From contig JAHDVX010000015.1 of the NCBI GenBank assembly GCA_023382455.1, positions 25,309 to 78,006 on the forward strand: a DNA stretch of 52,698 nt. Reading direction: 5' to 3'. The first letter of the stretch is position 1; each line of letters starts with the position of its first letter. The notes beneath the pieces were generated by a model. It saw only the letters and a list, made by a program, of their open reading frames with translations, was not told the origin of the DNA and searched no databases. Below, one piece after another: positions 1 to 52,698 of this stretch. The position numbers and the translations under genes were made by a program. The stretch is from Flavobacteriales bacterium (GTDB taxonomy: Bacteria; Bacteroidota; Bacteroidia; Flavobacteriales_F; PHOS-HE28).

Positions 1-203
1 CTCCCCATCCGTGTTCATCCGCGTCCATCCGTGGTTTGCCAACCCCGCGAGCCTGCGTGCGCCCCTCCATCTGCGTAATCGGCGGACGCCATCCACCCGT
101 AGCCTCGCCTCCCCATCCGTGTTCATCCGCGTCCATCCGTGGTTTGCCAACCCCGCGAGCCTGTGTGCGACCTTGCCATCGGCGCAATCGGTGGAAAACC
201 ACA
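1..203. repeat. Degenerate ~108-bp direct repeat (two copies)
   Basis: The first 55 bases recur at 109-163 without a mismatch that I can find, and similarity continues more weakly after each copy. In the frame that runs into dxs both copies encode the peptide [15 protein letters not shown] read this as intergenic repeat DNA and not as a real N-terminus of dxs, because DXS proteins do not carry such an extension. Very similar FIRVHPWF peptides occur, as far as I recall, in spurious small ORFs of unrelated phyla, which would point to a dispersed repeat family. Confidence 0.8.
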
Positions 204-292
204 TGCCCCGCACACGCAATCCCCAACATCCCCGTTATCCCCGAGTCCCCGAAGCACCTACATTTGTTCGTCTTTTCCAATCCCTGGTTGCC

Positions 293-2236
293 GTGAGCGA
301 TCCCACCCACCTCTATCCGCTGTTGGAGCGGATCAACCTCCCCGCCGACCTGCGCAAGCTCAACCAGGCCCAACTGGACCAGGCCTGCAACGAGCTGCGC
401 AACTTCATCATCGACGTGGTGAGCGTGAAGGGCGGCCACTTCGGCGCCAGCCTCGGCGTGGTGGAGCTCACCGTGGCGTTGCACTACGTCTTCAACACCC
501 CGTACGACCAGCTGGTGTGGGACGTGGGGCACCAGGCCTACGGCCACAAGATCCTCACCGGGCGGCGCGAGGTTTTCCATACCAACCGCATCCACGGGGG
601 CATCAGCGGTTTCCCCAAGCGCAGCGAAAGCGCGTACGACACCTTCGGCGTGGGCCACAGCAGCACCTCGGTGGGCGGGGCGCTGGGCATGGCCGTGGCC
701 AGCCGCCTGAAGCATGAAAAGGACCGCCACACCGTGGCCGTGATCGGCGACGGGGCCCTGACGGCCGGTATGGCCTTCGAGGCCCTCAACCACGCGGGCG
801 GCATCGGCGCCGACATGCTGGTGGTGCTCAACGACAACTGCATGAGCATCGACCCCAACGTGGGCGCGCTCAAGGAATACCTCACCGACATCACCACCAG
901 CCGCAGCTACAACAAGGTGAAGGACGAGGTGTGGAACCTGCTGGGCAAGCTCAGCAAGTTCGGGCCCAATGCACAGGCCGTGGCGCAGAAGGTGGAGAAT
1001 GCCGTGAAGACCGCCCTGTTGCGGCAGAGCAACCTGTTCGAGAGCCTGCACTTCCGCTACTTCGGCCCGGTGGACGGCCACGACGTGGAGCGCCTGGTGA
1101 CGGTGCTGCGCGACCTGAAGGACATCCCCGGACCGAAGATCCTGCACACGCTCACCGTGAAAGGCAAGGGCTACAAACCCGCCGAGGAGGGCAGCCCCAC
1201 CGTGTGGCACGCCCCCGGCCTGTTCAACAAGGAAACCGGCGAGATCATCAAGGTGGTGCCCAAGAGCCCGCAGCCGCCGAAATACCAGGACGTCTTCGGC
1301 CACACCATCGTGGAGCTGGCCGAGAAGAACCCGAAGATCGTGGGGGTCACACCCGCCATGCCCAGCGGCTGCTCGCTCAACATCATGATGAAGGCCATGC
1401 CGGACCGCGCGTTCGACGTGGGCATCGCCGAGCAGCACGCCGTCACCTTCAGTGCCGGGATGGCCACGCAGGGACTGGTGCCTTTCTGCAACATCTACAG
1501 CAGCTTCATGCAGCGCGCCTACGACCAGGTGGTGCACGACGTGGCCCTGCAGAAGTTGCACGTCATCTTCTGCCTGGACCGCGGCGGACTGGCCGGTGCC
1601 GACGGGCCCACGCACCACGGCGCATTCGATATCGCGTACTTCCGCTGCATCCCCAACATGATCGTCAGCGCGCCCATGAACGAGGAGGAGCTGCGCAACC
1701 TGATGTACACCGCACAGCTGCGCGACTGCGGCCCCTTCAGCATCCGCTACCCGCGCGGCGAGGGCGTGATGACCGAGTGGAAGACGCCCTTCAAGGAGGT
1801 CAAGATCGGCACCGGCCGCAAGGTGCGTTCCGGCAACGACCTTGCCGTGCTCTCCATCGGGCACATCGGCAACATCGCCGCCAAGGGCATCGACGCCCTG
1901 CAGGCCGAGGGCTACAGCGTGGCCCACTACGACATGCGCTTCGCGAAGCCCATCGACGAAATGCTCCTGCACGAGGTCTTCGGCAAGTTCAAGCACGTGG
2001 TCACCGTGGAGGACGGCTGCATCATGGGCGGCATGGGCAGCGCCGTGCTGGAGTTCATGGCCGACCACGGCTACCAGGCCCAGGTGAAGCGCTTAGGCAT
2101 CCCCGACCGCTGGATCGAGCACGGCAGCCAGTCCGAGCTCTACGCCGAGTGCGGCTTCGATGACATCGCGCTCGTGGCAGCGGTGAAGGAGATGCTGCCG
2201 GTGAAGGGGGCGCGGACGGTGGGGGCGAGCGCGTGA
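293..2236 (+). CDS. dxs: 1-deoxy-D-xylulose-5-phosphate synthase
   Basis: Condenses pyruvate with glyceraldehyde 3-phosphate to form DXP, the entry step of the non-mevalonate isoprenoid pathway and also a precursor route for thiamine and pyridoxal. Visible signatures are the thiamine-diphosphate site GDGALTAG followed by the NDN of [11 protein letters not shown], the substrate-side [14 protein letters not shown], the pyrimidine-binding-domain stretch [14 protein letters not shown], and a C-terminal transketolase domain. I chose the GTG at 293 (start [10 protein letters not shown]), which gives 647 residues, close to the family norm. An in-frame ATG at 203 would add a Pro/Arg-rich stretch with no DXS similarity, and any earlier start translates the repeat DNA. 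No obvious operon partner: the next genes run the other way. Confidence 0.95.
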
Positions 2237-2264
2237 GCACACCCGGTTCCTTGCCCGTTGCGGC

Positions 2265-2762
2265 TCAAGGGGTATAATCCCCGATGCCCGGACGGGCAAC
2301 AGACCGGCCCGATAAGCGGGCAGCCACTTCCGATAGGGAGATTTCCAGCGTGCGCGCCTCCACTTGAATGACCGTGTCGATCCGGCCTCCTTCAAGGAAA
2401 ATGGCCCCTGAACCCTGGATGATCCCCAAGGCCCGGAGACTGTCTCCGTAGTCCCAAACTATGCGGTCGCTATTGGACCTGAACGCGCTGATGTCCAATA
2501 TTGTTCCCATGGCATTCACCCACACCAGTGCGGTGGTGTCTTGCAGGTAATCTTCCACCAACCGAGCGAACAATCGATTGCAACTGGGGCAGCCTTCCTC
2601 GGTAATGACGAGTATAGACCGCAGTTCCTTCATGGGCACCTGCTTCCGGTATTGGTGTACTAACTCGCGCAAACGATCGTCATCGCTCTTTACCGGGTTT
2701 CCGGAGAAGCAACCCGCCGCCAGCAACAGCGCGGCAAAAGCTGAAAGGGTCCTATTTCCCAT
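2265..2762 (-). CDS. Lipoprotein with a CPSC thioredoxin-like motif
   Basis: 165 residues. The N-terminus has a signal peptide ending in a lipobox (LLLAAGC, Cys18), so the product should be an envelope lipoprotein. A CPSC motif follows the strand-like segment SILVITEEGC, the position where thioredoxin-like folds carry their CxxC, and a later stretch (SDRIVWDYGDSLRALGI) resembles the region before the cis-Pro of peroxiredoxin-like TlpA relatives. The start overlaps the end of the upstream beta-propeller-like lipoprotein gene by 11 bp, suggesting translational coupling. The exact family is unknown to me; a redox or disulfide-handling role is inference from CxxC alone. Confidence 0.75.
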   Translation of the reverse strand: MGNRTLSAFAALLLAAGCFSGNPVKSDDDRLRELVHQYRKQVPMKELRSILVITEEGCPSCNRLFARLVEDYLQDTTALVWVNAMGTILDISAFRSNSDRIVWDYGDSLRALGIIQGSGAIFLEGGRIDTVIQVEARTLEISLSEVAARLSGRSVARPGIGDYTP

Positions 2763-3981
2763 CGAGCAGGATGCGATTGAAAACGTGGATGCCGTTCATA
2801 CGCTCCCGCTTGGTCTCTTCACGCATCACATAGGTGCCGTTCCGCAAGGAGAGCATCATGGGCATGCGGTACTTTCCCGTGGTGAATGTGGTTTCCTTGA
2901 TCAGACTGAAGTCCTCATCGTACTGTTGCAAGGTGTAGCCTCCGCGTAGTTCCTCACCGGGGCGATCCATGCGCCGGTGCCGCAGCACCACCAGATAGCG
3001 CTTAGTGGGGTGATCATAATGGATCGTCTCAATGAACCCACCATTTTCCATTCGCTCCTTCAGAGAATCCCCGAGTGTTAAGAGCCCATCCTTGGGTATC
3101 ATGATGGGTTCACGGTACACGGGACCAAAGGCTGAGCGCACAGTGAACTCCCGTTCAAGGGTCATCAGTGTTGGATCCAGCGTTCGAACCACCGGGCTAT
3201 TGATGTTGAACGTGAACCATTGACCGTTCACGCAAGCGGACCAACGTACGCGTTGCACGTGGGCCAACGCTTGGTTCGTGTCCGGCCGGTGCATCGCCGG
3301 CCCCCAATCCAAACGCAAGCTGTCGTAGATGGACCCCAAGTCGACCGATGCGAAGTGCGGGCCATTCGCAACAAGCCACTCATACTTATACATATCGCCC
3401 TGCGGCGCATCCTGTCCGAAGTAGCTCCCTATTGATCCGTACAAGAGCGATACATGGAAGCAGGCGCGGTGCCCCACCACGAACGGCGTGAAAAAGGAAG
3501 GACGTAGCTCATATGTCAGCCCGTTCGACAAGCGCAAACTTTCCGTCAGGTCCGCCACTACCGAGCAGCTGCCCAGCCGGTCGATGATGGCCAATTTGTT
3601 ACTGTTCGTTCCAGCTACCAGGATGGTATCCGGATGTAAGAACGCCACCCCGCTGATCTTCCCCAAACTGTCCAGTACAATGTCGAGCGGTATGGTGTAC
3701 AGCAACTCTCCATTGGCCGTAAAGACCGTGATCCTCTTGTTGGTGATCACATCGGCGAAGTATACCAATTCGCTGGTGTCCTGTTGTTTGAACTGCTGGC
3801 ACACACCGGTAAGATGGTAACTCAGTGGAAAGCCTGTGTGGAAGACCAAGCTGTCCGCAAATGCGACACCGGTTGTTGGCTCAGCACTATTTCGGCAAGA
3901 GCCTAGGCCGAGAAGCATGACCATGCTGACTAGCACTGAGGACCAGGACCATCTGCGGTCCGGGGTTTGTTCCATGGTCAT
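2752..3981 (-). CDS. DUF4221/6-bladed-propeller-like lipoprotein
   Basis: About 409 residues from the ATG at 3981. A short signal sequence (SVLVSMVMLLGLGSC) ends in a lipobox Cys. The body alternates strand-rich segments, with phrases such as VFTANGELLYTIPL and DGLLTLGDSL, typical of the DUF4221 or 6-bladed beta-propeller lipoproteins abundant in Bacteroidota; this assignment is by appearance only. The frame stays open to 4146, but those codons would place about 55 residues before the signal peptide. A -7-like TACTTTTG lies at 4047-4054, and AGGA sits just before the chosen ATG. The gene overlaps the downstream CPSC lipoprotein, so the two probably form one unit. Confidence 0.75.
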   Translation of the reverse strand: MTMEQTPDRRWSWSSVLVSMVMLLGLGSCRNSAEPTTGVAFADSLVFHTGFPLSYHLTGVCQQFKQQDTSELVYFADVITNKRITVFTANGELLYTIPLDIVLDSLGKISGVAFLHPDTILVAGTNSNKLAIIDRLGSCSVVADLTESLRLSNGLTYELRPSFFTPFVVGHRACFHVSLLYGSIGSYFGQDAPQGDMYKYEWLVANGPHFASVDLGSIYDSLRLDWGPAMHRPDTNQALAHVQRVRWSACVNGQWFTFNINSPVVRTLDPTLMTLEREFTVRSAFGPVYREPIMIPKDGLLTLGDSLKERMENGGFIETIHYDHPTKRYLVVLRHRRMDRPGEELRGGYTLQQYDEDFSLIKETTFTTGKYRMPMMLSLRNGTYVMREETKRERMNGIHVFNRILLDGK

Positions 3982-4331
3982 CGTCCTGTGCTCCGTAACG
4001 CCCACCACCTGGCTTCCGCTCACCACTGATTGCCCTTCTTCCATTCCAAAAGTACATGCCATGGATCGGACTGCGGCGAACCTATTGTCCGTTGAACTTG
4101 AGCTAAATCTCAGACCTGCTCTGGATATCGCGGCTAAGTAGTGCACCGTTATAGTTCCCCCTGCAATCTATTCTCGGATCCGATGGTATCACATCGATTC
4201 ACCCGGCTGTATCCGGCATCCTGACGAATGGGCTTCGGACGTCCGTTGTTTCAACCAAGTGGGACCTACTGGTCGCTGCGGTCAGGAATCCCGAATACCC
4301 CCCCCGATTATTCTGACTTGTCAAGCAGGGC
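3982..4331. other. Intergenic stretch, mostly featureless
   Basis: About 350 bases between two minus-strand lipoprotein genes, more AT-rich than the surroundings. Apart from the -7 box at 4047-4054 I see no repeat, RNA gene or convincing coding sequence. Confidence 0.5.
4047..4054 (-). promoter_or_regulatory. -7 promoter box (TACTTTTG) for the lipoprotein pair
   Basis: Reads TACTTTTG on the minus strand, an exact match to the Bacteroidota -7 consensus TAnnTTTG. It lies 65 bases before the chosen start at 3981. I see no clear TTG at the -33 position. Confidence 0.5.
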
Positions 4332-4805
4332 CTATTCGAGCGGGTATGCCGCAGTAACGTTCCCATGGGAATCTCGAATCAGGATGAAGCGAGAATCATT
4401 CGGTCCTGGTTCGGTGCTTGCCCTTGCCGTACCGCTAATCACCGCATCGATATCTTTCGTGGCCAAATAGTGGTCCAGTACAGTTCTCTTCGCAGTGAAG
4501 GTGGTCTTAATCTGTGATTGGACCCGGGTCGCGAGAACAACGAAAACAGTATCCATATCTTGGCGATGAAGCTGCGAAATGACAACCGGACGAAGACAGT
4601 TCGTTGGATGCCCCCAGCAGTCGCACTCTGTACAATTCTCCCCATTGCTATCACACCCGACGCAAGTGAGCGTAGTCGTTACTATATTGCCCGATTTCGT
4701 GGTCCCTTCATGGAGGCCAACGCCCTCAGGTGGCAACGCACTTTGCTCCTTTTGACAACTTGCGAACAGTAGCGCTGTGCAAGCGAATGCAATGAGCTTT
4801 TTCAT
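4332..4805 (-). CDS. Small Cys-rich lipoprotein, unknown function
   Basis: 157 residues from the ATG at 4805 (MKKLIAFACTALLFASC), a textbook lipoprotein signal peptide with Cys17 as lipid anchor. The mature part has a cysteine cluster, CVGCDSNGENCTECDCWG, followed by a small mixed domain that ends near RFILIRDSHGNVTAAYPLE. The Cys spacing could bind metal or form disulfides, but I do not recognise a family. The gene sits in a lower-GC segment than its neighbours, with codons richer in A/T, which may mark recent acquisition. A longer reading to 4841 adds 12 residues before the signal and is less likely. Confidence 0.7.
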   Translation of the reverse strand: MKKLIAFACTALLFASCQKEQSALPPEGVGLHEGTTKSGNIVTTTLTCVGCDSNGENCTECDCWGHPTNCLRPVVISQLHRQDMDTVFVVLATRVQSQIKTTFTAKRTVLDHYLATKDIDAVISGTARASTEPGPNDSRFILIRDSHGNVTAAYPLE

Positions 4806-4859
4806 TTTATTTTGTATCACCCATTTGAGGGTAATGCCCAAATGTCCTGTTCAATTTGA

Positions 4860-4876
4860 TCGGTGATCATCACCGA
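4860..4876. promoter_or_regulatory. Inverted repeat, candidate operator of the XRE gene
   Basis: TCGGTGAT-C-ATCACCGA: two perfect 8-base arms around one central base. It lies 43 bases before the XRE gene start at 4919, just upstream of a degenerate -7 box (TAACTTGC, 4905-4912). XRE-type regulators of toxin modules usually bind such dyads in their own promoters, so autoregulation is a reasonable inference. Confidence 0.5.
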
Positions 4877-4918
4877 AAGGAATACTGCGAATGTCCACCA
4901 GGAATAACTTGCGCCACC

Positions 4919-5338
4919 ATGGACAAGGAAACGGCAAGAAGGCAATACCGCAAGCTGGTGGCATTGCGGTTGCTGGAGTGGCGCCAGGAAAAGGGCGTAT
5001 CCCAGGAGGAGGTGGCGCATGTGTTGGGGATCCAACAACCCGCGTATTGCAAGCTCGAGCAAGTCGAAACCAGCCTGACGGCGGAAAACGCATTCAAGCT
5101 GGCTGAATACTTCGGCAAGGGTGTGGATGAGCTGCTGCGTGTGGAGCATCCTGTGTTGAACATGCACGATCATTCCTCCAATGGCTACAACGTAGTCCTG
5201 ACGCAGCACCAACATGGAGCTACGGACGAACAGTTCAAGAGACTCTGTGAGTTGATCGAAGGTCAGGCGAGTACAACAAAGGGCTTGGTGGAACAGTTGG
5301 CCCGTTTGGTGGAAGCGTTGGCCGGGCCAAAATCATGA
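4919..5338 (+). CDS. XRE-family HTH regulator, putative antitoxin of the zeta-like module
   Basis: 139 residues from ATG 4919 (MDKETARRQ). The HTH_3 domain occupies roughly residues 15-75: LLEWRQEKGVSQEEVAHVLG, then IQQPAYCKLEQVETSLTAEN, then FKLAEYFGKGVDELL. The C-terminal 45 residues look like a helical dimerisation segment (DEQFKRLCELIEGQ...). The gene ends in a 4-base overlap with the start of the zeta-toxin-like gene, which indicates translational coupling and a joint module. A palindrome just upstream is a likely self-operator. The open frame extends to 4856, but those codons run through the palindrome and promoter region, so I reject that longer start. Confidence 0.85.
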   Translation: MDKETARRQYRKLVALRLLEWRQEKGVSQEEVAHVLGIQQPAYCKLEQVETSLTAENAFKLAEYFGKGVDELLRVEHPVLNMHDHSSNGYNVVLTQHQHGATDEQFKRLCELIEGQASTTKGLVEQLARLVEALAGPKS

Positions 5339-5903
5339 AGGCCAACCGTCGAAAGGCCAAGCCCCACTGCATCTTCATCGCCGGGCCGAACGGGGCGGGC
5401 CTTGCTCCGCCGAAGCGGCTATGCGAAGGCGGTGAAAGACCACGTTTGCGAAGAAGTTCCTGACCCCAAGCGAGGGAATCCTGCATTTTATCAATGCCGA
5501 CCAGATCGCTGCGGGACTCTCCCCCTTGAATCCCCAACTGGCGGCGCGGGCTGCCGGACGTTTGCTGCTTCAGGAATTTGACCGGCTGGCCAAGGCCATG
5601 GAATCCTTCGCTATCGAGTCCACGTTGAGCGGAAAAGGATATATCGATCGGCTGATGGAATTGAAAGCGGATGGCTATGAGCTCAACATTATCTTCCTAA
5701 AACTGAATAGCCCCAAGTTGGCCCTGGAACGGGTCGCATTCTGTGTGAGGCAAGGCGGATATCAAGTACCGAAAGAGGATATCAAGCACCGCTTTGTCCG
5801 GGGATGGGCTAATTTTGTTCAGCACTATCGCCCATTGGCGGATGAATGGGCCGTCTATGACAACTCGGGGATTACTCCGATCCTTTTGGAACAGTATCCA
5901 TGA
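5335..5903 (+). pseudogene. Zeta-toxin-like P-loop kinase, disrupted by a 35-bp insertion
   Basis: From ATG 5335 the frame reads through IFIAGPNGAG and then enters 35 extra bases (5401-5435) and stops at 5461 after 42 residues. Removing exactly those bases restores GPNGAGKTTFAKKFL, a perfect Walker A, in frame with the rest: INADQIAAGLSP, IESTLSGKGY, and the C-terminal lid-like RGWANFVQHYRPLADEW, about 177 residues in total. Zeta-type kinases phosphorylate UDP-amino sugars or related substrates. As sequenced, the P-loop is destroyed, so any product reinitiated downstream (TTG at 5526) would lack ATP binding. The gene overlaps its XRE partner and its small downstream neighbour by 4 bases each. 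Confidence 0.85.
5401..5435 (+). repeat. 35-bp hairpin-forming insertion inside the Walker A codons
   Basis: The insert lies between the last Gly and the Lys of GAGK. It contains CCGC-CGAA-GCGG, a small hairpin, and outer CCGCC/GGCGG arms. Its translation, LAPPKRLCEGG (or PPSHSRFGG on the other strand), resembles short peptides I recall from dispersed intergenic repeats of Bacteroidota. No target-site duplication is apparent. It is not a multiple of three and shifts the frame. Confidence 0.7.
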
Positions 5904-6061
5904 GCCATAAAACGCGGAAAAAGGGGCAGCACAGCGATTTCGTGAAAGCTGCGACCAAGGCGCTGAAGGAAGCCGCCAAGGAAGCCCGCCGCCAGGCCAA
6001 GATCCACGGCACCAAGGTGTGGGTGATGATCGACGGCAAGGTGGTGGGGCTGAAGCCGTGA
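5900..6061 (+). CDS. 53-residue basic protein of the zeta-like module
   Basis: ATG 5900 overlaps the stop of the zeta-like gene by four bases. The product begins MSHKTRKKGQHSDFV, has a lysine/alanine amphipathic helix (KAATKALKEAAKEARRQA) and ends with a beta-hairpin-like KVWVMIDGKVVGLKP. Small proteins with a helix followed by a W/V-x-DGKVV tail often sit next to zeta-like kinases in Bacteroidota as far as I recall, so it may be a third module member, perhaps an antitoxin. The function is inference. The reading frame is intact although the kinase is broken. Confidence 0.7.
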   Translation: MSHKTRKKGQHSDFVKAATKALKEAAKEARRQAKIHGTKVWVMIDGKVVGLKP

Positions 6062-6121
6062 GCCCACTGGCGCACAACTTGGGCCGTTCGATTGTTCAAG
6101 GTTTGTTTGCAGGGGAACATC

Positions 6122-6730
6122 ATGGAGCTACGCATCGAATCGGACAAGCTGGAGGACTATCTGCAGGAAGTGCCGCCAGTGATCCAGTGGGACACGCCGC
6201 TGGTGCAGGAAAAGATCAGGGAGATCGAGGCCAAGGCCTCAACTCCGGAGGACAAGGCGAGGCTGGCTTTTGAGTTTGCCCGCGACGGCATCCAACACTC
6301 GTTCGACACCAAGAGCAAGACGGTGACCATCAGCGCCGAGGATGCGCTGGAGAAGAAGGAAGGCATCTGCTTCGCGAAGTCACACGTGCTGGCCACGTTG
6401 CTGCGCGGCATGGGCATCCCGGCGGGATTCTGCTACCAGCGCGTGCTGCGCAAGCCCAACATGCCCGAATCGGGCCACGCCCTGCATGGGTTGAACGCGC
6501 TATACCTGGAAGGCCACGGCTGGTTCCGCGTGGATCCCAGGGGCAACAAGCCCGGCGTGGATTCGCAGTTCACCATCGATCACGAGCAGTTGGCCTACCC
6601 CATCCGCCCTGAGCTCGGCGAAGTGGATTACCCCCACGTGTTCGCCAAGCCCCTGCCCGCCGTGATCCGCGCCATGCAGGAGACGCAGGATGGCCATACG
6701 CTGTTCTGGGACAGGCCGGTGGCGATCTGA
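6122..6730 (+). CDS. Transglutaminase-like cysteine protease/amidase family protein
   Basis: 202 residues from ATG 6122. The transglutaminase-core triad is visible: Cys in GICFAKSHVLATLLRGMGIP, His in HALHGLNALYL, and Asp in WFRVDPRG. The N-terminal 60 residues form a helical lead (VQEKIREIEAKASTPEDKARLAFEF) common in this superfamily. There is no signal peptide, so the protein should be cytoplasmic. Such proteins are cysteine peptidases or amidases of mostly unknown substrate. It stands alone, followed by a convergent beta-mannosidase gene. The region 6731-6895 between them contains only a short GAT microsatellite. Confidence 0.85.
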   Translation: MELRIESDKLEDYLQEVPPVIQWDTPLVQEKIREIEAKASTPEDKARLAFEFARDGIQHSFDTKSKTVTISAEDALEKKEGICFAKSHVLATLLRGMGIPAGFCYQRVLRKPNMPESGHALHGLNALYLEGHGWFRVDPRGNKPGVDSQFTIDHEQLAYPIRPELGEVDYPHVFAKPLPAVIRAMQETQDGHTLFWDRPVAI

Positions 6731-6895
6731 CCGTTGGGGGTTGGTGTGGCGTCGGCCGCCAGGCAGAGGGATCACTTGGATTGAGCCCATGCGTTGGTGG
6801 ATAGGTGAAGGTGGTGAGGAAGGTGATGATGATGATGACGTGATCAACAGGGCAACGGTCCGTCCTCCCCGAACCGTGATCCGTGCAGGAGCCTC

Positions 6896-8899
6896 CTATT
6901 CGTACAGGCGCCGCACCACGTCCAGCGCCGGCTTCCAGTTGCCCTCGTAGTCCACCAGGCTCCAACTGGGTCCGGGCCAGCAATCGTTCAACTGCCAAAG
7001 CAGCGTGCCCATGCACCATGGCTGTGCTCCCATGTGCGCCTCGATCGCAATCCGGTAGGCCTCGGCCTGTACGGCTTGGCTCGCATCAATGAAGCCGTCC
7101 AGTGTTTGCGGTCTATCGCCCAGTTCCTTTTCAATGGCCTTCCAGATGGGCGCATCGGTCTTGTAGCTGCGTTGGCGCCAGCGCAGGGCCCCGCTGCCCA
7201 GAAGCAGCTCCTCCGGATCGATGTACTTCGCCAGCAGTACGCTGTCCGGCCAACTCTGGAACCCGTACTCACTGACAAAGCGGCCCACGTTGTTGGCCAA
7301 GGCACCGATGGGTTCATCGCCATGCCACACGCCCCAGTAGTGCAGGTCGCCGTTGCGCAAGCCCTCGGCATTGCCCCAGTTGCTCAGCGGACTGGTCCAT
7401 GTGTAGGGCACGCCCGTACGACCCAGACCCTCCGGGAAGACCTGTTGCCACAGCGCACGATTGTTTGCGATCACCCGCGCTGAATCGGTGCCATGGAGAT
7501 GGTATTTCGCCTGCCAGCCCCAGTTGTTCCAGGCCACTTCCAGCTCGTTGTTGCCGCAGAACAAGGCCAGCGAAGGATGGGCCGAAAGCCGGGCGCCCTG
7601 CTCACGCACCTCCTGCCGGATGTTCTCCAGGAAGCCTCCCTCGGCAGGCATCAGGTTGGCGCACATCACATCCTGCCACACCAGGATACCCGCCGTGTCG
7701 CAGGCTTGGAAGAAGGCGTCGGGCGGATAGATGCCGCCGGCCCACACGCGCAGCATGTTCATGTGGGCGCGTTGGGCATGGCGCACCAAGGCCACCCACG
7801 CAGAATCGCCGGCGCGGGAAGGGAAAAGATCCGGCGGCACCACGTTGGCGCCCTTCATGAAGATCGGTTCACCGTTTATCGCGAACGTGAACGACCGGCC
7901 AATACTGTCCTCCTCTTGCCGGAGTTCCACCGTGCGGAAGCCGAAGGAGCGCTCCGTGGCGCACACGGTCCGGCCGTTGTCATCCACGGCTTCCATCTGC
8001 AAGCGGTGCATCGGTTGCGGGCCGCTGCCAGCGGGCCACCATGCCCGGTCGCGGTGCACGGAAAAGCGGAACCCGATGTGGTCGCCTTCCCGCATGGCAC
8101 TGCCGATCGGCAGGCCGTCCAGGAAGAAGAACCCCGTTGTCGCGGCATCACCCTTGAGGCCGACGTGCACCCGGACCCGTATGCTGTCCGCTTCCAGTTC
8201 CTGGTCCAACCGCATCGCGGTGACCGACGAGCCGTTCCAGGCCTGCAACTCCACCGGCTTCCAGATGCCGCAACCCACCAGCCGCGGAGCAAAGTCCCAG
8301 CCGAACTGATAGGCCGCCTTACGGATGTACGGACTGGTCCCGCTCGGGTCGCTGTCCGCCGGCAGCCGGATGCCATATGCTTTCCGCAATCGTTCACCCT
8401 CTGCAACGGTGCTTCGGAAAAGCACGTGCAACGTGTTTGCTCCCGGTTTCAAGAGCTTCTTCACCGGCCAGCTCCACGTGCGGAACATATTGTCCGTCCG
8501 GCCCAGCAGTGAGTCGTTCAGGTAGACCTCGGCGAACGTGTCGAGCCCCTTGAACACGAGGTCCACGTGGCCGTGGTGCAGCAGCCCGGCATCGGCGTGC
8601 ACGGTGCACCGGTATTCCCACTCGGCACGCTCGACCCATTGCACGCTGTCCACGTTGAAATCGCGGTACGGGTCGGGGATCAACCCCTGGCGCAGCAGGT
8701 CGGTGTGCACCTCGCCGGGCACATCCGCCTGGTACCAAGGCCCTGTTCCGACCTGGCGGAAGGTCCATCCGTGGTGCAGCGACAGGACCTTGGTTTGGGC
8801 GGCAACACCGCCTACCCCGATGGCGATTAGCCAAGCGGTAACCAGGACCTTGAACGTGAGAAGGGTGCCCCGTGAAGCGGGGCTGAATCGCCGTGCCAC
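6896..8899 (-). CDS. Beta-mannosidase-like glycoside hydrolase family 2
   Basis: 667 residues from GTG 8899. A signal peptide (FKVLVTAWLIAIGVGGVAAQ) sends it to the periplasm or beyond. The GH2 order is clear: sugar-binding jelly roll (WVERAEWEYRCTV), Ig-like domain, then TIM barrel with FMKGANVVPPDLF, RVWAGGIYPPDAFFQACD, the acid/base Glu in FCGNNELEVAWN, the nucleophile Glu in FVSEYGFQSWPD, and a final WQLNDCWPGPSWSL. It ends 20 residues later, so the C-terminal Ig-like domains of full-length beta-mannosidases (about 820-860 residues) are missing. The GTG is supported by a TACTTTCA box four bases before it; longer readings overlap the upstream gene. Confidence 0.9.
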   Translation of the reverse strand: MARRFSPASRGTLLTFKVLVTAWLIAIGVGGVAAQTKVLSLHHGWTFRQVGTGPWYQADVPGEVHTDLLRQGLIPDPYRDFNVDSVQWVERAEWEYRCTVHADAGLLHHGHVDLVFKGLDTFAEVYLNDSLLGRTDNMFRTWSWPVKKLLKPGANTLHVLFRSTVAEGERLRKAYGIRLPADSDPSGTSPYIRKAAYQFGWDFAPRLVGCGIWKPVELQAWNGSSVTAMRLDQELEADSIRVRVHVGLKGDAATTGFFFLDGLPIGSAMREGDHIGFRFSVHRDRAWWPAGSGPQPMHRLQMEAVDDNGRTVCATERSFGFRTVELRQEEDSIGRSFTFAINGEPIFMKGANVVPPDLFPSRAGDSAWVALVRHAQRAHMNMLRVWAGGIYPPDAFFQACDTAGILVWQDVMCANLMPAEGGFLENIRQEVREQGARLSAHPSLALFCGNNELEVAWNNWGWQAKYHLHGTDSARVIANNRALWQQVFPEGLGRTGVPYTWTSPLSNWGNAEGLRNGDLHYWGVWHGDEPIGALANNVGRFVSEYGFQSWPDSVLLAKYIDPEELLLGSGALRWRQRSYKTDAPIWKAIEKELGDRPQTLDGFIDASQAVQAEAYRIAIEAHMGAQPWCMGTLLWQLNDCWPGPSWSLVDYEGNWKPALDVVRRLYE

Positions 8900-8903
8900 G
8901 GAG

Positions 8904-8911
8904 TGAAAGTA
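8904..8911 (-). promoter_or_regulatory. -7-like box (TACTTTCA) 4 bases before the beta-mannosidase GTG
   Basis: Minus-strand TACTTTCA followed by CTCC and the GTG at 8899. It lies within the short gap after the upstream gene's stop and has the same 4-base spacing as seven other genes in the window, which helps fix the start. Confidence 0.45.
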
Positions 8912-8928
8912 GCAAGAAGCTCCGGGCC

Positions 8929-10512
8929 TCAAGCCGCCTGCTTGGGCTTTGGCAGCCGTTGTCCTTTCAGCCGGGCCTGCCACCGCTCCCGGGCCAGTTC
9001 CTCCATGGTCCGCCCTTCCGCCCCCGCCTGGGCCCAAAGCAGAAAGTCCACCTGGTCCAGCAGGGCCGCCTCCGGGCCCTTTGCAAAATGCGCGGCCAGG
9101 TCGGCATGCAGCAACCGCCAGCTATCCCCCTTGGCCTTGCCTCCCGCATCCTTGACCAGGTCCAGGGCGTGGCCCAGCAGCAAGGATTCCATGGCAAACG
9201 GCTGCCCCTTGCGCTGCAGTTGGCGCCGGGTGTTGCGCACCACGTAGGCCAGGTGGTCCGTTCGCCCCAACTCCACCAGGACCGCCAAATTCAGCATGCG
9301 GCCCAGGGCATGCACCTCCGTGAAGGCCTCGATGCCGCCCTCGCTCAGCAGGCGGTTGCACCAGCGCAGGGCCTGCCCGGGATGGCCCGCCCCGAAGCAT
9401 GCATAGGCCGTCTGCAGCATCAGTTCGGCGCGGCGCACGGTGCTTACCTGTCGTCCGTGCCGCTCCAGCCCCGCCTCCAGCCCCTCGGCCCGTGCCATGG
9501 CCTTGGCAAACTCGCCTTGGGCCGAGAGCACCGAGAGCTCCAGGCTGAAGCCCATCACGAAAAGCTTCATCTCCAAATCGGGATTAGGGGCCTGCTTCAT
9601 CATCAGCGGCAGCTGCCGGAACTTGCGGAAATCATCCAACGCTTCCTGGTGGCGACCCGCCCGCATGCGCACATGGGCCAGGTTGCCCATCACGCCCAGG
9701 AGAAGGGCCGCGCTGTCGCTCAGCCGGTCTCCTTCCCCCTCCACGATCCGTGCGCAGCATTTCAATTGATCCTCGCAGGTGTGCAGGTCGTTGCGCGCGA
9801 AGGCCAGTGCGCTGCGCACGTGGTGGTGCAGGAACCGCGCATAGGCGCCGTGCAGGGCGGCGCCATTTGCCAACAGGGGATGGTTCTCCAACGACCTCAT
9901 CCGCTCCAGCTCCCTCCGTCCGGGGTTCTGCCCGCTGTGGAACAACAGGCGGAAGGAATCGCCCTTCAATGACCAGAGCGCATCGGCCTCCTTCCACTCA
10001 TCCGCCACGGCCGCCACCCTTCGGGCCCGTTCAGCCAGCTGTGCATCGCTGATGCCGGCATAGTTGGACCGCTCCATGATGCGCCGCTCCCATTCGGCCG
10101 CCTGCAGCAGCATGGCGGGCCGTTGATGCGTGCCGGCCAATGCCCGCGCGGAGCGGAGCAACTTGGAGGCATCCGCGTAAAGGGCCTTGCCGAAGAGGAT
10201 CTCCGTTTGGTGCAGCATGCGCCGCAGCCTGTCGTCCACGGAACTGCCCGCGTGGAAGGCGTCCAGACTCTCCAGCACGGCCTCGTACAAGCGCCGCTTG
10301 GCAATGGGCAGCCGCTTCATGGAAGCATCACCCGCAAAACGGTGTCGCAGGGCCACTTCATCGTACCGGGACATGGAACCGATGGCATCGAAGAGCGCGT
10401 GCAGCTTGCTGTGCCCGGCCAGCAGGTGCCGGCTGGTGTACAGTTTGAAGTGGCGCTTCTCCGCAGGCGACATGGAGCGGATCAGGCGAAAAACGTGGTC
10501 ATCGGAAGGCAT
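8929..10512 (-). CDS. Helical-repeat (TPR-like) protein, unknown function
   Basis: 527 residues from ATG 10512 (MPSDDHVFRLIRSMSPAEKRHF). The N-terminal 80 residues (IRSMSPAEKRHFKLYTSRH, then SKLHALFDAI, then RYDEVALRHRF) match the lead of a Bacteroidota family of roughly 500-residue tetratricopeptide-like proteins that I know only as hypothetical. The remainder is a succession of alanine/leucine-rich helical pairs (e.g. AKLLRSARALAG, YACFGAGHPGQALRWCNRLLSEGG). There is no signal peptide or membrane segment, so it is probably a cytoplasmic scaffold. The frame is open to 10590, but those residues are Arg/Pro-rich and atypical. Confidence 0.7.
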   Translation of the reverse strand: MPSDDHVFRLIRSMSPAEKRHFKLYTSRHLLAGHSKLHALFDAIGSMSRYDEVALRHRFAGDASMKRLPIAKRRLYEAVLESLDAFHAGSSVDDRLRRMLHQTEILFGKALYADASKLLRSARALAGTHQRPAMLLQAAEWERRIMERSNYAGISDAQLAERARRVAAVADEWKEADALWSLKGDSFRLLFHSGQNPGRRELERMRSLENHPLLANGAALHGAYARFLHHHVRSALAFARNDLHTCEDQLKCCARIVEGEGDRLSDSAALLLGVMGNLAHVRMRAGRHQEALDDFRKFRQLPLMMKQAPNPDLEMKLFVMGFSLELSVLSAQGEFAKAMARAEGLEAGLERHGRQVSTVRRAELMLQTAYACFGAGHPGQALRWCNRLLSEGGIEAFTEVHALGRMLNLAVLVELGRTDHLAYVVRNTRRQLQRKGQPFAMESLLLGHALDLVKDAGGKAKGDSWRLLHADLAAHFAKGPEAALLDQVDFLLWAQAGAEGRTMEELARERWQARLKGQRLPKPKQAA

Positions 10513-10677
10513 GGCGAACTGGTTGAGGGGAAACCGTCCGCGGGGAATGCGGACTCGCTTCGGGAAGCTACGGCCGCGCGAGGGCTTCACGGGGCGGCTT
10601 CACGGGGAACGGCCCGGTACGCGCGGGCAACGGCCGCATCCGGGCAGATCCGCCCGTAACCGCTTGGCAGAAGATGA

Positions 10678-10914
10678 TCAACGTGGGCGGTTCGACCGCT
10701 CCCGGTCGCCAAGGTCATCCCCGTCATCGGAGATGGGCGCAACGACGCCTTGACCGGTGCTGTCCATCACGGTCACTTGGCCCGCCTTGTGCTCCAGGAC
10801 GGAGGCGGCCGACGGCCCTTCCAACTCCTCCTTGGTGCAGCCCGTGGACAGCAGCATCAACAGCATGGGGAACGCCATGCCGGGAATCCATGCCTTTTTA
10901 CTTGCCCACTTCAT
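10678..10914 (-). CDS. 78-residue-class mini-lipoprotein with acidic tail
   Basis: 78 residues from ATG 10914 (MKWASKKAWIPGMAF). The signal peptide ends in LLSTGC, giving a lipid-modified N-terminus. The mature protein is only about 45 residues: an acid-rich linker, the phrase VTVMDSTGQGVVAPISDDGDDLGDRERS and a basic end (NRPR). No family is known to me. A canonical promoter lies immediately upstream with a 6-base leader. The gene is separate from the following kinase gene, which lies upstream of it on the same strand. Confidence 0.65.
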   Translation of the reverse strand: MKWASKKAWIPGMAFPMLLMLLSTGCTKEELEGPSAASVLEHKAGQVTVMDSTGQGVVAPISDDGDDLGDRERSNRPR

Positions 10915-10920
10915 CGCGAA

Positions 10921-10952
10921 CAAATATAAGCAATCCCAGCCCCGATTGCAAA
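10921..10952 (-). promoter_or_regulatory. Canonical Bacteroidota promoter (TTTG-N20-TATATTTG)
   Basis: On the minus strand: TTTG at 10952-10949, twenty bases, then TATATTTG at 10928-10921, followed by six bases and the ATG of the mini-lipoprotein. Both the -33 and -7 elements match the consensus with the expected spacing. Confidence 0.75.
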
Positions 10953-10961
10953 TCGCATTGG

Positions 10962-13900
10962 TCATACGGCCTGTTTCGGCGATGCCGGCAGTTCGATGAT
11001 CACCTGGGTGCCCGTGCCACCCGCCGTTCCCCGGACCTGCTCAGGTCCTTGGATGCGGATATCGGCCAGGTCCAGGCGCCGCAGGATATCCGCACGCCCC
11101 TTGGTGATCTCGATACCCCGCGAGATGTGGTCGGCATCGCCGTTGGCCTTGCTGCCCATGCTGGTCTCAATGCCCACGCCGTCGTCGGTGATGCGTACCT
11201 GCACCCGGCCGGGTGCCGCCGGAACCACCTCAATGGCCACATTGCCCGAGTGCGCCATGGGCAGGATGCCGTGCCAGATGCTGTTCTCCACGTAGGGCTG
11301 CAGCATCATCGCCGGGATGTTCACCGCATGGGCGTCCACTGCGGGGTCCACGGTGATCGAGTAGTGGAACTTGTCCTTGAAGCGCATGTGCTCCAGCACC
11401 AGGTACAGCTCCAGGCGGGAGAGCTCCTCGGCCAGCGTGGTGGTGTCGTTCTGGCTGGCATCGAGGTTCTTGCGGATCAGCTTGGCGAAGCTGGTCAGGT
11501 ACTTGTTCGCCATGGTGCGGTCCTGCCGGTTGATACTGTATTGGATGCTGTTGAGGGCGTTGAAGATGAAGTGGCGGTTCATGTTGGCGTTCAGGGCCTG
11601 CTGCTCCAGTTGGAGCATGCGCGAACGCAGGATCAGGTTGCGGGTCTTCTCGGCCCGCTCCCGGCGCAAGCGGCGGTAGCGCACCACTGCGGCCAGCACG
11701 CCGAGAAGGGCCAGGCCGCAAACGGTGAAGAACCACCAGCGCAGCCAGAACGGCGGGGTGATGATGATCGGCACGGAGGCCACCGGCCCCCACCGGCCCT
11801 GCCGGTCGGCGGCGCGCACCTGGAAGATGTAGTCGCCCTGCGGCAGGTTGGAGTAGCTGGCGAACCGGGCCTCGGTGGACGGCAGCCAGTCGTGGTCGAA
11901 TCCTTCCAGCCGGTACTGGAACCGCACATGGCGCCCGTTGGCCAGGGCGATGGCCGTGTAGGTGAAGGTGAGGTGGTTCCGGCGGTAGCCCACCTGCAAG
12001 GCACCGGACGGGCCTTCCCCGGGGGCGATGCTGTCCAGGTCGGCAATGGGCTCCATGAAGCTGGTGACGCCGGTGATGTGGGTAACGGGCGGTGTGCGTT
12101 TGGGGCGCAGCGCGGGATGGCGCGGGTCGTGCATCAGCAGGCCTGCATTGGTGCCGAACAGCAGGCGCCCGCCCGGCTCCATGAAGCTTGCGTTGAGGTT
12201 GAACTCCAGGCCCCGCAGGCCATCCTCCTCCGTGATGTGCAACTTGGCCGTGGGATTGGCCAGCAGGCTGTCCGGGTCGAAATGGAACAGGCCGTTGTTG
12301 GTGCCGGCCCAGAGCATGTGCTCCCGGTCGATCAGCAGCGAGCCCACGTAGTTCGAGCCGAAGTCCGTGCCCAGGTCCACCCGCGTGAGGCGACCTTGCT
12401 CATGGCAAGTGAGGCCATCGGAAGTGCCCATCCACAGCCGCCCCTTGGCGTCGAACACCAGGCAGAACACGGAGTTGTGGCTCAGCCCTTGGGCGGTGGT
12501 GAAGCGCGTGCCCCGGCGGCCTTCCATGCGCACCACGCCGAGGTCGGTGGCCAGCCAGAGGGCACCGTCCGCCGCCCGCTTGATGCTGCGCACACCGCGC
12601 AGGGCGATGCCCTGCACCTCGCCCAGCTTCTCCGGCATCCCTTCCCGCGAGAGGATGACCACCCCGTCCCGGGTACCGCACCACAGCTCTCCTTCCGGCG
12701 TGCGGTACAGCGAGAGCACGCGTTGACCGGAAAGCGCCTTGCTCGCCGCCGTGGGGGTCACCACGCCGTTCACGATCCGGCAAAGCCCGTCGCTGGTGCC
12801 GAACCACAGGGAGCTGTCCACGTCCAGCAGGCTGCACCAAACGGTGTTGTTGGGCATGCCTTCCAAGGTGGTGACCTGGGCCATGCCATCCATGCGGCAG
12901 ACACCGTTGCCATAGGTGCCCAACCAGATATCGCCCCGGCGGTCGCTTAGCGCGGTCATCACCAGGTCGCTGCACAGCCCTTCCGTGACGGTGAAGGTGA
13001 CGTAGGATTCGCCGGCGAACCGCAGTATGCCCGCACCGTCGGTACCGAACCAGAGGCCTCCGTCAGCATCCTCGAACATGCACCAGATGTTGTCGTTGGG
13101 CAGGCCCTGATGCACGGTGAACGCCCGCAGTCGGCCTTGCTCCAGCACGTCCAGCCCGAATTTCGTGCCCGCCCAAATGCGCCCCCGCCGGTCCACCAGC
13201 ACGGAGCGCACATTGTTCTGGAGCAGGCCCATGGTTTCATCCAGGACGGTGGTCTTGCCTTCCTCCACATGCAACAGGCCATCGCCGTAGGTGCCCGCCC
13301 ACAGGGTGCCGTCCGGTCCATGGGCCAGGGAGCTCACCGACGCCGGGAATGGCAGCGGCACCGGGGCCCATCTGCCGGGGCCACCCTGGAGCAGGCCATT
13401 GCGAAGGCCGGCCACCAAGCGCCCGTCCGGCTGCACCAGCAGGCTGCGGATGTACAGGGCGCTGTCCGGCCAACCGGCCACCGACGCCGCATGGCCTGCT
13501 TGTACACGGATCAACCCTGAACCGTCCGTACCGACATAAACCGCGCCGTCCCGCCCCTCGGCCAAGGCCATCACCCTGGCTTCCGGCGCGATGGCCGGCA
13601 GCGGCACCGTGTGCATGGCATGCCCGTCGAAGTGCACCAGGAAGGGGCCGCAGCCCAGCCAAACGCTGCCGTCCGAGGCGGCCATCAGGGCGTTCACCTG
13701 CGGGTCGGGCAGGCCGTCGCGCAGGCCGTAGTTGGTGAAATCCAGCCCGTCGAACCTACTGGCGCCGCCCAAGGTGCCGAACCAGAGGTACCCTGCCTTG
13801 TCCTGCGCCATGCAGCGCACCTGGCTTTGTGCCAGGCCGTCACGCGGGGTGAACTGTGTGAAGCCGTACTGCTGGGCCTGTACCGGAAGCAACGCCCAGA

Positions 13901-13973
13901 GGTGCAGCCATGCCGCCCACATCCAGGGCCGGCGCCCGGGCGTGCGGTGCGGGGTTGCGCGGGCAGGGGCCAC
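10962..13973 (-). CDS. Two-component propeller-type sensor histidine kinase (LytS-like kinase core)
   Basis: 1003 residues from GTG 13973. A signal/anchor segment near residues 15-35 (WMWAAWLHLWALLPVQAQ) is followed by about 650 residues of two-component-regulator propeller blades (recurring LWFGT, IWLGTYGNG, LWMGTSDGL), a Y_Y_Y domain (HLTFTYTAIAL...FQYRLEGFDHDW...LPQGDYIFQVRA), one membrane span (WWFFTVCGLALLGVLAAVV), and a His_kinase domain: phospho-acceptor NRHFIFNALNSIQ, then PAMMLQPYVENSIWHG and ITDDGVGIE. The acceptor box has NRH where NPH is usual. It signals through the LytTR regulator encoded just before it, with two bases between them. It probably senses an extracytoplasmic ligand. 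Confidence 0.93.
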   Translation of the reverse strand: MAPARATPHRTPGRRPWMWAAWLHLWALLPVQAQQYGFTQFTPRDGLAQSQVRCMAQDKAGYLWFGTLGGASRFDGLDFTNYGLRDGLPDPQVNALMAASDGSVWLGCGPFLVHFDGHAMHTVPLPAIAPEARVMALAEGRDGAVYVGTDGSGLIRVQAGHAASVAGWPDSALYIRSLLVQPDGRLVAGLRNGLLQGGPGRWAPVPLPFPASVSSLAHGPDGTLWAGTYGDGLLHVEEGKTTVLDETMGLLQNNVRSVLVDRRGRIWAGTKFGLDVLEQGRLRAFTVHQGLPNDNIWCMFEDADGGLWFGTDGAGILRFAGESYVTFTVTEGLCSDLVMTALSDRRGDIWLGTYGNGVCRMDGMAQVTTLEGMPNNTVWCSLLDVDSSLWFGTSDGLCRIVNGVVTPTAASKALSGQRVLSLYRTPEGELWCGTRDGVVILSREGMPEKLGEVQGIALRGVRSIKRAADGALWLATDLGVVRMEGRRGTRFTTAQGLSHNSVFCLVFDAKGRLWMGTSDGLTCHEQGRLTRVDLGTDFGSNYVGSLLIDREHMLWAGTNNGLFHFDPDSLLANPTAKLHITEEDGLRGLEFNLNASFMEPGGRLLFGTNAGLLMHDPRHPALRPKRTPPVTHITGVTSFMEPIADLDSIAPGEGPSGALQVGYRRNHLTFTYTAIALANGRHVRFQYRLEGFDHDWLPSTEARFASYSNLPQGDYIFQVRAADRQGRWGPVASVPIIITPPFWLRWWFFTVCGLALLGVLAAVVRYRRLRRERAEKTRNLILRSRMLQLEQQALNANMNRHFIFNALNSIQYSINRQDRTMANKYLTSFAKLIRKNLDASQNDTTTLAEELSRLELYLVLEHMRFKDKFHYSITVDPAVDAHAVNIPAMMLQPYVENSIWHGILPMAHSGNVAIEVVPAAPGRVQVRITDDGVGIETSMGSKANGDADHISRGIEITKGRADILRRLDLADIRIQGPEQVRGTAGGTGTQVIIELPASPKQAV

Positions 13974-13975
13974 CG

Positions 13976-14734
13976 TCAGAACGTGTTGATCATGGCCAGC
14001 AGCTCCGGCAAGCGGCGGCGGCTTACCGGCACCAGGGCCCCATTGTCCAGCACGGCCATGTTGCCCTCGCTCCGGCTGAAACTGGCCAGGTGCTCCAGGT
14101 TGATGATGTACGATTTGTGGACGCGGAAAAATTTCCGGGGATCCAGGTTGTTCTCGAACACCCGGATGTGTTTGCTGCTGATGGTGCGCTTGCCCCCTTT
14201 GGCGTGCACCACGGTGTAGCTGTCGCTGGCCTCGAGGTACAGGATGTCCTCATGGCGCAGCAGCACCAGCCCGTCACGGCCGGGCACGGCCACGCGTGAG
14301 CTCAGCGGTGAGCCGGGGTCGTTCACCATGGCCTGGATCCCTTCGCCCTGCCGGCGGATGAGGCCGGGGTCGCCCACCGTGTGCAGCAGCTTGCCCACCG
14401 CCCGGTCCAGTTCATCGGGGTCGATGGGCTTCTCCAGGTAGTCCAAGGCGTTCTCCTTGAAGGCCCGAAGGGCGAATTCGTCATAGGCGGTGGTGAAGAC
14501 CACGGGAAGGTGCGGCTCCGGCAAGGAGCGCAGCAGGGAGAAGCCGTCCTCGCCGGGCATCTTGATGTCCAGGAACAGGGCCTGGGGGGCTTCGCTTTCG
14601 ATCAGTGCCCGGGCCTCATTGGCCGTGGCCGCCATGCCCACCACCTCCACTTGCGGGCAATGCTCCTCCAGCATCAGGCGAAGATTCTCGCGGGCATCAG
14701 CCTCATCATCCACGATCAGTGCACGTATGGCCAT
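13976..14734 (-). CDS. LytTR-family response regulator
   Basis: 252 residues from ATG 14734 (MAIRALIVDDEADAR). Receiver domain: acidic pair Asp9/Asp10, phospho-acceptor Asp56 in LFLDIKMPGEDG, Thr in FTTAYDEFALRAF, Lys102 in YLEKPID. The C-terminal LytTR DNA-binding domain starts near residue 150 (VLLRHEDILYLEASDSYTVV, later FFRVHKSYIINLEHL). It is the first gene of the operon with the propeller-type kinase, the normal arrangement for a cognate pair. The frame is open further upstream to 14899, but those residues are not receiver-like. Two TACYTTTC-type stretches lie about 30-45 bases before the ATG and may be promoter boxes. Confidence 0.93.
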   Translation of the reverse strand: MAIRALIVDDEADARENLRLMLEEHCPQVEVVGMAATANEARALIESEAPQALFLDIKMPGEDGFSLLRSLPEPHLPVVFTTAYDEFALRAFKENALDYLEKPIDPDELDRAVGKLLHTVGDPGLIRRQGEGIQAMVNDPGSPLSSRVAVPGRDGLVLLRHEDILYLEASDSYTVVHAKGGKRTISSKHIRVFENNLDPRKFFRVHKSYIINLEHLASFSRSEGNMAVLDNGALVPVSRRRLPELLAMINTF

Positions 14735-15113
14735 GGCTTGTTTGTCGGGGGTTGGACGGGAAAGTAGGGAAAGGTACACCTGTACGGTTGGTTGAAGCCA
14801 CGAACGGTGCCTTTGGGGCCATGCGCGGCAATTGGTGCAACGGCATCCGCCTTCCCGCTGTTCGACCCTGGAATACCGTTGCTCGTTCCGGCCATGCAAG
14901 GCCTACAGGATGCGGCTAGTTTCGTTCGGAACAAAGATCGACCCGCGATGGGAACAACCTCTACACCGAATACCATGACCTGCTCTCCTTGGATCTTCAA
15001 CGACCTGGGCAACTGAACGCCCCTGGCCCGATCACGGCTTCGGCGATGCAGGTGGCGAACCCTGCCAGGGTGTTTCCCGTATACATGCGGGCAACCCCTA
15101 AAGGACCATTGCC
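14735..15113. other. Intergenic region between divergent genes
   Basis: About 380 bases. It holds promoter-like pyrimidine boxes for the regulator operon close to 14734, and TAGTTTCG (14917-14924) on the plus strand. A 22-codon frame from 14949 exists but has no support. Nothing else is recognisable. Confidence 0.5.
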
Positions 15114-15377
15114 ATGGAACATGGACCGACGAAGACCGAGCTCCGGATCCGGGTGGACATGCTTGAACGCCTGCTGATGTTCGACTATGAGCCGGGCAGT
15201 GAGGATGCCCTGTTCGACCTCTGCACCAGTGACGGGCAGATCCTGAAGACCGGGGAGGTCCAAGGGCCGGTGACGCGCATACGCCTGACCGACATCCATG
15301 ACAATGAACTGGTGCTGATGGTGCTGGATGGTGACCGCTCCGTGATCCACCCGGTGAACCTGCGCAAGGCCGTTTGA
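15114..15377 (+). CDS. Small acidic protein, unknown function
   Basis: 87 residues from ATG 15114, preceded by AAAGGA eight bases upstream. The first 40 residues form a helix (KTELRIRVDMLERLLMFDY), followed by a strand-rich acidic part: LFDLCTSDGQILKTGEVQG, VTRIRLTDIHDNELVLMVLDGD and VIHPVNLRKAV. No signal peptide or membrane segment. I do not recognise the family. It is isolated: a divergent two-component operon lies upstream and radA converges from downstream, so context gives no function. Confidence 0.6.
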   Translation: MEHGPTKTELRIRVDMLERLLMFDYEPGSEDALFDLCTSDGQILKTGEVQGPVTRIRLTDIHDNELVLMVLDGDRSVIHPVNLRKAV

Positions 15378-15528
15378 TGCGCAGCACCACCGGCAACTTT
15401 CCCCGCTTCGGCCCGTACGCCTTGGTCTGCACGGCCTTGAGAAGGGAGGCCGAACAAGGCCTGACCCATCAGCTGATCATCCATACCACACTCCCTTGCC
15501 CGGTCCGGATCCGTTACCATTTCCGGCC

Positions 15529-15546
15529 GTTGGGCCGCGGCCCAAC
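15529..15546. terminator. Perfect 18-bp palindrome downstream of radA
   Basis: GTTGGGCCGCGGCCCAAC is self-complementary and lies 20 bases past the radA stop on the minus strand, where a terminator stem would be. It lacks a T-tract, so it could instead be a protein-binding site or a structural repeat. Confidence 0.4.
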
Positions 15547-15566
15547 CTCACGGAAGGCCGTTTGAG

Positions 15567-16940
15567 CTACCCGAACAGGTCGATCAACACTTCGTCCACC
15601 CGGCCGATGGGCACCACTTCGATGCCACCGGTGCCTTGCAGCCCCTTGGTTCCCTTGGGCACGTAGATCTTGGCAAAGCCCAACTTGGCCGCCTCGGAGA
15701 TGCGCTGCTCGATGCGCGTCACCGGGCGCACCTCGCCTGTCAGGCCCACCTCGCCCGCGAAGCATCGGTCCATGGGCACAGGGATGTCGGCATTGCTGCC
15801 CAGCACGGCGCACACCACGGCCAGGTCGATCGCGGGTTCCTCCACACGGAAGCCGCCGGCCAGGTTGAGGAACACGTCCTTTTGCCCCAGCCGGAACCCG
15901 CATCGCTTCTCCAGCACGGCCAACAGCATGTTCAGCCGGCGCAGGTCGAAGCCCGTGGCGCTGCGCTGCGGGGTGCCGTACACAGCCGAGCTCACCAAGG
16001 CCTGCACTTCCACCAGCAGGGGGCGCATGCCTTCCAGCGTGGCCGCCACGCACACCCCGCTGGGGCGTGGGCCGCGATCGCCCAGGAGCACCTGGCTGGG
16101 ATCCTCCACGATGGCCAGGCCACTGCCCTGCATCTCGTAGATCCCCAGTTCATTGGTGCTGCCGAAGCGGTTCTTCAGCGGCCGCAACAGGCGGTAGGCG
16201 TGGTCGCGGTCACCTTCGAACTGCAGCACGCAGTCCACCATGTGCTCCAGCACCTTCGGCCCGGCGATGGCCCCATCCTTGGTGATGTGGCCGATGAGCA
16301 CCACGGGGATGCCCGTGGCCTTGGCGAAGCGCATGAGCTCACTGGTGCATTCGCGCACCTGGCCCACGCTGCCGGGGCTTCCTTCCAGCACGGCGGTGTG
16401 CAGGGTCTGCACGCTGTCCACGATCACCAGGTCCGGCTGCAGCTCCTCGATGTGGCGGAAGATCAGCTGCGTGTTGGTCTCGTTGAGCACGAAGCAGTTC
16501 CCTCCCTGGCCGGGGCCCATGCCGCCACCCAGGCGCTCGGCCCGCATCTTCACCTGCTGGGCGCTTTCCTCGCCGCTGATGTACAGGGTGGACAGGCCGG
16601 GGGTGCGCAGCACGGTCTGTAGCATCAGGGTGCTTTTTCCGATGCCGGGGTCGCCGCCGATGAGGATCAGGGAACCGGGCACCACGCCACCGCCCAACAC
16701 ACGGTCCAGCTCACGGTCGCCCAATGGCGTGCGCGGACCTTCACCGGCACGGATGTCCGCGATGGGGACCGGCCGGGAACCTTGGCCGGCAGCGGGCACA
16801 CCGCCGCGCTCCTTCACCCGGTCACGCACCTCCTCCACCAAGGTGTTCCATTCCTTGCAGGTGCCGCACTGGCCCATCCACTGGGCATGCTCCGCGCCGC
16901 AATTGCGGCATACGTAACGTGTACGCACCTTGGCAGCCAT
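15567..16940 (-). CDS. radA: DNA repair protein RadA
   Basis: 457 residues, normal for RadA/Sms. N-terminal zinc finger CRNCG...CGTC (Cys11, 14, 25, 28), Walker A GGDPGIGKST at residues 95-104, the Walker B-like LVIVDSVQTL, the RadA signature KNRFGSTNELGIYEM, and a C-terminal Lon-protease-like domain (LAGGFRVEEPAIDLAVVCAV). RadA is a DnaB-type branch-migration motor that helps RecA-mediated recombination. It is followed at the 5' side, three bases away, by a conserved hypothetical gene in a leftward run that continues to panC. Confidence 0.96.
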   Translation of the reverse strand: MAAKVRTRYVCRNCGAEHAQWMGQCGTCKEWNTLVEEVRDRVKERGGVPAAGQGSRPVPIADIRAGEGPRTPLGDRELDRVLGGGVVPGSLILIGGDPGIGKSTLMLQTVLRTPGLSTLYISGEESAQQVKMRAERLGGGMGPGQGGNCFVLNETNTQLIFRHIEELQPDLVIVDSVQTLHTAVLEGSPGSVGQVRECTSELMRFAKATGIPVVLIGHITKDGAIAGPKVLEHMVDCVLQFEGDRDHAYRLLRPLKNRFGSTNELGIYEMQGSGLAIVEDPSQVLLGDRGPRPSGVCVAATLEGMRPLLVEVQALVSSAVYGTPQRSATGFDLRRLNMLLAVLEKRCGFRLGQKDVFLNLAGGFRVEEPAIDLAVVCAVLGSNADIPVPMDRCFAGEVGLTGEVRPVTRIEQRISEAAKLGFAKIYVPKGTKGLQGTGGIEVVPIGRVDEVLIDLFG

Positions 16941-16943
16941 GGA

Positions 16944-17474
16944 TCAGTTTTGCGAGAAGCGCGGGTCTTTCAACATGTCCCGGGGGCTGATGGCTTCCTC
17001 GAGGAGCGGTGCGATCAAGGCTCCGTCGTTGGCCCTGACGCGCCGGATCAGTTCCAAGCCCAAGGCAAGCTGGTGCTCCAAGTGCTCCCGATCACCGGTT
17101 TCCCAATAGCCGCCTTCATCCTGGACGGCGAAATCCACGAAATGGGGGGCCAGTTCCCGGAGCATTTCAACGATCTCCATGTGGACCTGTGCCGGAGCAA
17201 ACTGGGTCTTGCAGAAGTGTTGCATCTCCAGGTCGGAATCAAACTCCAGCAGCAAGGTCTCCGAACCCGGATGCGGCCGAAGGCTCACACCCGTGACGGG
17301 GCTGGTGTACTGCACTACCTGCCCTTTGCGGACACGGATCAGCTCCACCAGGGGGGCGCTGAAATCAACCGCCTCGCATTGCCAATGGGCAGCCCATTTG
17401 GCAGCAATGGCGCGGACATGGACCAGTTCGCCCGCATGCTTCAGCCGACCGGAGAAATGAATGGTGACGCCCAT
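16944..17474 (-). CDS. Conserved hypothetical cytoplasmic protein
   Basis: 176 residues from ATG 17474 (MGVTIHFSGRLKHAGEL). No signal peptide or membrane segment. Strand-rich first half with HPGSETLLLEFDSDLEMQHFCKTQFA, then a helical half with VHMEIVEMLRELAPHFVDFAVQDEGGYWET. I recall similar hypothetical proteins in other Bacteroidota, with the same CKTQF and DEGxYWET phrases, but no function. It sits between radA and rfaE2 in the same direction. A longer reading to 17510 adds 12 residues. Confidence 0.75.
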   Translation of the reverse strand: MGVTIHFSGRLKHAGELVHVRAIAAKWAAHWQCEAVDFSAPLVELIRVRKGQVVQYTSPVTGVSLRPHPGSETLLLEFDSDLEMQHFCKTQFAPAQVHMEIVEMLRELAPHFVDFAVQDEGGYWETGDREHLEHQLALGLELIRRVRANDGALIAPLLEEAISPRDMLKDPRFSQN

Positions 17475-17511
17475 GATGCCGAGGTTGGCTTTACCGTGTG
17501 GCTGAAGCACC

Positions 17512-18000
17512 CTATTTGCCGCGGATCTTGTTGACCAGTGCGGTGGTGCTGAGGCCCTCCACCAGGGGCAGGGAAACCACTTCCCCGCCGTAGTTCCTGA
17601 CGTATTCGCCCCCCACGATCTTGTCCACCGTCCAGTCCCCTCCTTTCACCAGCACATCGGGCCCGATGGCCTGGATCAGCTCCATGGGGGTATCCTGATC
17701 AAAGACCACCACGGCATCCACGCACCGCAAGGCGGCCAGCACATGGGCCCGGTCCTGCTCGGTGTTCAGCGGCCGGTCGTCGCCTTTGCCCAGGCGTTTC
17801 ACGCTGGCATCGCTGTTCACCCCCACGACCAAGCGGTGGCCCAAGGCCGCGGCCTGTTCCAGGTAGGTGACGTGCCCGCGGTGCAGGATGTCGAACACGC
17901 CGTTGGTGAACACCACCCGGTCGCTTTTCAGCCGCCACACATGGGCCAGCCGCTGGGCGGTCACCAGGTCAACGATGTGTGCTTGCTTGGTCTCTGTCAT
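17512..18000 (-). CDS. rfaE2: D-glycero-beta-D-manno-heptose 1-phosphate adenylyltransferase
   Basis: 162 residues from ATG 18000 ([10 protein letters not shown]). The cytidylyltransferase-like signature [20 protein letters not shown] contains the HxGH nucleotide-binding motif, followed by [27 protein letters not shown] and VLVKGGDW. This is the stand-alone adenylyltransferase half of the bifunctional HldE; it makes ADP-heptose for LPS inner core in species that use heptose, although in Bacteroidota the downstream use varies. The start overlaps the stop of the flippase-like gene by four bases. The kinase half (rfaE1) is not in this window. Confidence 0.92.
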
Positions 18001-19016
18001 GGACGTGCCGGGCGTTTGAGGGAGAGTAAAAGTAGGGACAGCCCGCCGAGCAGGATCAGCAGCACGGTCTGCACCAGCCACAGCAGCCAACCCATGGCCA
18101 GGGCCTCGGGCCGGATCAGGCCGTGGCCCTCCACCGGCGGCATGTAGATGCTGATGATGAGCGCCACGAATGCCGGGTACACCCCGATGCCGCCCTGTAC
18201 CAGCACGATGCCCACGGCCCCGGCCACGAAGCTCGCCAGAATGCCCGCCGCAGGCACTTCCGCCATGCCGCCAATGGCCAAAGTGCCAAGCTTGAACATG
18301 GCCACGTAGGCGCCCCAAATAAAGAAGGTGTGGAGCAGGAAGCCCATGCGGTCGCGGGTGAGCAGCACCGACCGGAGACCTTGAACAAAGCCACGGCCCA
18401 GTTCATGCAGGCGGTCCCGCAGGGCAGGCCGCAACACCAGGGCAACCACCGCGGCAACGAGGAGCAGCACCAACCCGGCGATGATCCACGGCCCCCAGGA
18501 AAAACCGTCCGCGGTGGCCGGCCCCTGCCCTTCGCGAAAGGCGGCGATCCGCTCCCGGAAGAGGTCCAACTTTTCCAGTTGAAGCAGCACGGTTACCCCG
18601 GCGATGCCCAGCAGCATCACCATGTCCACGGCCCGCTCCGCCAGGATGGTGCCGAAACCCTGCTCAAAGGGCACCCGCTCGGTGCGGTAGAGTGAAACGG
18701 CACGGCTGGCCTCCCCCGCCCGCGGGATGAAGAGGTTCATGAAATAGCCGATCATCACCGCATGGTAGCAGTTCCAGAAGCCGGGCCGGTGGCCGAGCGG
18801 TTGCAGGATGTAGCGCCAGCGCCAGGCCCGACTGGCGTGCGAGAGCCAGCCCACCAGCGCGGCCACGGAGAGCCACCACGGATCGGCCTGGCCGAAGGCG
18901 GAGAAGAGCTCCTCGCGCTGGGCAGGATCCAGTGCCTGGTAGAAGTAGTACACCAGCCAAACCCCGATGGCCAAGGGAACACCGACCTTCAGGACCTGGA
19001 TGGCGGCCTGTTTCAC
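17997..19016 (-). CDS. Lysylphosphatidylglycerol synthase TM region/UPF0104 flippase-like membrane protein
   Basis: 339 residues from a GTG at 19016 ([20 protein letters not shown]). About eight membrane segments typical of the YbhN/AglD superfamily, with the recognisable phrase [43 protein letters not shown] and the late [21 protein letters not shown]. Members move or transfer lipid-linked groups; the substrate is not shown by sequence. Four-base overlaps with panD (upstream) and rfaE2 (downstream) make a tightly coupled group, which in flavobacteria is a conserved neighbourhood. A tie to LPS heptose is inference from rfaE2 alone. Confidence 0.88.
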
Positions 19017-19366
19017 GGGAGCAGCTTGTTGGTGCGTTCGTCAGGGAAAATCACGGTGGGCTTGAAATCCTTGGCTTCCTCCAAGGTCATGTGCGCATAG
19101 GCGACCACGATCACCACATCGCCCACGGAGGCCATCAGCGCCGCTGGGCCGTTGAGGCACACCTGGCCGCTGCCCCGCTCGCCCAGGATCACGTACGTCA
19201 CCAGGCGGTTGCCGTTGTTCACGTTCAACACATGCACCTTTTCACCCTCCACCAGCCCGGCGGCCTCCACCAGGTCCCGGTCCAGGGTGATGCTCCCAAT
19301 GTAGTTCAGGTCCGCCTCGGTGATGCTGACGCGGTGGATCTTGGCGCGAAGTACTTCAATGGTCAT
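19013..19366 (-). CDS. panD: Aspartate 1-decarboxylase precursor
   Basis: 117 residues, normal for the family. The self-processing site is Gly24-Ser25 in NYIGSITLD, which yields the pyruvoyl cofactor on the alpha chain; Arg and Tyr residues of the active site are in VLNVNNGNRLVTYVI and LNGPAALMASVGDVVIVVAYAHM. It makes beta-alanine for pantothenate, the co-substrate of PanC encoded 45 bases upstream. A TAATTTTG box at 19406-19413 overlaps the panC stop and may add a separate transcript for panD. Confidence 0.96.
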   Translation of the reverse strand: MTIEVLRAKIHRVSITEADLNYIGSITLDRDLVEAAGLVEGEKVHVLNVNNGNRLVTYVILGERGSGQVCLNGPAALMASVGDVVIVVAYAHMTLEEAKDFKPTVIFPDERTNKLLP

Positions 19367-19405
19367 GGTGAAAGGCGGCACCTGGGGAGTAGCCCCAAGG
19401 GGGCG

Positions 19406-19413
19406 CAAAATTA
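19406..19413 (-). promoter_or_regulatory. -7 box (TAATTTTG) between panC and panD
   Basis: Exact TAnnTTTG match on the minus strand, overlapping the last codon of panC and 39 bases before the panD ATG. A matching TTG at the -33 position is not evident, so the activity is uncertain. Confidence 0.4.
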
Positions 19414-20256
19414 CCGGCTGAGCGTGATGTTGTCGATCAACCTTACCGGCCCCACTTGGGCGGCCACCAGGGCCACGGCCTGGTCCACTCCCTGCCAATC
19501 GGTCAAGGGTTGCAGCGTATCGGAATGGGCAATGGTGAGGTAGTCGGGCCGCACGGCGGGTTCCGTGGCCAACATGCGCATGCCCTCGGCCAGAGCGGCG
19601 GCCACGGGATGGTTGAAGGCCATGGACCGCACGGCGCACAAGGCCCGGTACAGTACAGGGGCCATGCGCCGCTCTTCGGCGGAAAGCCGCTGGTTGCGCG
19701 AACTGAGGGCCAGTCCGTCCGGGTCGCGCACGATGGGATGCCCCAGGATCTCCACCGGCCAACGGTTCTCCTTGGCCACGTGGCGGATCACGGCGAGCTG
19801 CTGGCGGTCCTTTTCACCGAAGATGGCCAGGTCCGGCCGCACGTAGTGCAACAGCCGCTCCACCACGTTCACCACCCCTTGGAAATGGCCGGGCCGCGAA
19901 GCCCCCTCCAACAGGGAATCCAAGCCTCCAAGGGGGTAGGTGCGCGGGGTGAACCCCCGGAAGATCTCCTCGCCGGCCGGCATCAACAGCAGGTCGGCAC
20001 CCACGGCCTCCAGCATGCGGCGGTCCTCCTCGGGCTGCCGCGGGTAGCGGGCCAGGTCCTCCCGGTCATTGAATTGGAGCGGGTTCACGAAGATGCTCAC
20101 CACCACGGTATCGGCGTGGAGGCGGGCCGCACGCACCAACTCCAGGTGTCCTTGGTGGAGGGCACCCATGGTGGGCACGAAGGCGATCCGTCTGCCTTCC
20201 CTTCGCTGGCGAGCCGTCCATGTGGCGGCTTCGGGGGGGTGAACGAGGACTTCCAA
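19411..20256 (-). CDS. panC: Pantothenate synthetase (pantoate-beta-alanine ligase)
   Basis: 281 residues, normal length, from a TTG at 20256 (start MEVLVHPPEAAT). ATP-binding signatures FVPTMGALHQGHLELVRAA (with HxGH), VVSIFVNPLQFNDREDLARYPR, the pantoate-binding GEKDRQQLAVI, and the KMSKS-like LALSSRN. It joins pantoate with beta-alanine from PanD to make vitamin B5 for coenzyme A. It is the first gene of the leftward run and lies divergent from the GT5-domain gene; the 94-base gap carries promoter boxes for both sides. Confidence 0.96.
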   Translation of the reverse strand: MEVLVHPPEAATWTARQRREGRRIAFVPTMGALHQGHLELVRAARLHADTVVVSIFVNPLQFNDREDLARYPRQPEEDRRMLEAVGADLLLMPAGEEIFRGFTPRTYPLGGLDSLLEGASRPGHFQGVVNVVERLLHYVRPDLAIFGEKDRQQLAVIRHVAKENRWPVEILGHPIVRDPDGLALSSRNQRLSAEERRMAPVLYRALCAVRSMAFNHPVAAALAEGMRMLATEPAVRPDYLTIAHSDTLQPLTDWQGVDQAVALVAAQVGPVRLIDNITLSR

Positions 20257-20291
20257 AAGGGTCGGGGCAAGGCGGCCAAACTATGAAATGC

Positions 20292-20322
20292 TTGAATATC
20301 GCGGAAATTGTCTATACTTTTG
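20292..20322 (+). promoter_or_regulatory. Bacteroidota promoter (TTG-N20-TACTTTTG)
   Basis: TTG at 20292-20294 and TACTTTTG at 20315-20322, twenty bases apart, 28 bases before the ATG at 20351. This matches the -33/-7 architecture and should drive the three-gene run ending with glmS. Confidence 0.7.
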
Positions 20323-20350
20323 TATCTTGAACCAATCCGATTCCTTGACG

Positions 20351-21172
20351 ATGAGCTTGAAGAATGCGAAGGTCCTCACCATTTCCCAGTATATCCACCC
20401 GTTCACGGATGGCACCGGAATGGCGAAGGTCGCCCGCCAACTGCCGCAGGGCATCCTTGAAGGGGGCAACGAGATCCGCGTCTTCATGCCCAAGTTCGGC
20501 TCCATCAACGAGCGCCGCCACCAGCTGCATGAGGTGATCCGCCTCAGCGGGATGAACCTGATCGTGAACGACACGGACCACGCCCTGCTGATCAAGGTGG
20601 CCAGCGTGCCCAGTGCCCGCATGCAGGTCTACTTCATCGACAACGAGGAGTACTTCAAGCGCAAGGCCGAGGTGGTGGACGATGACGAGAACTTCTTCCC
20701 GGACAACGATGAGCGCGCCCTCTTCTTCTGCCGCGGCGTGCTGGAGACCGTGCGCAAGCTCGGCTGGAGCCCGGACATCATCCACTGCCACGGCTGGATG
20801 ACCTCCTTCATCCCCCTGTACGTCCGCCATTACTTCAATGACGACCCACACTTCGAGGACGCCAAGCTCATCTTCACCGCCTACGACGAGAAATCCGAAC
20901 CGCTGGACAAGGACCTGCCCAAGAAGCTCGCTCTTGAAGGTTTCGGGAAGGATGTGCTGAAGGGGCTGAAGACCACCACGGACGACCTGCAGAAGTTCGC
21001 CATGGGCCTGAGCGACGCCGTGGTGAAGGGCAGCCCCAAGCTGAGCCGCGGCATGGAGACCTCGATCAAGGCCATGGAGAAGCCCGTGCTCGGGTTCCAC
21101 CAGGAACCGAACGAGCGGCTGGAGGCCCACCTGGACTTCTATCAGGGCGTTTTGGAGGCAGCACTGGTCTGA
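20351..21172 (+). CDS. Short glycogen/starch-synthase-like (GT5 N-domain) protein
   Basis: 273 residues from ATG 20351 (MSLKNAKVLTISQYIHPF). It aligns by eye with the N-terminal half of GT5 glycogen synthases: TDGTGMAKVARQLPQGILEGG in place of the ADP-glucose loop KTGGLADVxxALP, FMPKFGSINERRHQLHEVIRL, VYFIDNEEYFKR, and DIIHCHGWMTSFIPLYVR. The usual 480-residue enzyme has a second Rossmann domain with the catalytic EPCGL region; here the protein ends instead in a helical tail (DAVVKGSPKLSRGMET). This short form is common in flavobacteria beside panC, but its activity is unclear to me. Four bases separate it from the DUF4270 gene. Confidence 0.8.
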   Translation: MSLKNAKVLTISQYIHPFTDGTGMAKVARQLPQGILEGGNEIRVFMPKFGSINERRHQLHEVIRLSGMNLIVNDTDHALLIKVASVPSARMQVYFIDNEEYFKRKAEVVDDDENFFPDNDERALFFCRGVLETVRKLGWSPDIIHCHGWMTSFIPLYVRHYFNDDPHFEDAKLIFTAYDEKSEPLDKDLPKKLALEGFGKDVLKGLKTTTDDLQKFAMGLSDAVVKGSPKLSRGMETSIKAMEKPVLGFHQEPNERLEAHLDFYQGVLEAALV

Positions 21173-21176
21173 TACT

Positions 21177-22523
21177 TTGAGCCCCGTGTTCCCAGTATTT
21201 CCGGTCCGGCACGCGATAGCGGCCGGGCTGCTCATGGGCCTGGTGGCCCTTGGCGGCTGCCGCAAGCCCGAGGACGACCTGGGCCTTTCCGTGCTTGACC
21301 CGGCCGACACGCTCGGCACGGTGCGCACCGACACCAGCAGCATCATCAGCTGGCCCCGGCAGGACAGTGCCGTGCGCACCAGCACGCTCAGTGCCAACCT
21401 GCTGGGCAGCTATGTGGACGATGTGTTCGGGCCGGTGAGCACCGGCATCGCCACCCAGCTGCGGCTCAGCGTGAATAACATCGGACCGGCCGACCCCTCA
21501 CTGGTCTGCGATTCGTTGATCCTCTCCTTCGCCTACACCACCACGACGCCACTTTACGGCGACCTGGACCCCCAGGTGATCCGCGTGTTCCGCCTGACCG
21601 AGGACCTCCATACGGATTCCATCTACAAGAACAACCACCAGCCGGCCGCCGATGTAATCGACCTGGTGCAAGGTGCTCCACGCCTGTTCACGCCCTCGCC
21701 CACGGCCGGGCCGGTGATCGGTGGCGACACCTTGGAACCGCAGGTGCGCATCCCCCTCTCCACCGACCTTGGCAATGAGCTGCTGGGCCTGTGGGGATCG
21801 GCCACGCTAGCGGACAACGCCTCGTTCCTGGCCTATTTCAAGGGGCTGGTGGTGCGGCCCGACAATCCCGGGCAAGCCCCCCTGCAAGGCGGTGCCTGGC
21901 GGTTGAACCTGCTGAGCGGCTCCTCCAAGATGACCCTCCACTACCACAACGGTGCGGGCGAGGCCCTCACCTTCGACTTCATCATCGGCAGCAGCAGCAT
22001 GCGGTACACGTTCAGCACGTTCGACCATGCGGCCGCCTCCCTGCCCGAACTGCCGCTTGCGCTGGCCGACAGCACCCACGGCCAATCGGCCACCTACGTA
22101 CAATCCCTCGGCGGGCTGCGCACCGAGCTGCGCTTCCCCTGGCTGGACCAGTACCGCTCCACCCCCTACCGCGCCGTGGCCAAGGCCGAACTGGTGGTTC
22201 CCGTGGCAGGTGATTTCCACGACACCTACCTGCCGCCCGACCAACTCTTCGCCTTCCGCAAGGCGGATGACGGCACGGACCTGCTGGTACCGGACCAGAT
22301 CGCCGGGCAAGGAACGGTGGGCGGGTTCTACGATGCGGAAGCCAATGAGTACCGGTTCAACCTCACCCGTTGGGTGCAGGGGGTGATCAATGGAACTTAC
22401 GCCAACACGGGCCTGTCCCTGGTACCGGGCAGCAACGGGGTCTCCGTGAACCGCACGGCGCTCGCCGGGCCGCTCCATGCCACAAGCCCCATGAAACTGG
22501 TGCTTACCTTCACCACCTATTGA
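21177..22523 (+). CDS. DUF4270 lipoprotein
   Basis: 448 residues from a TTG at 21177; a GTG at 21186 is an alternative. Signal peptide with lipobox LMGLVALGGC, then CRKPEDDLGLSVL, the characteristic opening of DUF4270. Mature-domain landmarks are SYVDDVFGPVSTGIATQLRL, DSLILSFAYTTTTPLYGD, and LTRWVQGVINGTYANTGLSLVPG near the end. The family is an envelope lipoprotein of unknown role with a beta-sandwich-like fold, widespread next to the GT5-domain gene and glmS in Bacteroidota. glmS follows after nine bases, so the three genes are very likely cotranscribed. Confidence 0.88.
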   Translation: MSPVFPVFPVRHAIAAGLLMGLVALGGCRKPEDDLGLSVLDPADTLGTVRTDTSSIISWPRQDSAVRTSTLSANLLGSYVDDVFGPVSTGIATQLRLSVNNIGPADPSLVCDSLILSFAYTTTTPLYGDLDPQVIRVFRLTEDLHTDSIYKNNHQPAADVIDLVQGAPRLFTPSPTAGPVIGGDTLEPQVRIPLSTDLGNELLGLWGSATLADNASFLAYFKGLVVRPDNPGQAPLQGGAWRLNLLSGSSKMTLHYHNGAGEALTFDFIIGSSSMRYTFSTFDHAAASLPELPLALADSTHGQSATYVQSLGGLRTELRFPWLDQYRSTPYRAVAKAELVVPVAGDFHDTYLPPDQLFAFRKADDGTDLLVPDQIAGQGTVGGFYDAEANEYRFNLTRWVQGVINGTYANTGLSLVPGSNGVSVNRTALAGPLHATSPMKLVLTFTTY

Positions 22524-22532
22524 AACGGAACC

Positions 22533-24377
22533 ATGTGCGGCATCGTCGGATACGTCGGAAAGAAAGAGGCCTATCCCATCCTGATCAGTGGCCTGAAACG
22601 GTTGGAATACCGGGGCTACGACAGCGCCGGGGTCGCCCTTGAAGATCCGGCCGGACTGAAATTGTTCAAGTGCAAGGGCAAGGTGAGCGACCTGGAGGCC
22701 CACGTGAACGGCACCGCCATGAAAGGGCATGCCGGCATCGGCCACACGCGGTGGGCCACACACGGTGAGCCGAATGATGTGAATGCCCACCCGCACCTCT
22801 CCTCGAACGGGGAGCTGGCCTTGATCCACAACGGGATCATCGAGAACTATGCGCCGCTGAAGGAGGAACTGAAGGGGCGCGGCTACCGCTTCACCAGCGA
22901 GACCGATACCGAGGTGCTGGTACACCTGATCGACGATATTCAACGGACGGAAGGCACGGACCTGGCCGAATCCGTCCGCCTGGCCCTTTCCAACGTGGTG
23001 GGCGCCTACGCCATCGTGGTGATGGACAGCAAGCAGCCGGGCATGCTGGTGGCAGCCCGCAAGAGCAGCCCACTGGTGATCGGCATCGCCGAGGACGGCG
23101 ACCTGTTCCTTGCCAGCGATGCCACGCCCATCGTGGAGCACACGCGGAACGTGGTGTACATGGAGGATGGGGAGATCGCCATCCTGGACCCGGAGCGCGG
23201 CCTGCGGGTGCGCAACATCAAGAACCAGGACAAGCGCCCCTCGATCCAAGCGCTGGAGATCCAGCTGGAGGCGTTGGAGAAGGGAGGCTTCGAGCATTTC
23301 ATGCTCAAGGAGATCTATGAGCAGCCGCGCAGCATCCGCGATTCCATGCGGGGAAGGCTCCTGCTGGCCCAGAACGACATCCTTCTGGGCGGCATCAAGG
23401 ACCACGAGCAGAAATTCATCAACGCCAAGCGGATCCTGATCGTGGCCTGCGGCACCAGCTGGCATGCCGGCCTGGTGGGCGAATACCTGTTCGAGGAGTT
23501 CGCACGGATCCCCGTGGAGGTGGAGTACGCCAGTGAATTCCGTTACCGCAACCCGGTGATCAACGAGGACGACATCGTGATCGCCGTGAGCCAGAGCGGG
23601 GAGACCGCGGACACCCTGGCCGCCATCGAACTGGCCAAGGGGCGCGGGGCCACCATCATCGGCATCTGCAACGTGGTGGGCAGCAGCATTGCCCGGCAGA
23701 CCCACGCGGGGTCGTATACGCACGCCGGACCGGAGATCGGGGTGGCCAGCACCAAGGCCTTCACGGCGCAGGTGACGGTGCTCACGCTGATGGCATTGAT
23801 GATCGGCCGGCGCAAGGGCACCATTGATGCGGCCCAGTTCCAGCAGCTGCTCCTGGAGCTGGACACCATCCCGGCCAAGGTGGAGAAGGTGCTGAAGACC
23901 GAGGCCCAGGTGAAATACATCGCCGGCATCTATAAGGATGCGCGGAACGCCCTCTACCTGGGGCGTGGCTATTCCTTCCCGGTGGCCTTGGAGGGCGCAC
24001 TGAAGCTCAAGGAGATCAGCTACATCCATGCAGAGGGGTACCCGGCGGCCGAGATGAAGCACGGCCCCATCGCCCTGATCGACGAGGAGATGCCCGTGTT
24101 CGTGATCGCCACCCATGGCGCCAGCTATGAGAAGGTGGTGAGCAACATCCAGGAGGTGAAGGCGCGCAAGGGCAAGGTGATCGCCATCGTGACCGAGGGC
24201 GACACGGCGGTGAAGGAGATCGCCGACCATGCGATCGAGATTCCGGCCACACCGGATGCCTTGGTGCCGTTGCTGGCCGTGGTGCCCCTGCAACTGCTCA
24301 GCTACCATGTGGCCGTGATGCGGGGCTGCAACGTGGACCAGCCCCGCAACCTGGCCAAAAGCGTCACGGTGGAGTGA
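22533..24377 (+). CDS. glmS: Glutamine--fructose-6-phosphate aminotransferase (isomerizing)
   Basis: 614 residues, full length. The catalytic Cys2 follows the initiator Met (MCGIVGYVGKKEAYP). Glutaminase domain: GYDSAGVAL, IGHTRWATHGEPNDVNAHPH, and LIHNGIIENYAPLKEEL. SIS domain 1: LIVACGTSWHAGLVGEY, AVSQSGETADTLAAI; SIS domain 2: LYLGRGYSFPVALEGALKLKEISYIHAEGYPAAEMKHGP; C-terminus PRNLAKSVTVE. It produces glucosamine 6-phosphate for peptidoglycan and LPS. It ends the rightward run and overlaps the convergent TM2 gene by 14 bases. Confidence 0.97.
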   Translation: MCGIVGYVGKKEAYPILISGLKRLEYRGYDSAGVALEDPAGLKLFKCKGKVSDLEAHVNGTAMKGHAGIGHTRWATHGEPNDVNAHPHLSSNGELALIHNGIIENYAPLKEELKGRGYRFTSETDTEVLVHLIDDIQRTEGTDLAESVRLALSNVVGAYAIVVMDSKQPGMLVAARKSSPLVIGIAEDGDLFLASDATPIVEHTRNVVYMEDGEIAILDPERGLRVRNIKNQDKRPSIQALEIQLEALEKGGFEHFMLKEIYEQPRSIRDSMRGRLLLAQNDILLGGIKDHEQKFINAKRILIVACGTSWHAGLVGEYLFEEFARIPVEVEYASEFRYRNPVINEDDIVIAVSQSGETADTLAAIELAKGRGATIIGICNVVGSSIARQTHAGSYTHAGPEIGVASTKAFTAQVTVLTLMALMIGRRKGTIDAAQFQQLLLELDTIPAKVEKVLKTEAQVKYIAGIYKDARNALYLGRGYSFPVALEGALKLKEISYIHAEGYPAAEMKHGPIALIDEEMPVFVIATHGASYEKVVSNIQEVKARKGKVIAIVTEGDTAVKEIADHAIEIPATPDALVPLLAVVPLQLLSYHVAVMRGCNVDQPRNLAKSVTVE

Positions 24378-24756
24378 GCGGCGGTGGCTTGCCGGATGCC
24401 CACATGAACACCCTGCCGTTGTGCCGGTAGGCCGCCAAGTCCTTGGTGAACAGGATGTGGCCGAGGTCCACCAATACCAGCAGCCCGAAGCCCCCGAAGG
24501 TGAGCCCATACACCACCGGCACCTTCACATCGGTGCCGAGATAGAGGCGGTGTGCCGCGAATGGCCCCAGGGTGAGGGCCAAAACCGCCGCGACCAGGCG
24601 TTGCGGTTCCTTCTGGCCCGCCTCCCCCGAAGTGTCCGGAACGGGAAGCCCGGCCACGATCGCATGGCGGTCCTGGTAAGGGCCAGCAGCCATGCCGGAC
24701 CCCGACGGCCCCAGCAGTAAGGCCAGGACCAGCATCAAGGGGATCCGGCCGTGCAT
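24364..24756 (-). CDS. TM2-domain membrane protein
   Basis: 130 residues from ATG 24756 (MHGRIPLMLVLALLLG). A signal peptide is followed by a polar linker (DTSGEAGQKEPQR) and a TM2 domain: VAAVLALTLGPFAAHRLYLGT, then VVYGLTFGGFGLLVLVDLGHILF. TM2 proteins are two-helix membrane proteins of unknown function. The start is fixed by a TACATTTG box four bases upstream. Its 3' end overlaps the glmS stop on the other strand by 14 bases. Confidence 0.85.
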   Translation of the reverse strand: MHGRIPLMLVLALLLGPSGSGMAAGPYQDRHAIVAGLPVPDTSGEAGQKEPQRLVAAVLALTLGPFAAHRLYLGTDVKVPVVYGLTFGGFGLLVLVDLGHILFTKDLAAYRHNGRVFMWASGKPPPLTPP

Positions 24757-24760
24757 GGTC

Positions 24761-24768
24761 CAAATGTA
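24761..24768 (-). promoter_or_regulatory. -7 box (TACATTTG) 4 bases before the TM2 ATG
   Basis: Exact TAnnTTTG on the minus strand, followed by GACC and ATG. The transcript is expected to start at or next to the start codon. Confidence 0.6.
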
Positions 24769-24824
24769 GGCGGGCGGTCCCGGTTGCCCGGGGCCGCCCG
24801 CCATGAGTTAATCCTTGGCCGAGG

Positions 24825-25433
24825 TTATTTGGCCGCCGCGTAGCGACGTGCCACCGCTGCCCAGTTCACCACGTTCCACCAGGCCTTGAGGTAATCCGGC
24901 CGGCGATTCTGGTAGTGGAGGTAGTAGGCATGTTCCCACACGTCCACCCCGAGAATGGGCGTGCCGTCGCAGCCCATGCCGGGCATCAACGGATTGTCCT
25001 GGTTTGCGGTGGAGCAAACCTCCAGCTTGCCGCCCTTGAGGGTGGCCAGCCAAGCCCAACCGCTGCCGAAACGGGTGGCCGCAGCCTGTGCAAACTTCTC
25101 CTGGAACGCCTCGAAGCTGCCGAAGTCGCGCGTGATGGCATCGGCCAGCTCACCGGTGGGCTTGCCGCCCGCATTGGGGCCCATCACGCTCCAGAACAGG
25201 CTGTGGTTGTAGTGGCCGCCGCCGTTGTTGCGTACGGCCATGTTCGTCATGTCCAACCCCTTCAGGACCTCCTCGATCGACTTGCCCTCCAACGGGGTTC
25301 CCTCGATGGCCTTGTTCAGGTTGGTCACATAGCCTTGGTGGTGCTTACCATGGTGGATCTCCATGGTCCGGGTATCGATATGAGGCTCCAACGCATCGAA
25401 GGCGTACGGGAGCGGCGGGAGTTCAAATGCCAT
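24825..25433 (-). CDS. sod: Superoxide dismutase [Fe/Mn]
   Basis: 202 residues. Metal ligands are His27 ([13 protein letters not shown]), His76 ([11 protein letters not shown]), Asp163 and His167 ([21 protein letters not shown]), the invariant pattern of the Fe/Mn family. GSGWAWL and ANQDNPLM complete the C-terminal domain. It removes superoxide in the cytoplasm; Fe versus Mn preference cannot be read with confidence. It is a single gene, with a degenerate TAAATTGC box about 40 bases upstream. Confidence 0.95.
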
Positions 25434-25524
25434 TTTGGTACGTTGTTTTTAACGGTTCTGCCGATCGAGGGCGCAATTTAGCCGATAGGATTAACATTCT
25501 TTTCCAAGGAATGATGCTCCTGTA

Positions 25525-25532
25525 TACATTTG
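25525..25532 (+). promoter_or_regulatory. -7 box (TACATTTG) upstream of the Ala-rich lipoprotein
   Basis: Exact TAnnTTTG, 29 bases before the ATG at 25562. The -33 region (ATTCTTTTCC) is only weakly similar to TTTG. Confidence 0.5.
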
Positions 25533-25561
25533 CGCCCACTTTCACCAAATAAACAACAAGG

Positions 25562-25822
25562 ATGATCAGGAAGTTCGCGATGCTCGCAACCGCCGCAGCC
25601 CTCTTCGTAGCCTGCGGGAGCAATGTAGAGGAACAGGCTGCCGATACGATGGATGCCGCCACGGAGACCGCCACCCAGGCTGTTGACCAGGCCCAGACCA
25701 CCGTGCAGGATGCCGCTGCCGCCGTTGACAGCACCGTCAACGCTGCTGTGGACACCGCCAAGCAGGCTGCCGCCGATGCGGTTGACCAAGCTGCTGCCGC
25801 TGCCAAGGAAGCCGTGAAGTAA
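25562..25822 (+). CDS. Alanine-rich amphipathic lipoprotein
   Basis: 86 residues. The lipobox is ALFVACGSN (Cys18). The mature part is almost one continuous helix built from A, T, Q, D and V, with an approximate 11-residue rhythm (DAATETATQAV, DQAQTTVQDAA, DSTVNAAVDTA, DAVDQAAAAAK), reminiscent of apolipoprotein, LEA or YtxH-type stress proteins. A lipid-anchored helix of this kind could bridge membrane and periplasm, but the function is unknown. It has its own promoter box and a strong terminator, so it is a monocistronic, possibly highly expressed gene. Confidence 0.8.
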   Translation: MIRKFAMLATAAALFVACGSNVEEQAADTMDAATETATQAVDQAQTTVQDAAAAVDSTVNAAVDTAKQAAADAVDQAAAAAKEAVK

Positions 25823-25841
25823 GCTAATCTTGAACGAGAAA

Positions 25842-25871
25842 GAAGGGGGCCGAAAGGCCCCTTTTCTTTTT
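25842..25871 (+). terminator. Rho-independent terminator after the Ala-rich lipoprotein
   Basis: GGGGCC-GAAA-GGCCCC (25846-25861), a stable stem with a GNRA-type tetraloop, followed by TTTTCTTTTT. It lies about 20 bases after the stop codon. Confidence 0.9.
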
Positions 25872-25939
25872 CCCATCCCTGCAATCCCTGCCACTCAGCT
25901 GCTGGCAAAAGGACACTGCGGAATTGCTTCCGCCCGGTG

Positions 25940-27568
25940 TCAGGGCATTCCGTTGTGCAAGGCCTCCTTGGAACTGCCGTAAATGCGGTCGCTCCCCAGC
26001 AGAACGCGGTAGAAGCCGCCATCACCCCAAATGTTGCGGGCAATGCCGGCCTTCAGGCGGATGGCGATGAGCTCCGCGGAGAGCTTCGCCCCGGCCGGAT
26101 CGTAGGCTACGCCCAACTCCCTGGCCACGACGGCCAGTCCCTCCATCTGTGCCGGGGTGATGCGGTACTCGGCATTGAACCGCTCCGGGCTACCGTACCG
26201 GGCCAGGCTGGACCGCTGCGCATCTGCCACGTCGAACGCATACCGGTTGATGGAACCGGAGAAGAAGAGCTCGCTGAGGTAGGTGGAGTTGTCGGTGGTA
26301 TCGGCAGGCACGAACAGGTCCGGCATGATACCACCACCACCATAGACCGTGCGGCCTTTGAGCGTGGTATAAGCCTCGGAAGAATCCAGTCGGATGCTGT
26401 CGACGTTCACCATCTCCCCGTGGAGGTACCGGGCTTCCAGGTCATCATCATAGGCAATGCCGTGGCCGTAGGGCCTCTGGATGCACCGGCCACTGGGGGT
26501 GTAGTAGCGGGCGGTGGTAAGCCGCACGGCACTGTTGTCCCGCAAGTTGATCTGCTCCTGCACCAGGCCCTTTCCGAAGGAGCGCCTGCCCACGATGATG
26601 CCCCGGTCATTGTCCTGCACGGCCCCCGCCACGATCTCACTCGCCGAAGCTGAGCTCTCATCGATCAGCACCGCCAGGGGCATGTCCACCAATGTGCCGT
26701 TCCCATCGGCCTTGAAATCCTGCCGGGGTGAGGATCGCCCTTGGGTGTACACGATCTCGCTGCCCGAAGGCAGCAATTCCTCGCAGATGCCGATGGCCGC
26801 GTTGAGGTAACCGCCCCCGTTGCCGCGCAGGTCGAGGACCAGGCGCTTCATGCCTTGCGCTTTCAGGTCGGCGGTGGCCTTGAGGAACTCATCGTACGTG
26901 GTACGGGCGAACCGGGAAAGCTTCACATAGCCCGTGCTGTCATCATCCAACAAGGCCACCGCCAGGCTGTTGATGGGTATGGGCCCGCGCGTGATGGTGA
27001 CATCGAAGGGTTTCTGGCCGTTGCGCACCACCCCCACCGTGACCTTGGTGCCCGCAGGGCCCCGCAGGGTCTTCATCACCAGCTCATTGGTGACACCCAC
27101 CCCGACCAGGCTCACGGTATCCGCGTGCACCAGGCGGTCGCCCGCCCGGATACCGAGCGCGGCGCTGGGGCCACCGTCGATGGTGGCCACCACCACGATG
27201 GTGTCCCGTTGGATGCTGAACTCCACGCCAATGCCCATGAAGGACCCTTCCAGCGGTTCCTCGGCCGCGCTCAGTTCCTCGGCGCTGATGTAATAGCTGT
27301 GCGGGTCGAGCTGCTGGAGCATGTACTGCAGCACATCATCCACCAACTTGCCCTCCTGCACGGTGTCCACATACTGCTGCTCCACCAGGTCCAGCACGCG
27401 CTGCAGCTTGGTACCGGGGTTGTTCCGGCGGGCATCGAACAAGGCCGGGCCGCCTTCACCTGTACCGCCCAGGCGCGCACCAAGCAGGAAGCCTGCCGCC
27501 AAGGCCACGCCCAGCAACAACGGCAGGAGAACTGCACGGGTACGCGATCGTTCGTGGCCGGTGTTCAC
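25940..27568 (-). CDS. S41-family C-terminal processing peptidase (CtpA-like)
   Basis: 542 residues. An N-terminal membrane anchor (VLLPLLLGVALAAGFLLGARLGG) places the rest in the periplasm. Helical lead LVEQQYVDTVQEGKLVDDVLQYMLQQLDPHSYYI, PDZ domain with GIRAGDRLVHADTVSLVGVG, then the protease core: LVLDLRGNGGGYLNAAI, nucleophile Ser in LIDESSASASEIVAGAVQD, and the catalytic Lys in SFGKGLVQ. A later ARYYTPSGRCIQRPYG is the typical Bacteroidota continuation. A paralogue lies at 42252. The gene overlaps the dCMP deaminase gene by four bases, an arrangement that I recall from flavobacteria. Confidence 0.94.
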   Translation of the reverse strand: MNTGHERSRTRAVLLPLLLGVALAAGFLLGARLGGTGEGGPALFDARRNNPGTKLQRVLDLVEQQYVDTVQEGKLVDDVLQYMLQQLDPHSYYISAEELSAAEEPLEGSFMGIGVEFSIQRDTIVVVATIDGGPSAALGIRAGDRLVHADTVSLVGVGVTNELVMKTLRGPAGTKVTVGVVRNGQKPFDVTITRGPIPINSLAVALLDDDSTGYVKLSRFARTTYDEFLKATADLKAQGMKRLVLDLRGNGGGYLNAAIGICEELLPSGSEIVYTQGRSSPRQDFKADGNGTLVDMPLAVLIDESSASASEIVAGAVQDNDRGIIVGRRSFGKGLVQEQINLRDNSAVRLTTARYYTPSGRCIQRPYGHGIAYDDDLEARYLHGEMVNVDSIRLDSSEAYTTLKGRTVYGGGGIMPDLFVPADTTDNSTYLSELFFSGSINRYAFDVADAQRSSLARYGSPERFNAEYRITPAQMEGLAVVARELGVAYDPAGAKLSAELIAIRLKAGIARNIWGDGGFYRVLLGSDRIYGSSKEALHNGMP

Positions 27569-28014
27569 GTGAGGTGGATCTGGTGGATGAGCACACCCCC
27601 TTTGGCCAGCAGGTCCAACCCCGCGGTGTCCTTGTAAGCCGAGAGATAGACCAGGCGCTTGATGCCGGCTTGGAGGACCAGCTTGCTGCAGTCCTTGCAG
27701 GGGGAATGGGTGAGATACAGCGTGGCGCCTTTCGCATTGTTGGTGCTGCGCGCCACTTTCATGATGGCATTGGCCTCGGCGTGGAGCACGTACCAGAGGG
27801 TAAGGCCCTGCTCATCCTCGCAGTTGTTCGGAAAGCCCGACGGGGTGCCGTTGTACCCGTCGCTGATCACCATGCCGTCCTTCACCAGCAAGGCGCCCAC
27901 CTTCTTCCGGGTGCAGTGGCTGAGCTTGGCCCATTCCATGGCCATGCGCATGTAGGCACGGTCATAACGTTCCTGCTTGGCAGGGTCGGCGTAGGTCAGT
28001 GTGTCCTTCTGCAT
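27565..28014 (-). CDS. dCMP deaminase family protein (ComEB-like)
   Basis: 149 residues from ATG 28014 (MQKDTLTYADPAKQERYD). Cytidine-deaminase-fold zinc site: His78 and Glu80 in VLHAEANAIMKVARS, Cys106 and Cys109 in HSPCKDCSKLVLQAGI. N-terminal YMRMAMEWAKLSHCTRKKVGALLVKDG and YNGTPSGFPNNCED are characteristic of the dCMP deaminase group, which supplies dUMP for thymidylate synthesis. Longer readings to 28122 run into the tRNA gene and are not credible. It is coupled to the S41 protease by an ATGA-type overlap. Confidence 0.93.
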   Translation of the reverse strand: MQKDTLTYADPAKQERYDRAYMRMAMEWAKLSHCTRKKVGALLVKDGMVISDGYNGTPSGFPNNCEDEQGLTLWYVLHAEANAIMKVARSTNNAKGATLYLTHSPCKDCSKLVLQAGIKRLVYLSAYKDTAGLDLLAKGGVLIHQIHLT

Positions 28015-28080
28015 CGGCCGTATCGGCGCGGTACCGATGGACCGCCGCCTTGGTCGGCCGCTCCGGTGCCGGCCGGCTGC

Positions 28081-28165
28081 TGGTACCCAGGGCGGGACTC
28101 GAACCCGCATGAATTGCTTCACTGGTGTTTGAGACCAGCGCGTCTACCGATTCCGCCACCTGGGT
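28081..28165 (-). tRNA. tRNA-Leu (anticodon CAA)
   Basis: 85 bases including an encoded CCA (28083-28081 on the minus strand). Acceptor stem ACCCAGG/CCTGGGT, D-arm GGCGGAATCGGTAGACGC, anticodon stem CTGGT/ACCAG with loop CTCAAAC, giving CAA (reads UUG), a long variable arm (TGAAGCAATTCA) typical of class II Leu tRNAs, and a T-arm GCGGGTTCGAGTCCCGC. A TAACTTCG box at 28180-28187 on the minus strand is a likely -7 element 14 bases upstream. Confidence 0.95.
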
Positions 28166-28179
28166 AGGTGTAGGGGTCG

Positions 28180-28187
28180 CGAAGTTA
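28180..28187 (-). promoter_or_regulatory. -7-like box (TAACTTCG) of tRNA-Leu
   Basis: Minus-strand TAACTTCG, one mismatch from TAnnTTTG, 14 bases before the mature 5' end of the tRNA. A TTCG about 10 bases further upstream is too close to be a -33 element. Confidence 0.4.
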
Positions 28188-28216
28188 AACGCGAATTGCC
28201 TTCCGGCCGACCTGCA

Positions 28217-28224
28217 TACCTTCG
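28217..28224 (+). promoter_or_regulatory. -7-like box (TACCTTCG) 4 bases before the DUF6922 ATG
   Basis: TACCTTCG, then CTGC, then the ATG at 28229. It has the same four-base spacing as other genes here, which predicts a leaderless mRNA for the toxin-like pair. Confidence 0.5.
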
Positions 28225-28228
28225 CTGC

Positions 28229-28528
28229 ATGCCCAAGCCATGGCCCGCGCTGGACCGCCGCATCTTTTGGGATGTGGACTACGACCGCATGGACCTGGAC
28301 GCCAAGTGGCGCTTCGTGATCGAACGGGTGTTCGAGCGGGGCGATGTGGAGGATATCCGCCAATGCCGCCGGTACTACGGCGACGACAAGGTGAAACAAG
28401 CGTTGCTGGAAGCGAAGTTCCTGCCTGAGCATCGCCTTCATTTGGCCAGCGCCGTGATCCATGAACCTTTGGAGAAGTTCCGATGCTACACCTTGAGGCG
28501 CTCCCAGCCGGAACTCTTCCCGTATTAG
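28229..28528 (+). CDS. DUF6922-like protein, putative partner of the AbiEii-type gene
   Basis: 99 residues from ATG 28229 (MPKPWPALDRRIFWDVDYDRM). The phrases RIFWDVDYDRMDLDAKWRFVIERVFERGDVEDI and RRYYGDDKVKQALLEAKFLP identify the small DUF6922-type antitoxin-like proteins that precede AbiEii-type nucleotidyltransferases in Bacteroidota, as far as I recall. It lacks a recognisable DNA-binding motif. It overlaps the next gene by 46 bases, so their translation is coupled. An antitoxin function is inferred from context only. Confidence 0.75.
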   Translation: MPKPWPALDRRIFWDVDYDRMDLDAKWRFVIERVFERGDVEDIRQCRRYYGDDKVKQALLEAKFLPEHRLHLASAVIHEPLEKFRCYTLRRSQPELFPY

Positions 28529-29109
28529 AGCGGCTGATGGGGCTGCCTGCATTGAGCGGGCACGCGCTTGTCGGTGGCACCGCGCTGGCACTGCGATACG
28601 GCCACAGGCTCTCCGTGGACCTCGATCTTTTCGCCTCCGAGCAGGATCACGATGCGCTCCAGGCCGCACTGGTCACCGAGTTCGGTAGCACCCTCCAGTA
28701 CGAACCGGGTAGGGGACGTTCCATTGGTCTCTTCTGCTACATCAACGGGGTCAAGGTCGATATCGTGAAGTACCCCCACCCCCTCATCACCCCCCTCGAA
28801 ACCTTTGGAACAGTGCGCATGGTAGGCGATGCGGATGTAGGCGCCATGAAAATCCAGGCCCTCCTTGGCCGAGGGAAGAAGAAGGACTTCTGGGACCTGG
28901 CCGTGCTACTACAGCACCACGGCCTGGATGATATCATCGCTTGGCATGAGCGGAAATACCCAAGCCAACTACTGGCCATCAGCATACCGAGCGCCATCAC
29001 GTACTTCACCGATGCCGAAGAGAGCGAGGATCCCATCAGCCTGCAAGGGCAGACTTGGGAAGGGGTAAAGGATTCGATCCGGAAGGCGGTGAGCGACTAT
29101 CTGCGGTAG
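28483..29109 (+). CDS. AbiEii-type nucleotidyltransferase (toxin-like)
   Basis: 208 residues. The nucleotidyltransferase signature is LVGGTALALRYGHRLSVDLDLF, with the GG, HR, S and DxDLF residues of the AbiEii/MenA superfamily. FCYINGVKVDIVKYPHPL holds the third Asp of the active site, and VGAMKIQALLGRGKKKDFWDLAVLL is the usual helical lid region. Members of this group add nucleotides to tRNA 3' ends and act as toxins or in abortive phage infection. The upstream overlapping partner is DUF6922-like. The gene converges with glyS with two bases between stops. Confidence 0.88.
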   Translation: MLHLEALPAGTLPVLERLMGLPALSGHALVGGTALALRYGHRLSVDLDLFASEQDHDALQAALVTEFGSTLQYEPGRGRSIGLFCYINGVKVDIVKYPHPLITPLETFGTVRMVGDADVGAMKIQALLGRGKKKDFWDLAVLLQHHGLDDIIAWHERKYPSQLLAISIPSAITYFTDAEESEDPISLQGQTWEGVKDSIRKAVSDYLR

Positions 29110-29111
29110 CC

Positions 29112-30653
29112 TCACAACTGCTTCAGCAGCCCCCTCATATCCACTTTTTCGCCCACGATGCGGGGCAGTTCGGCGATGGTCACGCGCTCCTGCGCCATGC
29201 TGTCGCGCTCGCGGATGGTCACGGTGTCGGTGGTGAGCGTCTCGTGGTCCACGGTGATGCAATAGGGTGTGCCGATCGCATCCTGACGCCGGTACCGCTT
29301 GCCGATGCTGTCCTTGTCGTCGTACTGGCAGCTGTGGTCCAACTTCAGTGTGTCGATGATCGCGCGCGCCTTCTCGGGCAGCCCATCCTTCTTGATCAGC
29401 GGCAGCACGGCCACTTTCACCGGAGCCAGCGGCGCGGGGATGCGCAGCACGTCACGCGTTTCGCCGTTGGGCAGCTGCTCCACCTGGAAGGCCGCGCTGA
29501 GCACGGCGAGGAACATGCGGTCCAGGCCGATGGAGGTTTCCACCACGTAGGGCACGTAGCTCTCGTTGGTCTCGGTATCGAAGTAGCGCAGCTTCTTGCC
29601 GCTGTACTTCTCGTGGTTGCCCAGGTCGAAGTCGGTGCGGCTGTGGATGCCCTCGAGCTCCTTGAAGCCCATGGGGAAGCGGAACTCGATGTCGCAGGCG
29701 GCGTTGGCGTAGTGCGCCAGCTTGATGTGGTCGTGGAAGCGGTAATTCTCCTCGGGCAGGCCCAGCGCCTTGTGCCAGGCGATGCGCTTCTCCTTCCACG
29801 TGTTGTACCACTCCATCTCGGTGCCGGGCTTCACGAAGAACTGCATCTCCATCTGCTCGAACTCGCGCATGCGGAAGATGAACTGCCGCGCCACGATCTC
29901 GTTGCGGAAGGCCTTACCGGTCTGCGCGATGCCGAAGGGGATCTTCATGCGCGCGCTCTTCTGCACGTTGAGGAAGTTCACGAAGATGCCCTGGGCGGTC
30001 TCGGGCCGCAGGTAGATGGTGCTGCTCTCGCCGCTCACGCTGCCCAGCTCGGTGGCGAACATCAGGTTGAACTGCCGCACCTCGGTCCAGTTGGCGGTAC
30101 CGCTGACGGGGCATTTGATCTCCTCATCGAGGATGAGTTGGCGCAGCGCCACCAGGTCGTTGGCCTCGAGCGCGGCCTTCATGCGGCCCTCCACGGCGTC
30201 GATGCGCTCCTGGGCGCGCTTCACGTTGGGATTGGTGGCGCGGAACTGGGCCTCGTCGAAGGCCGCGCCGAACTTCTTGCGGCCCTTCTCCACCTCCTTC
30301 TCGATCTTGTCGGCGTACTTGGCGATGTGCTCTTCGAGGAGCACGTCCGCGCGGTAGCGCTTCTTGCTGTCCTTGTTGTCGATCAGCGGATCGTTGAAGG
30401 CGTCCACGTGGCCGCTGGCCTTCCAGGTGGTGGGGTGCATGAAGATGGCCGCGTCCAGGCCCACGATGTTCTCGTTGAGCTTGGTCATGGCCTCCCACCA
30501 GTAGCGGCGGATGTTGTTCTTGAGCTCCACGCCGTAGGGGCCGTAGTCGTAGGTGGCGCTCAGGCCGTCGTAGATCTCGCTGCTGGGGAACACGTAGCCA
30601 TACTCCTTGGCATGGCCGATGAGGGTCTTAAGCTTGTCTTCGTTGGTGCTCAT
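29112..30653 (-). CDS. glyS: Glycyl-tRNA synthetase (homodimeric class II)
   Basis: 513 residues from ATG 30653 (MSTNEDKLKTLIGHAKEYG), normal for the eukaryote-like alpha2 type used by Bacteroidota. Motif 1 region FVFPSSEIYDGL..YDYGPYGVELKNN, the insertion FIMHPTTWKASGHVDAFNDPL, motif 2 YLRPETAQGIFVNF...PFGIAQTGKAFRNEI, motif 3 VVETSIGLDRMFLAVL, and an anticodon-binding domain starting APVKVAVLPLIKK. A TACCTTCG box about 50 bases upstream may be its promoter. The open frame beyond 30653 is repeat DNA. Confidence 0.96.
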   Translation of the reverse strand: MSTNEDKLKTLIGHAKEYGYVFPSSEIYDGLSATYDYGPYGVELKNNIRRYWWEAMTKLNENIVGLDAAIFMHPTTWKASGHVDAFNDPLIDNKDSKKRYRADVLLEEHIAKYADKIEKEVEKGRKKFGAAFDEAQFRATNPNVKRAQERIDAVEGRMKAALEANDLVALRQLILDEEIKCPVSGTANWTEVRQFNLMFATELGSVSGESSTIYLRPETAQGIFVNFLNVQKSARMKIPFGIAQTGKAFRNEIVARQFIFRMREFEQMEMQFFVKPGTEMEWYNTWKEKRIAWHKALGLPEENYRFHDHIKLAHYANAACDIEFRFPMGFKELEGIHSRTDFDLGNHEKYSGKKLRYFDTETNESYVPYVVETSIGLDRMFLAVLSAAFQVEQLPNGETRDVLRIPAPLAPVKVAVLPLIKKDGLPEKARAIIDTLKLDHSCQYDDKDSIGKRYRRQDAIGTPYCITVDHETLTTDTVTIRERDSMAQERVTIAELPRIVGEKVDMRGLLKQL

Positions 30654-30723
30654 GAGGGTTCGTCTACGTCCTGGAATGCTGCGACGTGGCGGGGCGCGAA
30701 GGTAGGTTGGAGCGGGGTAGGGC

Positions 30724-30806
30724 CACGAGCCTTGAGCTGCGAGCTGTGAGCCACGAGCCATAAGCCATAAGCCACAAGCTTCAAGCCCCAAGTCGCAAGC
30801 TTGGGC
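30724..30806. repeat. AAGCCATAAGCC-type repeat array, left of the four-helix gene
   Basis: A purine-rich run of 8-9-base units (GAGCTGC GAGCTGTGAGCC ACGAGCC ATAAGCC ATAAGCC ACAAGCTTC AAGCCCC AAGTCGC AAGCTTGG). TAAGCCACAAGCTTCAAGC at 30768-30786 recurs in inverted orientation at 31230-31248 with one mismatch. Confidence 0.85.
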
Positions 30807-30810
30807 ATGG

Positions 30811-31167
30811 TCACCGTGACTTTAGCTTGGCCATGAAGCCTTGGAGCATCCGTTGTTGTTCCTGCACGGCGGTCAGGACCTGTGCGGCTTCCTTTTGTGG
30901 TGCCCATTTCCTTCGTTGGAGCACAAGCGTTTGCGTTTCAAGTTCAAAGGTTGAGCCCAAGGCCATTTCCATGAAACGGTACTTGTCCTTTTCGCTGCGA
31001 CGCGAATTGCCTTCCGCAATGTTGGAAACGATCGAGATCGCGGCGCGTGTTGACTGGCCCTTCAACTCGGCCACCTTCTGCCAAGGCAGTTCCTCATACA
31101 TATCGAAAACGAGGTCGGTGATGTCCATTGCCTTTTGCCAGATGAGCAGCTTTTTGAAGTCCTTCAT
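30811..31167 (-). CDS. Four-helix-bundle protein (23S rRNA intervening-sequence family)
   Basis: 118 residues. Opening FKKLLIWQKAMDITDLVFDMY is diagnostic of the S23/IVS four-helix-bundle family, followed by ELKGQSTRAAISIVSNIAEGNSRRSEKDKYRFMEMALGSTFELETQ. Relatives were first seen in intervening sequences of Leptospira 23S rRNA genes, and others are accessory proteins of diversity-generating retroelements (Avd); most are stand-alone genes of unknown role. Here the gene is framed on both sides by inverted AAGCC-type arrays, as if the gene and the repeats form one unit. A TACCTTCC box and a CGTATC-GTT-GATACG hairpin (31192-31206) precede it. Confidence 0.9.
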   Translation of the reverse strand: MKDFKKLLIWQKAMDITDLVFDMYEELPWQKVAELKGQSTRAAISIVSNIAEGNSRRSEKDKYRFMEMALGSTFELETQTLVLQRRKWAPQKEAAQVLTAVQEQQRMLQGFMAKLKSR

Positions 31168-31191
31168 GGTGTGGTTTTCGGGAAGGTATAG

Positions 31192-31206
31192 CGTATCGTT
31201 GATACG
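31192..31206. repeat. Short hairpin upstream of the four-helix gene
   Basis: CGTATC-GTT-GATACG, six perfect base pairs with a three-base loop, between the gene start at 31167 and the right repeat array. Confidence 0.4.
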
Positions 31207-31217
31207 TGGGCCACAGC

Positions 31218-31260
31218 CGAAAGCGCCAAGCTTGAGGCTTGTGGCTTAGGGCTTGAAACT
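31218..31260. repeat. AAGCC-type repeat array, right of the four-helix gene (inverted)
   Basis: CCAAGCTTGAGGCTTGTGGCTTAGGGCTTGAA, the reverse-complement orientation of the left array. GCTTGAGGCTTGTGGCTTA (31230-31248) pairs with 30768-30786 at 18 of 19 positions, and CCAAGCTTG is also mirrored at 30796-30804. Confidence 0.85.
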
Positions 31261-31268
31261 CACGGCCG

Positions 31269-31276
31269 TACTTTCG
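31269..31276 (+). promoter_or_regulatory. -7-like box (TACTTTCG) 4 bases before the DUF3109 ATG
   Basis: TACTTTCG, then CGGC, then ATG 31281. One mismatch from TAnnTTTG; same spacing as seven other genes. Confidence 0.5.
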
Positions 31277-31280
31277 CGGC

Positions 31281-31889
31281 ATGATCGAACACCGCGGCAC
31301 CCTGATCAGCGAGGAGCTTTTCGAAAAGCGCTTCGTCTGCAACCTGGATGCGTGCAAGGGCGCGTGTTGCGAGGTGGGCGATAGCGGTGCACCGCTGGAG
31401 CCGGAGGAGGCCAAATTGATCGACCAGCACTATGCGGCCATTGAGCCGTACATGACGGCGCGCGGCCGGAAGTCGGTGAAGGAGCAGGGCTGCACAAGCG
31501 TGGTGGACCTGGACGGCGAGCTGGTGACGCCCATCGTGCAGGAGTACGCCGAATGCGTGTACGCCAAGAAGGATGCGAAGGGCGTCTGGAAATGTGGCAT
31601 CGAGCAGGCGTACCACGACGGCAAGATCCCCTTCAACAAGCCCAAGAGCTGCCACCTCTATCCCATCCGCGTCACCAAGCTGAAGTTCCACGATGCGCTG
31701 AACTACCACCAATGGGAGATCTGCGCGCCGGCCTGCACGCTGGGCGAGCAGCTGGGCGTGCCCACCTTCCGCTTTCTGAAGGATGCGCTGACGCGCGTGT
31801 ACGGCGCGAAGTGGTACGACAGGCTGGAGGAAATCTACGCCGAGTGGCTGAAACAGAAGGAGCCGGCCGGGAGGAAGTTGGTGAAGTGA
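31281..31889 (+). CDS. DUF3109 family protein, probable metal-binding
   Basis: 202 residues, normal for DUF3109. A cysteine-rich N-terminus (CNLDACKGACCEVG, with later Cys in EQGCTS, EYAECVY and WKCGIE) and a second set in NKPKSCHLYPIRV and EICAPACTLG suggest a bound metal or Fe-S cluster, related to the YkgJ/UPF0153 zinc- or iron-chelating group. No signal peptide. The function is not established to my knowledge. It lies alone, right after the repeat array. Confidence 0.88.
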   Translation: MIEHRGTLISEELFEKRFVCNLDACKGACCEVGDSGAPLEPEEAKLIDQHYAAIEPYMTARGRKSVKEQGCTSVVDLDGELVTPIVQEYAECVYAKKDAKGVWKCGIEQAYHDGKIPFNKPKSCHLYPIRVTKLKFHDALNYHQWEICAPACTLGEQLGVPTFRFLKDALTRVYGAKWYDRLEEIYAEWLKQKEPAGRKLVK

Positions 31890-31960
31890 TCCCGCGTCAC
31901 TCGTCCGCCAATTCCGACCCGGGCGCAGGCATCGGGGGTTGGCAGTGATCCCCCCAGGTC

Positions 31961-32317
31961 TCAGTGCTTCACAGTGGCACCGTATGGCCACGGAATGCCC
32001 GTGACCACCGTACGGCCATTGGAGCCAGGCGCCGTGGCACAGGCCACCATGGTGCCTCCGGGGCAAATGTTCCAATGGACATCTACCTCTTGCAGATCGC
32101 GGCCGAAGGAGATGGAGCTTTCCAGCGCATGCGACCGCAGGGCCACGTAGAGCGCGCACGTGTGCTGCTCCACGTCGAAGGCCAAGGGGTCCAACGGATG
32201 ACCGACCTGTGGTTGTGCCAACCGCATCCCCTGCAATTCCACCAGCGTGATCCGACCCTCTTTGGAGCCGCATGCACACAGGACAACAACGAAGGACAGG
32301 AACAATGGTCTTGCCAT
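31961..32317 (-). CDS. Small lipoprotein, unknown function
   Basis: 118 residues from ATG 32317 (MARPLFLSFVVVLCACGSK), with lipobox VLCAC giving Cys16 as anchor. The mature part has two Cys (QHTCALYVALR and WNICPGGTMVACA make three in all) and ends GIPWPYGATVKH. No family recognised. It is convergent with DUF3109 and divergent from the secreted protein at 32590. Confidence 0.65.
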   Translation of the reverse strand: MARPLFLSFVVVLCACGSKEGRITLVELQGMRLAQPQVGHPLDPLAFDVEQHTCALYVALRSHALESSISFGRDLQEVDVHWNICPGGTMVACATAPGSNGRTVVTGIPWPYGATVKH

Positions 32318-32489
32318 TGGGAAAGTGGATCTGAAACGTGAATGTCGCGTAAAAACCAATGCTCAAATCGGCTGTGGTGAACATTAACAATGCGGCATGT
32401 CATTGCCCCCGGGTTGATCGGGCACCCGACAGGGAAATGATCGCCATGCCCCACTGCCAAAAGGGAAAAAACTTCCGCAATGGCCCTTG

Positions 32490-32518
32490 TTGCCTGGCTA
32501 TGCCACCACCTAAATTTG
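32490..32518 (+). promoter_or_regulatory. Bacteroidota promoter (TTG-N18-TAAATTTG)
   Basis: TTG at 32490-32492 and TAAATTTG at 32511-32518, 71 bases before the ATG at 32590. Both elements match, so this is a good candidate promoter of the secreted protein gene. Confidence 0.6.
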
Positions 32519-32589
32519 GTCGCTACATCCATGTAGCTGGTTGTGCATCACCACCAGAAACGCCTGAACCACCAACATCGAAATTGAAG

Positions 32590-33030
32590 ATGAAATGCAT
32601 CGCGCACCTTTTCCTTTTCAGCATCTTGTCCACGGCCGCCATGGCCCAATCCTTCACCCCGGAGTTGAATGCCTTGGACCCGAAAGAATATGGCGAACCG
32701 GTCAAAGCCAACTTGATCACCCAGCAGATGGAGGATGACAAGATCCCGGCGATCCCGGTGGAGATCTCCGTGTTGCTGAAAAAGCCGATCGTGATGGGCT
32801 GCCAGTACATCTACCGGGTGGTCAACAAATCCACGGAACACACGCTGAAGCTGAGTTTGTACGCGGTCTATGACCAGCAGTACGAGACGAAGATCAAGCC
32901 CGGGGGATTTGCCGAACTGCTGGCCAACACCATGAACCGTTGTGGTGAAACGAAGGAGGAAAGAAAGGGAGAGAAGGGCTGCCTGAACTGCCAGCCCAGC
33001 CTGAACATCACGGAGATCACCGTGAAATAG
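32590..33030 (+). CDS. Secreted protein of unknown function
   Basis: 146 residues from ATG 32590. Signal peptide MKCIAHLFLFSILSTAAMA-QS, cleaved after AMA. The mature part has a single-domain look with strands VEISVLLKKPIVMGCQYIYRVV and HTLKLSLYAVYDQQYETKI, and four Cys near MGCQYI, MNRCGETK and KGCLNCQP. A disulfide-stabilised periplasmic or exported protein is likely; I do not recognise a family. A longer frame to 32359 is non-coding by composition and lies across the promoter. Confidence 0.7.
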   Translation: MKCIAHLFLFSILSTAAMAQSFTPELNALDPKEYGEPVKANLITQQMEDDKIPAIPVEISVLLKKPIVMGCQYIYRVVNKSTEHTLKLSLYAVYDQQYETKIKPGGFAELLANTMNRCGETKEERKGEKGCLNCQPSLNITEITVK

Positions 33031-33035
33031 TGCCC

Positions 33036-33051
33036 TGCCACGGCCGTGGCA
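33036..33051. terminator. Perfect 16-bp palindrome between convergent genes
   Basis: TGCCACGGCCGTGGCA fills the 21 bases between the stop of the secreted protein gene and the end of the minus-strand metalloprotease. A strong GC stem at the junction of two convergent genes is probably a bidirectional terminator, although no T-tract follows. Confidence 0.6.
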
Positions 33052-35028
33052 CTATTCCTTCACGAACCGCACGCTCCGTGTGGAAGCGGCATCGCGCATT
33101 TCGAGGGCGTAGACTCCGGCCGGCAAGTGGCCGATTTCCAGCATGACCGGGGCAGCCGTCCCGTTGGGTCGTGTGCGCCTCACCAGTACTTCCTGCCCGG
33201 CCACGTTGAGGATGCGGATGGCCAGCGGCCCCTGTCCGAAACCATCCGTTTGCACGGTGATCATGTGGCCGGCCGGGTTGGGAAACAGCCGGATGGCGGC
33301 CACATTACGGTCCGGATCGCCCATTCCGGCGGGTGAACCGGTCAGGATGTGCACGGTGTAGTCCTCCGACTCGCCCGAGGAATAGCCGGAGCCGTTGCAG
33401 GGATCGGCGGGGTTGTCCAGCCCATACTGCAGGCGTATACGCATCAGCGCCGGCCCGGGAACAGCGTCCCCTGGTGTGGTCACGGGCATGGACCAAGGCC
33501 CGAGGCCGATGAGGTCCATCACCTTTTCCCCGGCGGAAATTATCCCGTCCCGGTTCCAGTCGATCCAAGCCCGCATGGTGCTTTCCTCCCAGCTGGCCGT
33601 GGATTCCACGATCAGGTCATGGGTAGATCCCTGCTCCACGTCGGTGGAGAGGTCCGCGTAGTCGCTGTATCCGGTGACCGAAGGGCAGTTCCACGCGGGA
33701 TCGGCCTGCACGTTGTCCAACTTGTTGAACTGCACCCGGGAAATGTACTCGATGGGATCGCCCCAGTGGCTGGGCAGGCACGGCTGGTCCACGCAGGAAT
33801 CCCCCTCGAAGTAAGGCACGCGGTGCATGCCGTAGTTGGCCATGGTCCAAGCGGTCTCGGTCCACTGGCGGGCCATGTCGGCCTGGTCGGGGTCGCCGAT
33901 GGGGTTGCCCAGGTCGTCGTTCACCAACGGCGTGGAGTAGAAGTTCTCGTCGTTGCCACAGAGGTGTGTGCGCCAATGTCCGTTGTCGAAGCCGTTGCGG
34001 AAATTGTCGTTATCCGGGTAGCAGTGGTTGCCCCCGGCATTATGCCCTGCCTCGTGGCGGAACACCGTGGGCCATGCCACGCCGTTCACCGTGGTGCGGC
34101 CGGGCACGCCACCCCATCCGCCGGCCGATCCGGGATCGTTGGTGGGGGTCTGGAAAACAGCGATGAGGTCCGGGGCCAGGTCGGTGATCTGCGGTGCGAA
34201 CCAGGTCCACGCACTGTCCAACACCGGGGTGACGATGCCGGGGTTATGCGGCGTGACGCCGGTGCCCACCAGGCGGAGGTACACGGTATCCACCAGGGAA
34301 TTGGCCAAGCCCATGTTCACCGTCTCGATGTTGGCCATGGCATGGGCATCCAGGTCGCCGGCCACCGCTGCGGCGCTTTCGGAATATCCGGCGAACACGT
34401 CGATCACGTACCGGCCATCGGCATCGGCCTCATTGCACGGATTGCCGCACAAGCCACGGGGTCCGCCCTCGGCGCCGTGAGCGGGCCGTGGTGCCCCGGG
34501 GTGCACGGGCGCGGCCAACGGTTCCTGCACGCCGCATCGCTCATTGCCGAACAGCTTGCAATCGCGCACCCGGTAGATGCCCGGTGTCCTGGTGGGCAGC
34601 AATTGGAAGTAGCCCTGGGCCAACCCGATGTCCGCCACCAGTTTGCCCGTGTTGCGGTTGAGCACGAACAGCGTGTTGCGGTAGTGCGGCAAATGGTCGA
34701 AGCGCGCATCCGGCACACGGCCCTCCCAGATCTCCAGGCCACGGGGCGCCGGCCGCTCCACCCGCTGCAATTGGACCGTGACGTGCACATCGGGGAAGAG
34801 TTCGATGGACAACGGCTGCGACAGGTCGATGGTGCCGTTCGGACCATTGGGCATCAAGGCGGCCAGGCGTGCACGGTTCTCCGCCGTTGCGAGCACGGCA
34901 TCCTGTGCGGGATCCGCCACGGCCTGCGTGGCGGGTGCGAGGAGCGGGAATGCCTGTTGTGCATGGGCGGCCGTACCGGCGCAAAGCAGCGTGGCGAAGG
35001 CCGATCGAAGGAGACGGAGTGTTACCAT
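33052..35028 (-). CDS. T9SS-secreted zinc metalloprotease (reprolysin-like) with GEVED domain
   Basis: 658 residues. Signal peptide FATLLCAGTAAHAQ. The extended zinc motif HEAGHNAGGNH (near residue 325) is the HExxHxxGxxH of metzincins, preceded by an N-terminal prodomain-like region. After the catalytic domain comes a GEVED domain (AWIDWNRDGIISAGEKV, later SGESEDYTV), and at the end a type A T9SS sorting domain: LFPNPAGHMITVQTDG, ILNVAGQEVLV, LPAGVYALEMRD. The protein should be exported and anchored by T9SS. Its ATG has a CATCTTTG box four bases upstream. Confidence 0.9.
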   Translation of the reverse strand: MVTLRLLRSAFATLLCAGTAAHAQQAFPLLAPATQAVADPAQDAVLATAENRARLAALMPNGPNGTIDLSQPLSIELFPDVHVTVQLQRVERPAPRGLEIWEGRVPDARFDHLPHYRNTLFVLNRNTGKLVADIGLAQGYFQLLPTRTPGIYRVRDCKLFGNERCGVQEPLAAPVHPGAPRPAHGAEGGPRGLCGNPCNEADADGRYVIDVFAGYSESAAAVAGDLDAHAMANIETVNMGLANSLVDTVYLRLVGTGVTPHNPGIVTPVLDSAWTWFAPQITDLAPDLIAVFQTPTNDPGSAGGWGGVPGRTTVNGVAWPTVFRHEAGHNAGGNHCYPDNDNFRNGFDNGHWRTHLCGNDENFYSTPLVNDDLGNPIGDPDQADMARQWTETAWTMANYGMHRVPYFEGDSCVDQPCLPSHWGDPIEYISRVQFNKLDNVQADPAWNCPSVTGYSDYADLSTDVEQGSTHDLIVESTASWEESTMRAWIDWNRDGIISAGEKVMDLIGLGPWSMPVTTPGDAVPGPALMRIRLQYGLDNPADPCNGSGYSSGESEDYTVHILTGSPAGMGDPDRNVAAIRLFPNPAGHMITVQTDGFGQGPLAIRILNVAGQEVLVRRTRPNGTAAPVMLEIGHLPAGVYALEMRDAASTRSVRFVKE

Positions 35029-35032
35029 GATT

Positions 35033-35040
35033 CAAAGATG
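35033..35040 (-). promoter_or_regulatory. -7-like box (CATCTTTG) 4 bases before the metalloprotease ATG
   Basis: CATCTTTG-AATC-ATG. The same octamer and spacing precede the dioxygenase gene at 52478. It differs from TAnnTTTG in the first base only (C for T). Confidence 0.4.
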
Positions 35041-35130
35041 CGGACGAAAACCACGCCAAGGCCACCACCTGCTTTGGCACCAAGGCCAACGTGCTGCCTT
35101 ACTGAGGCGGCATGAAAGAAACGGACCGTT

Positions 35131-35180
35131 CAAGGGTGCGAGAGTGCGAGAGGAGCGGCTCACGCACTCTCGCACCTTTG
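35131..35180. repeat. Long imperfect palindrome with 18-bp arms
   Basis: CAAGGGTGCGAGAGTGCG (35131-35148) and CGCACTCTCGCACCTTTG (35163-35180) are complementary at 17 of 18 positions with the remaining one a G-T pair; the loop is 14 bases. It lies between two divergently transcribed genes, so it is not a terminator. It resembles the GTGCGAGAGTGCGAGAG repeats I recall from Bacteroidota intergenic DNA. Confidence 0.8.
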
Positions 35181-35276
35181 CACCATATCGTTCTTCCACC
35201 GGATGGAAAAAGAGAACGGATCTTCCTCACCGGCTCAGTAACTTCGGCAGCCGTATAACCGAAAGATCCCGCCGAC

Positions 35277-35501
35277 ATGGAGACCTGGCTTACCTCGTTG
35301 ATCACCAAGACCCCGCAAGAAGGCTTCGAACTGGCCATCAAGCTCTCCCGCATGGGCGTGAAGTACACCCAACCCTCGGCCGAGGTACGCGACAAACTGC
35401 GCCCCGCCTATGCGGAAAATGCGGACAGCCTCACCATGGCCTCGCACGTGGTGGCCGTGAACTTCCAAACGGTGGCCGCCGCGAACAATTACTGGCGCTG
35501 A
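35277..35501 (+). CDS. 74-residue hypothetical protein
   Basis: ATG 35277 (METWLTSLITKTPQEGFELA). Helical N-terminal half, then EVRDKLRPAYAENADSLTMASHVVAVNFQTVAAANNYWR. No signal peptide or known motif. The frame is short and unsupported by context, but its codon use resembles neighbours and it occupies a gap in which nothing on the opposite strand is convincing. Confidence 0.5.
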   Translation: METWLTSLITKTPQEGFELAIKLSRMGVKYTQPSAEVRDKLRPAYAENADSLTMASHVVAVNFQTVAAANNYWR

Positions 35502-35577
35502 GCCGCGGCAAGGCCGCTTCGAACGTGAGCACCTTTTGTTAGCGTGCGGTTCCCCGGGGATTGCAGCCGCTGGCCGA

Positions 35578-36750
35578 TCATGTGTCGCGCACCATGGCTT
35601 GGGCCGCGTGCCTGCCCATGGCGAAGCAGCCTTGCAGCAGGAAGCCGCCCGTGGGCGCATCCCAGTCCACCATCTCGCCGATGGTGAAGAACCGCGGATG
35701 ATCGCGCAGGGAGAAATCCGGGGTGAGCGCATCCACCGGGATGCCGCCCACGGTGCTGATCGCCTCGCCGATCGGTCGCAGACCGGTGACGGGAATGCGC
35801 AAGGCTTTCGCATGCCGGACAAAGAGACCTGCGTCCCGTGATGCCTCCTTCGGCGTGAACGCCTTGAGCAGCGCGTGCTCCATGCGGCCGAGGTGAACGG
35901 CCTCCGCGAAATGCCGCGCGGCCTTGTTGCCGATGCGCTCCAGCAAGCGGGCCCCGGTGCTGTCCGGCTTGAGGTCGATCACCAGTTCCTGAACGCCATC
36001 GCGCAGCGCAGGCACCACGGGATAGATCGCATTGCCTTCCAGCCCGTGGCGTGTGATGGTGGCCTCGCCCCACGCCTGGAGCTTGCCCGCCGTGATGCGC
36101 ACATTCTTCAGCGGCTTGCCCTCATGCGCCTGGATGAACGCCGCCGGCCACGCCACTTCCACGCCGCAGTTCGAGGAGCTGAACGGCAGCACCTCCACGC
36201 CGATCCCGCGGAACAGCGCGGGCCAGATGCCGGTGGAACCCGTTACCGGCCACGATGCGCCGCCCAAGGCGAAGATCACGCGGTCGGCCTCCAGCAGGAA
36301 TGACCTTTCCTTGTTCTCCACGCGCACCTTCCCCTCGTGGAACCCGGTGAACGCATGCTCCGTGTGGATGCGCACGTCCTGTTGCCCCAGCTGTTGCAGG
36401 ATGCGTTCCAGCACCTGCACCGGCTTGATCCCCTTCCGCGGAAACACGCGCCCGCTGCTGCCTTCCCAGGTCTCCACGCCCATACCGGCCAGCCATTCGC
36501 GCAAGGCCCCGCTGCCGAACGCGCGCAAGGCGGCATCCAGGAATCCGGGCGGCGAGTAATGCCTCAGCAATGCGTCGCCATCCACGGCGTTGGTGAGGTT
36601 GAAGCCGCCTTGGCCCGCCACCAGGAACTTGCGGCCCGGCTGCTTGCCGTGCTCGTAGAGGTCCACCGCGGCGTGCGGGGCAAGGGTGGCCGCCGCCATC
36701 AGGCCCGCTGGCCCCCCTCCTATTATCGCCACGCGCAACTTGCCGGACAT
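35578..36750 (-). CDS. TIGR03862/HI0933-like flavoprotein (NAD(P)/FAD-dependent oxidoreductase)
   Basis: 390 residues from ATG 36750 (MSGKLRVAIIGGGPAGLMAAATL). The FAD-binding GGGPAG dinucleotide motif opens the protein; GRKFLVAGQGGFNLTN is the family's second flavin loop, and FALGGASWPVTGSTG plus the terminal TVGGIPVDALTPDFSLRDHPRFFTIGEMVDWDAPTGGFLLQGCFAMGR are characteristic of the HI0933-like/TIGR03862 group. The substrate is unknown. A longer reading to 36978 would add about 76 atypical residues. An upstream barrel gene diverges from it. Confidence 0.9.
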   Translation of the reverse strand: MSGKLRVAIIGGGPAGLMAAATLAPHAAVDLYEHGKQPGRKFLVAGQGGFNLTNAVDGDALLRHYSPPGFLDAALRAFGSGALREWLAGMGVETWEGSSGRVFPRKGIKPVQVLERILQQLGQQDVRIHTEHAFTGFHEGKVRVENKERSFLLEADRVIFALGGASWPVTGSTGIWPALFRGIGVEVLPFSSSNCGVEVAWPAAFIQAHEGKPLKNVRITAGKLQAWGEATITRHGLEGNAIYPVVPALRDGVQELVIDLKPDSTGARLLERIGNKAARHFAEAVHLGRMEHALLKAFTPKEASRDAGLFVRHAKALRIPVTGLRPIGEAISTVGGIPVDALTPDFSLRDHPRFFTIGEMVDWDAPTGGFLLQGCFAMGRHAAQAMVRDT

Positions 36751-36881
36751 GCCGCAAAGGAGGTGAAGATCCGGGTTCTGGTCCAGGAGGTTCATCCTTA
36801 GGGTAAGTTCCTTGACATCTCCGTACCGATCGCCTTCCTTCAGTTGGTTCCCGCCACCAAACTGCACGCATACGCCCAGCC

Positions 36882-36889
36882 TATATTTG
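36882..36889 (+). promoter_or_regulatory. -7 box (TATATTTG) 5 bases before the barrel gene ATG
   Basis: Exact TAnnTTTG, followed by TCCCT and ATG 36895. Confidence 0.6.
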
Positions 36890-36894
36890 TCCCT

Positions 36895-37650
36895 ATGCGC
36901 AATTGGGTCCACTCTGCCGTTCAACGTGCCTTTCCCGCATTGGCGGCGGCTATGCTCATGGCCCCACTGCAAGCCCAAGTGAGCTTTGGGGTACGAGGCG
37001 GTGCCAATTGGGCGAAGATGGCCGCCAACAAGGGTATGGTGCAGGATGTTGGTAACCGGTTGGGATTCGAGGCCGGGGTCGCCTTAGGCATTCCAATGGC
37101 GGACTGGTTCACCCTGGGCCCTGAGGTATACTATGTGCAGCGGGGCTACCATCGCGAGGCCTTTCCCCCGGGATTTTTCCCTGAGGAGCGTTTGATACTC
37201 GGATACGCGGACCTCGCCGTGTTGGGACGGATCCACGCGGCTGACGGCCCGGCACGACCATACGTGACCGTAGGTGCCACCGTGGGGCGCATACTGGACG
37301 CGCGGCTGTACCAGACTAACTCCTGGACCAAGGAAGAGGAAGCCATTGTACTTGATCCCAGCGGAGTGACAATGGGCCCTTGGAGCGAGAAAAGGCCTAT
37401 GAGCCAATGGAACCTGGGGCTTTGCGGCGGATTGGGCTTCACGTTCTCCATCGGCACATCGCAGCTGCTCATCGAAGGCCGTTACCGCCATGGCCTAACG
37501 AACATTTGGAACGGGGTACCGGTGACGGACATCAACGGTGCACCGGTTGGCGAGCTGAACGGCTACGACCGCAGCATCTCCGCCTCTTTGGCCTGGCTCA
37601 TTCCCTTGGGCCAACAACCATCGCGGGGCCAGGCACCCACTGCCCAATAA
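36895..37650 (+). CDS. Outer-membrane beta-barrel protein (PorT/OmpA-like)
   Basis: 251 residues from ATG 36895. Signal peptide ending MAPLQAQ. Alternating-strand composition with VSFGVRGGANWAKMA, FEAGVALGIPMADWFTLGPEVYYVQRG, YADLAVLGRI, PYVTVGATVGRI, LGLCGGLGFTFSIGTSQLLIEGRYRHGL, and a terminal SISASLAWLIPLG, typical of outer-membrane beta-barrel domain (PorT/OmpA_ompC-like) proteins of Bacteroidota. A porin or structural role is inference. Its stop lies about 20 bases before a degenerate dehydrogenase fragment on the other strand. Confidence 0.85.
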   Translation: MRNWVHSAVQRAFPALAAAMLMAPLQAQVSFGVRGGANWAKMAANKGMVQDVGNRLGFEAGVALGIPMADWFTLGPEVYYVQRGYHREAFPPGFFPEERLILGYADLAVLGRIHAADGPARPYVTVGATVGRILDARLYQTNSWTKEEEAIVLDPSGVTMGPWSEKRPMSQWNLGLCGGLGFTFSIGTSQLLIEGRYRHGLTNIWNGVPVTDINGAPVGELNGYDRSISASLAWLIPLGQQPSRGQAPTAQ

Positions 37651-37670
37651 AGAGAGCGGCCCCGCCCTTG

Positions 37671-37943
37671 CTTGAACGCCGCGATCCCCGTCACATCGTG
37701 GCCGGTGATCAGCAGGTGGATGTCGTGCGTGCCCTCGTAGGTCACCACGCTTTCCAGGTTCACCATGTGGTGCATGATGGGGTACTCGTTGGTGATGCCC
37801 ATGCCGCTGAGCAACTGCCGTGCCTCGCGCGCCACGGTGAGCGCCAGGTGCACGTTGTTGTGCTTGGCCAAGCTGATCTGCGCCGTGGTGGCGCGGCCCT
37901 CACTGCGCAGCGTGCCCAGGCGCCAAGTGAGCAACTGCGCCTA
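37671..37943 (-). pseudogene. Truncated 3' copy of the acyl-CoA dehydrogenase gene
   Basis: About 273 bases with only about 17 mismatches (roughly 94% identical) to 38803-39075, the 3' end of the intact gene. It encodes LTWRLGTLRSEGRATTAQ and TYEGTHDIHLLITGHDVTGIAAFK, keeping the catalytic Glu, but has no 5' part and its TAA stop is changed to CAA, so the frame runs on into other sequence. Substitutions are largely conservative (F to Y, M to L, N to S, R to H), which suggests that it came from a diverged homologue or decayed slowly. It stands as a direct repeat with the intact copy around a barrel gene. Confidence 0.9.
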
Positions 37944-37996
37944 TGTAATCAATGAAGCGCCAACGATCCTTTGCACGTGGCCATTTTTGCGCGCGC

Positions 37997-38755
37997 ATGT
38001 TCGCCCGTTTGAAGAGCTCCTTCCTGCTTGCACCGGCCCTGTTCCTGTGCGGCGCCGCTCATGCGCAAGTGGTGAACATCGAGAGCCGCCGTTTCATGAA
38101 CGACACCGTACCGTGGACGGGCTTCGTGAACTTCCGCTTCAACGTTTCGGAAAGCGGGCAGCGCTCGCTCAACTTCGGCCTGAATGGCGCGGTGCAGTAC
38201 ATCCACGGCAAGGACCGCTGGTTCTTCATCAACGACCTTGCCTTCAGCCAGGTGGAGGCGAACGACTTCCTCAACACCGGCTTCCAGCACTTCCGCTACA
38301 ACTACCGCAAGGATTCGCTGTGGACGGGCGAGGCCTTCGCGCAGGCCCAGTACAACAAGCCCCTGAAACTGGACCTGCGGCTCACCCTGGGCGCCGGCCC
38401 GCGCCTCACCGCGCTAAACACCAGGAAGTGGCAGGTGAACCTCGGCACCGCACTGATGCTGGAGCGCGAGGCCATCACCGACGGGCCGGTGGAAGTGGTG
38501 GGCCGCAGCAGCAGCTACGCCGCGGCCACGCTCAAGTTCTCCGCCATGGTCAGCCTCACCGGCGTGGCGTACTACCAGCCCAAGGTCTTCGACGCCAGCG
38601 ACCAGCGCGTGGCCCTGGAAGGTGCGTTCCTGATCGCCGTCTCCAAGCAGATCACCTTGGAAAGCCGGATCAACCTGCTGAAGGACAGCACCCCGCCGCA
38701 AGGCGTGAATGACATGAACTACAGCTGGACCAACATGTTCGGCTACCGGTTCTGA
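37997..38755 (+). CDS. DUF481-like outer-membrane protein
   Basis: 252 residues from ATG 37997. Signal peptide LKSSFLLAPALFLCGAAHA. Strand-rich body: WTGFVNFRFNVSESGQRSLNFGLNGAVQYIHGKDRWFFIND, HFRYNYRKDSLWTGEAFAQAQYNKPLKLDLRLTLGAGPR, VNLGTALMLEREAI, terminal YSWTNMFGYRF with aromatic end, as in DUF481 (YdiY-like) barrels. An in-frame ATG at 37952 would overlap the end of the dehydrogenase fragment. A TTTTTG box with a 7-base gap to the ATG supports 37997. The gene sits between the fragment and the intact dehydrogenase. Confidence 0.8.
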   Translation: MFARLKSSFLLAPALFLCGAAHAQVVNIESRRFMNDTVPWTGFVNFRFNVSESGQRSLNFGLNGAVQYIHGKDRWFFINDLAFSQVEANDFLNTGFQHFRYNYRKDSLWTGEAFAQAQYNKPLKLDLRLTLGAGPRLTALNTRKWQVNLGTALMLEREAITDGPVEVVGRSSSYAAATLKFSAMVSLTGVAYYQPKVFDASDQRVALEGAFLIAVSKQITLESRINLLKDSTPPQGVNDMNYSWTNMFGYRF

Positions 38756-38799
38756 AGGCGGCCCAGCGTCGAGTGGGGGCCGAAGATCTTCTGCCCCTC

Positions 38800-40014
38800 T
38801 TACTTGAACGCCGCGATCCCGGTCACGTCGTGGCCGGTGATCAGCAGGTGGATGTCGTGCGTGCCTTCGTAGGTCACCACGCTTTCCAGGTTCATCATGT
38901 GGCGCATGATGGGGAATTCGTTGGTGATGCCCATGCCGCCGAGCATCTGCCGTGCCTCGCGCGCCACGGTGAGCGCCAGGTGTACGTTGTTGCGCTTGGC
39001 CATGCTGATCTGCGCCGTGGTGGCGCGGCCCTCATTGCGCAGCGTGCCCAGGCGCCAGGTGAGCAGCTGTGCCTTGGTGATCTCGGTGATCATCTCGGCG
39101 AGCTTCTTCTGCTGCAACTGGAAGCTGGCGATGGGTTTGCCGAACTGGATGCGTTCCTTGCTGTAGCGCAGGGCGGTGTCGTAGCATTCCATGGCCACGC
39201 CCAGTGTGCCCCAAGCGATGCCGTAGCGTGCGCTGTCCAGGCAGCTCATCGGGGCTCCCAGCCCGTTGCGGCCGGTCAGCAGGTTGGCCTTGGGCACTTT
39301 CACGTTGTCGAACACCAGTTCGCCGGTGGGGCTGGCGCGCAGGCTCAATTTGCCGTGTGTGGTGGGCGTGGTGAAGCCCTCCATGCCGCGCTCCACGATC
39401 AGGCCGTGGATGCGGCCCTCGGTGTTCTCGGCCTTGGCCCACACCACTGCGAGGTCGGCGAAGGGCGCATTGCTGATCCACATCTTGGCGCCGTTCAGCA
39501 AGTAGTGGTCGCCCTTGTCCTGGAAGGTGGTGACCATGCCGCTGGGGTTGCTGCCGAAGTCGGGCTCGGTGAGGCCGAAGCAGCCGATCTTCTTCCCCTG
39601 CACCATGTCGGGCAGCCACTTTTTCTTCTGTTCCTCGCTGCCGTATTTCCAGATGGGGTACATGGCCAGTGACCCCTGCACGCTGCACAGGCTGCGCAGG
39701 CCACTGTCGCAGCGCTCGATCTCCTGCATGATCAGGCCGTAGCTGATCTGGTCCAGGCCGGGCCCGCCGTACTCGGCCGGGATGAAGGGGCCGAAGGCGC
39801 CCACGTCCGCGAGGCCAGGGATGATGTCCTTGCTGAACTCCGCCTTCTCGAAACGCTCCTCGATGACCGGTTTCAGGTGCTTGCTCACGTGCTGGCGCAC
39901 GGTGTCGCGGATCATCTTCTGCTCCTCGGTCAGGAGTTCGTCCACCAGGTAGTGGTCGTGGGCTTGAAAGAGGTCGGTGGCGGTGCGCGGGGTGGCGCTT
40001 GCGGTCTGGCTCAT
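38800..40014 (-). CDS. Acyl-CoA dehydrogenase, glutaryl-CoA dehydrogenase type
   Basis: 404 residues. Acyl-CoA dehydrogenase signatures: LTEPDFGSNPSGM, AKMWISNAPFADLAVVWAK, and the catalytic Glu383 in TYEGTHDIHLL. The N-terminal GLRSLCSVQGSLAMYPI with an Arg at about 107 corresponds to the substrate-binding Arg of glutaryl-CoA dehydrogenase, which also fits TGRNGLGAPMSCLDSARYGIAWG. It oxidises and decarboxylates glutaryl-CoA to crotonyl-CoA in lysine and tryptophan breakdown. The ~270 bp at its 3' end are duplicated, degenerate, 1.13 kb to the left. Confidence 0.92.
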   Translation of the reverse strand: MSQTASATPRTATDLFQAHDHYLVDELLTEEQKMIRDTVRQHVSKHLKPVIEERFEKAEFSKDIIPGLADVGAFGPFIPAEYGGPGLDQISYGLIMQEIERCDSGLRSLCSVQGSLAMYPIWKYGSEEQKKKWLPDMVQGKKIGCFGLTEPDFGSNPSGMVTTFQDKGDHYLLNGAKMWISNAPFADLAVVWAKAENTEGRIHGLIVERGMEGFTTPTTHGKLSLRASPTGELVFDNVKVPKANLLTGRNGLGAPMSCLDSARYGIAWGTLGVAMECYDTALRYSKERIQFGKPIASFQLQQKKLAEMITEITKAQLLTWRLGTLRNEGRATTAQISMAKRNNVHLALTVAREARQMLGGMGITNEFPIMRHMMNLESVVTYEGTHDIHLLITGHDVTGIAAFK

Positions 40015-40069
40015 GGTCCTTGAATGAGGCCGCGAAATTACTCAATGGCCCTTGCCCGGGGTGCCCCCT

Positions 40070-40077
40070 TAAATTCG
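40070..40077 (+). promoter_or_regulatory. -7-like box (TAAATTCG) 7 bases before the DUF4271 ATG
   Basis: TAAATTCG-CGCCACC-ATG, a one-mismatch match to TAnnTTTG. The XRE gene at 4919 has a nearly identical context, TAACTTGCGCCACC-ATG. Confidence 0.45.
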
Positions 40078-40084
40078 CGCCACC

Positions 40085-40768
40085 ATGGACCAATTGCGCG
40101 GTGCGGACGCCTTGGCTTCCGGTTGGTTGGCGGTGCTGCTGCTGCTGGCCGTCGGGGTTTTGGCCTGGGTGAACCTGGTATCGCCGCGCCAGTGGGTGGT
40201 GCTGGCGCGTTCCTTCGGCGCCCTGCGCCTGGGGCGGCACCGCCTGCGGGAGGATCTTGACGTGCGGGACCGCACCCTCACGGGCCTGGCGGTGATGTCG
40301 GCCGTAGTGATCGCGATCTTCGCCTACCAAGTGCTGCTGTACCGTGGTTGGGTGCGCCCGGGCATGCCCTCCTACCTGTACGTGCTGGCGGCCGTGGTGG
40401 GGGTGGTGGGTGCCCGGTTGCTCCTGCTGCAATTGATCCGCCTACTGCCGGCCGGAGACGGCGGACTGAAGGAGTACCTCTACACGGTGATCGTTTTCCA
40501 CGTGGTGCTGGGGCTGCTGCTGCTTCCCGTGGCGGTGCTGATGTCCTGGCCGGGGCAGGTGTCCTGGCGGGCGTGGCTGGCCTGGTCGGGCCTGGGGATC
40601 GGGGTGGCGGTGCTGCTCTTCGGCTGGGTGCGCGCCGTGGTGGTGGGCGTGGGGAGCGGCGCGCCGCTGAGATACATTTTCCTCTACCTTTGCGCCCTCG
40701 AAATGCTGCCCGTCGCTCTTGCCCTGCAATACGCGCGGAACATTGTTCCTTCTTTGCCCCACCCTTAA
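40085..40768 (+). CDS. DUF4271 membrane protein
   Basis: 227 residues with six or so membrane segments (WLAVLLLLAVGVLAWVNLV, LTGLAVMSAVVIAIFAYQVLL, YLYVLAAVVGVVGARLLLLQLI, VIVFHVVLGLLLLPVAVL, WLAWSGLGIGVAVLLFGWV, FLYLCALEMLPVALALQYA). The LYLCALEMLP phrase is the diagnostic end of DUF4271. The function is unknown. In flavobacteria DUF4271 and hemD are neighbours; here 12 bases separate them, so they share a transcript. Confidence 0.88.
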   Translation: MDQLRGADALASGWLAVLLLLAVGVLAWVNLVSPRQWVVLARSFGALRLGRHRLREDLDVRDRTLTGLAVMSAVVIAIFAYQVLLYRGWVRPGMPSYLYVLAAVVGVVGARLLLLQLIRLLPAGDGGLKEYLYTVIVFHVVLGLLLLPVAVLMSWPGQVSWRAWLAWSGLGIGVAVLLFGWVRAVVVGVGSGAPLRYIFLYLCALEMLPVALALQYARNIVPSLPHP

Positions 40769-40780
40769 GCACTGCGGAAC

Positions 40781-41593
40781 TTGAAGATCAAGAACATCCT
40801 CGTCACCCAGCCGGCCCCCACCGACGAGCGGTCCCCCTATTTCACCTTGAGGGAAAAGTTCGGGCTGAAGATCGACTTCAAGCCCTTCATCAAGGTGGAA
40901 GCCGTGCCCGGGCAGGAGTTCCGGCAGGAACGCATCAACATCCTGGACCACACGGCCATCGTGCTCACCAGCCGCAATGCGGTGGACCACTTCTTCCGCA
41001 TGTGCAAGGAGCTGCGGATCACGGTGCCCGAGTCGATGAAGTATTTCTGCGTGAGCGAAAGCGTGGCCTACTACGTGCAGAAATACATCGTCTACCGCAA
41101 GCGGAAGGTCTTCATCGGCAAGCTCACCTTCAGCGACCTGATCGACGTGATCAAGAAGCACAAGAACGAGAAGTTCCTGGTGCCTTGCTCGGACATCCAG
41201 AAGCAGGAGATCCCCCTCCTGCTGGACAAGGCCGGCATCGCCTACACCAACGCCGTGTTCTACCGCACGGTGGCCAGCGACCTGAGCGACCTGCGCGACA
41301 TCAAGTACGACATGCTGGTGTTCTTCAGCCCCGGAGGCATCGAAAGCCTGCGGAAGAACTTCCCGGACTATGTGCAGAATGATACCGTGATGGCCGCCTT
41401 CGGCCCTACTACCGCCAAGGCCGTGCGCGACGCGGGCTTCCGGCTGGACATCGAGGCACCCATGCCCGAGGCCCCATCCATGACCGGGGCCATCGAGCTC
41501 TTCCTGAAGCGGGGCGACAAGGCCGGCGCGAAAGCCGCGAAGAAGGCCCCCGCCAAAAAGAAGGCCGCCCCGGCGAAGGCCGCCAAAAAGTGA
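40781..41593 (+). CDS. hemD: Uroporphyrinogen-III synthase
   Basis: 270 residues from a TTG at 40781 (start KIKNILVTQPAPTD). HemD fold: the ILVTQP opening, HTAIVLTSRNAVDHFF, FCVSESVAYYVQ, YDMLVFFSPGGIESLRKNF and AAFGPTTAKAVRDAGFRLDIEAP. It cyclises hydroxymethylbilane for heme. The C-terminus carries an added Lys/Ala/Pro tail (KAGAKAAKKAPAKKK...AAKK), which resembles a histone-H1-like nucleic-acid-binding tail and is not part of the enzyme. It is coupled to rnpA after nine bases. Confidence 0.88.
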   Translation: MKIKNILVTQPAPTDERSPYFTLREKFGLKIDFKPFIKVEAVPGQEFRQERINILDHTAIVLTSRNAVDHFFRMCKELRITVPESMKYFCVSESVAYYVQKYIVYRKRKVFIGKLTFSDLIDVIKKHKNEKFLVPCSDIQKQEIPLLLDKAGIAYTNAVFYRTVASDLSDLRDIKYDMLVFFSPGGIESLRKNFPDYVQNDTVMAAFGPTTAKAVRDAGFRLDIEAPMPEAPSMTGAIELFLKRGDKAGAKAAKKAPAKKKAAPAKAAKK

Positions 41594-41602
41594 CCCGGAC
41601 CC

Positions 41603-42037
41603 ATGAGCGGCCCGCGGACCTCCGCGCCCGGCACACCTGCCGGAACGCGTGCCACGTTCCGCAAGCACGAACGCCTCTCCGGCCGTGACCGCCTGAAGCT
41701 GGTGGCCACCGAGGGCAAGGTGGTGAAGGAGTTTCCCTTCCGCCTGGTGGGCCTATTGATGCCGCTGGACACGCCCGCCCAGGCCCAAGTGGCCTTCGCC
41801 GTGCCCAAGCGCAACGTGAGGCTGGCGGTGCACCGCAACCGTGTGAAGCGCCACATGCGCGAAGCCTTCCGCCTGAACAAGCACCGCTGGTACGAGCGCC
41901 TCCAACAGGCCGGCAACCAATGCGCCTGGTTGCTCATCTTCCAAGGGACCGGCCCGCTGCCTTGGGAAGAATCCTCCAGGAAAATATCCCGCATCTTCGA
42001 CCGTTGGACCCAAGAGCATGTCGGCGTTGATCGGTAA
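41603..42037 (+). CDS. rnpA: Ribonuclease P protein component
   Basis: 144 residues. The RNR motif [15 protein letters not shown] and the N-terminal [14 protein letters not shown] with [12 protein letters not shown] are the family signatures. It binds the RNase P RNA and assists 5' processing of tRNA precursors. The 3' end overlaps yidD by 20 bases in a different frame, a usual tight arrangement. A Ser/Pro/Ala-rich N-terminal extension of about 15 residues precedes the domain. Confidence 0.93.
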
Positions 42038-42239
42038 GCTGTTCATCGCGCTCATCCGCCTTTACCAGGGAATGATCTCCCCGTTGCTACCCGGCTCGTG
42101 CCGCTACACCCCCACCTGCTCCCAGTACGGCGTGGAGGCCCTGCGCAAACATGGGCCGTGGCGGGGCGGGCTGCTCACCCTGAAGCGCTTCCTATCTTGC
42201 CATCCCTGGGGCGGACATGGACACGATCCCGTTCCCTGA
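42018..42239 (+). CDS. yidD: Membrane protein insertion efficiency factor YidD
   Basis: 73 residues, family-sized. [37 protein letters not shown] contains the three conserved Cys and the PTCS motif; the C-terminus is [17 protein letters not shown]. An amphipathic N-terminal helix binds the inner membrane near YidC. It overlaps rnpA by 20 bases. An S41 protease gene follows after 12 bases. Confidence 0.95.
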
Positions 42240-42251
42240 CCAGCACACACC

Positions 42252-43922
42252 ATGAAGAACCCTTTCCGTTCCTGGAAGAAGACCGCGGCCATCCTCACCA
42301 TCGCCGCCGGCGGCGCATTCGCCATCGGTGCAGGCGACAACTACTTCGAGGTGGGCAAGAACCTGGAGATCTTCAACGAGCTCTACAAGGACATCAACAT
42401 CTACTACGTGGATGACGTCAACCCCGGTGAATTGATCGGTACCGGCATCGATGCAATGCTCGAAAGCCTCGACCCGTACACGCAGTACATCCCCGAGAGC
42501 GACATGGAGGAATACCGCATCATGACCACCGGCCAGTACGGCGGCATCGGGGCCATGATCCGCAAGAAGGAGGACGGCGTGGTGGTGAGCGAACCCTACG
42601 AAGGCTACCCCGCCATGACCAACGGCATCCGGGCAGGTGACGTTATCCTGGAGGTGGATGGCCGCAGCGTGAAGGGACTGGGCACCGACGAGGTGAGCAA
42701 ACTGCTCAAGGGGCAGGCCGGAACCAAGGTGAAGGTGGTGACCAGCCGCAACGGGCAAACGCCGGAAAGCCACGACCTCACCCGTGAGGAGATCAAGATC
42801 CCCGACGTGCCCTACAAAGGCATGATCGACACGGTGAACATGGTGGGCTACATCCGGCTCTCCAGCTTCACCCAGACCGCCGGGCAGGAGGTGCGCAATG
42901 CCTTCAAGGAGCTCAAGGACCAAGGCGCCCGCAAACTGCTGCTGGACCTGCGCGGCAACGGCGGCGGCCTCCTGCGCGAGGCGATCAACATCGTGAACAT
43001 CTGGGTGCCCAAGGGGCAGACCGTGGTGGAGACCAAGGGCAAGATCGCCGAGTGGGACAAGACCTACAAGACGCTGAGCGAACCCATGGACACCGAAATG
43101 CCGCTGGTGGTGCTGGTGGATACCGGGTCGGCATCGGCCAGCGAGATCGTCACCGGGGCGGTGCAGGACCTGGACCGCGGCGTGATCATCGGCCACCGCA
43201 CCTTCGGGAAAGGCCTGGTGCAACAGACCCGCGACCTGTTCTACAACAGCAAGCTGAAGGTGACCGTGGCCAAGTACTACATTCCCAGCGGGCGCTGCAT
43301 CCAGAAAGTGGACTACGCCCACCACGACAGTACCGGCCGCGCCGTGATCAAGGCCGACTCCACGATCAAGGCCTTCAAGACCGCCGGCGGAAGGCCCGTG
43401 TACGACGGGCGCGGAATAGCCCCGGACATCGAGGTGGACCTGCCGGAAATGCCCAAGGTGGTGGGCGGCCTGTATACCGACGACATTTTCTTCGACTTCG
43501 CCAACCAGTACCAGTGGAGCCACCCTTCCATTGCGCCGCCGGGGAAGTTCACCATCACCGACGAGGTCTACCAGGCGTTCATCGCGTTTGTGAAGGACCG
43601 GAAGTTCGAGTACACCACCACCACGTTGCAGGACCTGGACAAGCTGGTGGCCGATGCCCGGAAGGAACGCTACTACGACAAGGCCCAAGGCGCCATCGAG
43701 GCGTTGCGCACCCAACTGAACCCGGACCTGCCCGAAACCCTGAAGCGCTTCCGGCCGGAGATCGAGGAAGTGCTCAAGAGCGAACTGGTAGGCCGCTATT
43801 ACTTCCAGAGCGGGAGGGCGGAAGCCATGCTGGGCAGCGATCCCGTGGTGAACGAAGCCCTGAAGGTGATCAACGGACCGGCCTACAAGGAAGTGTTGGC
43901 AGGCACCTACAAGGCCCATTGA
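42252..43922 (+). CDS. S41-family C-terminal processing peptidase (second copy)
   Basis: 556 residues. Anchor AILTIAAGGAFAIGAG, then YKDINIYYVDDVNPGELIGTGIDAMLESLDPYTQYI, a PDZ domain (GIRAGDVILEVDGRSVKGLG), core LLLDLRGNGGGLLREAI, catalytic Ser in DTGSASASEIVTGAVQD, Lys in TFGKGLVQQ, and ARYYIPSGRCIQ-like AKYYIPSGRCIQKVDYA. It is the paralogue of the gene at 25940 and is in the conserved neighbourhood after yidD. It is likely cotranscribed with hemD-rnpA-yidD; the O-antigen ligase-like gene follows after 33 bases. Confidence 0.94.
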   Translation: MKNPFRSWKKTAAILTIAAGGAFAIGAGDNYFEVGKNLEIFNELYKDINIYYVDDVNPGELIGTGIDAMLESLDPYTQYIPESDMEEYRIMTTGQYGGIGAMIRKKEDGVVVSEPYEGYPAMTNGIRAGDVILEVDGRSVKGLGTDEVSKLLKGQAGTKVKVVTSRNGQTPESHDLTREEIKIPDVPYKGMIDTVNMVGYIRLSSFTQTAGQEVRNAFKELKDQGARKLLLDLRGNGGGLLREAINIVNIWVPKGQTVVETKGKIAEWDKTYKTLSEPMDTEMPLVVLVDTGSASASEIVTGAVQDLDRGVIIGHRTFGKGLVQQTRDLFYNSKLKVTVAKYYIPSGRCIQKVDYAHHDSTGRAVIKADSTIKAFKTAGGRPVYDGRGIAPDIEVDLPEMPKVVGGLYTDDIFFDFANQYQWSHPSIAPPGKFTITDEVYQAFIAFVKDRKFEYTTTTLQDLDKLVADARKERYYDKAQGAIEALRTQLNPDLPETLKRFRPEIEEVLKSELVGRYYFQSGRAEAMLGSDPVVNEALKVINGPAYKEVLAGTYKAH

Positions 43923-43955
43923 TCTTGCCGCCCAACGGGGCGGACAACTGCGGGA

Positions 43956-45536
43956 ATGGACGGGACCAGCGTGCACCGGAAAGTCCACATCGGGGCCTTG
44001 GCCATGGCGCTGGCCGCCTTGCCGTGGTCGGAGTTCCTGCTCAGCCTTTCGCAGATCATCCTCCTGGGCAATTGGCTCTGGGAAGGCATCGCCCGGCGTG
44101 ACCTCGGCGGGCGTTTCGGCCGCGCACTCACCACACCCGCCAGTGCGGTGTTCCTCTCCTTCTTCGGGCTGCACGTGCTGGGCCTGGCCTGGACGCAGGA
44201 CCTGCAATGGGGGCTCTACCTCTGCCGCATCCTGCTGCCGGTGCTGGTGTTCGGCCTGGTGCTCCCTTCGGTGCCCCGCCTGGGCGCCACACAACTGCGC
44301 AGCCTGCTGCTGCTCGGTGCCTGGAGCGCCATCGCCAGCACGGTGGCGTGCTTCGCCCTGCGGCACGAGGCCCTGGAGTTGGGCAACTACCGCGACCTCT
44401 CCCCCTTCATCAGCCATATCCGGCTGGGCCTGATGCTTTGCCTGGCCATCGCGGTACTGGTCCACTACTGGCCGCGCACAGCAGTGTTGCGGGCGGCCCA
44501 TGTGGTGGCCATGGTTTGGACGCTGTGGTTCATGGACCAGCTCAGCAGCCTGGTCACCTTGCCGGTGTTGGCCGTACTCGCCCTGTACGGCCTGTGGCGT
44601 CTGTCGCGCCTTCAAGCGGGCAAATGGCGCCAGGCCGCCGCGCTGCTTCTCCTGGCCGGCATGGGTACCGCAAGTGCATTCCTGTACACGGCCATCGCGG
44701 AACGCCAGCACGCCGATCCGCGGATGCTGGAGCACCTCGACGAACGGAGCGCGGGCGGCGAGGTGTACTACCACGATGTGCAGGCACCGCTGGAGGAGAA
44801 CGGCCACTATGTATGGATCAACGTGGCCGACAAGGAGCTGGAGCGGACCTGGGAACGGCGCAGCGCATTACCCTTCTGGGGCGAGGACAAGCTGGGCCAG
44901 CCACTGCGCTTCACCCTCGTGCGCTACCTGGCGAGCATGGGCCTGCGCAAGGATTCCACCGGCGTACAAGCGCTGTCCGATGCGGACGTGGCCCGGGTGG
45001 AGAACGGTGTGACCAGCGTGGTGCAAGGTCGTGGCAACGCCATGCGGGACCGGTTGGGGCAGGTGTTCTACGAACTGGACACCTACCGCCGTACCGGCGA
45101 CCCCAACGGTCATTCGGTGACCATGCGGATGGAGTTCGCGCGCGTGGGAGCCCACATCGCGGCGCGCCATTGGGCCACCGGCGTGGGCACCGGCGATACA
45201 CAGCCCGCCTTCGATGCCGCCTTCAACGAGTGGCACAGCCCGTTGCTGCCCCAATGGCGGCTGCGCGCGCACAACGAGTACCTTACGCTGCTCATCAGCT
45301 TCGGCGTGTTCGGCCTGCTCTGGAGCCTGTTCTCCTGGTGGTGGCCTGCATGGCGGAACCGGGCCTTCACCCATCCGCTGTTCACGGCCTGGGCCATCAT
45401 CTTCCTGCTCTCCTGCCTCACGGAGGACACCATCGAGACGCAGATGGGTGCCACGTTCTTCGCGCTGTACTACACGCTCTTCGTGTTCGCCGCGCCTACC
45501 GCGCCGTCAAGTGATCGAACACCCGCTGCGGGTTGA
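43956..45536 (+). CDS. O-antigen ligase/polymerase-like membrane protein
   Basis: 526 residues. About ten hydrophobic segments (ALAMALAALPWSEFLLSLSQIILLG, ICRILLPVLVFGLVLPS, AHVVAMVWTLWFMDQL, LLISFGVFGLLWSLFSWW, FTAWAIIFLLSCLTEDTIE) around a large periplasmic region (residues about 225-420) that holds MRMEFARVGAHIAARHWATGVGTGDTQ and RLRAHNEYL, the His/Arg-containing loop of the Wzy_C/WaaL family. It probably polymerises or ligates O-antigen or related glycans. Its 3' end overlaps the convergent glycosyltransferase by 41 bases. Confidence 0.82.
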   Translation: MDGTSVHRKVHIGALAMALAALPWSEFLLSLSQIILLGNWLWEGIARRDLGGRFGRALTTPASAVFLSFFGLHVLGLAWTQDLQWGLYLCRILLPVLVFGLVLPSVPRLGATQLRSLLLLGAWSAIASTVACFALRHEALELGNYRDLSPFISHIRLGLMLCLAIAVLVHYWPRTAVLRAAHVVAMVWTLWFMDQLSSLVTLPVLAVLALYGLWRLSRLQAGKWRQAAALLLLAGMGTASAFLYTAIAERQHADPRMLEHLDERSAGGEVYYHDVQAPLEENGHYVWINVADKELERTWERRSALPFWGEDKLGQPLRFTLVRYLASMGLRKDSTGVQALSDADVARVENGVTSVVQGRGNAMRDRLGQVFYELDTYRRTGDPNGHSVTMRMEFARVGAHIAARHWATGVGTGDTQPAFDAAFNEWHSPLLPQWRLRAHNEYLTLLISFGVFGLLWSLFSWWWPAWRNRAFTHPLFTAWAIIFLLSCLTEDTIETQMGATFFALYYTLFVFAAPTAPSSDRTPAAG

Positions 45537-46491
45537 TCGACCGGATGGGATCATCCCCCTTCCCAACCGGCCCGTCAGTTTCCGTGTGGGTCAGTGCGAT
45601 GGCTTCCTCCCCGATCGGGGCCCAGCGCCCGGGATGGATGGGCCGCCGCGTGCTGAACAGGCCCACCGTCCGTTTGCGCATGGCCGCGGCAATGTGCAGT
45701 GGACCCGTGCTGGCGGCCACCAGCCCGTCGCTTGCGCCGATCAGTTCCATGAGCTCCGCCAGGTTGAGCTGCCCACCGGTGTCCGTCACGTAAGGCAGGT
45801 CCACCGGCAAGGCCTGCCGGTAGAGCTCCGCTTCCCGCTGCGTACCGGTGAGGATGCAATGATGCAGCGCAGGGTCCATCAGGCGGATCAGCCTCGCGAA
45901 GTTGTCCAACCCCCATTCCACGCCGCTGGCCTTCAGCGGGTGCAGGATATAGTTCTTCCGCCCGGGCCGCAACCGGGAACGCACCTTGCCGGAAGGCTCG
46001 GGGATCCGCAGGCCGATGTACGGCACCAATGCCTGTGGCATGATCGGCACCGGAATGCCGAAGGGGGCCAGCAGCTTGGTGTTCAACTGGGCCTCGTGCA
46101 GGCCGCTGCGCTTGCGGCTGAAATCCACCCGCTCGTTGCAGGTGAGCCAGTGCCACCACCGGTGGCTGGTGCCGATGCGGCGGGGGATGGCGGCCGCCTT
46201 GGCCCAGCGGGCCACCTCGCGATGCGGGAACACGTGCACGATGGCGTCGGCCCCGGTGGCATTCAACCGCACGGCCGCCCCGGCATCGCCCGTCTCCTGC
46301 AGCTCCTCCAAGGTGATCACATCGTCAATGTGGGTGCAGGCCTTCCAGACCGGCAGCGTGTAGCGCTTTACCAACGCGGTGATGCGCGTGCCCGGCACAT
46401 GGTGCTTGATCCATCCGGCCATGGGCAGGGTCACCACCGCATCGCCCAGATTGTCCGGACGGCTGAGGATGATGGAGGCCGGCACGTTCAT
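45496..46491 (-). CDS. Glycosyltransferase family 9 (heptosyltransferase-like)
   Basis: 331 residues from ATG 46491 (MNVPASIILSRPDNLGDAVVTLPM). The N-terminal ADP-heptose transferase-like RPDNLGDAVVTLPMAGWIK, VHVFPHREVARWAKAA, a second Rossmann half with YILHPLKASGVEWGLDNFARLIRL, HCILTGTQREAELYR, and the donor-binding GLVAASTGPLHIAAAMRKRTVGLFSTRRPIHPGRWAP. It transfers heptose or a similar sugar to lipid A-core or another glycan, consistent with rfaE2 elsewhere in the window. It overlaps the GT2 gene by four bases. Confidence 0.9.
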   Translation of the reverse strand: MNVPASIILSRPDNLGDAVVTLPMAGWIKHHVPGTRITALVKRYTLPVWKACTHIDDVITLEELQETGDAGAAVRLNATGADAIVHVFPHREVARWAKAAAIPRRIGTSHRWWHWLTCNERVDFSRKRSGLHEAQLNTKLLAPFGIPVPIMPQALVPYIGLRIPEPSGKVRSRLRPGRKNYILHPLKASGVEWGLDNFARLIRLMDPALHHCILTGTQREAELYRQALPVDLPYVTDTGGQLNLAELMELIGASDGLVAASTGPLHIAAAMRKRTVGLFSTRRPIHPGRWAPIGEEAIALTHTETDGPVGKGDDPIRSINPQRVFDHLTAR

Positions 46492-47243
46492 GTCTTTGCG
46501 CGCCGGAGCTCGCGCAGCTTCGCGTACTTCAGGAAGGTGGCGTGGGCACTGATCCGTGCGATCACCAGGCCGTGCCACCCGTCCAGGAACCCGCCGCGGA
46601 ACACATAGTCGCCGATGAATTTCGCCGCCGGGCTGAGGAACAGCTTGATGAACCCGCCGCGCTTGCCGCGCCGGTGCAGGTCCTTGGCGGCGATGGTGGT
46701 GAAGAAGTTCACCTGCCGCACATGGTCGTCCAGCGTGTAGTAGCTGTAGTGCAGCAGGTCGCCGTGCAGGTGGGATTCGCGGTGACCGGGCCTCAGCTCA
46801 TACCGGTCGTGGGGGTTGATGCCGGTCCATGCGCCCTTGGAACTGTCCCACAGGCGCAGCTTGCGGTCCGGGTACCAGCCGCCGTGGCGGATCCACGAGC
46901 CGCAGTAGTTGGTCAGCCGGTTCATGGAGTACCCGTCGGCCTCCGGTGCGGCCTTGACCCGCCGGATGCTTTCCGCCAGTTCGGGGCTCAAGGCCTCGTC
47001 GGCATCGAGCGAGAGCACCCACGGATGGCTGGCCTGGGTGATGGCCCAGTTCTTCTGCTCGATGTGCCCCTCAAAGGTGTGATGGATGAAGCGGGCCCCG
47101 TGCGCATCGGCGATCTCCCGTGTGCGGTCCGTGCTGCCTGAATCCACCACCACCACATCATCGGCCACGCCGACCAAGGAGCGCAGGCACCGATCGAGGT
47201 TGCGCTCCTCATTGAGGGTGATGATGACCGCCGAGAGTTCCAA
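46488..47243 (-). CDS. Glycosyltransferase family 2 (LPS core, WaaE/KdtX-like)
   Basis: 251 residues from a TTG at 47243 (start ELSAVIITLNEERNLDRCL). GT2 nucleotide-binding VVVVDSGSTDRT, metal-binding DAD in VLSLDADEALS, and the WaaE-like features GSWIRHGGWYPDRKLRLWDS and GYSMNRLTNYCGS. It probably adds a glucose or similar residue to LPS core. The open frame continues upstream to 47771, but that is antisense to the subtilase gene. Together with the GT9 gene it forms a small glycan operon. Confidence 0.85.
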   Translation of the reverse strand: MELSAVIITLNEERNLDRCLRSLVGVADDVVVVDSGSTDRTREIADAHGARFIHHTFEGHIEQKNWAITQASHPWVLSLDADEALSPELAESIRRVKAAPEADGYSMNRLTNYCGSWIRHGGWYPDRKLRLWDSSKGAWTGINPHDRYELRPGHRESHLHGDLLHYSYYTLDDHVRQVNFFTTIAAKDLHRRGKRGGFIKLFLSPAAKFIGDYVFRGGFLDGWHGLVIARISAHATFLKYAKLRELRRAKT

Positions 47244-47278
47244 CGCGCCGAAGGTAGCGGGGGCCTGCCAGCCGCCGT

Positions 47279-49885
47279 TCAGTGCGCCACCACGAAGCTG
47301 CCGCGGGCCACTGTGCGCCCCCCGCCCTCCAGGCGGTAGAGGTACACGCCGGCGCCCAACTGCCCGGTGGCCACCGTGGCGCTGCCGCTGCGCAACGGCA
47401 GCTCCTGCACGGCCCGGCCCGAGATGTCCGTGATGACCAGGCGGGATGCCACGGCTTGCGGGGCATGCACGTGCAGCTCCTGGTCGGCGGGCTGGGGCCA
47501 AAGCTTGATGCTGCCCGTGCCTTCCAACCCCGCGATTCCCGCAGGGCCGGACAGCGTGACGCAATAATCCTCCGTCTCGCCATACTGGAACTCCTGGCAG
47601 CCGTCGGCGGGGTGCGACGTATCCTTCATGAGCACGCGCAGGCGCGCCGGGCCCGGGGTGGCCGTGGCCGGAATGGTGATGGTGCCGGAGGTGGGCGTGG
47701 TGCTGTTGGTGAGGAGCTGCAGGAGCTGCTCGGCCGCGGTGAACTGGCCATCGCGGTCCAGGTCCATCCATACGGTGAAGGATTCCATGTACGCGAAGGA
47801 GGAATACCCCGGGGCAAGCTGCATGACGTAGCTGGCGCCGATGTCCAGCGTGGTGGTCTGGCCCGTGACATCGATGTCCGCATACCCGCCATCACTGCCG
47901 GAGGGGCGGTTGATCTCCTCCAAGGCCACCAAGGCGATCCATTCGAAGGAGGTGTTCTCGCCGCCACTCTCGCAGAAGGTACCTTCCACGCACTGGCCAC
48001 AGCCCGGCACGTGCATGAACACGGAGGCCGACCAGGAGGAGCCGGTCGGCCCACAGGTGCTGCCCATCTGCACCTCGATGTCCGAGCAAGGCGCCAGTCC
48101 GTCTATGGTCGTACTGTTCCCAGTGAGCCCGTGCAATTCCGTCCACCCGCCGGCACCGACCACGCGGTAGCGCAGGTCGTAGCTCTCCGAGGCCAGCACC
48201 GTGGACCACGTGACCATGGCGCCCGTGGAATCCACGGCCTCCACGGCCAAGTTCAACGGGGCCGTGCAGCAGCCTTCGCTGGTCCAGGTGAGGATGGGGC
48301 TTACCGCGTCCTCACCGCCATTGCATGTGGTGCTCAGCTGGAACTCGTACGCCTGGCACGCCGCAAGGCCGGTAAGCGCCTGGCTGCTGCCGGTGATGCC
48401 GCCGATCACGGTCCAGGTGGACGTACCCTGCGGGCGGTAGTTCAACGTGATGGTGCCGGGCAGTGCGGTCCATTCCACGGTGGCGCTGCCGATGGCATCG
48501 CTGGAAACGGCGATATTGTACGGGGGCGGACAGGCCTGGCAGCTGTCCATGAGCAGCTGCGCGCTGTTGAACGCGTTGATGCGCCCACCGGTGACGGTGT
48601 TGCCCGGGAGGTTGCCCACCTGGTCCACGCCATTGAGCAGTGCTTGGCGCACGCGGAGGGCGGCCTCAGTGGGATCGTTGTGCGCCAACACGGCCAGGCT
48701 GGTGCACGGCACGCTGTAGAGCAGGGCCACCACCCCGGCGGTAAGCGGGCTGGCGAAGGAGGTGCCGCTGGTGGTGCCGGTGCCGCCGCCGATGGTGGTG
48801 GTCAGCACGTTGTCGCCGGGCGCGCCCACATCCACCGTAGTGGCCCCCCAGCCGGAGAAGGTGCGCATGTCGCTGCTGTTGGTGGCCGTCACGCTGATCA
48901 TGAAATTGCTCGGGCAGGCCGTGGGCAGGTCGCCCACCACGTCCACGTTCACGTTGTTGTTGGTGGTGGAGGCGCAGTTCAGCACGCCCGCCGCGCCCAA
49001 CGTATCGTACATGGCGCACCAGAGCGGTGCATCGGAGGGCTGTCCGCCGTCCACGCCCCAGCTGGCGTTGGTGGCCACCACGAAGGCGCCTTTGGCCCCA
49101 CCGGTGCTGTTGTACAGCCGCCGCATCACCAGCGGGTACGTATAGGCCGAGAGCACGTTGGCCTCCTGGGCATTCTGGTAGTGGACGGGCATCATCTTCA
49201 CCTGCCAGTTGGCCCCAACCACCTGGTCGCCATTGTTGCCCACGGCGCCGATCATGCCCGCCACCCGGGTGCCGTGCGAGCCGGAGTAAACGTTGTCGTT
49301 CCCGGTCACCGGGTCCCAGCCGCGCACGTCATCCACATATCCGTTGCCGTCGTCATCGATCCCGTTGCCGGCCACTTCCCCGTGGTTGGCCCACGCATTG
49401 GCCGCCAGGTCGGGATGGGTGAGATCGGCTTTCTCGATGATGGCCACCACGATGGTGTCGCCGGTTGCAGTTACGCCGCCGGTGGTGATATCCCAAGCCC
49501 CTTCGCTCTGGATGTTCTGGTGCCACCACTGCTGGGTGAACAGCGGGTCGTCCGGGGTGGTCTCCCGCTCCTGGATCACGTGGTTGCTTTGGGCCAGCTG
49601 CACGCCGGGGTGTGCGCCGAAGGCGCGCAGCATGGCTTCCTGCGGGATGTCCCCGTTGCCGAAATGGAAAAGCCAGGCGCGCATGGGGGCTGAAACCTCG
49701 CGCACCACCTGCAGTGCGGCGTGCTGGCCTTGCACACGGGCCAGGTCATCCGCCACCACCTTGGGCTCCACGCCCGGCCGCAGCATGGCCAGCACGTCGC
49801 CGGGAACGATGGCGGACTGTGCCCATGCTGTGGCGGAGGCCAGAAGCAGGCACGCGATCAGAAGGTTTTTCAGCATCTTGGACAT
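47279..49885 (-). CDS. T9SS-secreted S8 subtilisin-like protein with Glu at the Asp site
   Basis: 868 residues. Signal peptide NLLIACLLLASATAWAQ. The S8 domain has His204 (SGSHGTRVAGMIGAVGNNGD) and Ser375 (TTSGTSFASPLTAGVVALL), but the first triad residue, normally Asp in a VIDTG or VIDSG context, reads AIIEKADLTHPDL, so Glu151 occupies it, one residue shorter than the canonical loop; Asp154 lies nearby. Fibronectin III-like repeats (about 450-620), a GEVED domain (VWMDLDRDGQFTAAEQL, YGETEDYCVTL) and a type A sorting domain (LWPQPADQELHV, GVYLYRLEGGG) follow. Its start has a TACTTTTG box four bases upstream. Confidence 0.9.
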   Translation of the reverse strand: MSKMLKNLLIACLLLASATAWAQSAIVPGDVLAMLRPGVEPKVVADDLARVQGQHAALQVVREVSAPMRAWLFHFGNGDIPQEAMLRAFGAHPGVQLAQSNHVIQERETTPDDPLFTQQWWHQNIQSEGAWDITTGGVTATGDTIVVAIIEKADLTHPDLAANAWANHGEVAGNGIDDDGNGYVDDVRGWDPVTGNDNVYSGSHGTRVAGMIGAVGNNGDQVVGANWQVKMMPVHYQNAQEANVLSAYTYPLVMRRLYNSTGGAKGAFVVATNASWGVDGGQPSDAPLWCAMYDTLGAAGVLNCASTTNNNVNVDVVGDLPTACPSNFMISVTATNSSDMRTFSGWGATTVDVGAPGDNVLTTTIGGGTGTTSGTSFASPLTAGVVALLYSVPCTSLAVLAHNDPTEAALRVRQALLNGVDQVGNLPGNTVTGGRINAFNSAQLLMDSCQACPPPYNIAVSSDAIGSATVEWTALPGTITLNYRPQGTSTWTVIGGITGSSQALTGLAACQAYEFQLSTTCNGGEDAVSPILTWTSEGCCTAPLNLAVEAVDSTGAMVTWSTVLASESYDLRYRVVGAGGWTELHGLTGNSTTIDGLAPCSDIEVQMGSTCGPTGSSWSASVFMHVPGCGQCVEGTFCESGGENTSFEWIALVALEEINRPSGSDGGYADIDVTGQTTTLDIGASYVMQLAPGYSSFAYMESFTVWMDLDRDGQFTAAEQLLQLLTNSTTPTSGTITIPATATPGPARLRVLMKDTSHPADGCQEFQYGETEDYCVTLSGPAGIAGLEGTGSIKLWPQPADQELHVHAPQAVASRLVITDISGRAVQELPLRSGSATVATGQLGAGVYLYRLEGGGRTVARGSFVVAH

Positions 49886-49889
49886 GGTT

Positions 49890-49897
49890 CAAAAGTA
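49890..49897 (-). promoter_or_regulatory. -7 box (TACTTTTG) 4 bases before the subtilase ATG
   Basis: Exact TAnnTTTG, then AACC, then ATG at 49885. Confidence 0.6.
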
Positions 49898-50067
49898 GAC
49901 GCATACAGGAGGGCCTTCGTGGCCTGTGGCGGAAACTTCCCCCGGATGATTGGAAGCTTATGGCACCGCCATCCGCGGTTGTCCGCCAGGTGTACGCCTT
50001 CAACGTGGTGTGTGCGGGCGCCTCCTTCAGCGGCCATGTGGCCGGTAAGGCCGTCGCGAAAGCGCGG

Positions 50068-51069
50068 TCAGCGTGCGGGCAAAGCCCCTTGCGTGGTGCC
50101 CGAAAGGCTCACCGCCGCCCAGTTGCCTGCATTCAGGCCACTGCTGCTTTCGCTCTGGTACAAGCCGTAGGCATGGCTGGTGGTGTACACCACGATCTGG
50201 TGGCGGGAGGCCGTGGCACCGATGGGCGTACCTTCCAGCGTGGTCACGGCCCAGTTACCTGTGTTCAGGTTGTTCGATAGTTCGGATTGATAGAAGCCGT
50301 AGGCGTGCGTACTGGTGTACACCGCCACTTGGTTCACATTGCTGACCGCGTCGAGCACCTCACCCTCCAGCGCGGTCACCTTCCAATTCCCTGCGTTGGG
50401 GCCCGTGCTGCTTTCACTCTGGTTGAAGCCGTATGCATGGCTGTCCGTGTACACCACGATGGTCTTTTCCGATGCGACCGCACCTTGCACCGTGCCCTCC
50501 AAGGTGGTTGTTGCCCAATTGCCGGCATTGAGTCCCGAGCTGCTGCCGGACTGGTAGAACCCGTACGCTTGGCTATCGGTGTACACCACCACCATGTTGC
50601 CCACCCGCACCAGGTCGCACCCCGGTGCACCTGCCGGACCCGGAGGGCCCGGAGGCCCGGCGGGGCCCGCCTGGTTGTTGCCTGCATGCAGGGCATACGG
50701 CACGCTCAGCAGCTCACTGGCCCCGGTGATGCTGTAATTGGTGCCACCCAAGGGGTCGGATTCGGTGCGCAGAAAATACGGGCCGCTGCCCCACTGGATC
50801 CCGGCCATGGAGCCGCTTTCCACCGTGCCGGCCCCGATCTGCAAGGTCACCAGGCCATTGTCGTTGGTGGTGGCCTGTTGCGTTTCCACGTACACCGGCG
50901 TACCGTTTTCGCCGCCTTGCAGGATGCTCAGGCGCAGGCCCACCGGCGCGTTGACCAACAAGTTGTCCGAGGCATCGCGCATCACCGCCTGGAAGCTCAT
51001 GCGTTGCGGCACTTGGGCGGCAATGGTCAGCACGCTAATGGAAAGGAGGGTGGACAGAAGGGGTCGCAT
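50068..51069 (-). CDS. Collagen-like protein with four 44-residue repeats
   Basis: 333 residues. Signal peptide LSTLLSISVLTIAAQ. The N-terminal domain (RMSFQAVMRDASDNLLVNAPVGLRLSIL, LVTLQIGAGTVESGSM, LSVPYALHAGNN) is common on Bacteroidota surface or fibre-like proteins. A short collagen-like stretch (G135 to G150, GPAGPPGPPGPAGAPG) links it to four near-identical 44-residue repeats at about 157-200, 201-244, 245-288 and 289-332, each built on VVYTDSHAYGFYQSESSSGLNAGNWA..LEGT. I do not know the repeat's function; a beta-structured adhesion module is inference. The gene is three bases after its T9SS-sorted operon partner. Confidence 0.88.
   Translation of the reverse strand: MRPLLSTLLSISVLTIAAQVPQRMSFQAVMRDASDNLLVNAPVGLRLSILQGGENGTPVYVETQQATTNDNGLVTLQIGAGTVESGSMAGIQWGSGPYFLRTESDPLGGTNYSITGASELLSVPYALHAGNNQAGPAGPPGPPGPAGAPGCDLVRVGNMVVVYTDSQAYGFYQSGSSSGLNAGNWATTTLEGTVQGAVASEKTIVVYTDSHAYGFNQSESSTGPNAGNWKVTALEGEVLDAVSNVNQVAVYTSTHAYGFYQSELSNNLNTGNWAVTTLEGTPIGATASRHQIVVYTTSHAYGLYQSESSSGLNAGNWAAVSLSGTTQGALPAR
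50071..50601. repeat. Four tandem 132-bp coding repeats
   Basis: The 44-codon units of the collagen-like protein. Key shared residues per unit: VVYTxSxAYGFYQSxxSxxLNAGNW, then LEGT. The tandem organisation makes copy-number change by slippage or recombination likely. Confidence 0.85.
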
Positions 51070-51072
51070 GGT

Positions 51073-51549
51073 TCAGTGTTTGATCACCCGCAGCAGGGAA
51101 GAAGTGCCGTCGGGGTGTAGGATGCGAATGAAATAGGAGGCCGCCGGACGGCCCAGGAAGGAGATGGTGCAGGGCGATGCGTTCACCCGACCCTCGGCGA
51201 GCCGGTTTCCGGCCATATCCAGCATCTGGTATTGCGCGCGTCCGTCGAAGGCTTCGCCCAGGTCTAGTGTCAGGGCATCGGTGGTGGGATTGGGCCAGGC
51301 TGAAAGGCCCGGTGACGCCCCCTTTTCCTCCACGGCCACCGTGAGCAGCTCCACCGGATGCTGTACGCCTTGTGCCATGGAACCTGCGGAGGAATGCAGG
51401 AAGGCCGCATCCACTTGGCCAAGCGTCCAGGACAGCGAGCCTCCGCTGCCGTTGGCATCAGCCCCGGCGGGCGTCACCGCTTGTTGGGCCATGGCCGGTA
51501 TGGCGAACAAACCAGCCGCCAGAACGAGGTTCAGGACCCTTGCCACCAT
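51073..51549 (-). CDS. Small T9SS-sorted secreted protein
   Basis: 158 residues. Signal peptide LNLVLAAGLFAIPAMAQ. A short N-terminal module, GGSLSWTLGQVDAAFLHSSAGSMAQGVQHPVEL, is a recurrent Bacteroidota motif (xxSWTVGQV...VAQGVQQPYE), followed directly by a type A sorting domain: SAWPNPTTDALTLDLGE, YQMLDMAGNRLAEGRV, FLGRPAASYFIRILHPDG. The sorting domain makes up half the protein. It is the first gene of an operon with the repeat protein. Its ATG has a TAAGTTTG box four bases before it. Confidence 0.85.
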   Translation of the reverse strand: MVARVLNLVLAAGLFAIPAMAQQAVTPAGADANGSGGSLSWTLGQVDAAFLHSSAGSMAQGVQHPVELLTVAVEEKGASPGLSAWPNPTTDALTLDLGEAFDGRAQYQMLDMAGNRLAEGRVNASPCTISFLGRPAASYFIRILHPDGTSSLLRVIKH

Positions 51550-51553
51550 GGAT

Positions 51554-51561
51554 CAAACTTA
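51554..51561 (-). promoter_or_regulatory. -7 box (TAAGTTTG) 4 bases before the T9SS protein ATG
   Basis: Exact TAnnTTTG, then ATCC, then ATG at 51549. Likely to serve both genes of the operon. Confidence 0.6.
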
Positions 51562-51590
51562 GGGGCAAAACGCCGCCGGGGCGTGTATCT

Positions 51591-52478
51591 TCAATCCGTT
51601 GACACCTTCACCGAGGTCATCGTCAATGATCCCGCCAAGGGAGCGTCGTTGAAGAGCGTGGCCTGCTCGCCCTTGCCCTGCAGGGCCAAGGTGTACAGCA
51701 GCGGCAGGAAATGCTCGGCGGAGTTGATGGCGAGGTCGAAGGCCGTTCCCTGTTTGTGGAAGTCGATCAGCGGGCGGTGGTCACCGCTGCGGATGGCTTG
51801 CTTCATCCGCGTATCGGCTTCCTGCGCCCAATCGTAGGCAAAGGGCTCGTTGATCTTGCCCCAGGCCACCATGCGCAGGTTGTGCACCATGTTTCCGCTG
51901 CCGATGATGAGCACGCCCTTGTCGCGCAGGGCTGCAAGCTCCTTGGCCATGGTGTAGTGGCGTTCGGGCTGCAGGGTGCGGTCCAGGCTCAGTTCGATCA
52001 CCGGCACGTCCGCGTTGGGGTACATGTGTTTCACCACGGTCCATGCGCCATGGTCCAGGCCCCAGCTGTGGTCCAGGGCCACCGGATTGCTTTGGATGAG
52101 CCGTTGCACTTCGGCGGCCAGCTCCGGGCTGCCCGGCGCGGGGTACTGCTGCTCGTACAGTTCCCGCGGGAAGCCCCCGAAGTCGTGGATGGTGGGCGGC
52201 TTGGGCATGGCGGTCACCTGCGTGCCGCGCGTTTCCCAGTGGGCGCTCACCACCAGGATGGCTTGTGGCTTGGGGATCTCCATGGCCACCCGGCGGAAGC
52301 CCTGCACGAAGATGTTCTCCTCGATGGCGTTCATCGGGCTGCCGTGCCCCACGAAGAGCACGGGCATGCGCGGGCTGCGGGGCAGGCTGTCGCCCAGGTT
52401 GAGAAGGCTGCGGGTTTCCATGGCTTTCAGGGCCAAGGGCAAGGCGGCCAGGGCGGCCAGGAATTGCCTGCGGTCCAT
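51591..52478 (-). CDS. 4,5-DOPA dioxygenase extradiol-like protein (YgiD family)
   Basis: 295 residues. The LigB-like catalytic fold: His45 (PVLFVGHGSPMNAIEE), His80 (VVSAHWETRG), His98 (KPPTIHDFGGFP), and later LDHGAWTVVKHMYPNADVPVIELSLD and GSGNMVHNLR. YgiD-type enzymes use a zinc or iron centre, and the family is named for extradiol DOPA cleavage. A twin-arginine-like N-terminus (DRRQFLAALAALPLAL) precedes the domain, as in some Bacteroidota homologues, and could mean export; this is uncertain. Its start has a CATCTTTG box four bases upstream. Confidence 0.9.
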   Translation of the reverse strand: MDRRQFLAALAALPLALKAMETRSLLNLGDSLPRSPRMPVLFVGHGSPMNAIEENIFVQGFRRVAMEIPKPQAILVVSAHWETRGTQVTAMPKPPTIHDFGGFPRELYEQQYPAPGSPELAAEVQRLIQSNPVALDHSWGLDHGAWTVVKHMYPNADVPVIELSLDRTLQPERHYTMAKELAALRDKGVLIIGSGNMVHNLRMVAWGKINEPFAYDWAQEADTRMKQAIRSGDHRPLIDFHKQGTAFDLAINSAEHFLPLLYTLALQGKGEQATLFNDAPLAGSLTMTSVKVSTD

Positions 52479-52482
52479 GGAA

Positions 52483-52490
52483 CAAAGATG
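52483..52490 (-). promoter_or_regulatory. -7-like box (CATCTTTG) 4 bases before the YgiD-like ATG
   Basis: CATCTTTG-TTCC-ATG, the same octamer and gap as at the metalloprotease gene (35033-35040). Confidence 0.4.
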
Positions 52491-52567
52491 GGGCTCCGTT
52501 TCCCAAATCCGATGGGCTTACCGGTCACTCTTGCACGAACACCCGTTTCACCGGGGGACTTGATGCC

Positions 52568-52652
52568 TCCGCCCCCTCAAGGCCTCCCGCAGTGGACCCT
52601 TCCTTCCGCCCCCTCAGGGTCTAACGCAGAGGACCCTTCCGCCCCCTCAGAT
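52568..52652. repeat. Short tandem repeat of about 33-37 bp, 2.5 copies
   Basis: TCCGCCCCCTCA recurs at 52568, 52605 and 52638; each is followed by a variable GCAGxGGACCCTT end. The array lies in non-coding DNA beyond the last gene and may continue past the window edge. Confidence 0.75.
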
Positions 52653-52698
52653 TCTGTGTTAGGTTGAGTGATTTACTTTTACCGTCGGATTCATTCCG

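Follow-up and report, generated by a model that had tools for sequence, protein, structure and literature searches.

A probable small mobile foldback element: an S23-family gene within inverted heptamer arrays between two host genes of a Flavobacteriales bacterium

Layout of the locus

Between two divergently transcribed host genes, a flavobacterial contig carries a short gene framed by arrays of heptanucleotide repeats that mirror one another. What this unit is, and whether it can move, is the question raised by the locus, which lies in a 52,698-nucleotide stretch of contig JAHDVX010000015.1 (assembly GCA_023382455.1), hereafter called the window. In our view, positions 30727-31254 belong to a widespread class of small foldback elements that are mobile and in which an S23 gene lies within heptamer arrays, mostly inverted, between host genes (probability about 0.7). 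The features of the locus are as follows.

29112-30653, minus strand: left neighbour, class II tRNA synthetase gene (PF00587 and PF03129), presumably glycyl (glyS); host gene, outside the element
30727-30804, plus strand: left arm, tandem RAGCNNN heptamers (core 30727-30786, degenerate units continuing to 30804)
30811-31167, minus strand: S23/IVP gene (PF05635), 118 amino acids, ATG to TGA
31168-31225, minus strand: putative leader, from the gene to the right arm
31226-31254, minus strand: right arm, opposite-strand heptamers (core 31230-31254, weaker match up to 31266)
31281-31889, plus strand: right neighbour, DUF3109 protein gene (PF11307, E 4e-66); host gene, outside the element

The tRNA synthetase and DUF3109 genes are divergent, and the S23 gene lies between the two. 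A preliminary description of this DNA had placed a four-helix-bundle gene between inverted AAGCC-type arrays, and its coordinates and mismatch count proved correct: TAAGCCACAAGCTTCAAGC (30768-30786) and the sequence at 31230-31248 are reverse complements apart from a single mismatch, and CAAGCTTGG (30796-30804) has its mirror copy at 31226-31234. A repeat search returned inverted arms at 30743-30781 and 31228-31266 (39 nt, 79%) and at 30762-30786 and 31230-31254 (25 nt, 92%). The unit had also been called symmetrical, at about 540 bp; the arms are indeed mirrored, but the left array is the longer, with nine RAGC units (30727-30786) versus four on the right (31230-31254), so that the symmetry is not perfect. 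Within the leader, TATACCTTCCC (31180-31190, minus strand) resembles the Bacteroidota -7 element, TAnnTTTG, and is a putative promoter. Between it and the right arm lies a perfect 6-bp palindrome, CGTATC-GTT-GATACG (31192-31206).

The product of the gene matches PF05635 (23S_rRNA_IVP) over the whole domain (residues 5-110 against profile positions 1-106 of 106; E 6.1e-28, 97.6 bits against a cut-off of 33.8). No family besides PF05635 was matched at E ≤0.001, and hence no HUH (Y1) transposase; no transposase was found inside the unit, which may be non-autonomous, as the preliminary description suggested. The sole PDB chain retrieved by sequence at E ≤0.01 was 2GSC (XCC0516; E 7.9e-14). The Xanthomonas S23 protein is described as a homopentamer of four-helix bundles (PMC4990558), and Avd of diversity-generating retroelements is reported to be similar to PF05635, with alignable structures (4DWL and 2GSC; PMC10053308). 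The S23 protein is under purifying selection: dN/dS was 0.06-0.08 in the subfamily of the window gene (4 of 15 pairs with unsaturated dS) and 0.015-0.16 over S23 pairs with unsaturated dS, many pairs being saturated. The exception was one nearly identical pair at 0.61 (dS 0.009).

Period-7 arrays around S23 genes

The preliminary description proposed testing whether four-helix-bundle genes of Bacteroidota, here PF05635 genes, have such repeats at their flanks more often than expected by chance, and the answer is a strong yes. The main sample comprised 133 PF05635 genes from 61 genomes (68 genes in 34 genomes of the genus and 65 in 27 other genomes of the class), these being the better-scoring among the matches listed rather than all PF05635 genes. 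An array lay within 400 bp of 66 of the 133 genes, on both sides of 31, and no period-7 array was detected within 400 bp of the other 67. The detector takes any array of period 7, and parts of an N-run (L072) and of a C-run (L110) were called as arrays too; both loci have another array, so the total of 66 is unchanged, and discounting the C-run lowers the two-sided count to 30.

Array densities gave the same picture. In the genus set, DNA lying no more than 300 bp from one of the 68 S23 genes totals 61 kb and contained 61 arrays; the other 824 kb contained 16, and 220 kb sampled at random from three genomes of the genus contained none. The class set had 45 arrays in 59 kb near S23 genes versus 55 in 528 kb. 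Periods 5, 10, 11 and 13 showed no comparable excess near S23 genes; periods 8 and 14 rose in parallel with period 7, though with fewer arrays, as indels within heptamer arrays would lead one to expect. The preliminary description had named repeats equally common without the gene as a point that would tell against it, and this applies in part: arrays without the gene do occur, though much less densely.

Two further sets extended the comparison. A scan of genome contigs with nine S23 proteins gave a named set, the best 80 loci among the matches listed, with 74 arrays within 250 bp (39 kb) versus 47 beyond 500 bp (289 kb). Among its 14 loci not labelled Bacteroidota, several of which come from metagenome bins and may be mislabelled, five passed (L325, L340, L363, L366 and L377) and nine did not. 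On cyanobacterial plasmids, where 14 of 22 records were examined, arrays were present at 12 of the 14 and on both sides at 11, with 13 more arrays in 55 kb farther off.

Arms that match each other

Arm matching was scored by local alignment of the upstream flank against the reverse complement of the downstream flank, with a threshold of at least 18, for 131 genes (two G028 genes with short or N-rich flanks were dropped). This threshold was reached by 63 of the 131 genes, versus 7 of 659 swapped pairs and none of 110 flanks 2 kb away. The window unit scored 20.0, and scores of at least 20 were seen in 4/659 swapped pairs and 0/110 flanks 2 kb away. Corresponding fractions were 29/78 versus 37/1155 swapped pairs in the named set, and 7/14 versus 8/182 on cyanobacterial plasmids. 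Inversion, which had been claimed for the flanks, is the commonest arrangement but not the only one: direct matches of at least 18 were found at 20/131 genes (4/659 swapped pairs), some loci have both kinds, and at window-type genes in G023, G033, G025 and G007 the matches on both sides are direct, not inverted.

The arms match each other and not a fixed sequence, and diverged orthologous elements can change heptamer jointly. The repeat had been characterized as AAGCC-type, of which the period of 7 recurs and AAGCC does not; the heptamer varies between elements, and a fixed terminal inverted repeat common to the copies is absent. For example, G003 alone holds three heptamers at its S23 elements (AACCCGC, AGTCCGG and AACTGAC), and at a CCG-domain site some copies have an AGTTGTC-like heptamer and others a CGTAGTT-like one, both arms agreeing each time. 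Same-site orthologues in which both arms scored at least 15 were grouped by S23 identity: an arm resembled its own partner more closely than its orthologous counterpart in 19 of 24 pairs at 50-70%, in 15 of 33 at 70-85%, and in 1 of 8 above 85%; this concerted effect fades above 70% S23 identity.

A rule of one heptamer per S23 subfamily was also considered and is a tendency, not a rule. At least three AAGCCAC matches were found in 9 of 13 genomes with a window-type S23 gene (E ≤1e-40) versus 6 of 32 others, and in 8 of the 13 when matches at the S23 gene itself were left out (hand count). In two of the six others (G003 and G028), most matches are single tandem arrays. ATTGCTG matches also occur in genomes without a sufBC-type S23 gene, and G004 (91% complete) has 15 AAGCCAC matches and no window-type S23 gene.

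Likeness to rRNA intervening sequences

The Coxiella rRNA intervening sequence (IVS) is described as 428 nt long, with a 28-bp stem and an S23 gene in its loop (PMC4990558). With the 23S rRNA IVS of Coxiella, Leptospira and others, the window unit shares the protein family, a gene looped by complementary arms, and a size of about 0.4-0.5 kb. Unlike these, the window unit and its relatives lie between protein genes, in either orientation, and have element-specific heptamer arms. Located in the tRNA-synthetase/DUF3109 spacer, the window unit is outside rRNA and is hence IVS-like rather than an rRNA IVS.

This shared build and size would also suit an intervening sequence of mRNA, in which the arms would pair in an operon transcript and cleavage of the stem by RNase III would release the S23 segment from the mRNA, as happens to the IVS in 23S rRNA. 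Elements inside operons (e.g., sufB-sufC, cas6-cas4 and cmr2-cmr3) fit such a process, as does the window unit folding better than shuffles as RNA (z -2.3, 2/100). However, the unit also folds better than shuffles as DNA (z -2.9, 0/100), and some S23 genes on cyanobacterial plasmids are antiparallel to their host genes (nrdB-nrdA and ABC transporter genes). Moreover, an RNA stem is predicted to hold more G-U than A-C mismatches, whereas the arms of 105 loci, read on the coding strand, had 147 G-U and 170 A-C mismatches, with no strand bias. We regard an mRNA intervening sequence as unlikely and read the window unit as a mobile element that corresponds to the rRNA intervening sequence but stands alone.

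Filled and empty plasmid sites

Gene and arms were present or absent together at nine cyanobacterial plasmid sites, for each of which a near relative has neither an S23 gene nor a period-7 array in the spacer. Identity between filled and empty flanks was about 85 to 99.6%, and empty spacers measured 2 to 245 bp. The clearest case is site A, filled in Trichormus variabilis and Scytonema plasmids and empty in Aulosira and Fremyella, with flanks 96-98% identical. Filled and empty versions differ here by 428 or 414 bp, of which 5 bp are a duplicated GTAAT; two of the four pairings show this duplication, and a base difference in the right flank blurs it in the rest. The element has AAA...TTT ends. 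At the other eight plasmid sites, no clean target duplication was seen when judged by eye; at the cas6-cas4 site, the empty plasmid carries a different 245-bp spacer. The earlier suggestion of a mobile unit with terminal arrays is supported for the class, on nine filled/empty sites and one clean 5-bp duplication; at the window's own site, only presence/absence between species is seen, and no precise junction is readable.

Derivatives of the elements were also seen. In Nostoc C052, site A holds a 132-bp spacer that encodes the start of an S23 protein (by eye) and is an element remnant. At the TraM site of a Nostoc ATCC 53789 plasmid (L405, 1324-1583), there are heptamer arms without an S23 gene, possibly a gene-less derivative, and relatives carry the full element.

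The 5-bp duplication and the AAA...TTT ends at site A, together with inverted terminal arms and small size, would also suit a MITE or of transposon cargo, where the arms would be the terminal repeats of an insertion sequence served in trans by a conventional transposase. Against this, arm sequence varies by element even within one genome, so that no fixed end is visible to a transposase, and selection conserves the S23 gene. Such cargo is, in our estimate, distinctly unlikely.

Heptamer repeats away from S23 genes

The RAGC-type repeat is a dispersed family, often forming hairpins, and is not confined to the S23 gene. In the window genome (G000), AAGCNNNAAGCNNNAAGC had 27 matches versus 3 for the reversed control, and most of them fall where no PF05635 gene is present. 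Further arrays were found on C5, C7 (three), C10, C26 and C36, none of them among the four PF05635 places of the genome; single AAGCNNNAAGCNNNAAGC matches on C12 and C18 look different. Some of these arrays touch coding sequence. On C7 (L063, 1746-5507), in-frame heptamer arrays near 2990-3030 and 3720-3820 lie inside a gene with methylmalonyl-CoA mutase domains and add peptides such as AASHKPQASSLKL, for which in-frame palindromic elements inside genes offer a comparison. On C26 (L065, about 3220-3300), a second inverted heptamer pair may sit in a coding frame.

Across the class, matches to one three-unit heptamer pattern were counted together with those to its reversed control, itself another heptamer. 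These correlated with the number of PF05635 genes (Spearman 0.51, 198 genomes; 0.40 among the 136 genomes of at least 3 Mb), with kinship and genome size as confounders. Genomes with at least five matches numbered 1 of 41 where there is no S23 gene, 7 of 60 where there are one to three, and 44 of 97 where there are four or more; matches are not arrays, since one array may give several, and some sit at S23 genes. In sampled stretches, nine gene-less genomes (290 kb) yielded 4 arrays and ten gene-rich ones (338 kb) yielded 19; three of the 4 come from an AT-rich genome of 0.5 Mb in which control periods score similarly.

Should heptamer arrays be neutral intergenic microsatellites of slippage-prone spacers, S23 genes would merely be there beside them. 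A study cited in PMC4679880 indeed found heptanucleotides to be the most abundant short tandem repeats in most of its genomes, and arrays occur in coding genes and in S23-less spacers: based on rough gene calls, 25 of 332 such spacers bear an array, versus 36 of 87 adjoining S23 genes. However, the excess beside S23 genes, at about fivefold (spacers) to fiftyfold (genus densities), recurs in several sets, the same heptamer stands in both flanks, S23-less genomes have few matches, and gene and arms are jointly absent from empty sites. Neutral slippage as the whole explanation is thus improbable, and we place it after the two readings above; arrays that belong to a mobile S23 element account better for these observations.

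The window site and site sharing within the genus

Among 30 DUF3109 loci, 18 have a tRNA-synthetase start within reach. Five of these 18 spacers are filled with an S23 gene (G000, G016, G017, G020 and G040), eight are without one at 176-362 bp, and five are longer with no S23 match. The closest relative of the window genome by DUF3109 is G017 (93% identical), in which the element is reversed and the S23 protein only 70% identical to that of the window, less than those of more distant genomes (78-80%). The opposite orientation and the disparity between S23 (70%) and DUF3109 (93%) suggest a separate arrival in G017. An in-place inversion between G000 and G017 was considered, and the same two values are better fitted by replacement or separate arrival. 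Five of the eight empty spacers (L204, L207, L220, L222 and L225) hold another palindrome, with GGAC/ATGGAC motifs, and those of G044 and G009 have no such palindrome (both by eye). It is as if the glyS-DUF3109 spacer attracted foldback sequences of several kinds.

At sufB-sufC (31 loci), seven spacers carry S23 genes of different kinds with different heptamers, the S23 identities to the query being 76-100%, 44-47% and 54%. Where no S23 match was found, the two genes are adjacent at 15-305 bp in six loci, and the spacer measures 475 bp in one. In the other 17 loci, sufB is not adjacent. The empty spacers L281, L282, L287 and L289 show a small hairpin of GTCGACCC and its complement (by eye).

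The class does move, but in this genus only infrequently, as shared sites and orientations indicate. Fifty-four of 62 genus S23 genes, which fall into ten subfamilies, are at a site common to another species; four subfamilies occupy one site only and six occupy two to six, counts in which contig ends may split sites. Orientation was the same in 85 of 90 same-site pairs, opposite in four (all with G017) and mixed in one. A recent transfer between G009 and G007, whose S23 identity is 98.7%, was also considered; the similar stretch of 3.3 kb there lies within generally similar DNA.

The least probable explanation is that S23 is a cellular regulator in conserved operon positions with the arrays as its operator or attenuator sites, which would suit sites common to several species, strong purifying selection and the -7-like motif in the leader, but which accords poorly with a sufB-sufC spacer taken by different S23 kinds with different heptamers and with presence/absence between near-identical plasmids.

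A possible mode of spread and its relation to known systems

How a small mobile foldback element of this kind might move can be outlined from its parts. The window copy would have arrived as its plasmid relatives did. As the ends have no fixed sequence, whatever handles the arms must read shape or periodicity, and the arms would accordingly be recognized by these and not by sequence. The arms may grow by slippage and be kept alike by exchange or templated repair. Being the sole product encoded by the unit, the S23 protein would be the obvious candidate to handle them; it may bind the arrays and favour the spread or persistence both of the element and of gene-less heptamer hairpins, a role comparable to that of RAYT towards REP, with a catalytic step possibly borrowed from the host or another element. 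More tentatively, and with greater doubt than we attach to the element itself, S23 might be the specificity factor of a new nuclease-less mobile class, reading the periodicity and fold of the arms, spreading both cassette and gene-less hairpins, and causing the heptamer arrays of Bacteroidota and Cyanobacteria; rRNA IVS would then be cassettes that landed in rRNA hairpins.

The REP/REPIN-RAYT system consists of a conserved gene flanked by short repeats that are also dispersed and are rarer in genomes without the gene. S23 genes are similarly flanked by repeats that are also dispersed without the gene and are fewer in gene-less genomes. Unlike RAYT, S23 is a four-helix bundle with no HUH nuclease, and the repeats are tandem heptamers, not single palindromes, with a unit that varies.

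TAACTGA heptamer arrays have been reported in Beggiatoaceae, Cyanobacteria and Bacteroidetes (MacGregor 2015, PMC4679880). Like the arrays described here, these are tandem heptamers, occur in spacers as well as ORFs, vary by indels mostly in 7-nt steps, and are found in two phyla that also figure here. In contrast to the present analysis, the main text of that paper follows one heptamer, mainly as direct repeats, with no evident mechanism of transfer, and it does not contain the terms helix bundle, intervening, S23 or STRR. Searches of open-licence PMC text showed no description of a link between S23 genes and heptamer arrays. Stand-alone cassettes with heptamer arms give S23 genes a testable role and link rRNA intervening sequences to intergenic DNA. 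They also offer a source for heptamer arrays, whose spread had no evident mechanism in PMC4679880, and the element may explain the origin of puzzling heptamer repeats in many bacterial genomes.

S23 genes in other settings

No S23 genes were found in a phage collection at E 1e-5, and 28 plasmid records carry them, 22 of which are cyanobacterial by name. S23 ORFs have been reported in rRNA insertions of CPR bacteria (PMC11270868), and a PF05635-type label appears, linked to CRISPR, in a figure legend of PMC10910872. On the cyanobacterial plasmids, S23 genes lie between cas6 and cas4 and between cmr2 and cmr3; at L382, L389 and L388, they have heptamer-like arms at cas6-cas4 (type I-D) and cmr2-cmr3 (type III-B). 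These S23 genes are likely insertions and not CRISPR components, a reason for caution with S23 genes met in CRISPR or metabolic operons, which may be passengers. G016 (C23, L074, 284-1168) has a tandem pair of different S23 genes, with heptamer arrays both between the two and alongside.
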